DNA of 64,000 nt from Fibrisoma montanum (GTDB taxonomy: Bacteria; Bacteroidota; Bacteroidia; Cytophagales; Spirosomataceae). Positions 1 to 64,000 of the stretch are shown here, piece by piece (within the stretch, counting starts at the first letter, position 1; the number at the start of each line of letters is the position of its first letter). Under the pieces are notes generated by a model. That model did no database searches, was not told the DNA's origin, and saw only the letters and a program-made list of their open reading frames with translations. A program made the translations under genes and the position numbers. The stretch covers positions 62,001 through 126,000 of the forward strand of contig NZ_QXED01000011.1 in NCBI RefSeq assembly GCF_003583365.1, in the 5' to 3' direction.

Positions 1-185
1 AAGTCGGCAAATACCGAATCGGCCCAGCGGCTGGCCTGATCGGATAGTCGCAGAAACGTAGGAGGAGTGGGAGAAAGCTCACCGGAATCCGGGTCGCCGG
101 CTGGAGAAGAAACAGTCTGCGAATAACTTACGATGGAGAAAAGTAGGCCGAAAAAAGCAAATAATATCGATCGGCACCAGGCCAT
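1..185 (-). CDS. Exported protein, 5' end only (possibly GH3 family)
   Basis: The frame opens with ATG at 183-185 and runs off the left edge, so about 61 residues are visible. They begin with a hydrophobic signal peptide (MAWCRSILFAFFGLLFS...) ending near SYSQT, followed by a Pro/Ser/Thr-rich linker and then RWADSVFAD. A signal peptide, a short linker and a W-x-D-S-V-F stretch are what I would expect at the start of Bacteroidota GH3 beta-N-acetylglucosaminidases, just before the 'IGQLFMV' block. That block lies outside the window, so the family is a guess. Export to the envelope is well supported; function is not. Confidence 0.6.
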   Translation of the reverse strand, partial: MAWCRSILFAFFGLLFSIVSYSQTVSSPAGDPDSGELSPTPPTFLRLSDQASRWADSVFAD

Positions 186-210
186 ATTCAGAGCAATTTG
201 TAGTGAACGA

Positions 211-218
211 CAAAAGTA
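211..218 (-). promoter_or_regulatory. -7 promoter element candidate for the left-edge gene
   Basis: On the minus strand this reads TACTTTTG, an exact match to the Bacteroidota -7 consensus TAnnTTTG, 25 bases upstream of the ATG at 185. I do not see a TTG at the expected -33 spacing, so only half of the promoter is supported. Confidence 0.4.
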
Positions 219-253
219 CAAAAGTCCAGCCTGCTGACGACGACCGTTTATAC

Positions 254-287
254 AGAAAAACAGCAGGTCATATGTGGCCTGCTGTTT
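254..287 (-). terminator. Rho-independent terminator of the esterase gene
   Basis: A 10-bp perfect stem (258-267 with 278-287, AAACAGCAGG/CCTGCTGTTT) with a 10-base loop. Read on the minus strand it is followed by a run of T. It lies 20 bases beyond the stop codon of the 308-3313 gene. Confidence 0.8.
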
Positions 288-307
288 TGCTAATGGGTAT
301 CAGAACG

Positions 308-3300
308 TTATGGAAGGAGCTGCGGTTGCCGGATCAGCTTCTGCGAATGAACCGGCCGAACGCCATCCAGAATCTGAAGAATGTAAAACGCTTCGGCCGA
401 CTGCCCAATTTTAACGTGCAGCTGGCCGGCTTCCAGGCGCAGATCGCTGCCGGTGATTTCAGTACGTAGTCCGTTCAGCTGGGTCAGTACAACGCGCAGC
501 CGGCTGGTGGTTAGATTGGCCGGTACGCTGACGGTCACCTCATCGACGAATGGATTGGGCCATACCCGCCAGTTGCCTTCGGTTGCCACGGGTTGTCTGG
601 CCAGTTCGACGGCGGCTGTACGGGCCGAGGGCGAGTAAACCGGAAAGACGCCGTTCTGCAGAGTTACCTCTGATATGATGCCCTCGCCTGAATCGCCCTG
701 CCTGCGCACCGACAGCCGGTAGCGGCCGGGTTCCACACCGCCTACGCCGAGGCCGCTGGGATAAACGGCCAGTGGCGCGTAGTACCGGTACTGATTGTAG
801 CCGCTGTAGTCATTGCCGTTGGTGGCAGACCCCCAGTTCGTTTCGCTGAATGGCCCATCGAGCCGTTCGAGCCGCATCTCAACCGGAACAGTCGCATCGG
901 CCAGCAGTTGAAAGCCGTGGGTGGGCATATCGTATTTGTAGCCGACCGAGCGGATGGTCCAATCCGGTGCCGGATTGGACGTGACCGGCGGCTGAACGGG
1001 TGGGGCTGGCGGTGCCGGCTGCTGGGTTGGTGGCTGTACGGGCGATGTCGGCTGCTGCGTACCACTGATCACGGCGGCTTCGTGCACACCATCCTGGAGC
1101 GTAACTTCGGCCGATACACCAGTGCCGCTGTCGCCCTGCGACCGTACGGACAACCGGTAGCGACCTGCCTCAACCCCGCCAAATCCAATCACAGGTGGCA
1201 TGTAAAAGCGGTAATAGGTGTAGCCGCTATACTCCGTACTGGCCGTAGCGGGACCCCAGTTCGTTTCGTTGAATTGGCCATCCAGTCGTTCCAGCCGCAT
1301 TTCAACCGCGCCGGATGCGTCGGCCAGCAGTTGGAAGCCGTGCGAGATAGCGTCGTATTTGTAGCCGATCCGCCGAATCCGGCCGTCGGTGGGCGCAGGG
1401 TTGGTAACTACGGGCGGGGTTGGGGGTTGCGGGGTTGTAGGCTGCGGGGGCGTTGGCTGTACCGGAGCGGGTGCAGGCGCGGGTGGCGTAGGAGCCGGGG
1501 CGGGACCTGGCTGGACGTTATCACCGGCTGTGTAGGTAGTGAACTTACCATTCAGCAGCGTTACGTCGCTCCAGACGCCCTCGCCGGCATCGCCCTGCCG
1601 ACGTACCGACAGCCGATAGCGACCGGGTTCGACACCGCCTACACCTGCCGCGATGGGTGGGTAGAAACGGTAGTGGGTAAATCCGGCAAAATCAGCACTG
1701 GCCATTGGAGCACCCCAGTTGGTTTCTCCGCCGAACGAACCACCATCGATCCGTTGCAGACGAACCTCGACTGGGCCGGTTGCGTTGACCAGCAACTGAA
1801 ACCCGTGCGAAACAGCGTCGTACTTGTAGCCAATCATGCGAATCGCTTCGGTAGGTGTACCGCCGTTCTCGCTTGGCTGTGTGGGCTGCGTCGGGTTGGA
1901 GGGTGTCTGTACCGGACCGTTGCCGACGTGAAAGAGATCGCTGGGCGTGCCCGTGAAAGCCGGCTGGGTCGAGGTGACGCGAACGCGGTAGTTGCCGGGA
2001 GCGAGCGAACCCGGCAGCGTTACCTGGAGTGGATTGCCCGTTCCGGTGCCGAGTTCGCTGACAACCCCGCCGTCGCTGTTCAGGACCTGCACCCTGAACT
2101 GGTTACCGCCTTCAAACGGCCCATTCTTCACGTAAGGTACGTAAATCACCTGGCCGGCATTGACGCTGGCGGGCAGCACATAACCGGTCGTGATAGCGGG
2201 TCGGTCGCCCGATGGACTGAGCGGCTGCGAACGGCTGAAAAAATCACCGTTGAGGCTCTGGTCCCACAAATCGGTCAGGCGGGGCAGACCGGCACCCATG
2301 AAGTGTACGTCGTCGGGACGGTTGTCGGCACCCGTCAGTTGGTCCGTGCTGGGACCGGCAAATACGTTAGGCACTTCATTGGACAGGCGATTCTGGGCGT
2401 TGATGATGTTGCCGTCCGTGCGTCCCTGCACGTAGGTGGCCCGGGATACGACCCAGGCCAGTGAACCGTAGTTGGTTTGCTGGCGGCTTTTATTGATGAG
2501 GAACAGAATGTTGTCGAAGTACCGCTGCGGGTCGTTGCCTACGTCGCCTTCGCCCTGGTGCCACAGAACCGACCGCAGACCGGTCCGGCTGGCGTAGTGC
2601 AGCAGAGCCGCGCCCAATCGGCGATAGGGAAACAGGTTCTGCGCGTATTCGGGTGCGTTTTCGGCCGACCGGCGCCACTGCTCGCTGGACGTACCGGGCT
2701 GGGCAGCGCCGAGAAAGAGGATGGGTACGTTCAGCCGGCCGGCGAGCTTATCGCCCAGCATACCCCAGATATGCATAGGATTCGACGGGCCAATGCTGCG
2801 GCCACCGTCGGCATGGCTGAAGGCCACCGGTAGGAGTTGTTCGTTAAGATTATCGTCTTTGAAATCGAGGCAGGAAACGCGGTCGTCGAAGGCCCCGGTC
2901 GTGTTGTCGTTGCCAAACGCGTTCGATTGCCCCGACACAATGAAAACCTCGCCAATGCCAACCCGACTGACGCCGGCGCTGGCCAGTACGTTGTTGTCGG
3001 CTAAGGCCCGTACTTCGAGCTGGTACCACCCGCCCCGGCCGGGGATGGTGCCGCTGAACGCTTTGTTGGGAGAGATTAGGTTGATGGCGGTCCAGTCGGT
3101 GGGACTGCCCTGGCCGGCGGTGATGGGAACGAGCCGGGCTTCGATGCGGGAGGTACCGGCGGGGGCCTGACCGGCAACCCAGACGGTGCCCTGGTTGGCC
3201 TGGTTTCGCTGGTAAACGATGCGTGATTGAGGAGAGGAGAGAGTAAGCTGAGCCAACGCAAAGCCAGTGCTGATTCCCCATAAAAGGAAAGTCCAGATGA

Positions 3301-3313
3301 GAAGTTTTCTCAT
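308..3313 (-). CDS. T9SS-secreted SGNH/sialate O-acetylesterase-like protein with three repeats
   Basis: 1001 residues. A signal peptide (MRKLLIWTFLLWGISTGFALAQ) is followed by a short beta region and then an SGNH-type esterase domain: GQSNA (nucleophile Ser) near residue 130, WHQGEGD near 250 and DDVHF (catalytic Asp/His) near 335. These match the sialate O-acetylesterase/CE6-like (SASA) family, which removes acetyl groups from sugars. About 95-residue repeats follow, each starting IGYKYD or VGYKYD...HGFQLL and ending GRYRLSVR..GD, joined by Pro/Thr/Gln-rich linkers. There are three copies. The C-terminus has a type A T9SS sorting domain (WRVWPNPFVDEVTV...YILQI). The protein is therefore exported and probably attached at the cell surface. 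The repeats may bind carbohydrate; I do not recognise their family. The gene has its own promoter (3521-3550) and terminator. Confidence 0.85.
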   Translation of the reverse strand: MRKLLIWTFLLWGISTGFALAQLTLSSPQSRIVYQRNQANQGTVWVAGQAPAGTSRIEARLVPITAGQGSPTDWTAINLISPNKAFSGTIPGRGGWYQLEVRALADNNVLASAGVSRVGIGEVFIVSGQSNAFGNDNTTGAFDDRVSCLDFKDDNLNEQLLPVAFSHADGGRSIGPSNPMHIWGMLGDKLAGRLNVPILFLGAAQPGTSSEQWRRSAENAPEYAQNLFPYRRLGAALLHYASRTGLRSVLWHQGEGDVGNDPQRYFDNILFLINKSRQQTNYGSLAWVVSRATYVQGRTDGNIINAQNRLSNEVPNVFAGPSTDQLTGADNRPDDVHFMGAGLPRLTDLWDQSLNGDFFSRSQPLSPSGDRPAITTGYVLPASVNAGQVIYVPYVKNGPFEGGNQFRVQVLNSDGGVVSELGTGTGNPLQVTLPGSLAPGNYRVRVTSTQPAFTGTPSDLFHVGNGPVQTPSNPTQPTQPSENGGTPTEAIRMIGYKYDAVSHGFQLLVNATGPVEVRLQRIDGGSFGGETNWGAPMASADFAGFTHYRFYPPIAAGVGGVEPGRYRLSVRRQGDAGEGVWSDVTLLNGKFTTYTAGDNVQPGPAPAPTPPAPAPAPVQPTPPQPTTPQPPTPPVVTNPAPTDGRIRRIGYKYDAISHGFQLLADASGAVEMRLERLDGQFNETNWGPATASTEYSGYTYYRFYMPPVIGFGGVEAGRYRLSVRSQGDSGTGVSAEVTLQDGVHEAAVISGTQQPTSPVQPPTQQPAPPAPPVQPPVTSNPAPDWTIRSVGYKYDMPTHGFQLLADATVPVEMRLERLDGPFSETNWGSATNGNDYSGYNQYRYYAPLAVYPSGLGVGGVEPGRYRLSVRRQGDSGEGIISEVTLQNGVFPVYSPSARTAAVELARQPVATEGNWRVWPNPFVDEVTVSVPANLTTSRLRVVLTQLNGLRTEITGSDLRLEAGQLHVKIGQSAEAFYILQILDGVRPVHSQKLIRQPQLLP

Positions 3314-3520
3314 AAATCAGGTAGTATAGTTGAAAAAAGCACGGTAAACCCACCCGAACTGTTTGCACAATTCGCTACAACCAGGCGGTATGTTAGCATG
3401 GTAGATTCAGCCTGCGTGGGCTGAACCAAGTGTGGGAGTTACTACGAATTGCTGAACATAATAAACACAAAACCCAGCCCGCGGAACCAACTTTATGAAC
3501 ACCAGAAAGCAATTCGTTGA

Positions 3521-3550
3521 CAAATATAGGCGCAAAACCAGAAAGGCAAA
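3521..3550 (-). promoter_or_regulatory. Bacteroidota-type promoter for the esterase gene
   Basis: On the minus strand, TTTG (3547-3550), an 18-base spacer and TATATTTG (3521-3528) match the -33/-7 consensus TTG-N17-23-TAnnTTTG used by the Bacteroidota primary sigma factor. Transcription would start near 3515, about 200 bases before the ATG at 3313. Confidence 0.6.
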
Positions 3551-3696
3551 TTTTATTTTGATTAAATTGATATTATTAAAAAATATTTTGCCGAATGAAG
3601 TTTAGTCAATATTTAATTTTAAATCCTATAATGTTTATATGGATAAAAGACAACTAATTGAGGCATGATTTGTACATAATCCGTTGATTAAGCGGT

Positions 3697-3727
3697 AAAA
3701 AATAGCCGGCTCTGCCAGAGCCGGCTA
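3697..3727 (-). terminator. Rho-independent terminator of the PLP-enzyme gene
   Basis: A perfect 12-bp inverted repeat (3703-3714 with 3716-3727, TAGCCGGCTCTG/CAGAGCCGGCTA). On the minus strand it is followed by six T. It lies 113 bases beyond the stop at 3840. Confidence 0.85.
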
Positions 3728-3839
3728 AGGGGCTTTCATGAGAAAAGTACAATTAATTTTATGTGGACAAGCGTATGGTTAGTCCACTGGATTACGTGGC
3801 GAATTGAACTATCCATACACAGGTGTAAGCCTGAAACTG

Positions 3840-5024
3840 TTATAATGGAACGCCATCGAGGGCTTGGTTCAGATCCGCCAGCAGCACGTCCGGATCCTCC
3901 AGGCCGATGTAGAGCCGAACCAGATTGAAGTCAGAGCGGGTTGGCGGATTGGGCTCCTGCGAGGCTTCGTCGGATAAGGCGAACCCGACACTGGCCGGAA
4001 ACACCAGTGATTCGTGACCACCCCACGAAACCCCCAGAATAAAACGCCTGAGTGAGTCGGCAAACGTATCTACCGCTTTGATCTGGTCGGTGTTGAGCGA
4101 GAAGGTCAGTAAGCCCCCGCAGCCGCTCATCTGCCGACGCGCCAGTGCATGCTGTGGATGCGTCTCGGAGAAAGGGTAGTACACCCGCCGGACCGCCGGA
4201 TGGCTTTCCAATAAGGCAACGATCTGCCGGGCGCTCTGGCTGCTTCGTTCGAGACGCAGCGGCAGGGTACGTAACCCACGGATCATCAGCCAGGCGTTCT
4301 GCGGAGAGATGATACCGCCGAGCGTCATGTATTCACCGTAAAAAATCTTGTTGATCATCGCCTTCGACCCGCAGAGGACCCCGGCTACTAGGTCGGAATG
4401 CCCCCCGATGTACTTCGACGCCGAGTGGAGGGAAATGTCGATGCCCAGCTCAATGGGGCGCTGGTACAAAGGGGTACTGTAACTGTTGTCGATCATCGTC
4501 ACGATGCCCCGCAACCGGGCGATCTGCGCCACGGCCGCGATATCCTGCAGTTCGAACGTAAAGGAATTGGGCGATTCGAGGTAGATGACTTTGGTGTTGG
4601 TCTGGATGGCCCGCTCAAAGTTGGCGGGGTCGGTGCCGTCAACGAACGTAGTGGTGACGCCGAAGCGGGGCAGGTAATCACGCATGAGCCGTTCAGTCCA
4701 ACTGTACGGTTTGGCAACGGAAACGATGTGATCGCCCTGCGCTACGTTGGCCAGCACCGCCGACCCGATCGCGGCACTACCGCTGGCCAGCACCAGCGCG
4801 TCTTCGGCTCCTTCAAGAGCGGCCAGTTTCTGGCGTAAAATCTTGACGGTTGGGTTGTTGCCACGCGTGTAAAAATGCCGGTCGTGTTCATACTGAAGGT
4901 CGGCTCGCATGGCCGCTACGTTCGGAAACGTGAAATTACTCGTCTGGATGATGGGCGGGGCAACGGCGTTGAAATACTGGTCGCGGTCTTCGCCCAGCTC
5001 GTTCAGAATGTAGGATACGTCCAT
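3840..5024 (-). CDS. Trans-sulfuration family PLP-dependent lyase
   Basis: 394 residues, the normal length for the Cys/Met-metabolism PLP family (cystathionine gamma-synthase, cystathionine beta/gamma-lyase, methionine gamma-lyase). The Schiff-base lysine is K204 in SASKYIGGHSD. The cofactor-anchoring YTRGNNPT motif sits near residue 52 and the ASGSAAI block near 80. The family's members cannot be told apart safely by eye; a C-S lyase acting on cystathionine, cysteine or methionine is the best reading. The APC permease gene lies 33 bases upstream on the same strand, so the pair is probably an operon that imports and breaks down an amino acid. Confidence 0.85.
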   Translation of the reverse strand: MDVSYILNELGEDRDQYFNAVAPPIIQTSNFTFPNVAAMRADLQYEHDRHFYTRGNNPTVKILRQKLAALEGAEDALVLASGSAAIGSAVLANVAQGDHIVSVAKPYSWTERLMRDYLPRFGVTTTFVDGTDPANFERAIQTNTKVIYLESPNSFTFELQDIAAVAQIARLRGIVTMIDNSYSTPLYQRPIELGIDISLHSASKYIGGHSDLVAGVLCGSKAMINKIFYGEYMTLGGIISPQNAWLMIRGLRTLPLRLERSSQSARQIVALLESHPAVRRVYYPFSETHPQHALARRQMSGCGGLLTFSLNTDQIKAVDTFADSLRRFILGVSWGGHESLVFPASVGFALSDEASQEPNPPTRSDFNLVRLYIGLEDPDVLLADLNQALDGVPL

Positions 5025-5057
5025 TGTTACGTGTTAGGGTTCACCGGGGCATTCCGG

Positions 5058-6431
5058 TTAAACCAAGCGTTTTAAAAGGTAATACAGTGGCCAGCCGCTC
5101 AGAAACAATCCCCAGCCAATGGCCGCCGGACCGGGGTCATTCAGAACGACGTTGATGGAAACAATGATCAGGAAGCCGATGAAGAGCAGGGGCAGCCACG
5201 GATACGCCCAGACCCGGTAACCCGTGAACGGATCATTGCCTTTTACCCGACGGCGAAAGACAAACAACGTAGCGGCTGCACTGGCCAGCGCAATCGTGTC
5301 GATCGACATGACGTAGCTGACAATCTTTTCGAACGTGCCGAGGAAGAACAACGACAGCAGCATGATAACCACCAGGAAGGTCAGCGCAAACTCCTGCGTC
5401 TGGGTACGGGTGTTGACCCGCTTGAAGATGGGTGGCAGCACACCGTCGTCGGCCATGGCGTAATAAACCCGGGGTAGGGAAAGCAGGCTCGCATTCAGGT
5501 AGCCCAGCACGGAAATGAAAATGGCGATCGAGAACAGCACAAAACCCCAGTCGCCGAACAGCGCCCGGGCCAGATCAGCCGCGATCAGCGTCGATCCCGC
5601 CAGCCCGTCGAACCCCAGCTGCCGGAAGTACGCATAATTCAGGCTCAGGTACAGGGCCATGATCAGCACCATGCCGCCGATAACACCCCGGGGGGCGTTG
5701 CGGGTTGGCTGTTTGATGTCGGCCCCAAAATTCAGCACCTGCTGATAACCGCCGTAGGTGTAAAAGACGGCGATGAGGCTTACAAAAAAGGCCGTGCCAA
5801 CGCTCGAAGGCGTAGTGAGGGTTGAAGACGTAGGGCCGGAAAGCAGCGTCGGCGTTATGAACACGCCCGCGCAGAGAATCAGCATCAGCACCACCTTCAG
5901 GCCGCTCAGCAGGTTCTGAGTACGTGCCCCCGACCGAATCCCGAGCAGGTTAATGACGTAGAAAAGCAGGACGGTGGCAATGGCGGTGCCGCGAATACCA
6001 ACGGGACCATGGAGCGTATCGGGCAGGAGCGGGTTGATGTATTCGGCGCCGATCAGAGCCACGCCAATGTTGCCGGCCCCGTAGGTCAGCACGATGACCC
6101 AGTTCAGCATGAACGCAAAAACCGGATGGAAGGCCTCGGAAATGAGTTTGTAGAACCCACCCGCTACGGGGTACCGCGAACCGATCTCGGCATACGTGAG
6201 CGCTCCGCAGAGGCTGACCAGTCCGCCCGCGATCCAGGCCGCGAAAAAAACGCCGGGGCTCTGAGCCGACTGCGCGACCAGGGTGGGGGTGCGAAAAATA
6301 CCAATACCGATGACCAGGCTAACGACAATCATCGTCAGGTCGAAGGCCGAAAGTTTCGGTTGGATGGTAACCCCGGCTTCCTTACTTTTCTCCCCGGTTG
6401 ATTGCCCACGTTCATGACTGCTTACATTCAT
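5058..6431 (-). CDS. APC family amino acid permease
   Basis: 457 residues with about 12 hydrophobic segments starting at LSAFDLTMIVVSLVIGIGIF. The GIGIFR motif in the first membrane segment is typical of the amino acid/polyamine/organocation (APC) superfamily. It is an inner-membrane carrier for an amino acid or amine; the substrate cannot be read from sequence. It precedes the PLP lyase gene in a likely operon. The ATG at 6431 lies inside the start of the divergent DUF1345 gene, so the two 5' ends overlap by 18 bases. I see no later ATG that would keep the first membrane segment. Confidence 0.85.
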   Translation of the reverse strand: MNVSSHERGQSTGEKSKEAGVTIQPKLSAFDLTMIVVSLVIGIGIFRTPTLVAQSAQSPGVFFAAWIAGGLVSLCGALTYAEIGSRYPVAGGFYKLISEAFHPVFAFMLNWVIVLTYGAGNIGVALIGAEYINPLLPDTLHGPVGIRGTAIATVLLFYVINLLGIRSGARTQNLLSGLKVVLMLILCAGVFITPTLLSGPTSSTLTTPSSVGTAFFVSLIAVFYTYGGYQQVLNFGADIKQPTRNAPRGVIGGMVLIMALYLSLNYAYFRQLGFDGLAGSTLIAADLARALFGDWGFVLFSIAIFISVLGYLNASLLSLPRVYYAMADDGVLPPIFKRVNTRTQTQEFALTFLVVIMLLSLFFLGTFEKIVSYVMSIDTIALASAAATLFVFRRRVKGNDPFTGYRVWAYPWLPLLFIGFLIIVSINVVLNDPGPAAIGWGLFLSGWPLYYLLKRLV

Positions 6432-7073
6432 CGGATAAGTCGTTTAGATGCTCACCATCGGTTGCTGATTGCGCTGGGCGTTATGCTGCTGGTACTGGCG
6501 TTTCTGCCCGACACGTTGAACTGGCCCGACCGCATTACCATCCTGTGGGTGTCGTATGCCAGCACGGTACTCAGCCTGATGTGGACATCCATCCTGAATG
6601 CGCATCCCCGCGAATTACCGAAATTATCCCGGATTCAGGATTCGAGTCGCACCTTCATTTTTCTTTTTATTGTTTTTGCCGCCGTAGCGAGCTTATCAGC
6701 GGTGGTTGCGTTACTGAACGCGATGAACGATCGGCACCGGGGAGAGCATAGTCTGCTGGCGTTACTGGCCGTGGTTTGTTCCTGGAGTCTGGTGCATACT
6801 GTGTTCACCCTCCGGTATGCCCACCTGTACTATGGCGACAGTCCTCATCTGGCCAAACCCGTCGGTGGGCTGGATTTTCCGCGGGAGCCGGAACCCGACT
6901 ATCTGGACTTCGCGTATTTCGCCTTTGTCATCGGCATGACCAGCCAGGTATCCGACGTACAGATTACCTCCCGCCCGATGCGTCGTACGGCCCTGCTGCA
7001 CGGGGTACTGTCGTTTGGTTTCAATACCGTGATTATAGCTTTGAGTATCAACGCTCTGGCCGGGGTTCTTTGA
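6414..7073 (+). CDS. DUF1345 family membrane protein
   Basis: 219 residues from the ATG at 6414 (MTAYIHRISRLDAHHRL). An in-frame TTG at 6402 is possible but less likely. Several membrane segments, the motif HTVFTLRYAHLYY near the middle, and DYLDFAYFAFVIGMTSQVSDV near the end are hallmarks of DUF1345, a family of inner-membrane proteins of unknown function. It is divergent from the APC permease with overlapping 5' ends, so the promoters of both genes must lie inside each other's coding region. Confidence 0.85.
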   Translation: MTAYIHRISRLDAHHRLLIALGVMLLVLAFLPDTLNWPDRITILWVSYASTVLSLMWTSILNAHPRELPKLSRIQDSSRTFIFLFIVFAAVASLSAVVALLNAMNDRHRGEHSLLALLAVVCSWSLVHTVFTLRYAHLYYGDSPHLAKPVGGLDFPREPEPDYLDFAYFAFVIGMTSQVSDVQITSRPMRRTALLHGVLSFGFNTVIIALSINALAGVL

Positions 7074-7084
7074 CCAGAAAGGTA

Positions 7085-7261
7085 CTAGCGCCGGCCCGAC
7101 CGGCCTTTTTCGGTATTGGCTTTGGCCTGCTGTTCCTTCTCATACTCGTCGCGCTGGCGCTTGTCGGCCAGCAGATTCCGGTACAGTCCGTTAAGTACGT
7201 AAAGGTCGTCCACTTCGTCGATCAGGCGGTGGAGTTGTTCGCGAACCTGGTTAATATTCAT
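7085..7261 (-). CDS. Small charged protein, 58 residues
   Basis: The ATG at 7259-7261 opens a 58-codon frame ending TAG at 7085, in the gap between the convergent DUF1345 gene and the SpmAB-like gene. The product starts MNINQVREQLHRLIDEVDDL, is rich in charged residues (about 40 percent D/E/K/R), and is probably a helix or coiled coil. The last 20 residues are basic and Gln-rich (DEYEKEQQAKANTEKGRSGR). I recognise no family. Codon use resembles the neighbours, which favours a real gene. Confidence 0.55.
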   Translation of the reverse strand: MNINQVREQLHRLIDEVDDLYVLNGLYRNLLADKRQRDEYEKEQQAKANTEKGRSGRR

Positions 7262-7335
7262 GGCTGGGGTGCGTCTTTAGTTGTCTGGATACAATTTGTC
7301 GTCCAACCGGATTGTTTGGAAAACGACCGGCTGAG

Positions 7336-8571
7336 TTAGTGAAAGAACAGGTAACCCAGGGCAATGCCCGCCACTACGCCGATCAGGTCGGCGAACAGGC
7401 CATACGGGATGGCGTAGCGGGTGTTTTTGATGCCGACCGAGCCGAAATACAGCGCCACGATGTAGAACGTTGTGTCGGCCGACCCCTGAAAAATGCAGAC
7501 GAGCCGCCCTACAAACGAGTCGGGACCAAACTGTTTCATGGCGTCGATCATGAGCGCCCGGGCACCCGAACCGCTGAGGGGTTTCATCAGCGCAACGGGC
7601 AGAGCATCCGTAAAATCGGTGTTAACGCCCGTCAGGCCGATCACGTACTTCATGCCGTCGACAAGGTAATCCATCGCGCCGGCGTTCCGGAAGGCGCTGA
7701 TGGCGACCAGCATCCCCACCAGGTACGGTATGATTCGGACAGACGTGTCGAACCCGCCCTTCGCGCCTTCGATGAACGTACTGAAGATGTCTACTTTTCG
7801 GAGCAGCGCCCCGGCCAGAAACGAAACAATGATCGAAAACAGCAGTACGTTACCGACCACTTTCGAAACGGCTTCGACCTCTTCCTTAGGTCGGCCGCTC
7901 AGGGCCCAGAGCGCCAGGACAATCAGGGCGGTAATGCCCCCCAGCCAGCCGATTACAGTTCCGTTCAGCAGGTTGATGCGTTGCCGAATGGCCACCGTGA
8001 TCATCGACACTACGGTTGTCACGTACGTACCGATGACGCAGGGAATAAAGATGTCAGCGGGGTTCTGCGCCCCCAGAATCGCCCGCTGCGCCATGATGCT
8101 GAGTGGGATGATCGTCAGGCCGGAGGTGTGCAGAACCAGAAACATGATCTGCGCGTTTGAGGCCGAGTCTTTGTTGGGGTTCAGGCTTTGCAGACTTTCC
8201 ATTGCCCGCAGGCCAAAGGGCGTAGCGGCATTGTCGAGGCCGAGCATATTGGCCGAGAAGTTCATGATCATCTGGCCGTTGGCAGGGTGGTCCTTAGGAA
8301 CCTCGGGAAACAGCTTGTTGAAAAAAGGACCGATGATCCGGGCAATGAAGTTGATGGCTCCGGCTTTCTCGCCAATGTTGAGCAGGCCCAGAAAGAACGT
8401 CATCACGCCCGCCAGCGGCAGCGCAATGTCGATGACGGCCACTTTTGCCGAATCGAACAGACCCTCAACAATGGTTTTGAAGATTTCGGTGTCGCCGAAG
8501 ACGATGAGTTTAATGAGCGCAACAACGAAGGCAACAAGGAAGAAAGCAACCCAGATGTAGTTTAAGGCCAT
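7336..8571 (-). CDS. Fused SpmA/SpmB-like nucleoside recognition domain protein
   Basis: 411 residues, all membrane-like. The N-terminal half carries NMLGLDNAATPFGL near residue 112 (SpmA type). The C-terminal half carries KPLSGSGARALM near 328 and GSADTTFYI near 365 (SpmB type). In Bacillus, SpmA and SpmB are separate spore maturation proteins. In non-sporulating Bacteroidota the two are commonly fused as 'nucleoside recognition domain' proteins of unknown transport role. The gene stands alone, divergent from the dipeptidase gene. Confidence 0.85.
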   Translation of the reverse strand: MALNYIWVAFFLVAFVVALIKLIVFGDTEIFKTIVEGLFDSAKVAVIDIALPLAGVMTFFLGLLNIGEKAGAINFIARIIGPFFNKLFPEVPKDHPANGQMIMNFSANMLGLDNAATPFGLRAMESLQSLNPNKDSASNAQIMFLVLHTSGLTIIPLSIMAQRAILGAQNPADIFIPCVIGTYVTTVVSMITVAIRQRINLLNGTVIGWLGGITALIVLALWALSGRPKEEVEAVSKVVGNVLLFSIIVSFLAGALLRKVDIFSTFIEGAKGGFDTSVRIIPYLVGMLVAISAFRNAGAMDYLVDGMKYVIGLTGVNTDFTDALPVALMKPLSGSGARALMIDAMKQFGPDSFVGRLVCIFQGSADTTFYIVALYFGSVGIKNTRYAIPYGLFADLIGVVAGIALGYLFFH

Positions 8572-8702
8572 TAAAAGGAGGGAGAGTGAATGAGCGAAAG
8601 AGCTCTTCTCTTCGCTTGTTCATCCTGTATGTTTAGTTATAAATGCCGTAAGTTTACACCATTGTTCAGCATAAATCAACATACACTATTACCCTCTGGT
8701 CC

Positions 8703-9398
8703 ATGAAGCGCTGCGTTTCTGTCTTAGTCGCTCGTTCAATATTTGTTGCGTCGCTTATTCTCTTTTCCGCTTATGCCCTCCATGCCCAGTCGCTCGAACA
8801 GGCGATGATTAGCCAGAAGCTCGTTGACGTTCAGCAGGTAGACCCGAGTATTCTGGTGGAACTGAAATATTCAACGACCGATAATTTTGTAGGGAAGGAC
8901 GTCTACGGCGAACTAACGCGGGCCTACATGCAGCCAATGGCGGCCCAGAAGCTGGCGAAGGCGAGTCGGTCTCTTCAGGCGAAGCATCCCGATCTGCGGC
9001 TGCTGGTATACGACGCGGCCCGGCCCCGTGCGGCCCAGTGGAAACTCTGGAACGCCCTGCCCGACCTGCCCGAGCGGGAGCGGCAGAAATACGTAGCCGA
9101 TCCGCGCAAAGGCTCAATCCACAACTACGGCTGCGCAGTTGACCTGACCGTGGCTACCAAAGACGGGAAGGCGCTGGACATGGGTACGAAATACGATTTC
9201 TTCGGCGAACTGGCTTACCCGTCCAGAGAAGAAGAATTACTGAAAGCCGGTAAACTAACGAAGCAGCAGGTCGAGAATCGCCGAATCCTGCGCGACGCCA
9301 TGCGGGCCGGTGGCTTCAGTCCCATCGAGTTTGAATGGTGGCATTTCAACGCGCTCTCGCGGGAAAAAGCTAAAATGGTGTTCCGGATTGTGGAGTAA
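8703..9398 (+). CDS. D-alanyl-D-alanine dipeptidase (VanX/DdpX type, M15D)
   Basis: 231 residues with a signal peptide ending near ALHAQS. The M15D zinc site is complete: SIHNYGCAVD (H140, D147) and EWWHF (catalytic E211, zinc H214). VanX-type enzymes cut D-Ala-D-Ala, and in Gram-negative bacteria they serve peptidoglycan recycling or starvation use of D-Ala more often than glycopeptide resistance. The signal peptide places it in the periplasm. No vanHA-like genes are near, so a resistance role is unlikely. Confidence 0.9.
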   Translation: MKRCVSVLVARSIFVASLILFSAYALHAQSLEQAMISQKLVDVQQVDPSILVELKYSTTDNFVGKDVYGELTRAYMQPMAAQKLAKASRSLQAKHPDLRLLVYDAARPRAAQWKLWNALPDLPERERQKYVADPRKGSIHNYGCAVDLTVATKDGKALDMGTKYDFFGELAYPSREEELLKAGKLTKQQVENRRILRDAMRAGGFSPIEFEWWHFNALSREKAKMVFRIVE

Positions 9399-9452
9399 GT
9401 ATCGATTCAGCATCATACGCAATAGCCTTTCGTTAAAAGGCGTTGCCATCAT

Positions 9453-10871
9453 ATGAGACTACTTCTTTTCTGCTTATTGCCTGCTTTGGCGTTTGCTCAA
9501 CCTGCCGCCGACACGCTACGTTTACCCAAATTGACTCCCGTCGCAATAGCGGAGCGGCAGTTCCAGGCCGAGTTTGGTGTTACGTATGTTACACTGGCAA
9601 ATGGCCTTCAGGTAGCCCTTCGCCCGGTAACGGGTAACACAACCAATCCGGCTGATTCCAGTGTGTACATCAAACTGGAACGGCTGTATCAGCCAACTGC
9701 TTATTCCGGCAGGGATCTAACAACTCTACGTATTGCGAGCTACCTGGTTCGTAAGTCGGGCGTCGCTAACCTGAACGCGAGGCAACTGGAGAGCTACCTG
9801 AAAAGTCGCCGGATGTACATGACACCAACGGGAAACCGGTTATCTACGGGAGTCGATTTGCAAACCGGCAAAAGCCAGTTAGAAGCAGCATTCCAGGTTT
9901 TACACGCATTTGTTACCCAGCCTTCAGCCGATACATCAGCGTATCGGGCGGCTCTGACAGGCTTAATTGCGGGATATCGTCGCCCGGCGACGAATGTGAC
10001 GATTCGCCGGGCCAGAGAGCCAAGTCTGGAAGAAATCGTATCGGATACGTTACGTCATGTGCTGAATTGCCCGGCGGACCAATTAACCGCCGATAATCTT
10101 GCCGACATAAGCCCGGGCCGGGCTTATGCGCTGTTCAGGGAGGCCTACGGAAACGCTAACCAGATCAGATGCACCATTGCCGGCAATTTTGAGCTGGAGG
10201 CCGTCATTCGGCTGCTACAGCAATACCCGGGTAATTGGCCTTCATCGACTAAAAAGACTCGTCTGAAACTACGGGATGATTGTAGTTTTCCGGTTTCGCG
10301 CCTACAAAAAGTTAGCTATCTACCCAAGGCTGGCTCGGCGGTTGTCAGCGAGGTGCTTCTGACTACGTACAGGACAGTGGTGCCGGGTGAAACCAATCTG
10401 GTGGATGTATTCGCCCGCGTTTTCCAGAAACGCCTGAGTGAGCGTCTGAAGCAAGGTGGCCTGAGCAATCAGGTGCTGGTTGCCAGACAGCCCGGCGGTA
10501 TTGTGAATGGTGTCAGCCGGCAGAATCGCCGGGTTGGTGTATTAGTGAAGGTGACCTGTCAGCCGGAACAGGTAAATGGCGTTAAAGCCGTGCTTGGTAC
10601 GGAGCTGAAGCGATTGCTTCAGGAGCCGATTACGGATGCAGAAGCCGAACCCTATAAGGCGAGGGCTGCGCAGAATGAAGCATATGCCAACCAAAGCGGC
10701 TATTTCTGGAATCTGCTTTTGTGGACTTCGATTTACGCCGGTGACTGGCCGATGCAGTCCAACACAGGCGCGAAAGTCGCTACGGCCAAACACCTGCAGG
10801 ATACGGCCCGTCGGTTCGCCACAACCAGGGACGTAATTTCGTTGACCTTTCTGCCAGAGTCGCGCCGGTAA
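9453..10871 (+). CDS. M16-peptidase-like protein lacking the catalytic half
   Basis: 472 residues with a signal peptide (MRLLLFCLLPALAFAQ). Segments such as VTLANGLQVALRPV and FREAYGNANQIRCTIAGNFELE match the second, non-catalytic half of Bacteroidota M16 (insulinase-like) zinc peptidases, where the phrase 'RFGNASDFTFVFVGN' is usual. I find no HxxEH zinc motif anywhere. The protein is about half the usual 900-residue length. It begins with its own signal peptide, so it is not simply a broken end. It may be a periplasmic partner or chaperone-like M16 subunit. The M28 peptidase gene starts six bases after its stop. Confidence 0.65.
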   Translation: MRLLLFCLLPALAFAQPAADTLRLPKLTPVAIAERQFQAEFGVTYVTLANGLQVALRPVTGNTTNPADSSVYIKLERLYQPTAYSGRDLTTLRIASYLVRKSGVANLNARQLESYLKSRRMYMTPTGNRLSTGVDLQTGKSQLEAAFQVLHAFVTQPSADTSAYRAALTGLIAGYRRPATNVTIRRAREPSLEEIVSDTLRHVLNCPADQLTADNLADISPGRAYALFREAYGNANQIRCTIAGNFELEAVIRLLQQYPGNWPSSTKKTRLKLRDDCSFPVSRLQKVSYLPKAGSAVVSEVLLTTYRTVVPGETNLVDVFARVFQKRLSERLKQGGLSNQVLVARQPGGIVNGVSRQNRRVGVLVKVTCQPEQVNGVKAVLGTELKRLLQEPITDAEAEPYKARAAQNEAYANQSGYFWNLLLWTSIYAGDWPMQSNTGAKVATAKHLQDTARRFATTRDVISLTFLPESRR

Positions 10872-10877
10872 GTAGTC

Positions 10878-11951
10878 ATGATCAATACGTTCCGAGTCAT
10901 TCTATTCCTGATGTACGTAGGGGCAATCACCCGGAGCGTTGCCCAGACCGATGTGTCGCCGGTTACTGTTTCGGGTGGCCTGCTCAGAAAACACGTTTAT
11001 TTTTTAGCCTCCGATAGTTTACGGGGCCGCGAAACGGGTACCGATGGGCAGGTAAAGGCGGCTAATTACTGTATTCGAACATTCAGGCAGAGTCACCTGA
11101 TCGCTCCGTTCAGAATCGATTCGGTCAGTGCCACGTATCGACAATTCTACGCGTTCACAACTACCGAAGTGGCTCCCTTTGGGCGGACCGGTGTTTACGA
11201 CACAAAGGAGCGGTACAAACTGCGTGAGTTGGCCCCACTGCCCAGTACGGCCGAGGACAGCAGCCGCGTTCAGACGGCCATTAACGTAGGAGGGCTGCTG
11301 ATTGGCACCGATCTCAAAAAGGAAATACTCGTTCTGTCCGCGCATTACGATCACCTCGGCTGCCAGGGAACGCGTATCTTCCACGGTGCCGACGACAATG
11401 CGTCTGGAACAGCCGTGGTGATGGGCGTAGCGGCTGCTTTTGATAGTCTGGCCCAGCTCGGCATAAGACCCCGCCGGAGCGTGCTATTCCTGCTTTTTTC
11501 GGGCGAGGAAGACGGCTTGCTGGGGTCCCGTTTTTTTGTGTACAACAGCCCGGTTCAGTTGCAGCAGATTAAAGGCGTACTGAACGTAGATATGGTTGGC
11601 CGGATCGATTTCCAGCATAAACGAATACCCGACTATTGCTATCTGATCGGTAATGAGCAGGCCAATTCGTTTAAAAAGCTGGCTGACCGGGCCAATCGAC
11701 AATCCGTTGGGTTATCGCTGAACCGGGAAGGCTATGATACCAAAAACGATCCTGAATTTCACTTTAAACGTTCTGACCAGTATAGCTTTGCCGCGTTCGG
11801 GATACCGGCTGTGCTCTTCACGAGCGGGTCGCACATCGACTACCACCGCCCAACCGACACCGCCGACCGAATTGAATACAATGTGCTGCAAAAGCGGGCT
11901 ACGTTAATTTTCCAGACAGTTTGGGCGATCGCCAACGAGGGACGTGAATAA
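10878..11951 (+). CDS. M28 family zinc aminopeptidase, exported
   Basis: 357 residues with a signal peptide ending near SVAQT. The M28 metal ligands are visible in order: HYDHLG, GADDNASGTA, SGEEDGLLGS, NVDMVGR and SHIDYHRPTD. This is a co-catalytic zinc exopeptidase acting on peptides in the periplasm. Six bases separate it from the preceding M16-like gene, so they are co-transcribed and may act together in peptide breakdown. It is convergent with panC at only 13 bases, with no obvious terminator between them. Confidence 0.9.
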   Translation: MINTFRVILFLMYVGAITRSVAQTDVSPVTVSGGLLRKHVYFLASDSLRGRETGTDGQVKAANYCIRTFRQSHLIAPFRIDSVSATYRQFYAFTTTEVAPFGRTGVYDTKERYKLRELAPLPSTAEDSSRVQTAINVGGLLIGTDLKKEILVLSAHYDHLGCQGTRIFHGADDNASGTAVVMGVAAAFDSLAQLGIRPRRSVLFLLFSGEEDGLLGSRFFVYNSPVQLQQIKGVLNVDMVGRIDFQHKRIPDYCYLIGNEQANSFKKLADRANRQSVGLSLNREGYDTKNDPEFHFKRSDQYSFAAFGIPAVLFTSGSHIDYHRPTDTADRIEYNVLQKRATLIFQTVWAIANEGRE

Positions 11952-11964
11952 ACTTTATCAGACG

Positions 11965-12804
11965 TTAAAACACCACATTGTCAATCAACCGTACGTTTCC
12001 TAAATGGGCCGCGATGCAGACCGCCGTTTGTCCGGGGGCCAGCACTTCGGCTACCGGTTGCAGCGTATCGGCATTGGCTACCTCGATGTACTCCAGTTGA
12101 AAACCGGGACGTGTAGCGAAATACCCCGTAACGGCCGCTTTGGCCTGGGCAGGGCTCTGGCCTTCGGCAAGCAGGTCGTGGGCGAGCGTCAGGGCCTGAT
12201 ACAGGGCCGGAGCCAGTTCGCGTTCTTCGGGGGTAAGGTTGCGGTTGCGCGACGACATGGCCAGACCGTCGGCTTCGCGGATCGTTGGGCAACGGATCAG
12301 TTCGACGGGAAAACTCAGGTCGCGGATCAGCCGCCGAACAACGGCCACCTGCTGTAAATCCTTCTGTCCGAAAAAGGCGCGGTCGGGCTGCACGATGTTG
12401 AACAGCTTGGCCACCACAATACCAACGCCGTTGAAGTGTCCCGGCCGGAAGGCCCCCTCCATGACCGTTTCCAGTTCGCCGAAGTGCAGCCGCAGGAGAG
12501 GTGGTTCAGCATACATTTCGTCGACTGACGGCGCAAACACGACGTCGCAGCCGGCTGCTTCAAGGGCCTCAAGATCGGCTTCGAGCGTGCGGGGATAGCG
12601 GGCGAGGTCGTCGGGGTTATTGAACTGGACCGGATTGACAAAGATGCTGGTCACTACCAGGTCCGACTGGTGTCGGGCCGCTTCAACCAAGGTCAGGTGC
12701 CCGTCGTGCAGGGCACCCATGGTAGGCACAAGACCAAGTTGGTGCGTAGTGCGGCTGGTGTGAAAGAAACTTCGGAGGGCAGCGATGGTATCGAAATAAT
12801 GCAT
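11965..12804 (-). CDS. panC: Pantothenate synthetase
   Basis: 279 residues, normal for PanC, which joins pantoate and beta-alanine with ATP in coenzyme A synthesis in the cytoplasm. The ATP-binding HxGH-type motif is in PTMGALHDGHLTLV near residue 28. The pantoate-binding NPVQF, GQKDLQQ and AMSSRN (KMSKS-like) motifs follow in order. The gene is divergent from the glgA-like gene, an arrangement I recall as common in Bacteroidota. Confidence 0.95.
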   Translation of the reverse strand: MHYFDTIAALRSFFHTSRTTHQLGLVPTMGALHDGHLTLVEAARHQSDLVVTSIFVNPVQFNNPDDLARYPRTLEADLEALEAAGCDVVFAPSVDEMYAEPPLLRLHFGELETVMEGAFRPGHFNGVGIVVAKLFNIVQPDRAFFGQKDLQQVAVVRRLIRDLSFPVELIRCPTIREADGLAMSSRNRNLTPEERELAPALYQALTLAHDLLAEGQSPAQAKAAVTGYFATRPGFQLEYIEVANADTLQPVAEVLAPGQTAVCIAAHLGNVRLIDNVVF

Positions 12805-12937
12805 GAGGGCAGAACGGGCGGAAACAGGAATGCAGGGCTAAAAACGAAGCGGGAATCTTCCGGATTACGCCCGGAATAGTTTACCCGAATGGCCTACTTT
12901 ATGTTCCTGTTCCTTCGCTTTTTTTGCGCAAAGCTTA

Positions 12938-12968
12938 TTGAAATACGGGAAAAAATTGTATAATTTTG
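12938..12968 (+). promoter_or_regulatory. Promoter of the glgA-like gene
   Basis: TTATTG with its TTG at 12938-12940, a 20-base spacer, then TAATTTTG at 12961-12968. This is an exact match to the Bacteroidota -33/-7 consensus. The start codon is at 13014, giving a leader of about 40 bases. Confidence 0.75.
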
Positions 12969-13013
12969 CAAGTTTTTTAGGTAAACTCGATCATCATATC
13001 CCGTCCGTACTAT

Positions 13014-13820
13014 ATGAGCAAATTACGTATCCTCTACGTTGCCAGCGAAATCAACCCTTTCCTGAAAACATCTGATGTTGCTGATTTTGTCCGCAAATTG
13101 CCACAGGCCATGCAGGAGCGGGGCATGGAAATTCGTATTCTCGTGCCGCGTTTTGGGTTGATCAATGAGCGCAAGAACCGGCTGCATGAGGTGGTACGGC
13201 TGTCGGGTATCAATATCGCGGTAGGCGATGAGGAAAAGCCGTTGATAATCAAGGTCGCTTCCATTCCAACGGCTAAATTACAGGTTTATTTTATTGATAA
13301 TGAAGACTATTTCCAGCGGAAGTACGTTTTTCATGACAAAGAGAACCGCTTCTACGCTGACAACGACGAACGGGCGATTTTCTTCTGCAAGGGGGTACTG
13401 GAAACGGTGAAGAAGCTGGGCTGGGCACCGGACATCGTGCACTGCAACGACTGGATGACGGCTCTGATTCCGCTTTACCTCAAAACGACCTACAAGAATG
13501 ACCCCATGTTCAAGGACACCAAGTCGGTCTTTACGGTTTATAACAATGCGTTTGAGCACCGCTTCAATGGCGATATCATCGAGAAGGCCCGCATGATGGA
13601 TATCGACGATTCCATGCTGGAAGCGTTGAAGTCGGCGGATTTCCAGGGCTTTATCCGGATTGGTTCTACCTACGCGGATGCGGTGGTGCGGGCCGACGAA
13701 GAGTCGAGCGAGAGCCTGAACGCCATTTTGAATGAACTACCAGAACATAAATTTGAATTCACCGAAGATGAAGATGTCGCGGACCGCTATTACAACCTGT
13801 ACACGCAACTGGCTGGCTAA
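13014..13820 (+). CDS. Glycogen synthase-like protein, N-terminal GT5 domain only
   Basis: 268 residues from the ATG at 13014. The sequence matches the first Rossmann domain of GT5 glycogen/starch synthases (ILYVASEINPF, DIVHCNDWMTALIP). Normal enzymes have about 480 residues and a second domain holding the ADP-glucose site, which is missing here. The conserved substrate loop K-x-G-G-L is KTSDVADF in this protein. The catalytic activity is therefore doubtful, and a regulatory or scaffolding role fits better. A promoter is present just upstream, and the gene runs into DUF4270 with overlapping ends. Confidence 0.75.
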   Translation: MSKLRILYVASEINPFLKTSDVADFVRKLPQAMQERGMEIRILVPRFGLINERKNRLHEVVRLSGINIAVGDEEKPLIIKVASIPTAKLQVYFIDNEDYFQRKYVFHDKENRFYADNDERAIFFCKGVLETVKKLGWAPDIVHCNDWMTALIPLYLKTTYKNDPMFKDTKSVFTVYNNAFEHRFNGDIIEKARMMDIDDSMLEALKSADFQGFIRIGSTYADAVVRADEESSESLNAILNELPEHKFEFTEDEDVADRYYNLYTQLAG

Positions 13821-15219
13821 ATTTGGTCGTACGAGACCAATCCTCGTACGATTGATGCTGCTGACCGGTGCGATAGCGGGGGTAATTGCCTGCGAAGAAC
13901 CGAAAGAAATTGGTCTTCCGCCCACCACGCCGGTGGACGTCTTGTATACAGATACGATCAGCGTACAGCGGTCGACCATCCTGCTGGATTCGACCCGGTC
14001 GTACCTGAGTCGGAGTTTTCTGGTAGGGCGCTATTCGGACCCGACCTTTGGTAAAGTACAGGCAACCGCTTTTACGCAACTGACACTTGGGGGAACTACG
14101 TTTGAGCCGAAAGACGGAAGCACGGTTGTCCCGGCGGAGCAGTTGGTTTACGACTCAACGCGGTTGTATGTGACAACATCATACGTATACGGCGATACGC
14201 TTCAGTCACAGGAACTTCGGATACATCGCCTGACGCAGCCACTCAGCGCAACAGTCAATTACGACATCAACAGCAGCATACCGTACGAAAGCGAGCCGAT
14301 TGCCCGGCGCACCATTACGCCCCGGCCCAATACGACTCGTCAGGTAAGCTTTACGGTGTCGGATGCGTTTGGACGGGATCTGCTGTCGATCGCGAACAAG
14401 GATGCCGCTAAAACGAATGCCGCCTTCCAGGAGCAGTTCAGGGGATTGGCCATTACGTCGCAGTCGGCTACGAACGCGGCCCTGCTGGGATTTGACGCAA
14501 TTGATGCGAACAGTGTAGCGTTTGTCCGGCTATTTTATCACAGAGCGGGTGCCACGACCAGTTCTACTCAGGATTTTCTGCTGAGTGGAGCGCGGTTCAA
14601 CCAGATTAAAGCCGACCGGTCTGGAACACCACTGGCCAATCTGGGGCCGCAGCAGGCCCTCCGGGCGTCGGCCGTGGGTGGGCGGACGTTCATTCAGGCA
14701 GCAACCGGTGTAACGACCAAGTTGCAGTTTCCGGGCCTGGACAACCTGAAGCAGCAGGGCCGGATTGCGATTAACCGCGCCGATCTGATCATTACGCCCA
14801 AGGCTCCGCCGAGTGGGTTGTATTATCAGCCGCCTTTCCTGGCGTTGGGTGAAGTTAATGCACAGAACCGCCTGTTACGTACGTCGCCCAACCAGTTTCT
14901 GCAGCTGGTTCAGGCACCGCAGGTCCTGTTCGATCGAATCGAAAGCTCATGGACTGCTCCGCAGGTGGCGCGGTACGATAGTCGGACGAATTCATATACA
15001 CTTCAGCTAAGTGGTTACTTTCAGTCAATCATTGCGGGGCTGACACCGAACGATGGATTGGCGATTATAACGCCGGGCCTCAATTCGTTGTCGCCTGTAA
15101 ACAGTCAGGGTGGTTTATCCTTCGCCCAGTTTTATTACGTCAACGATCAGGTAACACAGGCTGTGCTGGATGGCGACGCGAGTGCCAGACTGGTCGTGTT
15201 CTATACCGTTTCCCGCTAG
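13768..15219 (+). CDS. DUF4270 outer-membrane lipoprotein
   Basis: 483 residues from the ATG at 13768. A lipoprotein signal follows (LMLLTGAIAGVIACEEP, lipobox Cys), and EEPKEIGLP right after the Cys is typical of DUF4270, a Bacteroidota-only family of unknown function. The start is uncertain. The ATG at 13768 overlaps the glgA-like gene by 53 bases and gives the basic residues needed before the hydrophobic stretch. The ATG at 13855 avoids overlap but leaves no basic n-region. The product probably sits on the outer membrane. A strong terminator follows. Confidence 0.85.
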   Translation: MKMSRTAITTCTRNWLAKFGRTRPILVRLMLLTGAIAGVIACEEPKEIGLPPTTPVDVLYTDTISVQRSTILLDSTRSYLSRSFLVGRYSDPTFGKVQATAFTQLTLGGTTFEPKDGSTVVPAEQLVYDSTRLYVTTSYVYGDTLQSQELRIHRLTQPLSATVNYDINSSIPYESEPIARRTITPRPNTTRQVSFTVSDAFGRDLLSIANKDAAKTNAAFQEQFRGLAITSQSATNAALLGFDAIDANSVAFVRLFYHRAGATTSSTQDFLLSGARFNQIKADRSGTPLANLGPQQALRASAVGGRTFIQAATGVTTKLQFPGLDNLKQQGRIAINRADLIITPKAPPSGLYYQPPFLALGEVNAQNRLLRTSPNQFLQLVQAPQVLFDRIESSWTAPQVARYDSRTNSYTLQLSGYFQSIIAGLTPNDGLAIITPGLNSLSPVNSQGGLSFAQFYYVNDQVTQAVLDGDASARLVVFYTVSR

Positions 15220-15230
15220 GAAACAGTGAA

Positions 15231-15290
15231 CCCATTAGTATCATTTATCTACGGATATACGCGTAGGTGATACTAATGGGCTTTTTTATT
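15231..15290 (+). terminator. Terminator after DUF4270
   Basis: A perfect 13-bp stem (15231-15243 with 15268-15280, CCCATTAGTATCA/TGATACTAATGGG) with a small inner stem (CTACG/CGTAG), followed by CTTTTTTATTTTA. Confidence 0.9.
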
Positions 15291-15405
15291 TTATAATTCG
15301 ATTAAATCGGTTACGTGAGTATTCGGTATTGCGGTATTTCGCCGTATCTTGGCGTCTTCTGCACCACCACCCGTAGACCGATCAACCGAAAACAAATAAC
15401 TGATT

Positions 15406-17244
15406 ATGTGCGGCATTGTAGCATACATTGGACACCGGGAAGCGTGTCCGCTGGTAATCAAAGGGCTAAAGCGGCTTGAGTACCGTGGCTACGACAGCGC
15501 GGGTGTAGCGCTGCTGAACGGCGATGGCCTGAAGGTGTATAAAAAAAAGGGAAAGGTGTCGGCGCTGGAGCAGGAGCTCAATGGACGCAACCTGCCCGCA
15601 AAAATCGGGATGGGGCACACCCGCTGGGCTACCCACGGTGAACCGAACGACGTAAACGCGCACCCGCACTACTCGTTTCACCGGAAGCTCGCGATCATCC
15701 ACAATGGTATTATCGAGAACTACGCAACCATCAAGGAGAACCTGATTCGGAAAGGCCATACGTTTGCCAGTGAAACTGATACAGAGGTGCTGGGGCAGTT
15801 CATTGAGGATATCTGGGAAAACCAGGGTGGAACCCTTGAAGAGGCCGTTCGGCTGGCGCTGCAGGAGGTGGTCGGGGCGTATGCCATCGTGATCATGACC
15901 GAAGACGATCCCAACCAGTTGATCGCGGCCCGCAAAGGTAGCCCGTTGGTGATTGGTATCGGCGAGGGCGAGTTTTTCTGCGCATCCGATGCGACGCCTA
16001 TCATTGAGTATACAAAAGACGTAGTGTACCTGAATGATTACGAAATCGCGGTGATCAAAGACGGTTCGCTGCGGATCATTACCCTCGACAACACGACCAC
16101 GACCCCTTACGTCCACAAGGTAGAACTGGAACTGGAAGCCATCGAGAAAGGCGGCTTTGATCACTTCATGCTGAAGGAGATCTTCGAACAGCCGCGCTCC
16201 ATAGCCGACAGTATGCGGGGGCGGGTGAACGCCGATACCGGTCTGCTCCTGCTTGGTGGCCTGCGCGACTATCTGGATAAACTGGCAGCTTCCAAGCGAA
16301 TCGTTATCGTTGGCTGCGGTACGTCCTGGCACGCCGGGCTGGTGGCCGAATACATCTTCGAGGAACTGGCCCGGATTCCGGTTGAGGTCGAATACGCATC
16401 GGAGTTTCGCTATCGCAACCCGATTATCAGCGAAGGGGATATTGTCATTGCCATCTCGCAGTCGGGCGAAACCGCCGATACCCTGGCGGCTATCGAACTG
16501 GCCAAGTCGAAAGGGGCTACCATTTTCGGGGTCTGCAACGTAGTGGGCTCGTCGATTGCGCGGGCAACCCACGCGGGGGCGTATACCCACGCCGGACCGG
16601 AAATCGGGGTGGCCAGTACGAAGGCGTTCACGGCGCAGGTAACCGTACTGACGCTGATGGCCCTGGCCGCGGCTCAACGAAAAGGAGTTATTGCCGATAG
16701 CCTGTTCCGGCAGTTGCTGGTCGAACTGGAAAGTATTCCGGCGAAAGTGGAAAAGGTGCTGCAGGCTGCCGAGAAGATCAAGGAGATTGCCTATATTTTC
16801 ACCTACGCCCGTAACTTCATCTACCTCGGTCGCGGTCTGAACTTCCCCGTAGCGCTGGAAGGAGCGCTCAAACTGAAAGAAATCAGCTACATCCACGCCG
16901 AGGGTTACCCGGCTGCCGAGATGAAGCACGGCCCCATTGCGCTGATCGACGAAGACATGCCGGTGGTGGTCATTGCGACTAAAGATAGCTCTTACGAGAA
17001 AGTTGTATCCAACATTCAGGAGGTAAAAGCCCGCAAGGGCCGCGTCATTGCCATCACGACCGAGGGCGATACGCAGCTACCGGGCATGGTTGACTTCACC
17101 ATCGAGATTCCGAAGGTTCACGAGGTGCTGATGCCGCTGGTGTCGGTAGTGCCTCTGCAATTGCTGGCCTACGACGTAGCCGTGATGCGCGGCCGGAACG
17201 TAGACCAGCCCCGAAACCTGGCCAAGTCGGTAACTGTGGAATAA
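15406..17244 (+). CDS. glmS: Glutamine-fructose-6-phosphate aminotransferase
   Basis: 612 residues, the usual length. It starts MCGIVAYIG, with Cys2 as the glutaminase nucleophile. The GHTRWATHG block lies near residue 73. Two SIS sugar-isomerase domains follow (GCGTSWHAGL near 303; SQSGETADT near 350), and it ends in LAKSVTVE. It makes glucosamine-6-phosphate for peptidoglycan and lipopolysaccharide. The gene follows panC, the glgA-like gene and DUF4270, and has its own upstream region and terminator. I see no glmS ribozyme-like structure in the short leader. Confidence 0.97.
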   Translation: MCGIVAYIGHREACPLVIKGLKRLEYRGYDSAGVALLNGDGLKVYKKKGKVSALEQELNGRNLPAKIGMGHTRWATHGEPNDVNAHPHYSFHRKLAIIHNGIIENYATIKENLIRKGHTFASETDTEVLGQFIEDIWENQGGTLEEAVRLALQEVVGAYAIVIMTEDDPNQLIAARKGSPLVIGIGEGEFFCASDATPIIEYTKDVVYLNDYEIAVIKDGSLRIITLDNTTTTPYVHKVELELEAIEKGGFDHFMLKEIFEQPRSIADSMRGRVNADTGLLLLGGLRDYLDKLAASKRIVIVGCGTSWHAGLVAEYIFEELARIPVEVEYASEFRYRNPIISEGDIVIAISQSGETADTLAAIELAKSKGATIFGVCNVVGSSIARATHAGAYTHAGPEIGVASTKAFTAQVTVLTLMALAAAQRKGVIADSLFRQLLVELESIPAKVEKVLQAAEKIKEIAYIFTYARNFIYLGRGLNFPVALEGALKLKEISYIHAEGYPAAEMKHGPIALIDEDMPVVVIATKDSSYEKVVSNIQEVKARKGRVIAITTEGDTQLPGMVDFTIEIPKVHEVLMPLVSVVPLQLLAYDVAVMRGRNVDQPRNLAKSVTVE

Positions 17245-17265
17245 GGCCAGACACAACCGGTACTG

Positions 17266-17300
17266 AAGCGCAACGGGTAGAGACTCGCTGCGCTTTTTTT
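17266..17300 (+). terminator. Terminator after glmS
   Basis: AAGCGCA (17266-17272) pairs with TGCGCTT (17289-17295), followed by five more T. An outer ACACAA/TTGTGT pair extends the stem. It lies 20 bases past the glmS stop. Confidence 0.8.
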
Positions 17301-17526
17301 GTGTCAGCCGATGCGCGGGGCCAGCCGAAAGTGGTGTTATAACGAGCTGCCGACGGAATGCCATGGGGTAAATCTTGGGCTGATACGGTCTGTTCGGCCG
17401 TAAACTGTTTATCCCGGAATTCGTCGTTTTCAGTACGCATATTCGCCGGTTCAGTGAGGGTGGTTTGTCAGAAGGGGTAGGGGTATAAGACCTTTGAGGT
17501 GTCACACAACAAATACTTTAATTCGT

Positions 17527-18237
17527 ATGAAACGACAACCTCTTTTTTTCCACCTGGCCGTACTGGCCCTGTTCGCCCTGTTTTTTGTATCCTGCGAGGA
17601 TTCGGGTCCGTATGAAGAAACTACTCAAACTTATTCGGTGTCTGGTTTCGACCGGCTCGATATGGGCAGTGCCTTCCGCATCACCGTACGGCCGGGCACT
17701 ACCTTTGCCGTTGAAGCGCGGGGTAACCGAAGCGACGTCAATGACCTCGTTGTAGCCGTCCGCAACGGAACCCTGACAGCGCAGTACGACAACTACCGGC
17801 GCAACCGACGTCATGATATGTTCATCACGATAACGATGCCGACGCTGCGGGCGGTTAGCTTCTCGGGGGCGTCGCGGTCAACGATCAGCGGTTTTCCCAA
17901 CGTGAACAGTCTTGATATCAACTTGACCGGCGCATCAAAAGCCGACGTAGCCGTTACGGCCACCCGCCTGACCACATCGTTATCCGGTGCATCGGCGCTC
18001 ACGGTCAATGGCAGCAGCGGTGTTCTGATCGGCGACGTATCGGGAGCCAGCAAGCTCAATGCGTACGACCTGCTGACCGACGCGGCTGAGCTGGAGGTCT
18101 CGGGAGCCAGCAACGCCCAGATCCGGGTGAAGGAAGCCCTGACCGTTACGGCCTCCGGAGCCAGCAAAGTTCGTTACCGTGGTACCCCCCGCGTGAACTC
18201 GAAGGTTTCGGGAGCCAGCTCAGTTGAGCAGGAATAA
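17527..18237 (+). CDS. DUF2807 (head GIN domain) lipoprotein
   Basis: 236 residues from the ATG at 17527 (MKRQPLFFHLAVLALFALFFVSCEDS), with a clear lipobox Cys. The body is the DUF2807 beta-helix, with repeated Ser-Gly-Ala-Ser phrases (SFSGASRS, LTGASKA, LSGASAL, VSGASKL, VSGASNA, ASGASKV, VSGASSV). This repeat forms a right-handed parallel helix in the family. It is a surface or periplasmic lipoprotein of unknown role, often near ECF sigma genes as here. Confidence 0.9.
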   Translation: MKRQPLFFHLAVLALFALFFVSCEDSGPYEETTQTYSVSGFDRLDMGSAFRITVRPGTTFAVEARGNRSDVNDLVVAVRNGTLTAQYDNYRRNRRHDMFITITMPTLRAVSFSGASRSTISGFPNVNSLDINLTGASKADVAVTATRLTTSLSGASALTVNGSSGVLIGDVSGASKLNAYDLLTDAAELEVSGASNAQIRVKEALTVTASGASKVRYRGTPRVNSKVSGASSVEQE

Positions 18238-18261
18238 GGAGTAACCAGTCTTCGTTTGCAG

Positions 18262-18300
18262 GTGCCGGTGGTTTGTCAACAAGCCACCGGCACTTTTTTT
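18262..18300 (+). terminator. Terminator after the DUF2807 gene
   Basis: A 10-bp perfect stem GTGCCGGTGG (18262-18271) with CCACCGGCAC (18284-18293), then seven T. Confidence 0.9.
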
Positions 18301-18337
18301 ATACATTCAGGCAACGCATTCTGCGAAACCCGCATTT

Positions 18338-18922
18338 ATGCAGATGTCAACTCGCACCGGCCAAGAAATGGATCAGCAACTTATTGAACAATGCAAACGA
18401 GGCAATGCCTTTGCGCAGAAGCGGTTGTTTGATCAGTATGCGAATCGGCTCTTTCGGGTGAGCCTGCGTTACGTTCGCAATGAGTCAGATGCTGAAGAGG
18501 TGCTGATGAATGGCTTTATGAAGGTGTTTCGGAGCATTAGCAATTTTGCTTACCGTGATGATAACGGACTGGAAGCCTGGCTGCGACGTATCATTGTCAA
18601 CGAGGCTTTGCAGTACCTGCGGGCGAACCGGAGCCTGCCACTGTTTCAGTCGGAGGAAACGGCCGGCATCCAGCCCGATTCGAATCCATTACCCGATATG
18701 GGATTGGATGCAGAACGAATTTATGCGCTCATTCGGGAGCTTCCGACTGGCTACCGCACGGTTTTCAATCTGTACGCCATCGAAGGCTACACGCATCGCG
18801 AAATTGCTGAACAATTAAGCATCAGCGAAAACACATCAAAATCACAGCTAAGCAAGGCGCGGGCCTTATTACAGCAATGGTTAACGAACTACGGTTATGA
18901 AGCAACCCGACGAACCTCTTGA
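18338..18922 (+). CDS. ECF-type sigma-70 factor
   Basis: 194 residues. Region 2 is seen as RLFDQYANRLFRVSLRYVRN and DAEEVLMNGFMKVFRSI. Region 4 is seen as LPTGYRTVFNLYAIEGYTHREIAEQLSISENTSKSQLSKAR. Starts at 18338, 18344 or 18368 are all possible; 18338 is the first ATG. It is a group IV sigma factor that would redirect RNA polymerase to envelope-stress or nutrient genes. The next gene overlaps it by 26 bases and encodes a one-pass membrane protein, as expected for its anti-sigma factor. Confidence 0.92.
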   Translation: MQMSTRTGQEMDQQLIEQCKRGNAFAQKRLFDQYANRLFRVSLRYVRNESDAEEVLMNGFMKVFRSISNFAYRDDNGLEAWLRRIIVNEALQYLRANRSLPLFQSEETAGIQPDSNPLPDMGLDAERIYALIRELPTGYRTVFNLYAIEGYTHREIAEQLSISENTSKSQLSKARALLQQWLTNYGYEATRRTS

Positions 18923-19586
18923 CCAGTGGGTGCGGCAGGCGCTCAACGATCTGCCTGATACACCACCACCCGGCTCTGCATTCAACGCTGATCAGGTATG
19001 GAGACAGATGCATCCCAGCTTGCCGGGGGCAGCTCCGCAACGCCGTGTTGGTACCGTCTGGTGGCTGGCCGCAGCCTGCGCAGCAGTCCTGCTGATAAGC
19101 TGGCTTTATTTGGAGCTGGAGCCTGCTGAAAAGGTTGCGTCGGTTACAAATCGGCCGCCGGCTGCATCGACACCAACCAACAGACCGGTCGGACCGTTGG
19201 CTCTTCGGCAACAAACCGCGGTTCGTGATCCGTCGGCAAAAGCAGTTCGGGAGCGGACTGTCCGACGGGTGAACGTACCTGAAAGCAACCTGGTCGAACA
19301 GACAGAGCTGACTGAGGCCATTACAGCGATGCCCGCTGAAACCCTGCGCATTGCCGCTAAAACAATACCTTCAACGCCGGAAGTCCCAAAAGCGTTGGCT
19401 ACGGTTCCTAAACGCCAATTCCGGGTAGTACACGCGAACGAACTACAGGCTGAGGATGAAAAACGCCCGAAGCTCTACCAGACCGAAAACTTCGTGCGTC
19501 TGGGTGATGAGGGGGAGTTGCGGCCTGACGAAGGTGAAATAGCAAAGCCACTTATTCTCCGCTTAACTAATAAACCAAACCAGTAA
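18897..19586 (+). CDS. Putative anti-sigma factor, single-pass membrane protein
   Basis: 229 residues: a cytoplasmic N-terminus of about 50 residues (MKQPDEPLDQWVRQAL...FNADQVWRQM), one membrane segment (TVWWLAAACAAVLLISWLYL) and a Pro/Thr-rich periplasmic part. That layout, together with the 26-base overlap with the sigma gene, fits an anti-sigma factor. There is no zinc-binding HxxxCxxC motif, so it is not a ZAS-domain type. The role is inferred from position and layout. Confidence 0.6.
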   Translation: MKQPDEPLDQWVRQALNDLPDTPPPGSAFNADQVWRQMHPSLPGAAPQRRVGTVWWLAAACAAVLLISWLYLELEPAEKVASVTNRPPAASTPTNRPVGPLALRQQTAVRDPSAKAVRERTVRRVNVPESNLVEQTELTEAITAMPAETLRIAAKTIPSTPEVPKALATVPKRQFRVVHANELQAEDEKRPKLYQTENFVRLGDEGELRPDEGEIAKPLILRLTNKPNQ

Positions 19587-19588
19587 GT

Positions 19589-20680
19589 ATGCGAATTCTT
19601 GTCTTGTTTACCGCGCTCATGCTGAGCCTGGTTGGGACTGTTATGGCCCAACCAGTTCAGGGACGATTAACGGCGTCCGGCTCCAACCGTACAAACGATT
19701 GGATGAGTCATATTGAGATTGATCTGGGTCAACGGAATACGCTCCTCCTTGGGTTTACCCGCTACGCCGGGATTCAGGCTCGCCGGAACGTAGACTCGGT
19801 ACTGCGCCTGTTCGTTGCCGATTACCGGGTCGTTCGGGATAGTGCCCAGCCTCCAACCGTGGCAACGCATGCCTTATTCCGACTGTCGCCAACTGATCGG
19901 GCGCTTGACTTGCGAACAACCCCGCAGCGGACCACATCATTTCGGTTCCGCGACGATGACGAGCCGGTTCAGGTAAAGACCGCACAGGATACGTTGATGA
20001 TCGTCTGGGGACAGACCGGTAGTCAGCTGCCGTATTACGACGTTTCTATTCAGCTGTTTGTGAATAATCTGGAGGGTATTGAACCGCTCTTGAAAAATGG
20101 TGGATTGAACGCCAGACTGAATCAGGCATTTGAATCGGTAGAACAGTATAAAGGCCATGATCTGACAAGTTCCAAAATGTCGTTTGATCTCATTCAGGAA
20201 GCGGGTAAAGCGCCCCGGTTTGTCAATCCCGGCCTGGCACGAAGTCCATTTATCCGATTTTCGCCCGGAATAAGCGTAGGCCTGATTCGTAGTCAGTGGG
20301 TGCCTTCGTTTAACCTGGACGCGCAGTTTGTCCCAGGTCGCCACTACAACGTTGGTTACACAATTGGCTATACGTCTTCTTTTTTCTTTCGGGAGACAGG
20401 TGATGGACGCTTCCGGACCTTCAGGAATGACTTTCTGAACGTTGGTTTTACCTTTTATCGCTTCAACAAGAACGGGCTTACGTCGGCTTCCAGTCGTACA
20501 CTGCTTGGACTGTACGTCGGTGTGCCGGTTCATCGCAGGGGAAATTACTTTGACCCGAACACGTTTCGCGTGAGCAGCACGGTGTATCATTATGGGCTGT
20601 TTAAAGTCCAGCCGGAATTCTATTTTACCGGCTTAGTCAAAAACGTATACCCTGGCCTGCGTTTAACCGTAGGGTTGTGA
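19589..20680 (+). CDS. Exported protein with probable outer-membrane barrel end
   Basis: 363 residues with a signal peptide ending VMAQPV. The second half alternates polar and hydrophobic residues in strand-like blocks (SPGISVGLIRS, YNVGYTIGYTSSFFF, FLNVGFTFYRF) and ends in a barrel-like strand (PGLRLTVGL). Only two bases separate it from the anti-sigma gene, so sigma, anti-sigma and this protein form one operon. It may be the envelope sensor or the first target of the sigma factor. No family recognised. Confidence 0.6.
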   Translation: MRILVLFTALMLSLVGTVMAQPVQGRLTASGSNRTNDWMSHIEIDLGQRNTLLLGFTRYAGIQARRNVDSVLRLFVADYRVVRDSAQPPTVATHALFRLSPTDRALDLRTTPQRTTSFRFRDDDEPVQVKTAQDTLMIVWGQTGSQLPYYDVSIQLFVNNLEGIEPLLKNGGLNARLNQAFESVEQYKGHDLTSSKMSFDLIQEAGKAPRFVNPGLARSPFIRFSPGISVGLIRSQWVPSFNLDAQFVPGRHYNVGYTIGYTSSFFFRETGDGRFRTFRNDFLNVGFTFYRFNKNGLTSASSRTLLGLYVGVPVHRRGNYFDPNTFRVSSTVYHYGLFKVQPEFYFTGLVKNVYPGLRLTVGL

Positions 20681-20760
20681 TCGATTCATTACCCAATCCG
20701 GCGACCCGGAGCCACCGGATAAAGAGGAAAACAGCAGCCTAACTTTCTTTTGCTGAACAC

Positions 20761-20791
20761 TTTGCCATCTGCGCCCAATTGCGTATATTTA
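20761..20791 (+). promoter_or_regulatory. Promoter of the 20856 gene
   Basis: TTTG (20761-20764), a 19-base spacer and TATATTTA (20784-20791). One base differs from the TAnnTTTG consensus. The start codon is 65 bases downstream. Confidence 0.65.
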
Positions 20792-20855
20792 CCGTCCTGT
20801 CTCAATCGGACAACCGTACTAATGGACGCCGGGACAACGCCTGGCGGAACGCGCA

Positions 20856-21548
20856 ATGGCACGAACTAAAAACAATCCAAACCAGCTTCAAATAGATTTT
20901 CTGGCGGCTTTTCGCCGGATGCTCATCAGCCTCGGTGGCCCCGAAAACCTGGCCGTCAACGAAAGCCTTTTTCTGCGGATGACCGACCAGTGGGAAAGCA
21001 CCCAGGTTATACCTGCCAACTTATTGTTTCAGAAAAGTCCGGTCGAAGCCGTTGTTTACCGGCTCCAGAAAGCCGACCGCGACAGTGGCGCCGACCAGCT
21101 CCGGTTCCCGGCCGAAATGATTGCCGGTGATATTCGGGGTGAGCAGGGCCTTACCGGCTTCTCCGGGATTTTCCGAAACCAGGGCTGGGTCATTCTGCCC
21201 GCCGAACTGTCGGGGATGTACAAAAACCTGTTTCTGAACGTCCTGACGGCGTCAATCGGTCTCGATCACCAATATCCGTCGCGGACCGACCTGCTGGTCG
21301 AAGCCGAACGCGTGGCCCTGGCGGCTCTGCTGCCCGAGGCCGAGGTTCGTAAGTTTTTCGGCCTGCGGCTGTCGAAATTCCCCGACAGCTTCCGCAGTGA
21401 AGTCTCGAACTACTTCAACTTACCGTTCGATTACGTACTGAAGCGGGCCAACCACATCGGGGCCGTGTCGGAGCAAACCGTTGAGGAAGCCCGCACACCG
21501 CTGCGTAACGTGAACCTGCGTCGGCCGCAGAGCAACCGGGCCGCCTAG
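20856..21548 (+). CDS. Unknown protein, 230 residues
   Basis: A cytoplasmic protein without signal peptide or membrane segment, read from the ATG at 20856. The C-terminal third (VEAERVALAALLPEAEVRKFF, then YFNLPFDYVLKRANHIGAV) looks like the tail of ImmA/IrrE-type proteins, where E-A-x-x-F-A-x-x-L-L-x-P is followed by a small helical motif. The HExxH zinc site that defines those peptidases is absent, so a peptidase call is not supported. The gene has its own promoter and a shared bidirectional terminator. Its role is unknown. Confidence 0.7.
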   Translation: MARTKNNPNQLQIDFLAAFRRMLISLGGPENLAVNESLFLRMTDQWESTQVIPANLLFQKSPVEAVVYRLQKADRDSGADQLRFPAEMIAGDIRGEQGLTGFSGIFRNQGWVILPAELSGMYKNLFLNVLTASIGLDHQYPSRTDLLVEAERVALAALLPEAEVRKFFGLRLSKFPDSFRSEVSNYFNLPFDYVLKRANHIGAVSEQTVEEARTPLRNVNLRRPQSNRAA

Positions 21549-21562
21549 TCTGCCATACGTTT

Positions 21563-21603
21563 TACGAAAAAGCCGCCTGATTATCTCAGGCGGCTTTTTC
21601 GTA
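21563..21603. terminator. Bidirectional terminator
   Basis: An 18-bp perfect inverted repeat (21563-21580 with 21586-21603) around a 5-base loop. It has five A before and five T after the GC-rich core GCCGCCTGA/TCAGGCGGC. It serves both convergent genes. Confidence 0.95.
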
Positions 21604-21604
21604 T

Positions 21605-22363
21605 TTATGGCGCTGGCTGTTGCGGCCTGAAATCAAGGGTATGAAACAGGAACAGCCGCAGCGTATGATTATTGGCAAAAGCATTGCCGGCAGGTAACTG
21701 CTGGAAGAGATTCATATACCCCGCCTGAAGCAGCAGTTGCTTGTTGAACGGATATGATAACCCCACGAAGAAGCGGTTCTGATCGAAATAGTTGTAGGTG
21801 ATCTGTTTCCCGGCGTTAATGAAGACTTCGTCCTGAAGAACGAAGTTAGGCACGCCCGGCTGAATGGTCTGGCCTTTGAAAGGCACTTGAAGCAGGAAGT
21901 TATACCGGAATCGCCAGTTGAACCCAAACCCGTCGGCTAACTGATCGCCCTGGATACGGCGGTTGAAGCGCTGTTCCGTCCGAATCCATTGCACCACATT
22001 GAGCGGACCGGTGCGCCCGGACCACCAGACCTGCTGCCAGGGGCGGTGTTCGGGCCGAACCACACCACTCGGCGACAGATACGATCCAACAAAGGCATAG
22101 CCCGCCATAAACCGGACATTGTCCGTCAGGTAATACGTTAACGCTCCTCGGAAAAGATTCTGGTTAGGCCGGTCCAGAAAATCGATACGTCGATGATGAA
22201 GGTCGAGCCAAAAACCCAGATGCCTGGTTAGCCGGGTCTGATTGAAATAACCAAACCAGACTTGTTCCTGCGGCAGTACCAGTTTACGATTCTGACTTGC
22301 CGTCTGACCGTAGGAAGTTAAGTGAATGAAACAGATGAAAAGAAGTAGTGTAAATCTTCGCAT
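21605..22363 (-). CDS. DUF2490 outer-membrane protein
   Basis: 252 residues with a signal peptide ending SYGQT. The pattern fits DUF2490, a Bacteroidota outer-membrane barrel family of unknown role: QVWFGYFNQTRLTRHLGFWLDLHHR near the start, RPEHRPWQQVWW and WIRTEQRF in the middle, and YDxN-like FDQNRFFVGLSY near the end. It stands alone between the bidirectional terminator and the divergent TonB receptor. Confidence 0.85.
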   Translation of the reverse strand: MRRFTLLLFICFIHLTSYGQTASQNRKLVLPQEQVWFGYFNQTRLTRHLGFWLDLHHRRIDFLDRPNQNLFRGALTYYLTDNVRFMAGYAFVGSYLSPSGVVRPEHRPWQQVWWSGRTGPLNVVQWIRTEQRFNRRIQGDQLADGFGFNWRFRYNFLLQVPFKGQTIQPGVPNFVLQDEVFINAGKQITYNYFDQNRFFVGLSYPFNKQLLLQAGYMNLFQQLPAGNAFANNHTLRLFLFHTLDFRPQQPAP

Positions 22364-22410
22364 AAACAGGCAGGTAGTGAATAATTACATATTTCCACGA
22401 AAGGCTGTTT

Positions 22411-22418
22411 CAAAAGTA
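22411..22418 (-). promoter_or_regulatory. -7 element candidate for the DUF2490 gene
   Basis: On the minus strand this reads TACTTTTG, an exact TAnnTTTG match 48 bases upstream of the ATG at 22363. No good -33 TTG is visible at the right spacing. Confidence 0.4.
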
Positions 22419-22630
22419 AGAATCAATCGAAAGAGATCTGATTTTTGACGCCTTCATTTGGAAGTGGGCGCAATATATCTTTTTCTTTGCAAACTCTATA
22501 ATTCCAATAGATTATAAGTACTAATAGTCTATCTATAACCGGGAGTATAGGGATAATTAGTCAACAACCACAGACGTGCCCAGCCGGAAACAGCGGACGG
22601 CACCGGACTACACACAACATACAACCAAGG

Positions 22631-25198
22631 ATGAAACAGGTTTTAACGTCGATTTTCTTACTGGGTGTGATTTTTTCGCCTTTTTTCGCATCGGCCCAGA
22701 ACACTCCGGTTATCAATGCGACGGTATCAGGTAAAGTCATTGATGCCCGCACCAAAGAATCGCTGATTGGCGCCACCGTCACCATTAAAGGAACAACCAA
22801 CGGCAGCACAACCGACCCGAACGGGCAGTTCAATTTGCTCACAGGCCAGAAACTGCCCTTCACGGTCACCGTTTCGTTCGTTGGCTACCAGACCAAAGAA
22901 ATCGTTATCAGCGACAACAACGTAGAAATCCAGCTGCAGGAAGGGGCCAGTCTGCTTTCTGATGTAACGATTACGTCGCGTCGTCGTCAGGAGTCGGCGC
23001 AGGATGTTCCCATTCCAATCTCAATCGTAAGCGGTAATCGCGCCGAAGATGCCGGTGCGTTCAACGTAAACCGGTTGAAAGAGTTGGTGCCAACCGTTCA
23101 GCTCTATGCCTCCAATGCCAGAAATACAACCCTCAACATCCGTGGTCTGGGCTCTACGTACGGCTTGACAAACGATGGTATCGACCCAGGCGTGGGCTTT
23201 TATGTGGACGGCGTTTACTACGCCCGCCCGGCGGCTACGGCGCTTGATTTTATTGACATTGAACAGGTTGAAGTGTTACGGGGGCCTCAGGGTACGTTGT
23301 TCGGTAAAAACACTACGGCGGGGGCCTTCAACATCTCGACGCGTCCCGCCGGTTTTACGCCGGGAGGTACGTTTGAACTGAGCTACGGTAACTACGGCTA
23401 CCTCCAGGCTAAAGGGTCACTCACGGGGCCATTGAGCAGGAAGCTGGCTGCGCGGGTGTCATTTACCGGTACGCAGCGAAACGGCCTATTTTATAATGTA
23501 CGTACCCAGCAGTCCATCAACGACATTAATAACATTGGCGCAAGGGTTCAACTTTTATACACGCCAACCGACAACGTAAAGCTTACCCTGATCGGGGACG
23601 TATCTGATCAGAAGCCAAATGGCTATGGATGGCCGGTGGCCGGGGTTGTTCCGACCAGACGGGCTGCCTACCGGCAATTCAATGCCATCATTGCCGATTT
23701 GAACTACAAACTACCTTACTCAAGCGCTTTTGAGCGAATCGTTGACCTGGACACGCCCTCAAAAGCGGATAATCAGCTCGGTGGCGTATCGCTGAATGCC
23801 GATGTGAAATTAGGCGGTGGTACGCTGACATCGACAACGGCCTGGCGGTACTGGAAATGGACCCCGCTGAATGACCGTGATTACATCGGCTTGCCCGTGT
23901 TCACTGTTTCGGCCGGAAACTCCGTGCACGACCAATGGTCGCAGGAGATACGGTACTCCGGTAAAATTTCTTCGCGCCTGAGTGGTGTCGTGGGGGTATT
24001 CGGTCTTTGGCAGGATTTACAGTCTGACCCGGTACAGACCGAAGAAGCCGGTTCGGCGCAATGGCGGTTTGCGCAAAGCTCGACCAGTGCCCTCTGGAAA
24101 ACCCCGGGGCTGTTCGATAACTTCGGGATTCGCACCACCAACCGAATCCGCAGCACAAGCTTGGCGGCTTTCGGCCAGCTCGACTGGGCCGTTACAGACC
24201 AGATTCACGTGCTGCCCGGTATCCGGTATAATTACGACAAGAAAGTAGCCAACTACAAACGGGAAACCTACGGAGGTCTGCAAACGACGGATCCGGCGTT
24301 ACTGGCGTTGAAAAATGGCGTTTACACGAATCAGGCGTTTGATACGGACGTAACAGAAGACAATTTTTCGGGTCAGCTTACCCTGCAATACAGAGCGAGT
24401 AAGGCTTTTAATGCCTTCGGTACGTATTCGATTAGCTATAAACCCGTTGGGGTTAACATCGGCGGATTGCCAACGGCAAACGGGCGGGTGTTGCTTGATC
24501 TGGCCCGCGTGAAACCGGAGTTCGTAACCCACTACGAATTTGGGGTAAAAACGAAACCGTCTCCCAATTCGGTCCTGAACGTTGTGTTCCATAACACGGA
24601 GATCAAAGATTTTCAAACCCAGGTACAAACCCCTGAGCCGGGCGTGAACCGGGGCTATCTGGCCAATGCCGAGAAGGTTCGGGTCATGGGGGTTGAAGTA
24701 GATGGAAACATTCGGGTGGCCAGTTTCCTGACCCTGAACGGCGCCATTGCCTACACGGACGGCAAGTACGTAACGTTTAAGAATGCGCCGGTGCCCCTCG
24801 AAGAAACGGGTGGCGAACAGGCTTTCAAAGACATTTCGGGGGGTGTGTTGCCGGGAATTTCAAAATGGTCGGGGTCCGTTGGGGGCGAAGCAACCGCCCG
24901 GGGAAAGTTCATCAGCCTGAAAGGCAACTATTTTCTTGGAATTGATGGGTTCAATCGCTCCTCGTTTTCGTCGAGTCCATCGCCTTCTCAGTACCTGAAC
25001 ATCGACGGGTATTCGTTGATAAACGGCCGGGTTGGGTTTAGGGCATCGACCGGCATTACCGTTTTCGTCTGGGGGAGAAACCTGTTCAATACCAATTACT
25101 ACGAGCAGTTGCTGGCGGCTCCGGGCAGTGCGGGGCATTATGCCGGAATCCTGGGCGACCCGCGTACGTATGGGGTTACCCTGCGCTATGCATTCTAA
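22631..25198 (+). CDS. TonB-dependent receptor
   Basis: 855 residues: signal peptide (to FASAQN), a carboxypeptidase-regulatory-like domain (VSGKVIDARTKESLIGATV, residues about 33-110), a plug (TLNIRGLGSTYGL, then VEVLRGPQGTLFGKNTTAG near 215) and a barrel ending in TYGVTLRYAF. The plug phrase LRGPQGTLFGKNTTAGA is typical of the siderophore/iron-type receptors and not of SusC. No SusD partner follows. It imports an unknown ligand across the outer membrane using TonB energy. A second receptor follows in the same direction, 190 bases away. Confidence 0.9.
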   Translation: MKQVLTSIFLLGVIFSPFFASAQNTPVINATVSGKVIDARTKESLIGATVTIKGTTNGSTTDPNGQFNLLTGQKLPFTVTVSFVGYQTKEIVISDNNVEIQLQEGASLLSDVTITSRRRQESAQDVPIPISIVSGNRAEDAGAFNVNRLKELVPTVQLYASNARNTTLNIRGLGSTYGLTNDGIDPGVGFYVDGVYYARPAATALDFIDIEQVEVLRGPQGTLFGKNTTAGAFNISTRPAGFTPGGTFELSYGNYGYLQAKGSLTGPLSRKLAARVSFTGTQRNGLFYNVRTQQSINDINNIGARVQLLYTPTDNVKLTLIGDVSDQKPNGYGWPVAGVVPTRRAAYRQFNAIIADLNYKLPYSSAFERIVDLDTPSKADNQLGGVSLNADVKLGGGTLTSTTAWRYWKWTPLNDRDYIGLPVFTVSAGNSVHDQWSQEIRYSGKISSRLSGVVGVFGLWQDLQSDPVQTEEAGSAQWRFAQSSTSALWKTPGLFDNFGIRTTNRIRSTSLAAFGQLDWAVTDQIHVLPGIRYNYDKKVANYKRETYGGLQTTDPALLALKNGVYTNQAFDTDVTEDNFSGQLTLQYRASKAFNAFGTYSISYKPVGVNIGGLPTANGRVLLDLARVKPEFVTHYEFGVKTKPSPNSVLNVVFHNTEIKDFQTQVQTPEPGVNRGYLANAEKVRVMGVEVDGNIRVASFLTLNGAIAYTDGKYVTFKNAPVPLEETGGEQAFKDISGGVLPGISKWSGSVGGEATARGKFISLKGNYFLGIDGFNRSSFSSSPSPSQYLNIDGYSLINGRVGFRASTGITVFVWGRNLFNTNYYEQLLAAPGSAGHYAGILGDPRTYGVTLRYAF

Positions 25199-25388
25199 CC
25201 GGATGGCCGTTTTGGGCGGTACGTCAGGAGATGAGCAAACTTGCATTTTTCGACGAAAAGGCGTAGGCGCAGGGTCATCCGGCTCTGCGCCTGATCTATT
25301 ATCAGAGGTTAGAATTTTTCTCTGATAGTAAAGTTCGTAATCTTTGCACTCATCGCTTACTAACTATTAATTTTTTGATAATCTGTCT

Positions 25389-28259
25389 ATGAGACAAGTC
25401 TCTATAATTCTGTTAGTTATCCTGTGTGGTGTTGGCTTTGCCAGTGCCCAGACCAACATAGTCGGTACGGTCACCGACGCGAAGAAACAACCGCTGACGG
25501 GCGTGACCGTAACGGTGCGGGGTACGACCACCGGCACCATCACAAACGAAAATGGTCGCTTTGAACTAAAGACCGACCGCGAACTTCCGCTGACGCTGCA
25601 AATATCGTTTGTCGGCTATGCCACTCAGACCGTGTCCGTACGCGGCAATAATTTCCGTAACGTAACGGTGGAACTGGCCGAACAGGCCATCATTGCCGAT
25701 GAGGTGATCGTGTCGGCCAGCCGCGTAGAAGAGAGCATTGCAAAGGCCGCCGTGACGGTTGAGAAGCTGGGGCCTAGGCAGTTTGCCAACTCGCCGGCCG
25801 CTACCCCGTTTGATGCGCTTCAGAACGTGAAGGGCGTGGACCTGCTGACGCAGAGCCTGACGTTCCGGTCGGTGAATGTGCGGGGGTTCGGGGCCAATAA
25901 CAACAACCGCTTCGTGCAGCTCACCGACTACATGGACAATCGGTCGCCGGGACTGGGTTTCGGTTTCGGCACCGTGGCCGGTATCTCGGACCTCGACGTT
26001 GAAAGCATCGAACTGATTCCGGGAGCGTCGTCGGCCCTGTACGGACCGGACGCACTGCAGGGCCTGATGCTCACGACCAGCAAGAACCCATTTACGTACC
26101 AGGGCCTGAGCGCTCAGGTAAAACTGGGAGCCAATAACTTCGGGAAAGCGGATTTTGGTCCCAAGCCGTATCTGGACGTAGCCGTTCGGTACGCCAGACA
26201 AATCGGTACGCGGTTTGCTTTCAAGGTCAATTTTCAACGGCTGACTGGTACGGACTTCATCGCCGACGACTACAGCGATCGGTCGACCAGTGCCCGTCCC
26301 GGATTCTTTACGACCGATGCCGGGCGGGGCGGAGTTGCTACGGGTATCGGCTACGTTCCGAACGACGACCCGAACACCAACTTCCAGTACGACGGAGTAA
26401 ACATTTACGGCGACGATATCAACGTAGCGGGGGGCTCGTTCCGGTTTCCGGCCGACTACCCGCGTCAGGAGCTGCGCAACGTACTCGTTACGCGGACCGG
26501 CTACAGAGAGATCGATGTAATTGGCAACGAAGGCAAGGTGTTCAGCAACCGGGCAAACGTAGCGCTGCACTACAAACTGACCAACAATATCGAAGCCTCG
26601 CTGGGCTGGTACTACGGAAACGGCAATTTTATCCGGACCGCCGGTTTCCGCGAATATTTTCCTGATTACAACCGCCACCAGTTCAAGGCCGAAGTGCGGG
26701 GAGATAACTTCTTTGTGCGGGCCTACACCACGCAACAGAAAGCAGTGGGTTGGAACATTGGCCAGACGGCCGTGGCCATCAATAATTCCTGGAAGTCGAT
26801 CAATCAATGGGCTTCGGAGTTTGGTCAATCGTACATCGATACCAAAACGACCGTGGGCGATGCCCGCCGGACAGCCGACCGGGGGCGATATTTGCCGGGT
26901 TCCGACGAGTTCAACCGCATACGGGATGCCGTCAGTAGTACGTACAATACGGATTTTGTGCCGGGCCTGAACAACGTACGGGGCACCCGGTTTCGGGATA
27001 ATTCGCAGCTGTGGCATTACGAAGGCATGTACAATTTCTCTAAGCTGCTGCGGGTAGCCGATCTGCTGGTTGGTGGCAATTACCGGCACTATACGCTGGA
27101 GTCAGGAGGGACCGCGTTCCCCCGCAGACCGGATGGCTCGGAATACACCATCGACGAGTACGGGGCTTATGCGCAACTCTCCAAAGAGTTTTCGATCCTC
27201 ACCGGGCTGACGTTTAAACCGACGGTGGCGATTCGCTACGACAAAAACCAGTACCTCAAAGGTGGCTTTACGCCCCGGGCTTCCGGCGTAATCAGCTACG
27301 GTGTGCATAACCTGCGCGGTTCGTGGCAGTCGGCGTTCCGCAACCCGTCGCCGGGGCAGTTGTTTGCCATCCCGGCCGCCCGGCAGAATGGAGAAGTTGG
27401 TGGGCTGGAGTTGGCGTACAACGGGGCCGGGCTGAACACAAACCCGGGCTACCTGCAGGTGGAAACGACACCGTATCAGGCTAACCCGAATGCGACGGCA
27501 GCCCCTCAGCCGTTTATCATTGATCCTACGCAATACACGACCGAGAAGATCCGGACGTGGGAGGTGGGGTACAAAACCGTTGTGGGCAGCAAGCTCTACC
27601 TGGATGCCTACTATTTCGGCAGCCGGTACTCGGATTTTATTGCCGCCCAGAGCGTGTTTCAATTGCTGACGCCGGGCGGGGGAGCCGGTGCCCTGCTGAC
27701 ACCGTCGAACTACCGGACGTTACAGGTCAACTTCAACAACACCAACGAGATCTTTGTGCGGGGAGCCGGCATTGGCCTTGAGTATGGCCTGGGCAGTGGC
27801 TATACCCTGAGCGGGAATTATGCGTATCAGATTGGCCAGATTACACTGCGCGACGCCCGGGGCAACATCCGCAACGACCGGGCGGGTAATCCCGTTGTGA
27901 AGCGGAAAATGAGCAATCCGGAGGTAGCTCAGCTTGGCCGCAACTTCTTTATCTCGCCCGAAAATCGCTACAACATCAGCCTGAGCAATCCGCGGCTGAC
28001 TGACCGGATCGGGGCCACCCTTACGTACCGCTGGACCGACCGGACCTGGGTGGAGCAGGGCACGACACAGGGCGATGTGTGGCTGCCGTCGTGGGATAGT
28101 TTCGATGCGCAGGTGTCGTACCGGGTGCCCAGCTTCAAGTCAGTTGTCAAGCTGGGTGGTACCAACCTCCTGAATCAGTATTATTCGCAGAGCTATGGCT
28201 TAGCCCGGATCGGCGCGTTGTATTACGTATCGATCACGTTCGATGAGTTGATGCGGTAG
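25389..28259 (+). CDS. TonB-dependent receptor, first gene of the glucosidase operon
   Basis: 956 residues: signal peptide (to FASAQT), carboxypeptidase-regulatory domain (IVGTVTDAKKQPLTGVTV), plug (VNVRGFGANNNNRFVQL and LIPGASSALYGPDALQG) and a long barrel. The same direction and only short repeat-containing gaps link it to the GH13, SsuD-like and SSS genes, so it is probably the outer-membrane gate for their substrate. No SusD lipoprotein is present, which sets it apart from classical glycan loci. Confidence 0.88.
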   Translation: MRQVSIILLVILCGVGFASAQTNIVGTVTDAKKQPLTGVTVTVRGTTTGTITNENGRFELKTDRELPLTLQISFVGYATQTVSVRGNNFRNVTVELAEQAIIADEVIVSASRVEESIAKAAVTVEKLGPRQFANSPAATPFDALQNVKGVDLLTQSLTFRSVNVRGFGANNNNRFVQLTDYMDNRSPGLGFGFGTVAGISDLDVESIELIPGASSALYGPDALQGLMLTTSKNPFTYQGLSAQVKLGANNFGKADFGPKPYLDVAVRYARQIGTRFAFKVNFQRLTGTDFIADDYSDRSTSARPGFFTTDAGRGGVATGIGYVPNDDPNTNFQYDGVNIYGDDINVAGGSFRFPADYPRQELRNVLVTRTGYREIDVIGNEGKVFSNRANVALHYKLTNNIEASLGWYYGNGNFIRTAGFREYFPDYNRHQFKAEVRGDNFFVRAYTTQQKAVGWNIGQTAVAINNSWKSINQWASEFGQSYIDTKTTVGDARRTADRGRYLPGSDEFNRIRDAVSSTYNTDFVPGLNNVRGTRFRDNSQLWHYEGMYNFSKLLRVADLLVGGNYRHYTLESGGTAFPRRPDGSEYTIDEYGAYAQLSKEFSILTGLTFKPTVAIRYDKNQYLKGGFTPRASGVISYGVHNLRGSWQSAFRNPSPGQLFAIPAARQNGEVGGLELAYNGAGLNTNPGYLQVETTPYQANPNATAAPQPFIIDPTQYTTEKIRTWEVGYKTVVGSKLYLDAYYFGSRYSDFIAAQSVFQLLTPGGGAGALLTPSNYRTLQVNFNNTNEIFVRGAGIGLEYGLGSGYTLSGNYAYQIGQITLRDARGNIRNDRAGNPVVKRKMSNPEVAQLGRNFFISPENRYNISLSNPRLTDRIGATLTYRWTDRTWVEQGTTQGDVWLPSWDSFDAQVSYRVPSFKSVVKLGGTNLLNQYYSQSYGLARIGALYYVSITFDELMR

Positions 28260-28268
28260 ACAGACTAC

Positions 28269-28356
28269 AAAACGCAGAGGGGCAGAGTTAGCGCAGAGTA
28301 CGCCGGAAATAATTATCTCCGTTAACTCTGCGGTACCCTCTGCTCCTCTGCGTTTA
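28269..28356. repeat. Intergenic palindromic element (AACGCAGAG family), copy 1
   Basis: Imperfect inverted arms beginning AAACGCAGAGGGGCAGAG on the left and ending CTCTGCTCCTCTGCGTTT on the right, with an inner CGCAGAG/CTCTGCG pair. It fills the gap between the TonB receptor and GH13 genes. It lacks a T-run after the stem. A second member of the family is at 31414-31496. Confidence 0.75.
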
Positions 28357-28418
28357 AAGCCTGGAGCCAGTGCAATTTAGTTAGTACAAAGACCAGGTCG
28401 ATGTAATCTGGTAACCGT

Positions 28419-30242
28419 ATGCCTGATTTCAAACAAGCCATTATCTACCAGATCTACCCCCGGAGCTTCAATGACGCAGACGGCGACGGTGTGGGTGATC
28501 TGACGGGGATTAATCAGAAGCTCGATTACCTCCACGAGCTGGGTGTCGACATCCTTTGGCTGAGTCCCATCTTCAAGTCCCCTAACGCCGACAACGGCTA
28601 CGACATTTCCGACTACCAGGCCATCCAGCCCGCGTTTGGTACGATGGATGATTTTGACGAACTGCTGGCAGGTGTTCACCAGCGGGGCATGAAGCTGATT
28701 CTGGATTTGGTGGTCAACCACAGTTCCGACGAACACCCGTGGTTTCAGGAATCGCGGAAGAGCAAGGATAATCCGTACCGGGATTATTACATCTGGCGAG
28801 CGCCCAAAGATGGCAGGGAGCCCAACAACTGGCTGTCTTTCTTCTCGGGTCCGGCCTGGAAATTCGACGAGCAGACGGGTGAATACTACCTGCACCTCTT
28901 TGCTGAAAAACAACCCGACCTCAACTGGGAGAACCCCAAACTCCGGCATGAGATTTACCGGATGATGCGTTTCTGGCTCGACAAGGGTGTCGACGGCTTT
29001 CGGATGGATGTTATTCCGTTCTTATCCAAAGACACGACGTTTCCCGACTATCCCGAAGGCCGCTACGGTGATCTGACGATCTACGCCAATGGTCCGCGTA
29101 TTCATGAGTTTCTGCAGGAAATGAACCGCGAGGTATTGAGCCAGTATGACTGTGTTACGGTCGGGGAGGGCTTTGGTGTGTCGGCGGAGCAGGCAAATCT
29201 GTACGTAGGCAACGACCGGCGGGAGCTGAATATGATCTATCATTTCGACCATGCGGTACCGCGCGAAGAACACCGGTTTATCGATCCGGCACCGGAGTTT
29301 ACGCTGCCCGAGCTGAAGACGATCTTCAATAGATGGGACGAAACGATGGGCGATATCGGCTGGCAAAACATCTACTTCGGTAACCACGACAACCCGCGCG
29401 TCCTGTCCCGTTTCGGGAGTCCTGACCGGTTCCACTACGAATCGGCGACGATGCTGGCAACGGTGCTGTTGACCCAGCGGGGGACGCCGAGCATATACCA
29501 GGGCGACGAAATCGGCATGACCAACTGCCCATTTGCCAGCATCGACGAGTACGACGATATTCAGGTAAAAAACGCCTGGCAAGCCCTGGTCGTAGAGGGT
29601 GGGGCGTCCGCCGACGTATTTCTGCGTACCGCGAACCGCATTGCCCGCGACCACGCCCGAACGCCGATGCAGTGGTCATCTGAGCCAAACGCCGGATTCA
29701 TGCTAACCGGTCAGGCCAGGGAGGCACCAGTAGGTCTGACGGAACGTCTGACCGGCCGGCACGAAGAACCCAACTCACATCAGACGCAAAAGTCATCGCT
29801 CAAGCAATCATCGGGTCAGACGTTCCGTCAGACCAGGGAGGCACCGGTAGGTCTGACGGAACGTCTGACCGGCGGAGAGGCATCAGCCCTGAACGCTGAA
29901 CCCTGGCTGAAAATCAACCCTGACTACACCAAAATCAACGTAGCGGATCAGCAGGTACGAACGGACTCCGTGCTGAATTACGTTAAAAAGCTGATTCGCT
30001 GGCGGAAGCAGACCCCAGCCATCTGGGAAGGCACGTACCGGGACCTGCTGCCCGACCATCCGACCGTCTGGGCGTACGAACGGATACGTAATGACGAACG
30101 TTTGGTAATTTTGGCGAACTTTTCAGACCAGGACGTGTACGTGCCAGGAGTTGAATCAGGGGAAGTGATTACATCAAACTATCCCGGATCATCTTCGGTA
30201 CTGCGGCCTTTTGAAGCGCGTATTCTTGCCTTGTATGCTTGA
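28419..30242 (+). CDS. GH13 alpha-glucosidase (oligo-1,6-glucosidase type) with an inserted segment
   Basis: 607 residues, cytoplasmic (no signal peptide). GH13 motifs in order: QIYPRSF near residue 11, DLVVNHSS near 92, GFRMDV (nucleophile Asp), VGEGFG (acid Glu) and FGNHDNPR (third Asp). Region V is QPDLN, and Val follows the nucleophile. In GH13 oligo-1,6-glucosidases both features go with alpha-1,6 preference. The protein is about 50 residues longer than relatives. Between PNAGF and PWLKINP, roughly residues 427-492, lies a 66-residue insert encoded by a palindromic DNA repeat (29716-29873). The stop overlaps the next gene's ATG by 8 bases. Confidence 0.9.
29716..29873. repeat. In-frame palindromic repeat element inside the GH13 gene
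   Basis: Two 41-base direct copies (29716-29756 and 29833-29873, one mismatch) lie 117 bases apart in the same frame. Each encodes [13 protein letters not shown]. Just before the second copy, 29814-29834 is the exact reverse complement of 29850-29870, giving a 21-bp hairpin with a 15-base loop. The 21-base unit is itself nearly palindromic (GGTC-GACG...CGTC-GACC). The frame stays open through the whole insert. Confidence 0.85.
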
Positions 30243-31407
30243 CACAATAACACCAATTCCTGTCCGCACAACCGATCGTGTGGCTGAGATCGCCTGGTTC
30301 GATGACCTGTGCGGAGGGGATACCGAATTTTTAGGACAGCTCGACCCCGAACGGCGGAGCAGCTTTGAGCACTGCCGCGATATACTGCTGACGGCCGAAA
30401 AGTACGGCTTCAAAAATATTCTGCTGCCGACGTCGTACATTGTTGGCCAGGACCCGGTTGCGTTTGCGTCGGCCGTGGCGAAACTGACCAGCGACATTAG
30501 TCTGCTGGTTGCCATCCGTACCGGCGAAGTGCATCCGCCGATGCTGGCGCGGGCCATCAGCACCCTCGATCACCTGCTGGAAGGGCGCCTGACCATCAAT
30601 ATCATCAACTCTGATCTGCCCGGATTAAAGGAAGACGGGGCCATACGGTACCAGCGCTGCTCAGAAACCATCGAAATCCTGAAACAGGGCTGGACGCAGG
30701 ATCGGGTCGAGCACGATGGCCCTTTCTACGGGAAGCTGAGTTTAGCCAGCGATCCGGTTAAGCCTTACCAGCAGAACGGTGGCCCGCTTCTGTATTTCGG
30801 AGGGATTGCGGATGGCGCTAAAGAGGTCTGCGCTAACCACTGCGACGTTTTCCTGATGTGGCCGGAGAACGAAGAAAGTCTGTACGCCACCATGCAGGAC
30901 GTATCGGCCCGCGCCGAAAAATACGGCCGGACGATTGACTTTGGCCTGCGGGTTCACGTAGTCGTGCGGGAGACGGAGGAAGAAGCCCGGGCCTACACCC
31001 GGCACCTGATGTCGAAGTTTGACGCCCAGCAAGCCGAAGCCCTGAAACACCGGGCGCAGGATTCGAAGTCGCTGGGGGTGTTGCGGCAGGACGCACTACG
31101 TCAACAGGCCGATGAAGACGGATTTGTGGAGCCGATGTTGTGGACCGGTATCGGTCGGGCGCGGTCAGGAGCCGGGGCTGCACTGGTCGGAACACCCGGG
31201 CAGATCATAGCGAAACTAAACCGCTACATGGATATGGGCATCCGGTCGTTCATTCTGTCGGGGTATCCGCTGATCGAGGAATGTGCGTACTTCGGGCGGC
31301 TGGTATTGCCTCATCTGCCGAACGTGCGGCTGGGCGATGTGCAGGGGAGGAGGCCCGTAACAACCCCCGCCACGCCGTTGACATTCGGGGCGTTGGCGTA
31401 TCAATAA
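30235..31407 (+). CDS. LLM-class FMN-dependent monooxygenase, SsuD (alkanesulfonate) type
   Basis: 390 residues from the ATG at 30235, which overlaps the GH13 stop by 8 bases (translational coupling). SsuD-like blocks: [70 protein letters not shown] and [11 protein letters not shown]. SsuD-family enzymes use reduced FMN and oxygen to split C-S bonds of sulfonates. The sulfoquinovose monooxygenase SmoC is in the same family. No flavin reductase gene is next to it. Coupling to a glucosidase suggests a sulfonated sugar as substrate, which is inference. Confidence 0.88.
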
Positions 31408-31413
31408 GTAATC

Positions 31414-31496
31414 AAACGCAGAGCTAACAGAGAAAGCGCGGAGGACGCGAAGAATGACTCTGTGCTCTCTGCGAAACCTCTGCTAGCTCTGCGTTT
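31414..31496. repeat. Intergenic palindromic element (AACGCAGAG family), copy 2
   Basis: Arms AAACGCAGAGCTAACAGAG (31414-31432) and CTCTGCTAGCTCTGCGTTT (31478-31496) are complementary with one mismatch. The outer arm core AAACGCAGAG is shared with the element at 28269. It ends 5 bases before the symporter ATG, so the hairpin would sit over the ribosome entry region. Confidence 0.75.
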
Positions 31497-31501
31497 AGAT
31501 A

Positions 31502-33340
31502 ATGCTATCTCAACTCCAAACCATCGACATTATCGTCCTGATTCTGATGCTGGCCATCATGCCAACGGCCGGGATTATCATTGCCCTCCGGAAAAAAACC
31601 GCCGAGGACTACTTTCTGGCCGGGCGCAACATCAGGTGGTGGGCAGTGGCGGGGTCGGTGTTTGGAACCAACATCAGTTCATTTCACCTGATTGGGATGC
31701 TGGGCATCGGCTACTCGATCGGATTCGTACAGGCGCATTACGAGATTGTTTTTCCGGCTATTCTGCTGTTGTGCTTTGTGTTCCTGACGTCTTACCGGCG
31801 GCTGGACGTATTCACGCTCTCGCAGTACCTCGAAGTACGCTACAACGATAAGGCGAGGCTATTGTATACTATCCTACTGATCCTAATCATCCTGGTGCAG
31901 TTGGTCGGCTCGTTCTACGTCGGCAGCCTCACCTTGCAGTGGTTGTTTGGCGGTACCAGTTTTGAGATGTCGTATGCAACGGGCTTGCTGCTGATTGGCC
32001 TGATTACGTGCTCATATACCATCTGGGGCGGTATGGAATCCATCGTCGTGACCGATACCATCCAAACGCTGATGATGCTGGCGGCTGGTACGGCCGTGGC
32101 TTACTTTACGCTGAGTCAGCCCGAGATCGGCGGTTTTACGGGGCTGCTCAACCTCGATGCGGCCCAGCCCCGCGAGGTGCAGAAGATGCACCTGTATTTG
32201 CCCAGCGATCATCCGAATCTGCCGTGGACGGGCATTTTTACGGGGCTGCTGCTCCAGCACTGCTTTAACTTCTCGACCAACCAGTTTCTGGTGCAGCGGG
32301 TTCTGGCCGCCAACTCCGACAGCGATGCTCGCAAAGGCGTTATTGCCAGCGGATTCCTGAAACTGACCATACCGTTTTTCAGCATCTCGGCCGGTGTCGC
32401 TGCGTACTATCTGTTCCGCGCCCGCTTCGCAGCATCCGCTGGGGGCGCAATGGATTTCAACTCCGACAACGCCTTTTTGAGGCTGGTCGAAACGGTTATT
32501 CCGCACGGTACGGGGCTGGTCGGAATGATTCTGGCGGGGCTGACGGCCGCTACGTTCTCGTCCGTGGATTCAATGATGAACGCGGCCACTACGTTGCTGA
32601 CGGTCGACGTGTACCAGAAGTATGTGAACCCAAAAGCCACTGACAGGCAAATCGTGCGCTTCGGCCGATTGATGATTGTGGTGATGGTCGTGGCCAGCAT
32701 TGGTCTGGCACTATGGACGTATACGCCCGACCGCACCAATAATTTCATGCTTAAAGTATCGGCGCAGTTGTCGTACTTCACGCCGGGGATCATGGTTGCG
32801 TTCTTTGTGGGGATCCTCTGGCGGGGTGCATCGGCGCGGGCCGCCGTCGTGGCCATGGCTGTGGCCCCTTTCTACGGCCTGCTGGCCGAATTTCTGTACA
32901 ACAACTTCCTCAGCACGAACCCATCAGTTGCAGCTGTTTTTGGCGAAAAGCTGAACTTCATGCACCGCGTCTTTCTGACCTTCCTGCTGACGTTAACGAC
33001 ACTCATCGTCCTGAGCCGAACCGCCTTTCCTAACCTCCGCCCCGAAGGCTTCGAGCGGTTGCGGGTCGACATCGACGCCGGCCAGTTAGCCCGGGCTGTA
33101 GGCTTGTTTCTGCTGGTGCAGGCCGTGTTCATCGGTTTAGTCTTCGTGGGTGGCTTCTCACCCAAGAGCGTCGCCGTCTGGGCGGCTCTGGCTACGTTTG
33201 GGCTGTTCTTAAAGAGCGAAAGAGCGAGAGAGCGAAAGAGAGAGTCGGTTGTCCAGGCTGGTTTTAGCTTTAATAACGACCTGCTGTGGGCTGGTCTGCT
33301 AACATCCATCAGCGTGGGCGTGTTGTACTATTTTGCGTAA
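31502..33340 (+). CDS. Sodium:solute symporter (SSS family)
   Basis: 612 residues, about 14 membrane segments. SSS-family features: AEDYFLAGRNIRWWAVAGSVFGTNISS near residue 35, the TDTIQTLMM segment, and the FSSVDSMMNAATTLLTVDVY sodium-site block near 355. These carriers import sugars or other solutes with sodium across the inner membrane. The gene is last in the receptor/glucosidase/monooxygenase series. A purine-rich simple repeat encodes a basic loop (SERARERKRES) before the last membrane segment. Confidence 0.92.
   Translation: MLSQLQTIDIIVLILMLAIMPTAGIIIALRKKTAEDYFLAGRNIRWWAVAGSVFGTNISSFHLIGMLGIGYSIGFVQAHYEIVFPAILLLCFVFLTSYRRLDVFTLSQYLEVRYNDKARLLYTILLILIILVQLVGSFYVGSLTLQWLFGGTSFEMSYATGLLLIGLITCSYTIWGGMESIVVTDTIQTLMMLAAGTAVAYFTLSQPEIGGFTGLLNLDAAQPREVQKMHLYLPSDHPNLPWTGIFTGLLLQHCFNFSTNQFLVQRVLAANSDSDARKGVIASGFLKLTIPFFSISAGVAAYYLFRARFAASAGGAMDFNSDNAFLRLVETVIPHGTGLVGMILAGLTAATFSSVDSMMNAATTLLTVDVYQKYVNPKATDRQIVRFGRLMIVVMVVASIGLALWTYTPDRTNNFMLKVSAQLSYFTPGIMVAFFVGILWRGASARAAVVAMAVAPFYGLLAEFLYNNFLSTNPSVAAVFGEKLNFMHRVFLTFLLTLTTLIVLSRTAFPNLRPEGFERLRVDIDAGQLARAVGLFLLVQAVFIGLVFVGGFSPKSVAVWAALATFGLFLKSERARERKRESVVQAGFSFNNDLLWAGLLTSISVGVLYYFA
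33211..33246 (+). repeat. AGAGCGAA simple repeat inside the symporter gene
   Basis: Repeated GAGCGAAAGAGC-like units encode the basic loop SERARERKRES. A similar GAGCGAAAGAGC string occurs at about 8593-8604, upstream of the SpmAB-like gene, so this may be a short repeat family of this genome. Confidence 0.5.
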
Positions 33341-33346
33341 ATTGCT

Positions 33347-33508
33347 TTGAGTACCAAGCCAACGTACCGTTATGATCGCCACGCCAACCACTCCATTTTC
33401 GCCTACACGTCCCCTGATGAATCCAAAGCGTACAAAGGGCAGGAGGTTATCTCAGCCGCGCCTGTCGTGCCCGAGTTACAGTTTGCAGTGGTTGATATGT
33501 TTGCGTGA
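33347..33508 (+). pseudogene. Coding-like remnant, possibly Uma2 C-terminus
   Basis: A 53-codon open frame directly after the symporter stop, starting at TTG and ending TGA at 33506. Its codon use resembles genes of this genome. The end, GQEVISAAPVVPELQFAVVDMF, recalls the C-terminus of Uma2-family putative nucleases, whose last residues often read G-x-x-V-x-S-x-x-L-P-x-L-x-x-x-V-x-x-x-F. There is no proper start or N-terminal part. It lies at the left edge of the AT-rich island, so it could be the end of a gene cut by the island's arrival. The family is a guess. Confidence 0.3.
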
Positions 33509-33528
33509 TAATGAAATTAAGCAATAAT

Positions 33529-34644
33529 TTATCCCCTCCAAGTGGCCCAAACATCATATTCCTCTCTAGGAGAATTAATATCTGTGTTAATGTGTACAGC
33601 TTGGCGATTACCTTGCGAAGCAAAACCAGCAGATTTAGTTTCGTCAATTTTCCAGCCCGTATCATCAAGCGAGTGATATAAAATTTCTAATGGATCTGCT
33701 TTTCTGTCGTTAAGCCCGCCGAAACGAATAACCATTTGAGCTCTTTTCTTCGCTACTGCCCCTGAATTAATCCAAACTTTTTTCAATTGAGCGGCAAACA
33801 TTTCTGGACTCGCATGTTCCACCTGCCCATTCATTGAATAGTCTACAGTAGATTGCCCTCCTAAAAACCATAGACGTAGCCACTGGTCGGGTATGTACGT
33901 TCGCATTCCATAGTAAGGAGGTGAGGTGATTATCCAACTTACTCTTTTTGATATAGTCTTAAAAGTATTGCTGTCACGACTGTCACCAGTTATTATTTGA
34001 CCCTTACTGCGTACCACCTCTTCATTAAAATACTTGTTAGCTCTTTCTTCAATAATTGATAGTATATTGACATAATCTGGTTCAAGCCGGTTTTTATTCC
34101 AGAAGTTAACAGCATACACTGGCTTAGGAGCGTATGTCCTTTGACACTGATTAGAAAAATACGACTGTTTAGTCTTTTGCTTTGGACCATGCAATGCTCC
34201 TAAAACAATAGCACGAAGTGCTATTCTCTCGTCTGACTCGCAGTCATTCAATAATTCTTCTCTGATTTTACAAAGAGCGCTTAGCACATCAGGATGATAT
34301 GCCTTTTCCCAGAAAATGCCTTCAGGAACATGAGTGTTTGTCGAATCATTATTAAGAATTCTCTTCACTTCTCTAATAATAGCACGTGGGTTGGTGTTAG
34401 CTAATTTGGCTTGAGATATAGCTACTGCTACTGGGCTGCTATCAATGCCAATAGTACGTAACCCCAACATTCGACCAGCATAAACTGTGGTGCCACGACC
34501 ACAAAAGGGGTCCAAGGCCCATTGCCCTTTTTTTCCTGCTTCCTTAAAGATTTCATACGGAAAATCTAAAGGAAACATGGTGAAGTAAGGGCATATACCA
34601 TTGAGTAATGCCCTCTTTTCTAATGATATAGTTTTTTGAGCCAA
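33529..34644 (-). CDS. DNA methyltransferase (N4-cytosine/N6-adenine type) of the NurA-HerA island
   Basis: 371 residues counted from a TTG at 34644. AdoMet motif I is DPFCGRGTT at 45-53 and catalytic motif IV is SPPY at 241-244, with about 190 residues between them for target recognition. SPPY is typical of exocyclic amino (N4C/N6A) methylases. It is the third gene after NurA and HerA and probably modifies host DNA so that the pair ignores it. The TTG follows the HerA stop in the same frame with no gap. The first ATG is codon 23, inside the conserved PYFTMFPLDFP segment. So the start is unusual, or the protein is made by readthrough. Confidence 0.8.
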   Translation of the reverse strand: MAQKTISLEKRALLNGICPYFTMFPLDFPYEIFKEAGKKGQWALDPFCGRGTTVYAGRMLGLRTIGIDSSPVAVAISQAKLANTNPRAIIREVKRILNNDSTNTHVPEGIFWEKAYHPDVLSALCKIREELLNDCESDERIALRAIVLGALHGPKQKTKQSYFSNQCQRTYAPKPVYAVNFWNKNRLEPDYVNILSIIEERANKYFNEEVVRSKGQIITGDSRDSNTFKTISKRVSWIITSPPYYGMRTYIPDQWLRLWFLGGQSTVDYSMNGQVEHASPEMFAAQLKKVWINSGAVAKKRAQMVIRFGGLNDRKADPLEILYHSLDDTGWKIDETKSAGFASQGNRQAVHINTDINSPREEYDVWATWRG

Positions 34645-36714
34645 TTATTTTTGCTGTTTTAATCGAAGGTGTGATTTACCATTCTCATTCTTGACCCGCT
34701 CCCATACAGAATTCTGAGCACCGAAAATTTCATTCATTACAAGTGGTACAAATTTGTATGCCAAGTCGTTTCGTTCTGTCTCATCAATAACAGCTGGCAG
34801 ATTTTCCTTGATTACTGCTTGCAGTGCTCCCCAAGCAATGCCGCCGTTATTAAGCTTTTCCATAATTTCAGCATCAGACCGTATTGCATCAACAGCTCTT
34901 GTTTTATAAGCGCTCAAGGGATCTATGCCATTTACGGCTAAACCAGTATCTGGATCTAATAACTGTTGTTCAAACTTTTGTTTGAGCTCTTGAGCATAAA
35001 TACTAATTGGAGCTTGGTCATACTTAGGATCTCTCAATTTATGTAGTGCTTCAAACGATAGCACTCTCAATGCTACTGGATAGGGCTTGCCACCAGAGGA
35101 ACTCCAAAATACGCCTTGCCCTGGTATCGGCTCATTTAGAAGAGAACTCAGTATATCTTGACTAAAGTGTGCATTTGACTGCTTAATATTATTTAAGTCA
35201 GATGCAGACAATAGATGGAAAATAAACCAGTTGTCTCCTTGGCTAAGAAGCTCGTTTGGGATACTACCTGGCTGTTGAGTAATTAAAACTGCTCCTAAGT
35301 CGTATTTTCTACCTTCTTTTACCCAAGCTATATATGGCTCTGAACCAGCTTCATGGCCACTAAGCACAGACTGAGCTTCTTCAACCACAGCTAAAGTTGG
35401 TATAGTTTGTGGTTGAGCTTCGGTATACTGTTCTTGGTTATGGCTAAATATTTTTCGAAGAATAAGACTTGAAAGAATCAAGGATTGTCCACCACGCATT
35501 TGAGAAACATCAATAACACAAAGTTTTCCGTCTTTTAATGCGCTTAATAACAAATCCATCAATTGACTGCTACTGTCATGTAACATACGTACTATTGATG
35601 TCATGTTAGATTTTGCGGCCAAAGCTTCAGCTTCCTGATTTGGCAATGTAAGGCCAAGGATTCGTGCGATATCAGATGTTTGAGTTTGATTGCCATCTCT
35701 ATCAATAATATTGACTAGTTCCTCCCACTGATCATCTCTTAAAGATCTTAGCTTGCGTACATTTTGCTGGTCCTGTCGGTCAGGACTTAATGAGATAGAT
35801 ATTACATCGCTTGGTTTCAAGCGCCGAATGTCGAGCTTAATTCCTCCTGCTACGAAGGACTGGTAGAAAGGGCTTGGCCCTCTACGATTGGTAAATATGA
35901 CTAAGTTATTTTCAATAGCTTCAACGTCGCATAAACCTGGCCTACCTTTATCATCCGGCCAGAAATATTCACCATCTGGATCAAAAAGTAGAGTACCTAC
36001 TGGTACCTTTCTCCCCCCACGTTTTTCTGTAGTAGGAGTGGTTTTATATAGTTCACTAAAAAGCAACTTGTTCAAGTTTGATTTGCCGAAACCAGCACGA
36101 GCAAATATAAATGACCTGCGCGAAATCAAGTTGCTGACCGGAAACTTTACTAAGATCTCTGGGTCTTTAATTTGCATCCATTTCTCAGAGGATAACTTGT
36201 TACTAGTCCCTGAATATATATATTCTCCAAGGGCATAAAAGCCTAATTCAGCCCCTTCAATATTATGACCTGCGATCTCCTGAATAACTTCTTTCGACGG
36301 AAAAGCCACCGCACTACCAACGTGAGGTAAACGTCTATGGGAAGCCACAAAAGTAAGTGAGTTGCTAGTGTCATTTCGCAACACTCCTAAAACTCTGATG
36401 TCAATCTCATACTTGAGATAATCCTCTCTTAGGTCTTCCGGCACTGGGCGACCTTCGCGCATAGCTCGTATATTAAACTCTTCTCCTACTCCCGAGGATA
36501 ATTTACCTGCTGATGATAGGGAGGTTATTCTTCCTAGCACTGCCTCTTCTGGTGTTTCCAATTGGACTAGAAGAAACTGACCGTGCATTGGAATACTTTG
36601 AAAATCATTTCTATATGGAAGGACTAAGTCTGCGTGAAACTCAAGACCGCCATGGCTAAAGCCTCTGAATACACCAATGATTTGTTGGGGTGGGAATAGT
36701 TCAAACTTGCTCAT
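34645..36714 (-). CDS. HerA-family ATPase/DNA translocase
   Basis: 689 residues. A HAS-barrel-like N-domain (residues about 10-150) is followed by Walker A ARAGFGKSN near 205-213, a DPDGEYFW block near 250, Walker B TLAVVEEAQ near 443, and a sensor-type ITQQPGSIPNEL. These are the signatures of HerA (DUF87), a hexameric DNA pump. In archaea HerA works with NurA in DNA end resection. In bacteria HerA with NurA, Sir2 or DUF4297 nucleases gives phage defence. NurA is encoded 21 bases upstream and a methyltransferase directly downstream. The DNA is markedly more AT-rich than the flanks. Confidence 0.88.
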   Translation of the reverse strand: MSKFELFPPQQIIGVFRGFSHGGLEFHADLVLPYRNDFQSIPMHGQFLLVQLETPEEAVLGRITSLSSAGKLSSGVGEEFNIRAMREGRPVPEDLREDYLKYEIDIRVLGVLRNDTSNSLTFVASHRRLPHVGSAVAFPSKEVIQEIAGHNIEGAELGFYALGEYIYSGTSNKLSSEKWMQIKDPEILVKFPVSNLISRRSFIFARAGFGKSNLNKLLFSELYKTTPTTEKRGGRKVPVGTLLFDPDGEYFWPDDKGRPGLCDVEAIENNLVIFTNRRGPSPFYQSFVAGGIKLDIRRLKPSDVISISLSPDRQDQQNVRKLRSLRDDQWEELVNIIDRDGNQTQTSDIARILGLTLPNQEAEALAAKSNMTSIVRMLHDSSSQLMDLLLSALKDGKLCVIDVSQMRGGQSLILSSLILRKIFSHNQEQYTEAQPQTIPTLAVVEEAQSVLSGHEAGSEPYIAWVKEGRKYDLGAVLITQQPGSIPNELLSQGDNWFIFHLLSASDLNNIKQSNAHFSQDILSSLLNEPIPGQGVFWSSSGGKPYPVALRVLSFEALHKLRDPKYDQAPISIYAQELKQKFEQQLLDPDTGLAVNGIDPLSAYKTRAVDAIRSDAEIMEKLNNGGIAWGALQAVIKENLPAVIDETERNDLAYKFVPLVMNEIFGAQNSVWERVKNENGKSHLRLKQQK

Positions 36715-36735
36715 TTATCTTTTTATAGTTCTGAA

Positions 36736-37878
36736 TCAATAACGAAGTCGGGCAGGGTCAGCATCTTGCATCCTTGTTATGTCAATCACTGAGCCCTCAT
36801 TGCCAAGTACATTCCTTAAGCCATTAAAGATGTGGTCTTGCAGGATGTCATAATCAAAATCAACAAGAGCAGCATTCTCGTGAGCTTTTTGAAGGCAGAG
36901 AGGATAGAAAGGAACCGGAAAGCCGCTTACAGCATCTGCTAATAGATAACCGATGATTGCTGGGGCTTCTCCTATTTGCGGCAAAAAGATATCAATTGGC
37001 CAAATGGGATCACGTGACCTGTTACCAAACTTGACGAAGAACATTTTGCCACCGACAAATTTGTTTATTTCTCCGGTACCTATATCCGCATCATCGCCAC
37101 GGGCATACTCTGACCATATGTAAGCTTTTGTTTCAATATCACGAGGAATCTCTACAAAAGCTGGATAATCAGTTGTCAATATATGTTCAAGGTGCATCGC
37201 CAAGCGGTACCGTGTGAGGACTTTGCTATGTTTTGCGAAGCCAACTATAAAAATTTTTCGACGATCTTTTTTGTGTTTATCAATTCCTTCTTCGATACCA
37301 GTGAGGTATTTTTTGAAATTGTCTTTCGCAAAAACTTTGCTTCTAAGTAGTCCGTCAAACACAATCAATGTATCGGTACCGAACTTAGTTTCTCTAACAA
37401 TATTGAATAAGATTGCCCATTCTACTATTTCTCTATAAACTTGAACCCAACTAGGACTTATTGGTTTATTGCTATCTTCATTATCACTTATCATGTGGCT
37501 TAGCTGATCCAAGCGATCAACTCCTAAATAAGCCATCATTTTACCAAGTGCAGTAGCTGGCGTACCATCATCTAAGAATTGCTTGGCACTCAACTGTGAG
37601 ATTTTAGTGGAAGGGGTTATTGCCTCTAAGCAATATTCATTATTGCTTGAATCTACCACTCTGACCAACTGTATTAAGAAAGGGTCATACTGTATCTTAT
37701 TATTCCCACCGTCTGTTCCAACAAGTGAAATAGCAGTCGTATTTCTTGGTTGAATACGACGAACAGAACCTTGTAAAGGACGGATTTCGTCTCGTAGCTG
37801 GTCTAAAAGGTTGCGATCTTCTTTTAATCTCTCCGATATTTCGGAACGAAGCTGGTTATAGCTTTCAGGGTCAATCAT
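36736..37878 (-). CDS. NurA-domain nuclease
   Basis: 380 residues from the ATG at 37878. A coiled N-terminus is followed by VGTDGGNNKI near 53-62 (the first catalytic Asp of NurA, the DG(S/G) motif), LIVFDGLLRSK near 170 (second Asp) and a C-terminal block ending GSVIDITRMQD. NurA is an RNase H-like nuclease that binds HerA. As first gene of the minus-strand operon NurA-HerA-methyltransferase it would supply the cutting activity. The DNA is AT-rich, consistent with transfer from another source. Confidence 0.82.
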   Translation of the reverse strand: MIDPESYNQLRSEISERLKEDRNLLDQLRDEIRPLQGSVRRIQPRNTTAISLVGTDGGNNKIQYDPFLIQLVRVVDSSNNEYCLEAITPSTKISQLSAKQFLDDGTPATALGKMMAYLGVDRLDQLSHMISDNEDSNKPISPSWVQVYREIVEWAILFNIVRETKFGTDTLIVFDGLLRSKVFAKDNFKKYLTGIEEGIDKHKKDRRKIFIVGFAKHSKVLTRYRLAMHLEHILTTDYPAFVEIPRDIETKAYIWSEYARGDDADIGTGEINKFVGGKMFFVKFGNRSRDPIWPIDIFLPQIGEAPAIIGYLLADAVSGFPVPFYPLCLQKAHENAALVDFDYDILQDHIFNGLRNVLGNEGSVIDITRMQDADPARLRY

Positions 37879-38007
37879 GGTGTAGGATCATACAACTGCG
37901 TGATGCGTAAAAGTAACCTAAACCGACAACTTTGCCAACCTAAAATTCTCGTTTTTGTATGCGTTCAAGAAATTTGTGTCAGGAATGGATATAATAGTTT
38001 CTATAAT

Positions 38008-38172
38008 CTACTCCGCAATCAACGACTCTTTAAACCCCGGCTGCTCCCGCTTCTTCGACGCCTGCTCATAGGCGTAACCTACAGCAAGCAATGGCCCTTC
38101 CTGATAGGTGCTGGCGATAAGGGAGAAGCCAACCGGTAGGCCGGAAACGCATTTGTCATGTAAGTTAGTCAT
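38008..38172 (-). pseudogene. Amidase C-terminal remnant
   Basis: A 54-codon frame from the ATG at 38172 to TAG at 38008. From GLPVGFSLIAS onward it matches the last 44 residues of the intact amidase encoded at 38823-40445, with about 80 percent base identity over 125 bases. Everything upstream in the amidase is missing. It is a truncated duplicate at the right border of the NurA-HerA island. The first ten codons are not amidase-derived, so the ATG is fortuitous. Confidence 0.85.
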
Positions 38173-38207
38173 CGTTGGGTATATTTGAGAAAGAAACGAA
38201 CTGTGCT

Positions 38208-38426
38208 ATGCTCACATCACTTTCGGGAACCTATAAAAATGGAACGATCATTTTAGATGAGGTTCCGTCCATCGATCACGATGTACCTGTGATTGTCACC
38301 TTTCTGGAAGATAATAAACTTTCCAAAGCGAAGGGTAAAGGGGTAAGGTTAGGTAGCTGGAGCGGTAAATACAGCTTACCCGATAACTTTAACGAGCCGC
38401 TTGACGATCTTGCCGATTATATGTAA
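38208..38426 (+). CDS. Antitoxin, DUF2281-like (module 1)
   Basis: 72 residues from the ATG at 38208. An N-terminal AbrB-like strand region (LSGTYKNGTIILDEVP) is followed by a variable part and the toxin-binding tail DNFNEPLDDLADYM, which is typical of DUF2281 antitoxins paired with PIN toxins. Its stop TAA overlaps the toxin ATG by one base. It is a paralogue of the antitoxin at 41053. Confidence 0.82.
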   Translation: MLTSLSGTYKNGTIILDEVPSIDHDVPVIVTFLEDNKLSKAKGKGVRLGSWSGKYSLPDNFNEPLDDLADYM

Positions 38427-38785
38427 TGGATTATCTGATTGACACGCAAATTCTTATTTGGTCGCTGGTTAGCCCTGATAAGCTTTCTGCTACGGGTCGT
38501 CGCGCATTACAAGAGGGGACTATTTATGTGAGCGTCGTCAGTTTACTGGAGATTGCGATCAAGCAGAAGGTCAATAAGCTACCTGATTTGCCTGTTACGA
38601 CCGACGAGTTGGTTGAGCAGTTAAAACGAGATGGCTTTGACTTGTTGCCGCTTTCAATCCGACACATTGCCCGATACAATGATATCCGGTTGTTGCTGGC
38701 AACCGCATTGGCCGAACGTGTACCTTTAATCAGTGCTGATGAACATTTCAGCTATTATACTGACCAGGTAACAATTGTCTGGTAG
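38426..38785 (+). CDS. PIN-domain toxin (VapC-like) with internal deletion (module 1)
   Basis: 119 residues. The first acidic site (LIDTQILIW, D6) and the second (LLEIAIKQK) are present. In the paralogue at 41274 the segment before LATALAE holds the third acidic motif HRDPFDR. Here about 11 residues are missing at that point (RYNDIRLLLATALAE). The deletion is in frame. PIN toxins are ribonucleases needing these acidic residues for metal binding, so this toxin is probably inactive or weakened. Start and length are otherwise normal. Confidence 0.82.
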   Translation: MDYLIDTQILIWSLVSPDKLSATGRRALQEGTIYVSVVSLLEIAIKQKVNKLPDLPVTTDELVEQLKRDGFDLLPLSIRHIARYNDIRLLLATALAERVPLISADEHFSYYTDQVTIVW

Positions 38786-38822
38786 ACTTTATCTGCTCTT
38801 AAACGTAAAGTTAGCCATCTCA

Positions 38823-40445
38823 TCACCCCGGCACCAACGACTCCTTAAACCCCGGCCGCTCCCGTTTCTTCGACGCTTGTTCATACGCATAGCCCATAGC
38901 GAGTAAGGGGCCTTCCTGATAGGCACTGGCAATGAGTGAGAAGCCGACCGGTAGGCCGTGTACGTTACCCATCGGGATGGTCAGGTGGGGGTAACCGGCC
39001 ATGGCGGCTGGCGGGCAGAAGTAAAAACCCGTGTCGTAGTCGCCGTTGATCAGATCGATGCAGCCCGCAAAGCCGATGCTGGTTCCGCCGATGGCATCCA
39101 GCTTGTTGGTTGCCATGAGCCGGTCGATGCGTTGGCGCCAGGCTCGGGTTTTTGCCAGGGCTTCGGTGTATTCTTTGCTGGTCAAGTCGCCTTTGGCTTC
39201 GCTGATTTCGAGGGTTTCCTGTTTAAAGAACGGCATGGCCCTGGCTTCATTCTGCTTGTTGAAGGCAATGACGTCGGCTAAGGACTTCACCGGCGCGTTG
39301 GCCGTCGACAGGTAGCGGTTCACGCCGTCTTTAAATTCGTAAAGCAATACGGTGAACTCGGCTCCGCCCATGTCCTTTAGCTCCTTCATCATCTCGATTT
39401 CAACGACCGTAGCGCCCTGCTTTTTCAGTACTTCAATGGCTTCTTTGTACAGGCTCACTACGCCTTCGTGCCCTTGCAGAAACGATTTTTCGACGCCAAT
39501 GCGCTTACCCCGTAAGGCATCGGCTTTCAGAAAGGGCGTGTAATCGGTCGCGCTTTTGCGCTGGCTTTCGAGTGTAACGGCATCGGCCGGGTCAACGCCT
39601 GCCATAGCGCTGAGTAAAATGGCTGCATCAGTTACGGTGCGCGTCATCGGTCCGGCGGTGTCCTGTGTCTGCGAAATGGGGATAATGCCGCTACGGCTAA
39701 CCAGTCCGACGGTCGGTTTTAAGCCAACCAGACCGCAATGCGACGCGGGCGCTATGACGGAACCATCGGTTTCGGTGCCGACCGCTACGGCGCACAGATT
39801 GGCCGATGCCGCCGAGCCGGAACCTGAACTGGAGCCGCTTGGGTTGCGGTCCAGTACGTACGGGTTACGCGTCTGCCCACCCCGGCTGCTCCAGCCGCTG
39901 CTCGATCGCGTCGACCGGAAGTTGGCCCACTCGCTGAGGTTCGTTTTGCCCATTATGACAGCTCCGGCTTTTCGCAACTGAGCGACAATAAACGCATCCT
40001 TGGCGGCTTTGTGACCTTCCAGGGCGAGCGAACCCGCAGTAGTCATCATCTGGTCGCCGGTGTCGATGTTATCTTTTATCAGCACCGGAATGCCGTGCAT
40101 AGGGCCGCGTACTTTACCGGCCTTACGTTCGTCGTCCATTGCTTTGGCTATGGCCAGGGCATCCGGATTAGTTTCGATTACCGCGTTCAGACCGGGGCCT
40201 TTCTTGTCGATGGCGTCGATCCGGTCGAGGTAGAGTTTGGTAAGGGCTTCGGACGTGTACTCACCCGACTGCATCTTCTGCTGCAGATCGGGGAGGGTCA
40301 GTTCATTGAGGGCAAACTCATCCACAAAGGGTTTGGATGCATCGGTTGCCCCGGCCGCTTTGGGCGATGAGCAGGCGGTTGTTGCCAGGGAAGCGGCTGA
40401 TACGGAAACGACTGAGCTGTGCTTGATGAAGCGCCGTCTGTTCAT
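38823..40445 (-). CDS. Amidase-signature family hydrolase, Tat-exported lipoprotein-like
   Basis: 540 residues from the ATG at 40445 (MNRRRFIKHSSVVSVSAAS). The RRRFIK motif is a Tat signal and ATTACSS a lipobox-like site, so it probably acts folded outside the cytoplasm. The amidase-signature Ser-cisSer-Lys triad lies in VLIKDNI, ASHCGLVG-preceding TDGSV, and NPSGSSSGSGSA. The family hydrolyses carboxyamides; the substrate is unknown. A longer frame opens upstream but would bury the signal sequence. Toxin-antitoxin modules sit on both sides, and a partial copy of its 3' end lies at 38008. Confidence 0.9.
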   Translation of the reverse strand: MNRRRFIKHSSVVSVSAASLATTACSSPKAAGATDASKPFVDEFALNELTLPDLQQKMQSGEYTSEALTKLYLDRIDAIDKKGPGLNAVIETNPDALAIAKAMDDERKAGKVRGPMHGIPVLIKDNIDTGDQMMTTAGSLALEGHKAAKDAFIVAQLRKAGAVIMGKTNLSEWANFRSTRSSSGWSSRGGQTRNPYVLDRNPSGSSSGSGSAASANLCAVAVGTETDGSVIAPASHCGLVGLKPTVGLVSRSGIIPISQTQDTAGPMTRTVTDAAILLSAMAGVDPADAVTLESQRKSATDYTPFLKADALRGKRIGVEKSFLQGHEGVVSLYKEAIEVLKKQGATVVEIEMMKELKDMGGAEFTVLLYEFKDGVNRYLSTANAPVKSLADVIAFNKQNEARAMPFFKQETLEISEAKGDLTSKEYTEALAKTRAWRQRIDRLMATNKLDAIGGTSIGFAGCIDLINGDYDTGFYFCPPAAMAGYPHLTIPMGNVHGLPVGFSLIASAYQEGPLLAMGYAYEQASKKRERPGFKESLVPG

Positions 40446-40581
40446 AAAAAGGTGAGTAATTAATTCGCTGGTTCTGTTAACGGGGCATGAAGTTAAGCAG
40501 GCTTTTACACAATGCCGTTCGGCGCAACGACAAAAACTTGTCTGGCTCACGAAACAGGAGATGACAACCTGGACCGCTACG

Positions 40582-40932
40582 TTACTCCACAAAATGCCAG
40601 CAGACACCGGCCAGATCAATAACGTTTACCTCGCGGCCGTAGGGTTGATCGATTGGCTTGCTGATTCGGATGCCAAACGTTTCGGGAAGTTGCCTGTCTG
40701 TTACGTCCCGCCAGAATTCATCGGCGTTGGTGATGCGGACGCTGAGCATGAAGTTTTCGGCAAACTCAACCTTGTCGTATTTCTGTAAAATGAATTTGCA
40801 GCCATCGCGCTCGAAACCAACGTAGTCGCCGGCGTCCCAATTCAGGTGGAAGCCCAACGCCTGGAAGAATTGTTTCGAGCCCTCAAAATTGCTGCCGGAG
40901 GGAACAAATGGTTCAATGGACAGGATGGTCAT
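40582..40932 (-). CDS. VOC-family (glyoxalase/bleomycin-resistance fold) protein
   Basis: 116 residues. IEPFVPSGSNFEGSKQFFQALGFHLNWDAGDYVGFERDGCKFIL is a single betaalphabetabetabeta unit pair of the vicinal-oxygen-chelate fold, ending VNVIDLAGVCWHFVE with the typical D-P/L-x-G-x-x-W/F-H pattern. It acts as a dimer, and its substrate cannot be read. It lies upstream of the amidase on the same strand with a 136-base gap. Confidence 0.8.
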   Translation of the reverse strand: MTILSIEPFVPSGSNFEGSKQFFQALGFHLNWDAGDYVGFERDGCKFILQKYDKVEFAENFMLSVRITNADEFWRDVTDRQLPETFGIRISKPIDQPYGREVNVIDLAGVCWHFVE

Positions 40933-41052
40933 GGGAAAAGGAAGGTAAGATAGCAGACGCGTTGACGTTAAGAGCTGATGAGTAAGGCGAAAATTCTTTA
41001 TATTTGAAAAGAAGGGTTATCAATAATTGAGGGCTTGTATAAGAGGATAACA

Positions 41053-41274
41053 ATGCTAACAACCATAACAGGCACATACGAAAACGGCCAGATTATATGG
41101 CATGAAACGCCCCCAGTTAAAGAGCGGACGGAGGTGATCGTTACGTTTCTGGAATCTAAAGAAGATAAAATTTCCAGCGATAAGCACAAACGACGGGGCG
41201 GGACTATGAAAGGCGAAGTCTGGATATCAGATGATTTTAACGCGCCTTTGGACGATTTAAACGATTACATGTGA
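41053..41274 (+). CDS. Antitoxin, DUF2281-like (module 2)
   Basis: 73 residues from the ATG at 41053 (MLTTITGTYENGQIIWHETP). Same design as the antitoxin at 38208: an AbrB-like start and the tail DDFNAPLDDLNDYM. The stop TGA shares one base with the toxin start. It neutralises the PIN toxin encoded next and probably represses the operon. Confidence 0.85.
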   Translation: MLTTITGTYENGQIIWHETPPVKERTEVIVTFLESKEDKISSDKHKRRGGTMKGEVWISDDFNAPLDDLNDYM

Positions 41275-41675
41275 TGCGACTGCTGCTTGACACGCAGTTA
41301 CTGATTTGGTTTCTTGAAGATAACAAGTCGTTACCTGGTCATATCCGTGATCTTATTAGTGAAGCAGACAATGAAGTACTAGTTTGTAAAATCAGCTTCT
41401 TTGAAGTCGCTATCAAACTTAAAATTGGCGGGCGTCTTAATCTTAAACGTGGCCTGCTTGGTTTGATTAATGACTGTCTGCTGGAAAATATCAGTGTGCT
41501 GCCCCTCTTGGATGATCACTTGCTGGCTTATGACCGAATTCCTTTTTATGACGACCACCGCGACCCGTTTGATCGATTGATTCTAGCCACGGCTTTAGCT
41601 GAGTCAATTCCCATCATTTCTGCTGATAAAAAGTTTCAGCAATACACAGGAGTCGTTCAATTAATTTATGTCTGA
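41274..41675 (+). CDS. PIN-domain toxin (VapC-like), complete (module 2)
   Basis: 133 residues from the ATG at 41274; a GTG one codon earlier is possible. All acidic sites are visible: LLDTQLLIW, FFEVAIKLK, HRDPFDR and SADKKF. PIN toxins of this type cut RNA when not bound by antitoxin. It is the intact counterpart of the shortened toxin at 38426. A small hairpin (41720-41739, AGAAGGT/ACCTTCT) follows but has no T-run. Confidence 0.87.
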   Translation: MRLLLDTQLLIWFLEDNKSLPGHIRDLISEADNEVLVCKISFFEVAIKLKIGGRLNLKRGLLGLINDCLLENISVLPLLDDHLLAYDRIPFYDDHRDPFDRLILATALAESIPIISADKKFQQYTGVVQLIYV

Positions 41676-41814
41676 AACTGGACATGATTCTCCTTTTCAA
41701 ACAGAAACTATAGGGATACAGAAGGTGATTTTACCTTCTTGAATAATACCAATAACCGGCCGAATTGTTGATTGAAGTTATTCGTCGTCCAGACCAAATT
41801 CAATAAAGTTGTCA

Positions 41815-42270
41815 TCACACGAGCGCACCCCGGAACAAGGCCAGCCGCTCGCGCAGGACGTACCCGCCTGCTTCGGGGTTCCAGCCACCCAGCCGGGTGA
41901 ACAGCCGGACGCTGCCCGGCAGCGTGGCGTATTTATCCAGCGCCTTGTACCAAACCTCGCGGTCGCGGTAGGGGGCCAGTAGTATCCGCGCCTGGCTCAG
42001 CGCCCGGTGCTGGCGGGGTGTCCAGGGCGGGCGCTGGCGATAGGCCGCCCCCTGGCCGTTGAGCAGGTCCGGGAGGGTATACTGCGGAGCCGTCGGCAGC
42101 AGTTCGCTTAACAGATACAGCCCCAGCTCAACGTTGAGCATCCGGTTGGCTACGCGGCCCGGCAGCGCGTGGCGGTTGCGCAGGCGAGTCGCCAGCGGCT
42201 CCTGCCAGCGCAGAAGGCTGGACAGGGCCGGGCGAACGGCGGGATAGGCGGATGTTAATGCAGTGTTCAT
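41815..42270 (-). CDS. Unknown protein of the PARP cassette, family A copy 1
   Basis: 151 residues from the ATG at 42270 (MNTALTSAYP). A basic, Arg-rich N-terminus is followed by MLNVELGLYLLSELLPTAPQYTLPDLL and WTPRQHRALSQARILLAPYRDREVWYKAL. The protein at 44481-44972 shares the blocks VELGL(Y/F)L.S(E/Q)LLPTA, LP.LL, WTPRQH..L..(A/G)R.LLA and .VW..ALD.YA, so the two are paralogues. I recognise no known family. It is probably helical. It is the last minus-strand gene of the PARP cassette. Confidence 0.75.
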   Translation of the reverse strand: MNTALTSAYPAVRPALSSLLRWQEPLATRLRNRHALPGRVANRMLNVELGLYLLSELLPTAPQYTLPDLLNGQGAAYRQRPPWTPRQHRALSQARILLAPYRDREVWYKALDKYATLPGSVRLFTRLGGWNPEAGGYVLRERLALFRGALV

Positions 42271-42358
42271 TAGTGTTGTTCGTTGTTCAAGTCAGAGTTG
42301 GTACCCACAGGACGCAGCGTATACGTTGTTCTCCTGCTTTGAGAGTAATGGTTCCTCG

Positions 42359-42607
42359 CTACTGCAGTTGTGGCTTCAGGCGCGGAAAATGAAAGATGCG
42401 GAACAGGCCGTTGTCATTGATTGACCAACCCTCCTGTTTCGCAACGGCGTACAACCAGTCAGCAATGTGCTCCCGCTGGGCCAGGTAGTTGCGCTTACGT
42501 AGAAAGTCCTTCACGCAGAGTGTCGTTGTGAAGCCTTCGGCCAGAATCAGGGTAGTAGCAGCCAGGCGAACTTCGTTAAGACCAGCTTTTTTGAGTTGCG
42601 TTTTCAT
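42359..42607 (-). CDS. Unknown small protein of the PARP cassette, family B copy 1
   Basis: 82 residues from the ATG at 42607. It shares most positions with the protein at 42816 (for example VR.AATTLILAEG.TTTLCVK.FLR, then DNGLFR). The order of a helix pair and a C-terminal strand hairpin (WSINDNGLFRIFHF) looks like a winged-helix DNA-binding fold, but no known family is evident. An 88-base gap separates it from family A copy 1. Confidence 0.75.
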   Translation of the reverse strand: MKTQLKKAGLNEVRLAATTLILAEGFTTTLCVKDFLRKRNYLAQREHIADWLYAVAKQEGWSINDNGLFRIFHFPRLKPQLQ

Positions 42608-42815
42608 GACACAGTGTACGTTTAGTGTTTTCTGAAATTCGTTGTCTCATTTCACTACCGAATCGGGGTCCTGCGGGGTGTTCATTAGTCGTTGCTGAAG
42701 GCCCTTGTTGCGTTCGATTGTGAGTCAAAGATGGCACCTGCTGAACGTAAATTTTTTACGTTGTTCTCCCGGGTCAAAAATATTTTTTTACACGTACTAG
42801 TTGTCGGATCGGCGC
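42608..42815. other. Gap between the two family B genes, with a 12-codon leader frame
   Basis: A minus-strand ATG at 42685 opens the frame MNTPQDPDSVVK, ending TGA at 42647, 40 bases before the next gene's ATG. Its start region (CAACGACTAATGAACACC) resembles the starts of both family A genes. It may be a leader peptide or the stub of a lost third family A copy. The rest is AT-rich with T-runs near 42750-42790. Confidence 0.4.
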
Positions 42816-43064
42816 TCACTGCGGCTGGGGCCTCAGACTCGGGAAGTAGTAGACCCGAAAGAGGCCATTATCGTTGACGGCCCAGCCTTCCCGTTTGGCT
42901 ACGGCATACAGCCACTTCGATACGTCGGCCTGGTAAGCCAGGTAGTTTTTGTTGCGAAGGAAGTTTTTAACGCACAACGTCGTGGTGCAGCCTTCGGCCA
43001 GGATCAGCGTCGTGGCGGCCATGCGTACGGCTCGTAGTCCCGCTTTTTTGGGTTTTGTGTTCAT
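42816..43064 (-). CDS. Unknown small protein of the PARP cassette, family B copy 2
   Basis: 82 residues from the ATG at 43064 (MNTKPKKAGLRAVRMAATT). It is a close paralogue of the protein at 42359. The ATG lies one base after the PARP stop codon, so translation is probably coupled to the PARP gene. Such tight linkage suggests that this protein works directly with the PARP, for example as a DNA-binding adaptor or immunity factor. That role is inference. Confidence 0.78.
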   Translation of the reverse strand: MNTKPKKAGLRAVRMAATTLILAEGCTTTLCVKNFLRNKNYLAYQADVSKWLYAVAKREGWAVNDNGLFRVYYFPSLRPQPQ

Positions 43065-43065
43065 C

Positions 43066-44424
43066 TTACACCTTAATTCGGACCATGTACCGGATCGTAC
43101 ACTGCGCCTGGTTATACACAATGAATTCGTTTTTCAGCAGACTCACACCCCGTTGCGCATACACCGAATCGTAGCTGGGGTCAATCTGTTTCAGCCGGTC
43201 GGCATCCAGCTGCATATGCCAGTGTTCGTGTTGGTTTACCACCAGCTGTTTACCCACATGAACCTCATAAATAGCCAGATAGCCTTCCTGATGCGTTCCC
43301 TTCGCCCACACAGAGCCGTGGAGGGAGGTGTAGTTCAGAGATTTGCTGAACTGATCGGCGAAGTAGATACCGTAGCCGAACATCTTGCCCGTAATGACGG
43401 CGTTGGCCGGACGTAGTACTAAGCCTGTTTTTAGGATTGAGAGCCAGTTTTCGCTGCGGCTCCCGTGCCAGAGCAGTTGCGTTTTGCGGTTTTTCTGCCC
43501 GTTCACATACTCGTCGAAAGCCGCCTGGGTATTGGCCTGACACACGCTGAAGGCGGCATCGAATTTGTCGACGTCTGGTCCCATCATGCGTTTGATGAGC
43601 GTCAGTAAGCGTTTGTCGGTCACGGGCTCCATAGTCAGGTTCATCGTTTCCAGGAGCGAAACCGGCGGCTGGTCGGACTGGGAAGTCGGCTGGTTTAACT
43701 CAACCTGCCCACGCATGACATCCAGCGTATCCTGCTCACTGGCCAGCCCATCGCGGAGTGTCTGCAGTTCGGCGGCCGACTGGGGCGGTTGGGTAAGCAG
43801 ATGTTCGCCGACCTTGCCCATCTTGCGCGGAATGGTCTTGAACAGATCCAGCAGCCTGCGGTTGAACGTGTCGGTGTCCAGACCAGGCCCCATCATATCC
43901 GCCAGGTCGTCGAGCAGGCGCTGGGCCGCATCAACCTGTTTGCGGGTTACTTCCTGGGCCGTAACGACGTAGTTCTGAAAAATGGAGCGGTTGGCCAGTT
44001 CCAGCAGTCGGCTCATCAGACCGCGTACGGCCGGGTTTTCAATCGAGCCGGCATCCGTTGCTATGCTGGTTTCGGCAAACAAATGGGTCTGGTCTACATA
44101 CCCCTTCGCCACTTTCTCGCGAAACTTCTTGTCCCATTGTGCCAGCGGATAAGTAGCCGTACTATGCGTGCCGCCCACCCGACCGTACTGCACAGTGAAC
44201 GTACCAGTATCATTCTCGCGCATTTCATAATACTTGTTGTTGTTCTCGGCCGTGACCATAATGAGTTTGGCCATCCGAAAGGCTTTAGCGGGCTGGGTTT
44301 TAAGCGGAGGGTCTGATTGGTAGCTTGTTGTATGGTTGTTGAGAGTAGGTGCTGGTTGTGTTTGTTGTACGATAACCGCCGGGTTCGTCCTGGTTGTGAT
44401 GCGCTGCAGCAGACCGGAAAGCAT
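43066..44424 (-). CDS. WGR-domain poly(ADP-ribose) polymerase (PARP)
   Basis: 452 residues: a 50-residue Gln/Pro/Thr-rich lead, a WGR domain (residues about 51-125, core VQYGRVGG), a helical PARP regulatory domain (about 130-245) and an ADP-ribosyltransferase domain (about 255-452). The H-Y-E triad of eukaryotic PARP1-type enzymes is intact: H320 in WHGSR, Y354 in GYGIYFAD, E433 in KNEFIVY. The enzyme should transfer, and with the Glu also extend, ADP-ribose from NAD. WGR and helical domains in PARPs 1-3 sense DNA breaks. ATG at 44424 is used; an internal ATG before AKLIMVT (residue 51) is possible. Confidence 0.9.
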   Translation of the reverse strand: MLSGLLQRITTRTNPAVIVQQTQPAPTLNNHTTSYQSDPPLKTQPAKAFRMAKLIMVTAENNNKYYEMRENDTGTFTVQYGRVGGTHSTATYPLAQWDKKFREKVAKGYVDQTHLFAETSIATDAGSIENPAVRGLMSRLLELANRSIFQNYVVTAQEVTRKQVDAAQRLLDDLADMMGPGLDTDTFNRRLLDLFKTIPRKMGKVGEHLLTQPPQSAAELQTLRDGLASEQDTLDVMRGQVELNQPTSQSDQPPVSLLETMNLTMEPVTDKRLLTLIKRMMGPDVDKFDAAFSVCQANTQAAFDEYVNGQKNRKTQLLWHGSRSENWLSILKTGLVLRPANAVITGKMFGYGIYFADQFSKSLNYTSLHGSVWAKGTHQEGYLAIYEVHVGKQLVVNQHEHWHMQLDADRLKQIDPSYDSVYAQRGVSLLKNEFIVYNQAQCTIRYMVRIKV

Positions 44425-44480
44425 GGAATAAAGTGTGGTTAATCAGATGAAAAAGAATGGATAGAGAAAAGTGGATTGGG

Positions 44481-44972
44481 TTACCCTACGGTTTGCTTGA
44501 GCATCAGAATGCGGTTGCGAAAGAAACCGACGGTTTTTTCTTTGAAGCGGCTGCGGTCGGTGCTGATGTCGTAGGCCTGCAGGCGATCGGGGGTGTTGGC
44601 GTAGGCGTCGAGCAGGGCCTGCCAGACGTTTGGCTGCTGAATGTGAGCCAGCAGGGCCCGGCCGCGGTTAAGCAGCTTATGTTGCCGGGGTGTCCACGTA
44701 CGGCGCTCCAGAAACGAGCCGTTGCTTTCGGTCAGCAGGGTGGGCAGCGCATCTGGCGAAGCCGTCGGCAGCAGTTGCGATACCAGAAACAGACCCAGTT
44801 CCACGTCCAGCAGTTGCTGGGCCGACAGCGCCGGACGGCGGGCCGGACGTGGGCGTTGTGCTGTTTCTCCAGCCCACTGGGGTTGCGGAGTCATTGCCGG
44901 GAAAAGAACGGCCGGCTGAGCCTGGCTCTGGGCGTAGGCGGTCCGGCGTACAGGGCGAAAGAGCGTGTTCAT
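44481..44972 (-). CDS. Unknown protein of the PARP cassette, family A copy 2
   Basis: 163 residues from the ATG at 44972 (MNTLFRPVRR). An Arg-rich, Pro/Gln-rich N-terminus is followed by the family A core LLDVELGLFLVSQLLPTASPDALPTLL and WTPRQHKLLNRGRALLAHIQQPNVWQALLDAYAN. It is a paralogue of the protein at 41815. It is the first gene of the minus-strand cassette, 56 bases before the PARP start, so its promoter region (44973-45186) probably drives the whole set and faces the divergent WYL regulator. Confidence 0.75.
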   Translation of the reverse strand: MNTLFRPVRRTAYAQSQAQPAVLFPAMTPQPQWAGETAQRPRPARRPALSAQQLLDVELGLFLVSQLLPTASPDALPTLLTESNGSFLERRTWTPRQHKLLNRGRALLAHIQQPNVWQALLDAYANTPDRLQAYDISTDRSRFKEKTVGFFRNRILMLKQTVG

Positions 44973-45075
44973 TTGTATCGTTGTTTAAAAGTGACAGAAC
45001 AAAGTTCTACCCGCCAGAACGTAATCTTTTTCCGTTCATCTTTTTTATTGGAAATTTTTTTTGTTGCTTTGAAGA

Positions 45076-45159
45076 GCTTCGCGCAGGAGTAGCAGGGAGT
45101 GCAGGGATTGCATGGACCGCACGGGTGAGCATCACATCCCTTCCATCCCCGCGCGAAGC
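45076..45159. promoter_or_regulatory. Inverted repeat between the PARP cassette and WYL gene
   Basis: GCTTCGCGC (45076-45084) and GCGCGAAGC (45151-45159) are perfect inverted arms, with weaker complementarity running into the interior. It sits in the leader of the WYL gene, between divergent genes. It could be a regulator site or an RNA hairpin. Confidence 0.4.
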
Positions 45160-45186
45160 CCCCGCAACCCCTGCCAGCCTATACTC

Positions 45187-46221
45187 ATGCCCATCACCCG
45201 CTCTGCCTTCCAGCGGTACCGCCTGATCGACGAAATCATCAGCCGTTACCCCCGTCAGTTTTCCAAGCAGCGTTTGTTCGAACTGCTTCAGGACAAGTGC
45301 GGCATCCGGTCTGTTTCGTCGCTGGAGAAAGACATTCAGCGGCTACGGGAGGACCACGAAGCCCCCATTGCGTACTGTAAAAAACGGAATGGGTATTACT
45401 ACACGAATCCGCAGTTCCGGCTCCTGAAACTGATGCTCACGCCCGACGACATGGAAGCGATGGAGCAAGCCCGCGAGGTGTTGGCCGCAACGCAGGGCGC
45501 TTCGGTGGCAAATGACCTGGATCATGCCCTGCAACGCGTCCGGCAGAGCCTCGACATTATTCGGGAGGTGAAGCGAGACAGCAACGCGTTGGGGCAGATG
45601 CGTCGGGTGGTGTACGTAGAGGAGCGCATTCTGGGGGGCAATCGGCATTACGTACCGGTGCTAATCCGGGCAGTGAACCAGAGCCGGCAGGTGGCGTTCC
45701 GGTATCGCAAGCATGAAACGTCCATGCCCGGCGAGGAGCGACCGAAACTCCGGATCCTGCACCCGATTTTGTTGCGCGAGGTGTCGGATAGCTGGTACGT
45801 GATCGGCTACGACGCGCCCAGTGGTCGGGAGAAAACCTTCGCCCTTGACCGCATGAGCGACCTCGAAATTCTGGATGACCCCTGCGACGTACCACCGAAT
45901 GTACTGACCAACGTCAGCGAACTGTTCGAGCACATCTACGGCATCACCGATAGCAGCGGGCCGGTAGAGGAGATTATCCTACAGTTTACGCCCCTGTTCG
46001 GGCGGTACGTCAAGGCCAAGCCCATTCACCAGACGCAGGAGATCATCTGCGATAACGAGACGGAGTGTGTTGTCCGGCTCCGGCTGGCACCCAACCGCGA
46101 CCTGCTCATGCACCTGCGCAGCTACGGCGAACACTTAACCGTATTGCAGCCGACGAGTCTGGTCGAGGAGTTGAAAGCGTCTTTGCAGGCCACGCTGGCG
46201 CGGTACGATGAGCAGAATTAA
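45187..46221 (+). CDS. WYL-domain transcriptional regulator
   Basis: 344 residues from the ATG at 45187. An N-terminal winged helix (FSKQRLFELLQDKCGIRSVSSLEKDIQRLRED) is followed by a WYL domain (ILHPILLREVSDSWYVIGYD...FALDRMSDLEIL) and a WCX-type C-terminus. WYL proteins sense ligands, often single-stranded nucleic acid, and control DNA-damage genes (PafBC) or phage-defence loci (BrxR, CapW). It is divergent from the PARP cassette and most likely controls it. Confidence 0.9.
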   Translation: MPITRSAFQRYRLIDEIISRYPRQFSKQRLFELLQDKCGIRSVSSLEKDIQRLREDHEAPIAYCKKRNGYYYTNPQFRLLKLMLTPDDMEAMEQAREVLAATQGASVANDLDHALQRVRQSLDIIREVKRDSNALGQMRRVVYVEERILGGNRHYVPVLIRAVNQSRQVAFRYRKHETSMPGEERPKLRILHPILLREVSDSWYVIGYDAPSGREKTFALDRMSDLEILDDPCDVPPNVLTNVSELFEHIYGITDSSGPVEEIILQFTPLFGRYVKAKPIHQTQEIICDNETECVVRLRLAPNRDLLMHLRSYGEHLTVLQPTSLVEELKASLQATLARYDEQN

Positions 46222-46295
46222 CGAATTGGTAAAAAGCAAGTTGAACAAAAGGCGTCAACGAGGCATTACTTTTCTGCTGATCAACCGCCCGAAGG

Positions 46296-48800
46296 ATGCC
46301 AAACCGTTTACTTGTCTATCTGATTTTGTCTTTTATCTCCGTTCATCTGGTGTACGGCCAGGCTGAAATGTCCGGGTTAGTGGTAGAGAAGACATCGGGG
46401 CGGCCGGTTGAATATGTGAGTGTCGCCGTCTACCGGCCGGCCGATTCGGTGGCAGTAGCCGGGGCCATCACCGATTCCGTAGGGGCGTTTCGGATTACCA
46501 ATCTGAAGCCTGGTCAATACATGCTCAAAACGTTTTTCATTGGCTACAAACCGCAAACGGTTGGCCCCATCCGGCTCCGGCATAATGAGGTTGTCACGGT
46601 CAATACCCTCCTGTTGGAAGCGGTTAAGAATCAACTCAATGAAGTAGTCGTAACGGGCCAGCGGTCTGACCTGACCGTAAAAGCAGACCGGCAAACCTAC
46701 CGGGCGGGACAGTTTCAATCAGCCGTGGGCGGCACCGCCACCGATCTGCTGCGGAACCTGCCGGGTATCACCATCAACGCCGAAGGCGAAGTGACGCAGC
46801 GTGGCGCCAACGGGTTTCTGGTACTGCTCAACGGCAAACCCGTGCAGGCCAATTTGGGTACATTGCTCAATCAACTACCCGCCAATACCATCGAATCCAT
46901 CGACGTCATCACGACGCCCTCGGCCCGCTACGACCCCGACGGCAAAGCGGGTATTATTGCCATTACCACTAAAGCGGGTGCCGATGTTGGGCTGTCGGTG
47001 CTGATGAATGTCCAGACGGGGCTGCCCAGCCTGAATGCATTTGACAATGCCCGCAAGCCGGTACGTTACGGTACGGACTTGACGCTCAGCTACCGATCGG
47101 CCCGCTGGGACTGGACGTTCAGCACGGCCTATCTCCGCAATGACATAGCCGGTCGGCGGGAGGGGGATGTCAATACGGCGATTGGTAATCGGTTCACCAC
47201 CTTTCCGAGCGTGGGTGAGCGGAGTTATGACCGCTACACGTTCACCAACCGGCTGGCGGTTAGCTATACCCCCGGTAAGAATGATGTCTGGTCGGGTGGG
47301 TTGTACTACGGCTACCGCACCGAGGACCGGATTGCAGATTTGGTGTACAACAACCGGACCATCGACCGCACGACGGGGCAGCTATTGAGTCAACTGACGT
47401 ACTTCAACGCGAACCTGGTACGCCGACGTGGGCAGTTCTTCACGGCCAATCTCGACTATACGCACACGTTCCCGAACAAGGCTACCCTGAGCGCCGGCGT
47501 TCTCTACGAATACGACTTCCTGGATGGGTTCACCCGAAATCTGAACGTTCACCGCACCGACAGCCGCGATACGCTGCAATACACGCTGACCACAACCGAC
47601 CGCCCAATAGGTAACGCCCGGGCCAACCTCGACGCTACCTGGCCACTGGCGGGTGGTAAGCTCGAAGCGGGGTATCAGTATCGCTACCAGCAGGATGATG
47701 GCGACTACCGGTTTCTGGAACAGGATGGCAACGGCGCTCCGCTGCGGGTTATCGATGCGTTTACAGGGCGGGTGCGGGTATCGAACCAGATACACAGCCT
47801 GTATGGTCAGTACGGCCGCAAGACCAAACGCTGGGAGTATACGGCTGGTCTGCGGGTTGAGTCGGCGGAGCGGCAGGTGGTGATTCGGCCGCAGGGGCAA
47901 ACTTTTCCGCTGTCGCTGCGAAATCTGTTTCCATCGGCCAATGTGGTGTTCCGGCCCACCGATGCCTGGCAGTTTCGGCTGGGGTATAGCCGCCGGGTGC
48001 AGCGTACGAGCAATCTGGCGCTGAACCCGCTGCCCGAGCGCGAACACTCCGAAACGCTCGAACAGGGCGATCCGGCGTTGCTTCCCGAATTCGTCGACCT
48101 CAGCGAACTGGGTTTTACCCGCACCATTGGCCGGAGTACGCTGCAGGCTACCGTCTATCACCAGAACGTGCAGAACATTGTCAACCGGGTCAACAACGTC
48201 TTTGCTGATACCATCCTGAACCGGATTTATACGAATGCCGGTCGGGCGCAGCGGTACGGTCTGGAACTGGCCACCGATCTGACGATCACTAAACGCTGGA
48301 AGCTGTATGTCGGTGGCACAGTCTACCGGTCGGTCATCAGCGGGCAGCTGAACGCAGCCCGATTATTCCAGAACGCGGTGGTGTTCAGCAACCAGGCGTG
48401 GGTGTATTCGGTCAATGTAAATACCAGCATTCAGCCGTCACCGTCGTGGATAATCCAGGGTAATCTGAATTATTTATCGCAGCGCATCACGGCCCAGGGC
48501 GAAGACTCCCGGTTTTTCCAGCCCAATCTGTCGGTCCGAAAAAGCTTCCGCAACAATCGGCTTGCCGTTACGATGCAGTGGCAGAACATTGGGCTTGGCT
48601 GGTTGCCGACGAATGAACAGCGCATCACCACGCAGGGCATCTCCATGCCGGGCACCTCCATGCCGGGCCGCGATTTCTTCACAACTACCAATTACATTCA
48701 GGAGAAAGATATCCTGCTGGTGAATGTCAGCTATTCGTTGCGGCAACGGAGCAAACCCGCTAAATTGCCGACCAACGAATTTGGTGAGAAAGAGTTCTGA
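46296..48800 (+). CDS. TonB-receptor-like outer-membrane barrel protein (OMP_b-brl_3 type)
   Basis: 834 residues: signal peptide (to LVYGQ), a carboxypeptidase-regulatory domain (SGLVVEKTSGRPVEYVSVAVY), a plug-like part (NQLNEVVVTGQRSDL, LRNLPGITINAEGEV, ESIDVITTPSARYDPDGKAGII) and a barrel. These phrases mark the family of 'outer membrane beta-barrel' receptors without strict TonB plug motifs. The ligand is unknown. Near the end a 15-base tandem repeat (48636-48665) encodes GISMPGTSMP. The next gene's ATG overlaps its stop by one base. Confidence 0.87.
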   Translation: MPNRLLVYLILSFISVHLVYGQAEMSGLVVEKTSGRPVEYVSVAVYRPADSVAVAGAITDSVGAFRITNLKPGQYMLKTFFIGYKPQTVGPIRLRHNEVVTVNTLLLEAVKNQLNEVVVTGQRSDLTVKADRQTYRAGQFQSAVGGTATDLLRNLPGITINAEGEVTQRGANGFLVLLNGKPVQANLGTLLNQLPANTIESIDVITTPSARYDPDGKAGIIAITTKAGADVGLSVLMNVQTGLPSLNAFDNARKPVRYGTDLTLSYRSARWDWTFSTAYLRNDIAGRREGDVNTAIGNRFTTFPSVGERSYDRYTFTNRLAVSYTPGKNDVWSGGLYYGYRTEDRIADLVYNNRTIDRTTGQLLSQLTYFNANLVRRRGQFFTANLDYTHTFPNKATLSAGVLYEYDFLDGFTRNLNVHRTDSRDTLQYTLTTTDRPIGNARANLDATWPLAGGKLEAGYQYRYQQDDGDYRFLEQDGNGAPLRVIDAFTGRVRVSNQIHSLYGQYGRKTKRWEYTAGLRVESAERQVVIRPQGQTFPLSLRNLFPSANVVFRPTDAWQFRLGYSRRVQRTSNLALNPLPEREHSETLEQGDPALLPEFVDLSELGFTRTIGRSTLQATVYHQNVQNIVNRVNNVFADTILNRIYTNAGRAQRYGLELATDLTITKRWKLYVGGTVYRSVISGQLNAARLFQNAVVFSNQAWVYSVNVNTSIQPSPSWIIQGNLNYLSQRITAQGEDSRFFQPNLSVRKSFRNNRLAVTMQWQNIGLGWLPTNEQRITTQGISMPGTSMPGRDFFTTTNYIQEKDILLVNVSYSLRQRSKPAKLPTNEFGEKEF
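48636..48665 (+). repeat. 15-base tandem duplication in the receptor gene
   Basis: GGCATCTCCATGCCG is followed directly by GGCACCTCCATGCCG. It adds five residues (GISMP, GTSMP) in a surface-type loop near the barrel end. Confidence 0.7.
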
Positions 48801-49339
48801 TGCACACGTTTACGGCCCTGCTGAAGCGCTTTGACAACAACGGCGAGAAAACCCGCTGGACTTACATTGACATTCCCGACGAAGTGACCGAAGCGCTGAA
48901 ACCTGGTCAGAAAACGTCATTTCGGGTTAAGGGAACGCTCGATGAGTACGTTATTGAGCGGGTGGCGCTGATCCCAATGGGACCGGTAGAGAACCGGACG
49001 GATGGTTCAGAGACCCGGTTCATTATGGGCATCAACGCCGTCATGCGGAAGGCGCTTCGGAAGGAGAAAGGAGCAACGGTGCAGGTGCGTATCGAACTGG
49101 ATGACTCACCCATTGTCTTGTCGGCCAACCTGATGGGCTGCCTGGAAGATGACCCGGCCGCGCTGGCGTTTTTCAATAGCTTAACGAAGGGGCACCAGCA
49201 TTACTTCAGCAAGTGGATTGAAGAGGCCAAAACCATCGAGACCAAAACCAAACGGATAACCCAGGCCGTGACGGGTCTGTCGATGGGCATGGGCTACCCG
49301 GAAATGATTCGGTATTTTAAGAGCCGAACTATTGATTAG
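48800..49339 (+). CDS. DUF1905/YdeI (OmdA)-like protein
   Basis: 179 residues. The N-terminal half fits DUF1905 (WTYIDIPDEVTEALKPGQKTSFRVKGTLDEY...ALIPMG). The C-terminal half fits the bacteriocin-protection YdeI/OmpD-associated family (DPAALAFFNSLTKGHQHYFSKWIEEAKTIETKTKRITQAVTGLSMG). It is a small cytoplasmic protein of poorly known role. Its start overlaps the receptor stop by one base, so the two are translationally coupled. Confidence 0.82.
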   Translation: MHTFTALLKRFDNNGEKTRWTYIDIPDEVTEALKPGQKTSFRVKGTLDEYVIERVALIPMGPVENRTDGSETRFIMGINAVMRKALRKEKGATVQVRIELDDSPIVLSANLMGCLEDDPAALAFFNSLTKGHQHYFSKWIEEAKTIETKTKRITQAVTGLSMGMGYPEMIRYFKSRTID

Positions 49340-49352
49340 TAAATCGGCGGTT

Positions 49353-51527
49353 TTATTTCACGACTACCCTGACCCGATCCAGGTTTTGAATACGGGTGTA
49401 CGGTGTGCTGGCGTTGCCCTGCCGTTGAGCCGCTACTCGTATGGTCGGAAAATACGTCCCCGGCTTAGAGAATGTGTGCGTACTCTTCACCAGAACGTGG
49501 GAGCCGGTTTTGTCCAAAGGGATAAGCTTTCCGGGTACGGGAAAGGCACCGGATGTCAGAAAATCCCAGCCCTGGCGCTTACCAATATCTTCCGGCACAC
49601 CTTCGAAATTCCAGGCCGCGCCAACGACTTTACCCCCGTTTTGGGGCACGTCAATTTCAGCGGTGAAGGTAACTGCTTCGCCCACTTTTACATCGGCGCG
49701 TTTGCCGCCGTTGGCCTTCGCCACGACGACCTGCTGAATGCCTCTGCGTTCACTGGCCGTTGGAGGGACAACAACCTGCCCGTCAACTAGTTTGTAGTTA
49801 GTCGTAGCGGCCGGCTCGATGCCCTTTTCTACCCAGGTGCTGAGGTCAAGCAGGGCCTGCTGCAAGACGCCGAGGTAACTAACCGTATGGGTAGGATCAT
49901 CCTCAATCGCTACGTCACCATGCAGCGCGTGGTCAGTGTACCAGAGCCGGAAATGCCGATCCGTGCTGTCCCCCAGGTTGTCCGTCACGCGGGAGCGGTA
50001 CCAGTCGGCCTGCCAGGGAAAAGCTTCCCGGTCCCAAAGCGATTCCAGTACAATCATTTTTCCCTTAAACTTACCCGTTGGCAACACCCCGGCCGCTCCT
50101 CGGGTAAACAAGGGACCTAAGAGCATCGGGCGCTGGGGGTAAATTGGTTTGCCCCCGGCATCCCGAAACTGGTCGTACACGACATACTCTTTTCCGGGTA
50201 TCTGGTGGCGGTGGTAGGTCTGTACCGCCAGGAAATTAGAATTGTCCACCAGCACGTCGTCTCCCGGTTTTAGCTGTAGCAGTACGGTTGGGTCTACGGG
50301 ACCCAGCACGACTTTGTTGCCAGCGATCTTCGTTAGCTGCAGCGTCTTACCGGCAGCGGCACCGCTTTTGATGATGAGGTCGCCACCCAGAAACTGGATG
50401 TCGGGTAGCTTTTCTTCCAGTTCAAAAGCAACGGGCAGGGTTCCTTCAACCCCGCCGATAGCCTTCCAGGCGGCATCGGCGGTGCCCCGTTCCTGCGGTG
50501 ACATAGGCTCGGTCAGGCCCAGGCGCACGGCCTGATCAACGGAAAGGCCCGCTTTCAGTTTGCCGGGTTGCTGAATTCGGGCTTTCAGCAGGGAGGCCGG
50601 TGGATTAGCACCCAGGTAGCCGGGAACCTTCCAGAAATCCTCCGTAAAGTATTTATTATCGGCCCTGACTACGCCCTGGTACAAAACCAGAAAGCCATGA
50701 ATACCCATTCGCTCATAACCAAACCAGGCTTTGGGCGGAAACCCCATCCGGGTTACTTCCTGCAGGGCTTGCTTTTCTTCCTCGTTCAGCCCGGCGTACA
50801 TATCACCGCTGCCGCCCGGCTCCAGTGCATCAATAATCTGCGGAAACTTGTTGTTCAACAACCGCATGGCGTGCATCCGAGCGGTAAAGACGTTGGGAAT
50901 GGCCATGGGCGAACCTAATACGTACGGAACCGCCCCGTCCCACACGCCTTCGGTATTTTCCATGCCGCCAACGGTTCGGTATGCGCCACCGCTTCCGCCA
51001 AAACAGTAGCCGTATGGACGCTTCCCGCCCATGAGCTGGGTGGCTACAACCCGCGAAAATTGCGCTGAAGCGGCATTCACCCGGTAGGCACCGATGGATG
51101 GGTCGCTGGCTTCAGGTTTGGTAAAGTCGATTCGTCCTCCCTGGTTGGTTTCGACAAAATAAGCCCCGTGGGTAATGGCAAAGCCAATCTTGTCTTCTTC
51201 GCCGGATGCCCCCTGCGATAGGTTTTCATTGTCCGGAAAAGGGGTGATGTATTGAAAGAAGCGACCCTGATAGTGTTCTTTGGGCGGAAAATAAAAAGAG
51301 AAACGGGCGTTGGTTCCTGCAAATCCTCCGTGTACGTACCGATGGCGGACGGGTGTATTCCGCCACTCATCCACGTCGACATACGGCTTTTTGAACAGCG
51401 TGTCTTTACTGGTAAACTGCCCGGCCAGTTGCTGACTGAGCTGGGATAGCTTGTCCTGCGCCTGACCGGGAATTAGCCAAATGACCGACAGGCAAAATAA
51501 TACGATATAAAATCGGGGAGAGCGCAT
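49353..51527 (-). CDS. Exported alpha/beta-hydrolase-like protein with PKD-like tail
   Basis: 724 residues with a signal peptide ending PGQAQD. YCFGGSGGAYRT near residue 175 is a G-x-S-G-G nucleophile elbow, as in alpha/beta hydrolases. The C-terminal about 110 residues (ADVKVGEAVTFTAEID...WNFEG...HTFSKPGTYFPTIRVAAQ) look like a PKD/immunoglobulin-type domain. It is probably a periplasmic or surface ester hydrolase; the substrate is unknown. A TetR gene lies 37 bases upstream on the same strand and may control it. Confidence 0.65.
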   Translation of the reverse strand: MRSPRFYIVLFCLSVIWLIPGQAQDKLSQLSQQLAGQFTSKDTLFKKPYVDVDEWRNTPVRHRYVHGGFAGTNARFSFYFPPKEHYQGRFFQYITPFPDNENLSQGASGEEDKIGFAITHGAYFVETNQGGRIDFTKPEASDPSIGAYRVNAASAQFSRVVATQLMGGKRPYGYCFGGSGGAYRTVGGMENTEGVWDGAVPYVLGSPMAIPNVFTARMHAMRLLNNKFPQIIDALEPGGSGDMYAGLNEEEKQALQEVTRMGFPPKAWFGYERMGIHGFLVLYQGVVRADNKYFTEDFWKVPGYLGANPPASLLKARIQQPGKLKAGLSVDQAVRLGLTEPMSPQERGTADAAWKAIGGVEGTLPVAFELEEKLPDIQFLGGDLIIKSGAAAGKTLQLTKIAGNKVVLGPVDPTVLLQLKPGDDVLVDNSNFLAVQTYHRHQIPGKEYVVYDQFRDAGGKPIYPQRPMLLGPLFTRGAAGVLPTGKFKGKMIVLESLWDREAFPWQADWYRSRVTDNLGDSTDRHFRLWYTDHALHGDVAIEDDPTHTVSYLGVLQQALLDLSTWVEKGIEPAATTNYKLVDGQVVVPPTASERRGIQQVVVAKANGGKRADVKVGEAVTFTAEIDVPQNGGKVVGAAWNFEGVPEDIGKRQGWDFLTSGAFPVPGKLIPLDKTGSHVLVKSTHTFSKPGTYFPTIRVAAQRQGNASTPYTRIQNLDRVRVVVK

Positions 51528-51564
51528 ACAGGATACAGTCTTGGTAGGATTCGGTGATTCAATC

Positions 51565-52188
51565 TCAGGCGTTTACCTCTCCGTTGGCCGACTGGAGGGT
51601 TCGGATATGCTCCTCTAAAGCGATCAGACCGCCCTCTGTGCAAAGACCCCGTATGTAATTAGCGGTAGTATTCAACAGTAAGTCAGTAGGCGACAAGCGA
51701 AATTGTTTAAAGGGTTCGGCCCGAACAGCGGCCCGGTGCAGCGTCAGAATACTTCGTAAAGCAACTTCTGGAAGAATATCGGGCCGGAAGGCACCTTGTT
51801 CTACACCCCGGTGGATAATGGATAGAAAGTGCCGTTCGAATCGCTGGGCGATAGCACCCTCTACTTTTTTTTCTAGTTCAGGGTAATAATGATGAAGGTC
51901 GAGATAGAAAGCCTTGTTCACCTCGTACTCCATCTCCACGGCAATTTGCCAGACGTCAAAGAATAGACAGGCCGCGTGTTGCTCGTTCGGCAGATTTTGG
52001 AGCATGTCGTACTGCCGATTGTGGTAGAAATGCAGTACTTCTTCCAGTAACTCCTCTTTATTTTTGAAGTATTTATAAATGGTTTTGGTGGAAATGCCCA
52101 GCGAGTCTACGAGCTTCTGATTGGACATTTTCCGAATTCCATGCTTCAAAAACAGCTTCAGCGATTTTTGTACGATTTCTTCTTTCAT
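51565..52188 (-). CDS. TetR-family transcriptional regulator
   Basis: 207 residues. The N-terminal helix-turn-helix is clear (IVQKSLKLFLKHGIRKMSNQKLVDSLGISTKTIYKYFKNKEELLEEV). The C-terminal ligand domain is variable, as usual for the family. Neighbours in the same direction are a small secreted protein (upstream) and the hydrolase (downstream), so it probably regulates this set. A palindrome at 52696-52713 is a candidate operator. Confidence 0.9.
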   Translation of the reverse strand: MKEEIVQKSLKLFLKHGIRKMSNQKLVDSLGISTKTIYKYFKNKEELLEEVLHFYHNRQYDMLQNLPNEQHAACLFFDVWQIAVEMEYEVNKAFYLDLHHYYPELEKKVEGAIAQRFERHFLSIIHRGVEQGAFRPDILPEVALRSILTLHRAAVRAEPFKQFRLSPTDLLLNTTANYIRGLCTEGGLIALEEHIRTLQSANGEVNA

Positions 52189-52242
52189 ACGGCCATCCTC
52201 GTTCGTCCGCTTTATGCATTTGCCAGAAAAAACGCTTACGAA

Positions 52243-52620
52243 TTACTTAATCCGTTTGGCGGTCGCGTCAAAACTGTACACCGAACCTTTTAGTGTGTTG
52301 TCATCTACTTTTGTCAGGTCCATGGACATTTCTCCGCCCTGCGACGATTCAAAGTAGATGATCAGCTTCGTTGCGCTTTCCTCCACGCGCAGGATTTTAA
52401 GACTACCGTTGGCAGGGTCAGCTTTGTCGACCAGTTTCCCGGTTAGTTTTCCGTCGGTGCGTACCAGGTCAGTCTGAAAAACAACATCTCCACGGGGTGA
52501 GCCCAGAATGGTAATCTCCCATTTGCCGGCGTAGAAGTCAGTCGGGGAGGTTGCCTGTGAAAAACTGGTGAAGGCAACGCCTAAACTAAAAAGCAGGAGA
52601 ATGATACGTATTTTCTGCAT
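52243..52620 (-). CDS. Small secreted protein, unknown
   Basis: 125 residues from the ATG at 52620 (MQKIRIILLLFSLGVAFTSFSQA), with a GTG two codons earlier as an alternative. After the signal peptide comes a lipocalin-like beta pattern (GKWEITILGSPRGDVVFQTDL...GKLTGKL...TLKGSVYSF). The phrases GKW.I..... and LKGSV are common in small Bacteroidota exported proteins of unknown role. It is the first gene of the TetR set. Confidence 0.7.
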   Translation of the reverse strand: MQKIRIILLLFSLGVAFTSFSQATSPTDFYAGKWEITILGSPRGDVVFQTDLVRTDGKLTGKLVDKADPANGSLKILRVEESATKLIIYFESSQGGEMSMDLTKVDDNTLKGSVYSFDATAKRIK

Positions 52621-52695
52621 AGCCACAAAGAGTAAGGTGAAATGAGGTGATTGGCCTTTCCAGGGAAGGCGTCGGAAATTATTTTACTGTAAAAA

Positions 52696-52713
52696 GTTTC
52701 CTGCAAAGGAAAC
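52696..52713. promoter_or_regulatory. Palindrome, candidate TetR operator
   Basis: GTTTCC-N6-GGAAAC, a perfect 6+6 palindrome in an AT-rich stretch, 76 bases upstream of the small secreted gene. A related half-site (ATTTCC) recurs at about 52736-52741. Confidence 0.4.
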
Positions 52714-52827
52714 GGAAATTATTTCAATAAAAAAAATTTCCTAAGTAAAATTTCATTTCACCCTTATCCGGGCTTTGCTAACCGGTCGGACTGGCCAGGC
52801 GTACCTCAACCGGTCCCGGTTGAGGTT

Positions 52828-53997
52828 TCAGGCGTTCTGATAATGAGTTGCCTTTGCGGCTCTTTTTGTGCCCTTCGCGGTTTTACTTTTCTTCCGCCGA
52901 CCCCGCCAGATAAGAAAGCCGGTGATGGGCAGACTGGCGGCAATGAGTGACGCAAAAAACGCCAGTATCTTGCCCGGTAAACCCAGAATAGCACCCGTGT
53001 GAATGTCGTAGTTCATCCGAATCAGCTTATCCGCGCCATTGGCTTCCCCGAATCGGCCGTAAACGTGCTTGACGGAGAGCTCATTCAGCGTGTACTGGTC
53101 AAAGAACCGGTAATCGGTTTTCCAGTACGTGCGACCATCGGGGTTTGCGCTGGCCGCAATGGCGGATGAATCGGTTTCGGGAATATGAACCTCCATTACC
53201 TCGGCGGTGGGGTATTCGGCGGTCATCTTATGCCAAACCCGGTCAATAGCCGGTGCCTGAGCCGGAAGGGCCGCAGGACGCTGCGCTTTCGCCGAAACCG
53301 GGTCCTGGAAAATCAGCGACTTCTCGCCACCGGCCAGCGTGTGAACCGATTTGGCAAACCATTGAAAACCCCAGACCAGACCCGTCAGGGCCAGAATGAG
53401 CAGCACCCACGTAGCGTAAAAACCCAGTACGTTGTGCAGGTCGTAGTTGGTCCGGCGCCAGGCCGCATTCCATTTAATACTGAACCGCTGCTTTCTTGCG
53501 TTCCTGTTTTTGGGCCACCACAGTACGATACCTGAAATCAGCATCACGACGAAGATCAGCGTGGCCGACGCTACCACGGGCTGACCGATGGTCGGCGGTA
53601 ACCACAGGTAGAAGTGGCCCATCAGCACAATTCGGAAGAAATCGGCGTCCATGTCCTTCACCTTCAGCACCTCGCCCGTGTACGGATTCAGGTACACGCT
53701 GTAATAGTACGACGGCTCGAAATGAAAGAACATCACCTGCGCAGCCTGGTCTTTTTTGCCGTATAGCACCGCGTGAAGATGTTTATCGGGCAGTTGCTTC
53801 ACGGCGATGGCCTTAAGCGTAGAGGGGGGCAAAAACGCTTTGTCCTGTTGCTCCACAAACCGGTACGACTGCGTCAGGTTCTGGATTTCATCCTGAAACG
53901 CGTACAGGCAGCCCGTGATGCTGATGATAAACACCACCAGCCCGGACGCGAGTCCGAGCCAGAGGTGAATGGTTCCGATGATCTTCTTAAGGGTCAT
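52828..53997 (-). CDS. PepSY-associated membrane protein
   Basis: 389 residues. The first membrane segment (IHLWLGLASGLVVFIISITGCLYAF) is the PepSY_TM hallmark. Other segments are near 140-165, 200-220 and 350-370, with extracytoplasmic PepSY loops between. In this family, members next to siderophore receptors act in ferric-siderophore reduction or uptake. It starts 4 bases after the receptor stop and is co-transcribed with it. Confidence 0.9.
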   Translation of the reverse strand: MTLKKIIGTIHLWLGLASGLVVFIISITGCLYAFQDEIQNLTQSYRFVEQQDKAFLPPSTLKAIAVKQLPDKHLHAVLYGKKDQAAQVMFFHFEPSYYYSVYLNPYTGEVLKVKDMDADFFRIVLMGHFYLWLPPTIGQPVVASATLIFVVMLISGIVLWWPKNRNARKQRFSIKWNAAWRRTNYDLHNVLGFYATWVLLILALTGLVWGFQWFAKSVHTLAGGEKSLIFQDPVSAKAQRPAALPAQAPAIDRVWHKMTAEYPTAEVMEVHIPETDSSAIAASANPDGRTYWKTDYRFFDQYTLNELSVKHVYGRFGEANGADKLIRMNYDIHTGAILGLPGKILAFFASLIAASLPITGFLIWRGRRKKSKTAKGTKRAAKATHYQNA

Positions 53998-54001
53998 AAC
54001 G

Positions 54002-56380
54002 TTAGAAGCGGTAAGCCATGCTTAAACGGAAATTGCGCGGAGCTTCGGCCTGCCAGTAGTAGTAGCCCGCGTAGGGGTAGGGCGCTCCCGAATACAGATA
54101 GGCGTTCAGGATGTTATTGACGTTCAGGGCTACACTAACCCGCTTGTTTTGCCACGACACAGCTCCGTCGGCGCGGAAGTAGTCAGGCAGATTTGATTCA
54201 TTTGAGGTGGGGTCGACAAACCAGCCGAACCGCTCCAGCTGTCCCTGATACCCAAGTGAGAGGCCTGCACCCTGCAAAGCTCCCTGCCGGAGCCGGTACG
54301 ACAGCCACGCGTTCGTTACGTGTTTTGCGAAGCCCGGCACGTACTGACCAACGTTTTCTGAACGGGTGTCTTTCGTGATTTTTGAATCGGTGTACGCGTA
54401 GTTGGCAACCAGACTCAGGCCGGGTAACAGTTCGCCCTGCAGGTCAAATTCAACCCCGCTGGTGCGGGTCTGTCCCAGTTGCACGGAGAAGTTTGGATTG
54501 CTCGGGTCGGTCGTCAGTACGTTGTTCTTCGTAATCTGGTACACCGAAAGGGTTGACTGCCACCGGCCACCGGCCCACTCTCTTTTCAGACCTGCTTCGA
54601 GGTTGTCGCCCGTGATTGGCCGGAAGGCATTGCCCCGCGCATCGACGCCCGACTGCGGCACGAAGGCCTGGTCGTAGAGGGCATACACCGACGTTTGCTT
54701 GTTGATGGAGCCGCTGATACCGACGCGAGGTGTGAACACGGTTTCGTTGGTTCCGGCACCGTACTGGCTATCTTTCGAGGAGGTCAGCCGACCGGCCAGC
54801 GTCAGGCGGATGCGGTCCTGCCAGAAGCGGAGTTCGTCCTGTACGTAAATGCCCGAATACGACTGGCTCAGTACATTAGCCCCGGCCCGGTAGCGCAGGC
54901 TCGTGGACCGGTCAAAGCGGGGCAGCAGGTTCGCCGGCAGGTAGTAGTTTAGCCGATAGATGTTGAAAACCGTCGTGCTGTCGTAAAGTGGGAAAGACTG
55001 ACCCCAGTCGGCGATGTATTTCTTGTTACCCAGGTCCAGACCCGCCAGAATGCGGTGGGTGATGGGTCCGGTCGTTACGTCGCCATTCACAAACAGCTGC
55101 CCAAACTTGCCTTCGTTAGAAGCGTCCCAGATGCCCACATACCGGTATAAATCACCGTTGGCTTTTGCCGAATCGGCCCAGAGTGAACTGCCAATCTGCT
55201 TGTAGTTGAAGTACGCAATCTGGCCGGTCAGTTTCCAGTTGGGGCTAATCTGGTGTTCCAGAATTATGAACGAGCTGTGGTCATTGATGTTGGTCGGGTC
55301 GAGGTTGGCCGAGGCCGTGGTAGCGTTGCGGGGCAGTTGCAGAAAACCGGGCTGGGCAAACAGGTACGCCGAACCAATGGCCGACATCTGCGAAAACTGG
55401 TACGTGTACTCGGCCGTAATCGAGGTCTGCTCGCTGAGTTTGTACTTCAGTACCGGCGCAATGGTGTAGCGGTTGTTGTACTCAAACTCCCGGAACGAGC
55501 CTTTTGCCTGACCCATTACGTTCAGCCGGTACAGCAGGCTGCCATCCTGCTTGAGCTGGCCGTCCAGGTCCAGCGTAGCCCGGTACGTGTCAAAACTGCC
55601 CATCGTCATGGTGGCTTCGCCTTTCGTTACGCCGGTCGGCTTCTTGGTCACGACGTTATAAAATCCGCTTGGTTCGCCGTTGGCCATCATGAAACCGGCG
55701 GGGCCTTTCACAAACTCAATCCGCTCCACCATCGACATGTCTTCGGCCAGCGGCCCCCAGGTCGACTGTACGTTCATGCCGTTGCGGAAGGGCGCAATGC
55801 GTGAGCCGCGCATATTCAGGCGGGCGTAATTGTCCCAGTGCTCCTGCTTGGTAACCCCACTGATGTTGCGCGAAACACCTTCCAGCATGTCGAAAATCTG
55901 CTGATCGGCCAGGAGTTGCCGGTTCACTACCTGCACATTCTGCGGCAATTCAATCAGCGGTGTTTTAACGCGAAGACTGTAGGACGGAAGGTCAGCTTTG
56001 TACGGATTCTTTCCTTCTACCGTCACTTCATCCAGATTCTGGGCTGACTCATTGAGCGCCAGGTCGGTTACCTGCGTCGTTTCATTGGCCCTGACCGTGA
56101 TGGATTGCTGTAGGCGCCCGTGGCCCATCCGGCTAATCAGCAGTGTGTATGTTCCGGCGGGTACGTTGTTGAGCTGATAGAGTCCCTGCTCGTTGGTCAG
56201 CGTACCGAACTGCGTATTCGACAACCGGACGTTAACCTGCGGAATCGGCTGCCCGTTGCGGTCATTGACCTTTCCAGCAATGGCACCGGTTGTTGACGAT
56301 TGAGCGATGCTGGCAGTTGGCTTTACACTCAGCCAGAGCAAAAGCGCAGCCAGGAAAATGAGTAGGGATTTATATTGCAT
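54002..56380 (-). CDS. TonB-dependent siderophore receptor
   Basis: 792 residues: signal peptide (to SIAQSS), carboxypeptidase-regulatory domain (GAIAGKVNDRNGQPIPQVNV), plug (LIELPQNVQVVNRQLLADQ, LNMRGSR, VERIEFVKGPAGFMMANGEPSGFYNVVTKKPTG) and a barrel ending RNFRLSMAYRF. The plug phrases are those of FhuE/FecA/FpvA-type ferric-siderophore receptors. Upstream lies a candidate iron box (56384-56399). Confidence 0.92.
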   Translation of the reverse strand: MQYKSLLIFLAALLLWLSVKPTASIAQSSTTGAIAGKVNDRNGQPIPQVNVRLSNTQFGTLTNEQGLYQLNNVPAGTYTLLISRMGHGRLQQSITVRANETTQVTDLALNESAQNLDEVTVEGKNPYKADLPSYSLRVKTPLIELPQNVQVVNRQLLADQQIFDMLEGVSRNISGVTKQEHWDNYARLNMRGSRIAPFRNGMNVQSTWGPLAEDMSMVERIEFVKGPAGFMMANGEPSGFYNVVTKKPTGVTKGEATMTMGSFDTYRATLDLDGQLKQDGSLLYRLNVMGQAKGSFREFEYNNRYTIAPVLKYKLSEQTSITAEYTYQFSQMSAIGSAYLFAQPGFLQLPRNATTASANLDPTNINDHSSFIILEHQISPNWKLTGQIAYFNYKQIGSSLWADSAKANGDLYRYVGIWDASNEGKFGQLFVNGDVTTGPITHRILAGLDLGNKKYIADWGQSFPLYDSTTVFNIYRLNYYLPANLLPRFDRSTSLRYRAGANVLSQSYSGIYVQDELRFWQDRIRLTLAGRLTSSKDSQYGAGTNETVFTPRVGISGSINKQTSVYALYDQAFVPQSGVDARGNAFRPITGDNLEAGLKREWAGGRWQSTLSVYQITKNNVLTTDPSNPNFSVQLGQTRTSGVEFDLQGELLPGLSLVANYAYTDSKITKDTRSENVGQYVPGFAKHVTNAWLSYRLRQGALQGAGLSLGYQGQLERFGWFVDPTSNESNLPDYFRADGAVSWQNKRVSVALNVNNILNAYLYSGAPYPYAGYYYWQAEAPRNFRLSMAYRF

Positions 56381-56383
56381 ACC

Positions 56384-56399
56384 TTATTTAGACTAATTC
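56384..56399. promoter_or_regulatory. Candidate iron-responsive operator
   Basis: TTAGACTAATTCTAA lies inside it, a 7-1-7 imperfect palindrome (TTAGA...TCTAA) 4 bases upstream of the receptor ATG. TTATTTAGACTA (56384-56395) recurs as its exact reverse complement at 56470-56481. Fur or DtxR-family repression of the siderophore operon is the likely use. Confidence 0.45.
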
Positions 56400-56518
56400 T
56401 AATGCAAATGAAAAAAGCAAATGAATACGAACAGCTGTCATGCCTGATTTATGCAATAGAAACTTTATATAGTCTAAATAAAGGGAAGATAAGCCGAAAA
56501 TACACCGCTGAGCACTAA

Positions 56519-56601
56519 TTTGTCATGCTGACGTAGGAAGCATCTTCGGTAGATATATGAAGGCCCGTGTCCGGAGACGCTTCCTGCGTCAGCATGACAA
56601 A
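56519..56601. repeat. Intergenic hairpin element, TTTGTCATGCTGACG type
   Basis: 23-base arms (56519-56541 and 56579-56601) complementary except one position, beginning TTTGTCATGCTGACGTAGG. The loop is 37 bases and contains ATCTTCGG. It looks like a REP/MITE-type repeat. A diverged relative follows at 56672. Confidence 0.75.
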
Positions 56602-56671
56602 GTTGGCTTAGACTGAATGTGCTCAGTTGGTCGGTTAACGTGGTTACGGACAACTCCCAAGTTTCCAGTGT

Positions 56672-56777
56672 GTTTTTTGTCATCCCGACCAAAGGAGGGA
56701 TCTTCGGTAGCTGGAGAAAATGGCAGCCACACCGAAGACTCCGTCCGAAGATTCCTCGTTCCTCGGTATGAAAAAGA
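56672..56777. repeat. Second, diverged hairpin element
   Basis: Left arm TTTTTGTCATCCCGACC... with GGATCTTCGG, right arm CCGAAGATTCC...GGTATGAAAAAGA. The arms are imperfectly complementary. It shares TTTGTCAT and ATCTTCGG with the neighbouring element. Confidence 0.6.
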
Positions 56778-56800
56778 CTGGTTTTAATGGCCTACATTGA

Positions 56801-57727
56801 TCAACCCGGTTGGCGAACGGATTGCCCCCAATTCCGGCGTTCGTCCATTGACCACAGCTCCGGAAAAAATATCCGTTGCTGCTGAACGGGTGGGAGGTAC
56901 GTTTGCCAGTTGGTGCCGCCGGTGGCCCGGATGTCGTCGGGTTCTTTGTGGAGGTACTGCACCGCCGAGCGGAGGTGTGACAGTTTCCAGCGGACGTTGA
57001 CGCGGTGGTCATATTCGCGCAGGGCCGTGCGAAGTTCATCGGTGACCTGTCCGGCCTGTTCCAGTTCCTGATATCGCTGATTCAGATTCTTTACCCGATA
57101 CGTTTCGGCCAACCGAATGAGCCGGGCGCTGTATTGCTTGTCGAACTGCCGGAGCGTCAGCGTTTTTTGCTGGGTGGCCAGTTCGGTAGCGCCCCGCTTC
57201 CAGTAAATGGCTTCGTACTGGTCGGCTATGGATGCAGCCTGGGTCGGTGGCTCAATCAGGAGGTTGGTAAAGTCGGTCGAGACAATTTCAATCTCCCGAA
57301 ACTGCACTGACTGAAACCCGCTCGACGGTAGCAGCGCCATCCGGAATTTCAGAAACTGCTCCCGCTCCATACCCGTAATCATAATTACGAACGACTCTTC
57401 GAGCAGGGCAAAGTAGCGGTTTACCCGTTGCATCCGGGCCGTAAAAAACGCGGCCGTTAACGGGCTGGCGTCGGCTATCTGGGCAATCTCGTGCAGGATG
57501 AGCTTGAAGTATAACTCCGTAATCTGGTGGTACGTCACGAAAATCAGCTCGTCGGGGTAGGCGGTTTTGGGGTTTTGCAGCGATAGCAGCGTGTCGAGGT
57601 GGATGTAATCCCAGTAGGTCAGGTAATCGGCCTGAAGCAGCCCTTCGAGGTATGCGTTCATATCCTGCCCCATGGCGGCAAATTTCTGTTCCAGCTGGGC
57701 GAGTTTATTGGCCACTGTTTCGTGCAT
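56801..57727 (-). CDS. kynA: Tryptophan 2,3-dioxygenase
   Basis: 308 residues. TDO motifs: LTYWDYIHLDTLLSLQ near 35 (distal haem His), FRMALLPSSGFQSVQFREIE near 128, and VRWKLSHLRSAVQYL plus GGTNWQTYLPP near 245-285 (proximal His in the former region). It opens the indole ring of tryptophan to N-formylkynurenine. No other kynurenine genes are in the window. Confidence 0.93.
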   Translation of the reverse strand: MHETVANKLAQLEQKFAAMGQDMNAYLEGLLQADYLTYWDYIHLDTLLSLQNPKTAYPDELIFVTYHQITELYFKLILHEIAQIADASPLTAAFFTARMQRVNRYFALLEESFVIMITGMEREQFLKFRMALLPSSGFQSVQFREIEIVSTDFTNLLIEPPTQAASIADQYEAIYWKRGATELATQQKTLTLRQFDKQYSARLIRLAETYRVKNLNQRYQELEQAGQVTDELRTALREYDHRVNVRWKLSHLRSAVQYLHKEPDDIRATGGTNWQTYLPPVQQQRIFFPELWSMDERRNWGQSVRQPG

Positions 57728-57847
57728 AGCTCCTGACTGTCAGTTAGTTTTCAGATGAAGAGACGTTTTTTGTCCGGTTTACGAGTTCACAAGTTGTAAC
57801 AAAATCGAATAGCTAAACATTTTCCCTGACGATATGATTTGATTCGT

Positions 57848-59011
57848 ATGATAAGTCAATCCGTTAAGCGAATCACATCGACAATACAATCGGCTGACAG
57901 CCAGCAGGTAAATACATTGATTAACCAGTTGATGGCCCTTGCCTCGCAGAGCGATAGTGAAGGGGCGTTTCCGGAAGAAGCCTTCGGTCAGATGGCCGAA
58001 GCCGGTATGCTGGGCATCACGCTACCGGGGCAGCCCCTTGATTTTGACCTGCCCGAAACAAAAAACTTACTGCAACTGCTCAAACGCATCGGGACCGGTA
58101 ACCTGGCCGTAGGTCGGGTATACGAGGGCCACATCAACGCGCTATATCTTATCCATCTGTTCGGCAATCAGGAGCAGAAAAAGCGGTACGGCGCTGATGT
58201 GAGGCAGCACCAGCGGTTGTTCAGCGTCTGGAATACGCAGGCCGACGATGGTATCCGGATTCACGCACTCGGGGGGGGCCGTTATGTGCTCGAAGGGTCG
58301 AAAACGTTCTGTTCGGGAGCGGGCTGGATTCAGCGGCCACTAGTTACGGGTGAGCTGGTTGGTCAGGACCGTTCCGGCTGGCAGATGTGCATCATCCCGA
58401 CGGAACGGGTGAAGCCAATTCCGTCGGACGAGCAGTTCTGGCAACCGCTGGGTATGCGGGCATCGGCCAGTTTCAAACTCGATTTTACGGGTGTTGAACT
58501 GGAAGAGCAGGATTTGCTGGGTCAGCCCGGCGATTACTTCAAACAACCGTATTTCAGCGGGGGGGCGATTCGGTTTGCGGCCGTTCAGCTTGGCGCGGCC
58601 GAAGCCTTGCTCAGCGAAACCCGGACGTACCTGAATGACCTGAATCGCGTCGACGATCCGTTCCAAAAAGCCCGTATTGGCGAAATGACGTACCTGATTG
58701 AGTCAGGCAACCAGTGGCTCAACGCGGCCGGTGACAAGACGGACGTCTGGCTGACTCAGGATGATTCGGCCGATAAAATCGTCGCCTATGCCAACATGAC
58801 CCGCACGGCCATTGAACAGATCTGCCTGCGGACGATGGAACTGGCCGAACGGTCGGTTGGGGCCAGAGGACTGCTGCGCCCGCTGCCGTTTGAGCGTATC
58901 CATCGCGACCTGAGCATGTACCTGCGCCAGCCCGCGCCCGACGCTGCCCTGACCGGCATCGGCCATTACGTTTTCCACACCTCATCTCCAACTCATGACC
59001 TCTGGCGTTGA
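57848..59011 (+). CDS. Acyl-CoA dehydrogenase-family protein, first gene of the ACAD/PIG-L/MTase/GT2 cluster
   Basis: 387 residues from the ATG at 57848. The fold pattern matches acyl-CoA dehydrogenases: an N-terminal helical domain (FGQMAEAGMLGITLPG), a middle beta domain (SKTFCSGAGWIQRPLV) and a C-terminal helical domain (MRTMELAERSVGARGLLR). FAD binding is likely. The usual catalytic Glu cannot be placed by eye. It overlaps the next gene by 17 bases. Its substrate is probably part of an unknown small molecule or glycolipid made by the cluster. Confidence 0.85.
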   Translation: MISQSVKRITSTIQSADSQQVNTLINQLMALASQSDSEGAFPEEAFGQMAEAGMLGITLPGQPLDFDLPETKNLLQLLKRIGTGNLAVGRVYEGHINALYLIHLFGNQEQKKRYGADVRQHQRLFSVWNTQADDGIRIHALGGGRYVLEGSKTFCSGAGWIQRPLVTGELVGQDRSGWQMCIIPTERVKPIPSDEQFWQPLGMRASASFKLDFTGVELEEQDLLGQPGDYFKQPYFSGGAIRFAAVQLGAAEALLSETRTYLNDLNRVDDPFQKARIGEMTYLIESGNQWLNAAGDKTDVWLTQDDSADKIVAYANMTRTAIEQICLRTMELAERSVGARGLLRPLPFERIHRDLSMYLRQPAPDAALTGIGHYVFHTSSPTHDLWR

Positions 59012-59750
59012 TCAGACCCGCTTTTTTCAGCAGTACGTTGAACCCGCCGATGATGAATTGCTCCGGCAGTTTGGTTCTACGGTGGTAATTGCTCCGCATC
59101 CCGACGACGAATCGCTCGGTTGTGGTGGCGTTATTGCCCTGCTGCGGCAGGCTGGCTACCCGGTACAGGTTATCTTCGTCAGTGATGGCAGCATGTCGCA
59201 CCCTCAGTCAAAGCAGTACCCGGCCGACCGGCTGCGGCAGCTTCGCGAAACGGAGGCATTGCTGGCTCTGGAAATTCTTGGTGTTGCCCCCAACGCCGTG
59301 CAGTTCATGCGGCTCAAGGACACGCAGGTACCCACGCCCGACCAGACTGGTTTCGCGGACGCCGTTGCCGACCTGGGCCATCGGCTGGAAAACATTGCTC
59401 CCGATACGGTGCTGGTACCCTGGCGACGCGATCCGCACCCCGACCACCGGGCCTCGTGGAGCCTGACCCAGGCTGCCGTAGAACGGATGGTCCAAAAGCC
59501 AGCGCTGGTAGAATATCCAATCTGGCTGTGGGAACTGGGTACCGACGACGACCAACCTCGTCCCAGCGAAGTACGCGCCCGAAGTTTCAGCATCAGTTCA
59601 GTAGCCGACTTAAAGCAGCAGGCCATTGCCGCCCATCGGTCGCAGGTGACACACCTGATCGACGACGACCCAACGGCGTTTTACCTGTCGCCCGAGTTGC
59701 TGCGCTATTTTCAGATTCCAAACGAAGTTTTCTTTTACCATGTCCAGTAG
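58995..59750 (+). CDS. PIG-L (LmbE-like) N-deacetylase
   Basis: 251 residues. The zinc motif APHPDDESLGCGG near 33 and the second site DPHPDHRASW near 155 are the PIG-L/LmbE signature. These enzymes remove acetyl groups from N-acetylglucosamine-type sugars. It overlaps the acyl-CoA dehydrogenase gene by 17 bases and the methyltransferase by 11, so all three are translated together. Confidence 0.92.
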   Translation: MTSGVDQTRFFQQYVEPADDELLRQFGSTVVIAPHPDDESLGCGGVIALLRQAGYPVQVIFVSDGSMSHPQSKQYPADRLRQLRETEALLALEILGVAPNAVQFMRLKDTQVPTPDQTGFADAVADLGHRLENIAPDTVLVPWRRDPHPDHRASWSLTQAAVERMVQKPALVEYPIWLWELGTDDDQPRPSEVRARSFSISSVADLKQQAIAAHRSQVTHLIDDDPTAFYLSPELLRYFQIPNEVFFYHVQ

Positions 59751-60327
59751 CCTGCCCCAATCGTATTTCGATGATATATACCGCGCCAGCGACGACCCGT
59801 GGCAGTTTGCCACCAGCGATTATGAGCGCGACAAGTACCAGGCTACCCTGGCCGCCCTGCCCAACGAGCGATATGCCAACGTCTTCGAAATCGGCTGCTC
59901 GATTGGTGTGCTGAGTGCCATGCTGGCGCAACGGTGTGACCGGTTGCTGGCCGTTGATGCCAGTGAACTGCCGCTCAGGCAGGCTCGCCAACGCCTGGCG
60001 GAATTGCCGCAGGTGAGTGTTCAGCAGATGAGCATTCCGGCGCAGTTCCCAGACGATCAGTTTGACCTGATTCTTCTGTCGGAGGTGGGCTATTACCTGA
60101 CCATAGATGATCTCCGGCGCGCGCAGCAGCTTATGCATGAGCATTTGCAGCCGGGCGGGCATTTACTGCTGGTACACTGGACGCCTTTTGTGCCCGACTA
60201 TCCACTGACCGGCGACCAGGTGCACGAGGTATTTCTGGAGCAAACTGTTGGCGCGCAACCAATGTGGCAGCACCTGACGGGACAACGGGCGGAGCAATAC
60301 CGGCTGGATTTATTCAGCCGACAATAG
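59740..60327 (+). CDS. Class I SAM methyltransferase, NodS-like
   Basis: 195 residues. AdoMet motif I is VFEIGCSIGVLSAMLA near 48, and the acidic residue after beta 2 is LLAVDAS. The start FDDIYRASDDPWQFATSDYERDKYQATLAAL is what NodS-type methyltransferases show. NodS N-methylates the deacetylated glucosamine of Nod factors after NodB; here a PIG-L deacetylase precedes it, so the same order of chemistry is plausible. Its 3' end overlaps the convergent GT2 gene by 18 bases. Confidence 0.88.
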   Translation: MSSSLPQSYFDDIYRASDDPWQFATSDYERDKYQATLAALPNERYANVFEIGCSIGVLSAMLAQRCDRLLAVDASELPLRQARQRLAELPQVSVQQMSIPAQFPDDQFDLILLSEVGYYLTIDDLRRAQQLMHEHLQPGGHLLLVHWTPFVPDYPLTGDQVHEVFLEQTVGAQPMWQHLTGQRAEQYRLDLFSRQ

Positions 60328-61491
60328 GGGCTGGCTGGTGAGCAGGTACTGGCGCAACTCCCGAATTGCTTCCACAATGGGTACGGGTTCCCACTGGCGC
60401 GTCCAGGCTTCATTCTGCATTTTGGTTTCTACCTGCTCCCAAAGCTCTCCAAAGTATGGGTAAGCCGTTAGCTGGTGCTGAAGCCACTGCTCGGAAATAC
60501 ACAATTCCTGTGCAATAGGCTTGAGGGCACCGTTGGGAATAGCGCCCCGGTGGTGTTGCCAGAGCGTTCGGAGCCGAGCCCGATTCCGGAACTTAAGCAT
60601 CAGCGAGCCGGGCGGTTCGGCCAGTTGCACCTGCTGGCCGTAGTACATCCTGGTCCAGTAACGTAGCTGCTCCGAAAAGCCTACCGCCACCCGGCCCCGG
60701 AGCCGCGACGAGGTGAACACCCTCACGCGCGTACTCTTCCGGATACGGGCATCAATGCGCAGCAGCGCCCGGTAAAAGGCCTCGTCTTCCAGATAAGGAA
60801 CCTGCGGTAAACGACCCGCCCGAATGTAGGCCCGGCACGTCACGGCAATGCTGGCCCCGAAATGCTGAAAATGGCGCGGCCAGGGGTCATGCACACAGGG
60901 ATCGAGCAAAGACTCCACCCGGGCAACCAACTGCCGGTAGGTGACGTTGCGCAGGTGAAAAATACGGGCTGGATTTCGTTCGGGCCGGGCAATGATGCGG
61001 CCGGCAACGGCATCGCAGCCCGCATTGATTTCGTTCATGATGTGCCACAGCCAGTGACTGTCCACCTCGGTGTCGCCATCGGTTGATGCAATAATGCCGT
61101 TTTGATTGTCGACACTCATCAGCCGCCGACAGGCTTCGTCCATCAGCAGGCGCCGGACGGTGCCGATGTTGGCCAGTCGGGGCGGCAGCTGAATCTGAGC
61201 CACATGCAGCGGAAACAGAGGATACAGGTTCTGATACTGTTCGGCCAGTTCGAATGAACGGTCGGTGCAGTTGTTGGCTAGCAGAAGTATCTCGTATTGA
61301 CCGGGATCAATCGGCCGACCATCGCCGTCTACCTGGTTGCGCAGCGCGTCGAGTGTCTGGGTTAGCTGGAGCACTTCATCGCGGACGGGCACAATAACCG
61401 AAACGCGTAAGGAAGAAGCAGGAGTTGTATGGGTAAATAAATGGCGATTGACTAGTGTGTCGTTGAGTGGTTTGCCGGTATCCGCAAGCAT
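60310..61491 (-). CDS. Glycosyltransferase family 2
   Basis: 393 residues. GT-A features: VSVIVPVRDEVLQLTQTLDALRNQ near 31, the sugar-nucleotide-binding STDGDTEVD near 137 (DxD-type) and a PYLEDEAFYRAL acceptor motif near 235. It has no membrane segments, so it is a soluble transferase. It is convergent with and overlaps the methyltransferase. It belongs with that cluster by content despite the strand change. Confidence 0.88.
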   Translation of the reverse strand: MLADTGKPLNDTLVNRHLFTHTTPASSLRVSVIVPVRDEVLQLTQTLDALRNQVDGDGRPIDPGQYEILLLANNCTDRSFELAEQYQNLYPLFPLHVAQIQLPPRLANIGTVRRLLMDEACRRLMSVDNQNGIIASTDGDTEVDSHWLWHIMNEINAGCDAVAGRIIARPERNPARIFHLRNVTYRQLVARVESLLDPCVHDPWPRHFQHFGASIAVTCRAYIRAGRLPQVPYLEDEAFYRALLRIDARIRKSTRVRVFTSSRLRGRVAVGFSEQLRYWTRMYYGQQVQLAEPPGSLMLKFRNRARLRTLWQHHRGAIPNGALKPIAQELCISEQWLQHQLTAYPYFGELWEQVETKMQNEAWTRQWEPVPIVEAIRELRQYLLTSQPLLSAE

Positions 61492-61651
61492 ATCGTCTTC
61501 CTCCTACGCTCCGTGTCAAGCGTAAGGAAGTTGGTTAACCGGCTGTTCAGGATAATTGTTGACGAAACGAATCCTGGGCTAACCCCACCGTGGGTTATTG
61601 ACGAATCGTTACGAACTTCGCGCCAGATTGATGCGGATAACAAAACAGATT

Positions 61652-62359
61652 ATGCAAGTAGACAATAAAACGATTATTATCTCCGGTGCGTCGCGCGGTA
61701 TTGGTCGGGCTACGGCCCTGCTGCTGGCCCAACAGGGTGCCAACGTGGTTATAACCGCCCGTAACGTCATTGAACTGAAGGAAGTCGAATCGGAAGGGCA
61801 AGGCAAAATTGTGGCCGTGCCCGGCGACGTATCGAGCGAAGTAGATATGGAACGCGTCGTGCAGACCGCCCTCGACCGCTTCGGCCGAATCGACGTGGTA
61901 ATCAACAACGCTGGTTACGGGGTATTCAAGAATGTTGACGAAATCAGCGTAGACGAGTGGGATGCCCTGATGGCAACGAACGTAAAGGGTACGTTCGTGC
62001 TGACCAAGGCTGCCCTGCCCACGTTGAAGGCGCAGGGCGCAGGCCATATTGTGGTCGTTGCCTCCGACGTAGCCAAGCGGACCTTCGCGGGTGGGTCGCT
62101 CTACACCGCCAGTAAGTACGCGCAGGAAGCGTTTATGGGTGCCCTGCGGAAGGAGGTTCGCCCGTTTGGTATCAAGGTGACGGGCGTGTACTCGGGTCTG
62201 GTCGATTCGCACTTTCACGCCAAAGGCCACGGCCACGAAACGTCGCAGAACTGGCTCAAAAACGAAGACATGGCCGAGTCGATGCTGTTTATCATCAGCC
62301 GCCCTGCCCACGTCGTCATTGACGAGTTCATGGTGCACCCGCTGGAGCAGGAGTATTGA
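61652..62359 (+). CDS. Short-chain dehydrogenase/reductase
   Basis: 235 residues from the ATG at 61652; an ATG at 61631 would add seven. Classical SDR motifs: GASRGIG near 13 (NAD(P) binding), NNAG near 87, a Ser in VVVASDVAK and the catalytic YTASK near 155. It reduces or oxidises an unknown carbonyl or alcohol. A hydrophobic LuxR-type gene starts 21 bases after it. Confidence 0.93.
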   Translation: MQVDNKTIIISGASRGIGRATALLLAQQGANVVITARNVIELKEVESEGQGKIVAVPGDVSSEVDMERVVQTALDRFGRIDVVINNAGYGVFKNVDEISVDEWDALMATNVKGTFVLTKAALPTLKAQGAGHIVVVASDVAKRTFAGGSLYTASKYAQEAFMGALRKEVRPFGIKVTGVYSGLVDSHFHAKGHGHETSQNWLKNEDMAESMLFIISRPAHVVIDEFMVHPLEQEY

Positions 62360-62380
62360 TCTGTGCAAACAGGATACGTT

Positions 62381-62842
62381 ATGACCGGAAAAGCAGTTAA
62401 GGCTCGGATGGTGCTGCTCTATGGCCTGGCGCTTGGATGCCTGCTGAGCGTGATGGCCTGGTCGCGGTATCGGTTCATGGTGATCGACCACGCGCTTGAG
62501 GCATACGTACTCTTGGTTGCAGTTCTCTTTGTGGGCGTAGGCATTTGGGTTGGGCTGCGTTGGTCAGCACCGGTCGTGGTTGAAAAGACGGTCGTTAGGC
62601 CGGCACCGGTAGTCCCGCTTCAACCGGCTCCGGAGGCATTGGAGCAACTGGGCATCAGCAGCCGGGAATTGGAAGTGCTGATCCAATTGGCACAGGGGTA
62701 TAGTAATGAAGAAATTGCCAGCCATCTGTTCGTTTCCACTAATACCGTCAAGACGCATTTGAGTAACCTATACGCCAAATTAGACGTGAAGCGCCGGACG
62801 CAGGCCGTCGACAAAGCCCGGTCGCTTGGCCTGATTCGGTAA
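62381..62842 (+). CDS. Membrane-anchored LuxR-type helix-turn-helix protein
   Basis: 153 residues from the ATG at 62381; a GTG at 62363 is possible. Two membrane segments (MVLLYGLALGCLLSVMAW; LLVAVLFVGVGIWVGL) are followed by a linker and a LuxR helix-turn-helix (LEVLIQLAQGYSNEEIASHLFVSTNTVKTHLSNLYAKLDVKRRTQAV). There is no receiver or sensor domain. DNA binding from the membrane is implied. A 21-bp inverted repeat lies just after its stop. Confidence 0.87.
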   Translation: MTGKAVKARMVLLYGLALGCLLSVMAWSRYRFMVIDHALEAYVLLVAVLFVGVGIWVGLRWSAPVVVEKTVVRPAPVVPLQPAPEALEQLGISSRELEVLIQLAQGYSNEEIASHLFVSTNTVKTHLSNLYAKLDVKRRTQAVDKARSLGLIR

Positions 62843-62848
62843 GGGAAT

Positions 62849-62896
62849 TTTCATTCGTTTGGGTGATTTTAAGCTAAATCACCCAAACGAATGAAA
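62849..62896. repeat. 21-bp perfect inverted repeat after the LuxR-type gene
   Basis: Arms at 62849-62869 and 62876-62896, reading TTTCATTCGTTTGGGTGATT onwards, with a 6-base loop. It has no following T-run, so it is not a typical terminator. It lies 6 bases past the stop and 50 bases before the next start. Confidence 0.8.
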
Positions 62897-62945
62897 GAAA
62901 CATGCATGGCAAAGGACAATTTTGGCCGACAAACCAACCAAAACT

Positions 62946-63503
62946 ATGCAACGTACTATCCTTGTCTTCGGGGGCATCGCCGGCCTGATTGTGTCCGCCA
63001 TGCTGGTAATTATGATGCTCATTCACCGGCAAAATCCAAGCAGCTTCGAGTGGGGCGAACTTGTCGGTTATACGTCCATGCTATTAGCCGCGTCGATGAT
63101 TCCGGTGGCGATTAAAAGCTACCGGGACCGATACCAGGCCGGACAGATTTCCTTTAAGGATGCTTTTCTGATGGGGTTATGTATTGCCCTGATTGCTTCA
63201 GCCTTGTACGTAGCCACCTGGGTCATCGTCTACAAAACAGTTTATCCAAACTTCGTCCAGGATTACACCGCCAGCGCACTCAATAAGCTTAAAGCCAACG
63301 GGAAGTCACCGGCCGAACTTGACCAGGCCCGGCAGGAAATGAGCACGATGTTCGCCTACTACGATACCTGGGTGGGGCTGATTGGCATTACGTTCCTGGA
63401 GATCTTCCCGATCAACCTGCTCGTTGCTTTAATCAGCGCCCTGGTGCTGAAGCGCAAACGAGCGGATCATATTCCGAGTCCGCTTGCCGGTACAACCACT
63501 TAA
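62946..63503 (+). CDS. DUF4199 membrane protein
   Basis: 185 residues from the ATG at 62946 (MQRTILVFGGIAGLIVSAM). Four membrane segments in the DUF4199 order, including YTSMLLAASMIPVAIKSYRDRY and the FKDAFLMGLCIALIASALYVATWVIVY block. DUF4199 is an inner-membrane family of unknown role common in Bacteroidota. Confidence 0.87.
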   Translation: MQRTILVFGGIAGLIVSAMLVIMMLIHRQNPSSFEWGELVGYTSMLLAASMIPVAIKSYRDRYQAGQISFKDAFLMGLCIALIASALYVATWVIVYKTVYPNFVQDYTASALNKLKANGKSPAELDQARQEMSTMFAYYDTWVGLIGITFLEIFPINLLVALISALVLKRKRADHIPSPLAGTTT

Positions 63504-64000
63504 GCTCAATACGTATGGGTATAGGCTACTTCAAAAACGTCAGGAAAGCCGCTTTTACTGAACTGGCTTTTTTAAGATAACTCTCGTTGCTCTTTGGGTA
63601 ATTCGTAGGGCGGTACACATTGACGTAAGCCAAAACACTCTAAAACCCAGCGTGGCCTTGTAGCCATGTTTCTCAGTGGGTGAGTTCAGCGTCGGTAGCA
63701 TCCTGGGTTTGTAAGCGACTGGTGACAGCCTCCACTAAATTATTGATGATGTCGCTGTCGTTTAGCTGTAAGTGGTTGCGATCATTCTGACGGGTTTTGC
63801 AGATTTGTCTGAATGGTAACTATACGGCTGAATAATGTAACGTTTAGTCGGGAGGATTATCAGATTTATGTAAATAACTAATCTAAAATCGGGTATAAAT
63901 GCCACTTTTAGGAATGTAACTAGTTCTATTTGAGAGACTTTATAAACAAAGCGCTGACATAGCAACCACTTATACAATACTTATCCCATAAACTAGATTT
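63504..64000. other. 497-base end region without a convincing gene
   Basis: A weak terminator (63545-63575) follows the DUF4199 gene. A minus-strand frame from about 63817 to 63673 reads RQICKTRQNDRNHLQLNDSD onwards and looks coding but has no start codon and stops in frame. A short ATG frame (63572-63667) follows it. The last 200 bases are AT-rich and show nothing I can name. Confidence 0.5.
63545..63575 (+). terminator. Possible terminator after DUF4199
   Basis: AAAGCC (63545-63550) pairs with GGCTTT (63565-63570), followed by more T. The stem is only six pairs with a 14-base loop. Confidence 0.45.

Follow-up and report, generated by a model that had tools for sequence, protein, structure and literature searches.

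The role of bacterial WGR-PARPs has been open since they were first described. The available text of Perina et al. 2014 (PMC4245714) lists Fibrisoma limi and Spirosoma linguale in a Cytophagales clade of these proteins. Here we ask what controls such a PARP in Fibrisoma montanum, and which partners it may act with. The window analysed is a stretch of 64,000 nucleotides, in which the genes named by a sequence-only reading were all recovered in place with intact reading frames. Five lie on the minus strand in the order A1-PARP-B1-B2-A2, and a WYL gene is divergent on the plus strand. The features are, in window positions:

45187..46221, plus strand: WYL-WCX transcription regulator, probable start (the reading frame opens at 45112); Pfam WYL 1.2e-12, WCX 1.5e-11
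45020..45034, minus strand: putative operator O1, CGGAAAAAGATTACG, upstream of A1, with a counterpart in the WYL-Z region of relatives
45000..45006, minus strand: predicted -7 box (ANNTTTG) in the promoter of A1-PARP-B1, 13 nt downstream of O1
44481..44972, minus strand: A1, stand-alone pPIWI_RE_Z protein of 163 aa; PF18155 2.6e-17, PADLOC pPIWI_RE_Z 2.4e-17
43066..44424, minus strand: PARP of 452 aa (WGR, putative helical, catalytic; H320-Y354-E433), by Pfam and PDB matches
about 44086-44250 and about 43072-43551, minus strand: WGR and catalytic domains of the PARP
42816..43064, minus strand: B1, small PARP companion of 82 aa, following PARP in 33/34 ORFs
42746..42760, minus strand: putative operator O2, CGTAAAAAATTTACG, upstream of B2-A2, from the operator search
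42726..42732, minus strand: predicted -7 box in the promoter of B2-A2, 13 nt downstream of O2
42359..42607, minus strand: B2, second B copy of 82 aa, 68% identical to B1
41815..42270, minus strand: A2, stand-alone pPIWI_RE_Z protein of 151 aa; PF18155 7.7e-17

B1 begins one base past the PARP stop, and the two paralogue pairs that had been noticed are real (A1/A2 40% identity over 122 aa, E 7e-16; B1/B2 68% over 82 aa). In comparison with the nearest relative of this genome, WYL, PARP, B1, A1 and A2 have a dN/dS of 0.06-0.12, and this purifying selection argues that the locus is not a chance arrangement.

The PARP and its companion

The domain assignment made from the sequence alone was confirmed by Pfam for the catalytic domain (3.5e-28) and for WGR (PF05406, 2e-5, above the cut-off), and the H320, Y354, E433 triad is intact. 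In the PDB its matches include chains of PARP1/2 (about 7e-17), and the group it was compared with is the PARP2/3-like WGR-PARPs of clade 1. Its helical region gave no Pfam PARP_reg match, and the PARP1 match spans query residues 159-367. In eukaryotic PARPs the helical stretch restrains the enzyme; here it is kept in 29 of 34 PARP ORFs, is missing in four, and one ORF is a fragment. The triad reads HYE in 29 ORFs, HHE in two and HRE in two, besides the fragment. DNA-dependent ADP-ribosylation, and with it a set of targets, is a prediction. The predicted domain set, the YGR form of WGR and the H-Y-E triad are shared with other bacterial WGR-PARPs, whereas the combination of B, a Z pair and a WYL operator was not found in the parts of the literature on these proteins that were available.

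B is the companion of the PARP. It comes after PARP in all but one of the 34 PARP ORFs, including the four that lack the catalytic Tyr. The same neighbourhood was seen in 4/4 other Bacteroidota and, among large phages, in a minority; the second copy is local to a few relatives. However, the view of B as a simple immunity factor is weakened by its persistence without a PARP ORF in 10 of 57 WYL loci, one of which (G237) holds a PARP remnant. Searches with B gave no match on plasmids and, in the PDB, a lectin as best match at E 0.14. An NCBIfam search was uninformative.

An alignment search found relatives of the PARP on 85 viral contigs, of which 80 were kept, and a B gene within 5 kb of PARP on five of these. 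In Cellulophaga phage phi4:1 a B-like gene directly follows the WGR-PARP (gp031-gp030), as it does here, although the B-like proteins of phages are longer (140-275 aa against 82 aa), and neither Z nor WYL was found in the two phage stretches searched (L143 and L144). On plasmids, none of 20 records reached ≥60% identity to the PARP.

A conserved core of Z genes and WYL regulator

Family A had been taken for an undescribed family tied to the PARP. This did not hold, since A1 and A2 carry a known domain, pPIWI_RE_Z, belong to the core of the locus, and occur without a PARP match in 25 of 58 Z-bearing genomes. In pPIWI-RE islands this domain normally sits at the N-terminal end of the DinG helicase. 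Such an island comprises three genes (REase, DinG with Z, and pPIWI-RE); it shares the Z domain with A1 and A2, but there Z is fused to DinG, whereas here it is stand-alone and paired. REase and pPIWI-RE were absent among the six locus proteins and the scanned neighbours, and with no DinG fusion either the locus was not assigned to pPIWI-RE. The F. montanum genome has no Z match besides A1 and A2, and Z gave no match in the PDB. The idea that A and B occur nowhere but in this locus was also rejected, A being pPIWI_RE_Z and B extending to other Bacteroidota and phages.

Among 222 genomes of the Spirosomataceae, a family of environmental bacteria, WYL is present in 57, Z in 58 and PARP in 34, the latter with at least nine changes on the WYL tree. 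The WYL and Z genes are the conserved core of the locus, and PARP is an accessory part. The proposal that the genes form one unit is borne out by Z genes adjoining PARP in 31 of 33 genomes that have a PARP ORF, together with the constancy of B after PARP. A prevalence of A and B away from PARP, which would have spoken against the sequence-only reading, was not seen within the family; yet it is PARP, rather than A or B, that is optional. Most relatives having the locus possess both A1 and A2, which lie 19-61 kb apart in one genus. They are thus an old paralogue pair, and the idea that an A-B unit was recently duplicated in tandem was rejected. Three genomes (G017, G026 and G232) have a single Z match each.

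The locus had also been placed beside a defence island. Among 10 window proteins scanned with PADLOC, the defence-type matches closest to it were a methyltransferase and a HerA ATPase (33.5-36.7 kb), which are 5 kb away, past two PIN toxin genes. On the WYL side, a 173-aa gene family located at window 48800-49339 was met again in 42 of the 71 loci fetched, an indication that the locus is resident rather than a mobile island.

The WYL match starts at residues 22-26 in most relatives, and the true start of the regulator is therefore probably 45187 rather than 45112. No N-terminal HTH was matched by Pfam up to E 1. The best solved relatives are chains of DriD (2e-9 to 6e-9), with PafBC also near. 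DriD is a damage activator that senses ssDNA; the WYL protein of this locus may sense it too. LexA DNA-binding domains gave only weak matches in 53 WYL genomes (best 25 bits, 26 genomes just above the Pfam cut-off), and the five of 37 matches inspected, three by Pfam and two by sequence, were all Lrp/AsnC regulators.

A candidate operator and the genes behind it

A palindrome, CGTAA-N5-TTACG, lies upstream of the Z genes, and at 91/91 strict sites before Z genes a -7 box follows exactly 13 nt downstream, which puts the palindrome at roughly the position of a -33 element. In 56 of 57 WYL loci the arrangement (operator with ≤3 mismatches, 13 nt, A..TTTG) was found less than 500 nt from the WYL ORF start; in the 57th (L100) the operator is about 800 nt away. 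In the 57 WYL genomes the pattern CGTAAANAGNTTACG matched 134 times and its reversed form 7 times; in the 165 genomes without WYL the counts were 19 and 61 (Fisher 2e-29, genomes being counted as independent despite their relatedness). In the F. montanum genome the full architecture with no mismatch occurs only at the two local sites; at one mismatch the reversed control also gave two, and at two mismatches the search was near background (38+37 against 23+31).

We infer that the palindrome is the operator bound by the WYL protein, which would agree with the earlier suggestion that the WYL gene regulates the locus. In the available text of a preprint (PMC12340889), DriD sites stand at a fixed distance from the -10 and overlap the -35, and DriD switches on the operon divergent from driD. 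The present regulator shares with DriD/PafBC the WYL-WCX domains, sequence similarity, a divergent operon and a candidate operator that covers the -35/-33 position and keeps a constant spacing to the -10/-7 box. It differs in this operator (ATACGAC-N7-GTCGTAT for DriD, in the same text), in belonging to a Spirosomataceae clade, and in the genes behind the operator, which include PARP, Wadjet, pPIWI-RE and VOC.

A regulon beyond the locus is seen in Spirosoma and not in the F. montanum genome. Of 46 non-locus Spirosoma sites 44 were examined, and 11 operator hits were fetched from other genera. Outside ORFs of ≥150 aa lay 34 of the 44, and 31 of these had TT[GC] at offset 12 or 13, compared with at most 4/34 at any other tested offset and with 1/10 sites inside ORFs. 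Genes behind the operator comprise a Wadjet operon (JetABCD by PADLOC), a pPIWI-RE operon in Spirosoma fluviale (G213; PprRE-PprDinG-PprPIWI), exonucleases, VOC and GNAT genes, as well as genes that, labelled by eye, resemble parts of mobile elements and prophages; the gene classes of L205, L222 and L244 were likewise assigned by eye. VOC-type genes are the largest class (16/34), so that chemical stress fits as well. Among the genes in first position after the operator, none was recognised as a DNA-repair gene.

Wadjet and pPIWI-RE were each found behind the operator once; another pPIWI-RE operon (L107, G227) has no operator site.

Possible roles of the locus

The balance of probability slightly favours an autoregulated stress/defence locus of one Spirosomataceae clade, in which a DriD-like WYL protein drives A1-PARP-B1, B2-A2 and, elsewhere, operator-bearing cargo. 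PARP-B is best read as a phage-related, exchangeable effector of this DriD-like regulon. The trigger is likely ssDNA or a related nucleic-acid signal arising from damage or phage attack. The WYL protein would bind CGTAA-N5-TTACG at about -33, with the -7 box exactly 13 nt further on, and turn on both local units. Other species would have it drive operator-bearing Wadjet, pPIWI-RE, exonuclease, VOC, GNAT and mobile-element-like genes as well. The WGR-PARP may detect DNA ends and ADP-ribosylate targets near them, with B as a dedicated small partner that probably places or restrains it, and A1 and A2 may serve as helicase-adaptor (Z) domains acting without their usual DinG fusion. The damage- or phage-linked role first proposed is strengthened by the DriD relationship and by operator copies upstream of a Wadjet and a pPIWI-RE operon (one of each), but the lack of a recognised repair gene in first position does not help it. 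Also counting against the favoured reading are the F. montanum genome with its two local sites as the only complete ones, the single Wadjet and pPIWI-RE cases, the missing HTH match and the four PARPs that have lost the catalytic Tyr.

The WYL protein could instead be a ligand-relieved repressor of the BrxR type that silences a phage-defence locus, the PARP acting after phage entry and DNA damage not being the trigger. According to the available text of PMC9122601, BrxR binds inverted repeats, represses, and accompanies diverse defence systems. A palindromic operator, defence genes nearby (Wadjet and pPIWI-RE even behind the operator) and the patchiness of PARP, as is usual for defence genes, are in line with this, and a repressor too may have a fixed position. 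CapW is a further WYL repressor of this kind. Such repressors act on a neighbouring system, whereas in this case a single type of operator is found upstream of genes that are unlinked, of which VOC and GNAT are not classical defence genes. Furthermore, the nearest solved relatives, DriD and PafBC, are activators, and the exact 13-nt spacing with the operator at -33 fits activation better than repression. We infer that the WYL protein would activate rather than repress, and regard the repressor alternative as rather unlikely.

Two further readings concern PARP-B itself, and both appear quite improbable. One treats it as a toxin with its antitoxin or immunity protein, A and WYL being bystanders: B is small and adjoins PARP almost invariably, and ADP-ribosyltransferase toxins such as DarT exist (PMC9503650, available text). 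A partner of this sort should not be kept alone, but B is, in one locus (L283) even as a lone gene behind the operator. The retained helical stretch, the Z genes that remain beside PARP, and the presence of B next to PARPs without the catalytic Tyr also speak against a toxin. The other reading, of equally small probability, sees PARP-B as a phage module for takeover or anti-defence that was domesticated and now serves superinfection exclusion. In its favour are the viral PARP relatives, some with B nearby, the likening of jumbo-phage PARPs to T4 ARTs as acting on host proteins (PMC7824862, available text), and the position of Bacteroidota PARPs among viral ones, although that tree is unrooted, made by a quick method and with viral sampling by design. 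However, the available text of Perina et al. 2014 (PMC4245714) derives viral PARPs from hosts, and the gene here stands under a host promoter and purifying selection (dN/dS 0.06-0.12 in 14/15 pairs).

An extension of the DriD-like reading, possible rather than probable, is an SOS-like, LexA-independent, ssDNA-triggered regulon of the Spirosomataceae that joins DNA-break signalling by PARP, known from eukaryotes, with anti-phage and anti-plasmid systems. It would have one WYL activator with a new palindromic operator, the Z pair as constant output and PARP-B as a frequent one, and defence systems, resistance-type genes, prophages and mobile elements would join by gaining the operator.

For WGR-PARPs, the locus provides a likely regulator, a promoter with a candidate operator, the near-constant partner B and conserved Z neighbours. 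The stand-alone A1 and A2 offer a setting for studying the Z domain of pPIWI-RE helicases. Furthermore, the findings suggest that Wadjet, pPIWI-RE, resistance-type genes and mobile elements may come under the joint control of one WYL regulator via a single operator, in an SOS-like manner.

Locus in the window and identity of family A

The six-gene layout of the sequence-only reading was recovered in full (A1, PARP, B1, B2, A2 and WYL), as was the PARP architecture it described, consisting of WGR, helical stretch and catalytic domain with all residues of the triad H320-Y354-E433. The duplication of the small proteins also stands, A1/A2 and B1/B2 being pairs of paralogues.

45187-46221, plus strand, WYL regulator (probable start; the ORF is open from 45112)
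44481-44972, minus strand, A1 (family A)
43066-44424, minus strand, PARP
42816-43064, minus strand, B1 (family B, 82 aa)
42359-42607, minus strand, B2 (family B, 82 aa)
41815-42270, minus strand, A2 (family A)

Both A1 and A2 are matched by the Pfam family PF18155 (pPIWI_RE_Z), in agreement with PADLOC. This domain was described by Burroughs et al. in a pPIWI-RE setting, whereas in the window locus it forms a stand-alone protein, here called Z. In an evenly drawn sample of 395 Bacteroidota genomes Z was found in three, every one from the Spirosomataceae, and within that family it is present in 58 of 222 genomes, mostly as two copies. On plasmids, A1 has two matches at E up to 1e-3, both in Nostoc operons that are probably pPIWI-RE, because of their gene order and a DUF3962 gene. 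Between the window genome and its closest relative, Fibrisoma limi (G001; matching locus on contig C6), dN/dS is 0.06-0.12 for WYL, PARP, B1, A1 and A2.

The surroundings include two similar VapBC-type gene pairs (38175-38785 and 41035-41675, plus strand), each an antitoxin-like small gene with a PIN-domain gene (PIN by Pfam). A HerA/DUF87 ATPase, an N6/N4 DNA methyltransferase and a third gene without matches (33529-37878, minus strand) form a possible defence cassette. The small protein after A2 (40582-40932, minus strand) is VOC-like by eye; Pfam gave no match for it at E values up to 1.

Candidate operator and the genes behind it

Comparison of the WYL-Z region in 57 loci revealed a palindrome, CGTAA-N5-TTACG (most often CGTAAAAAGATTACG or CGTAAATAGATTACG), typically some 60 nt upstream of the first Z gene. 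Allowing up to three mismatches, with the -7 box at 13 nt, 56 of the 57 loci have this candidate operator no more than 500 nt from the start of the WYL ORF; in locus L100 the distance is about 800 nt, and in L066 an extra small gene stands between operator and Z. The strict form CG[TG]AA-N5-TTACG occurs upstream of Z genes at 91 sites, spread over 58 loci. Of the 57 WYL loci, 33 have at least two such sites, 22 have one and two have none (L047, L093); three Z loci without a nearby WYL have one each. Exactly 13 nt past the palindrome all 91 strict sites carry A..TTTG, which we take to be a -7 box, judging by the -7 consensus and the -33 box of Bacteroidota promoters. Only two full, zero-mismatch matches exist in the window genome.

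45020-45034, minus strand, operator O1, before A1
42746-42760, minus strand, operator O2, before B2-A2

The pattern CGTAAANAGNTTACG was found 96 times in 36 Spirosoma genomes, against three times for the reversed pattern. Among the 222 family genomes, the 57 with WYL hold 134 matches (reversed control 7) and the 165 without WYL hold 19 (reversed control 61). By hand count 46 of the 96 Spirosoma sites are away from the locus; 44 were examined, 34 of them outside ORFs of at least 150 aa and 31 of these 34 with TT[GC] at the expected spacing.

Genes behind operator copies (first gene, unless an element is named; number of cases)
VOC: two groups, 12 and 4 (blastp grouping)
GNAT: 2 (Pfam for one)
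DEDDh exonuclease: 2
AraC/GlxA-like: 2 (by eye; more than 300 nt from the site)
RibD_C: 1
Ankyrin: 1
Wadjet JetA-B-C-D: 1 (genome G222)
pPIWI-RE: 1 (S. fluviale, G213)
DUF5712 element: loci L225 (Pfam), L234 (by eye) and perhaps L244 (by eye)
Remaining sites: unassigned

Because some of the genomes are close kin, the listed cases are not all independent. In the VOC groups the Pfam glyoxalase family is above cut-off for loci L204, L236 and L279; L232 reaches 19.3 bits against a cut-off of 20.6. Beyond Spirosoma, operator copies precede VOC genes in G162 and G009, both of genus g9, and a solitary B in G187 of genus g3. Regions L225, L234, L244, L228 and L240, which carry the operator, resemble mobile elements or prophages. 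Mobile elements and prophages likewise carry SOS boxes.

PARP and B within and beyond the Spirosomataceae

WYL is present in 57 of the 222 genomes, which are the 58 Z genomes minus the incomplete G232. By content, 32 of these loci hold PARP and B (counting G162, whose PARP-B sits on a separate contig), 10 hold B alone and 15 neither (counting G187, with its lone B elsewhere in the genome). PARP matches were obtained in 34 of the 222 genomes, including a remnant with a stop (G237) and a split partial assembly (G025). B follows 33 of the 34 PARP ORFs; the one ORF without it is an assembly fragment. The distribution of PARP on the WYL tree requires 13 changes, at least nine of them forced by well-supported branches.

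Of 15 pairs compared, 14 have a PARP dN/dS of 0.06-0.12. Four Spirosoma genomes (L075, L076, L077, L078) encode short PARPs lacking the helical stretch and the catalytic Tyr (HHE or HRE), with B still adjoining. The HHE pair has a dN/dS of 0.09, the HRE pair 0.28 and an intact-HHE pair 0.11, with dS saturated in the last. Strong purifying selection in one pair suggests a non-catalytic role for the shortened PARPs.

Besides two Spirosomataceae genomes, PARP (E up to 1e-10) occurs in four of the 395 Bacteroidota genomes; the search for B beside PARP, proposed from the sequence alone, found B after PARP in all four, from overlapping to 242 nt apart. In Cellulophaga phi4:1 the B-like gp030 comes after the PARP gp031 (E 5e-6). 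The sole phage match of B by tblastn (E 2e-5) is in the uncultured 462-kb phage LR756500, about 9 kb from that phage's own PARP, itself the best phage PARP match (36.6%). With a family profile (reversed-protein control 0), B homologues were detected in five of the 80 viral loci that encode a PARP relative, four of them at most 350 nt after PARP, and none in the other 75 within the stretch examined around PARP. Many large viral contigs (L292-L371) encode WGR-PARP relatives, a minority with a longer B homologue adjoining. In an unrooted quick tree with purposely sampled viruses, the Bacteroidota PARPs form a single group among viral PARPs; a passage in Perina et al. (PMC4245714) takes viral PARPs to be host-derived. 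B, Z and WYL were not found in any of the plasmid and XacN1 regions examined (L274-L278).

The regulator and what is new

Among solved structures, the five closest chains to WYL (E 2e-9 to 6e-9) all align over one common stretch, and two of them, 7TZV and 8TP8, are named DriD in the literature. PafBC is the next solved relative (E 4e-5), described in part of PMC11804915 as ssDNA-activated and acting by sigma adaptation. The WYL of the window locus thus appears DriD/PafBC-like, and this likeness is the main ground for a putative trigger of damage type. We propose a putative DriD-like activator with an ssDNA-type trigger, which would drive Z, PARP-B and other genes. Weak matches to the LexA DNA-binding domain of Pfam turned up in 36 of 53 WYL genomes (26 barely over cut-off, best 25 bits); LexA was not found by this search in the 53 genomes, since all five inspected of the 37 weak matches were Lrp/AsnC proteins.

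Bacterial WGR-PARPs, those of Fibrisoma limi and Spirosoma linguale included, already appear in passages of PMC4245714 and PMC5966428, and phage PARPs in part of PMC7824862. We found no published description of the WYL-Z-PARP-B locus in our searches of the open-access literature, and we class the locus as a putative DriD/PafBC-like WYL circuit with a new candidate operator and an unusual gene set downstream of it.
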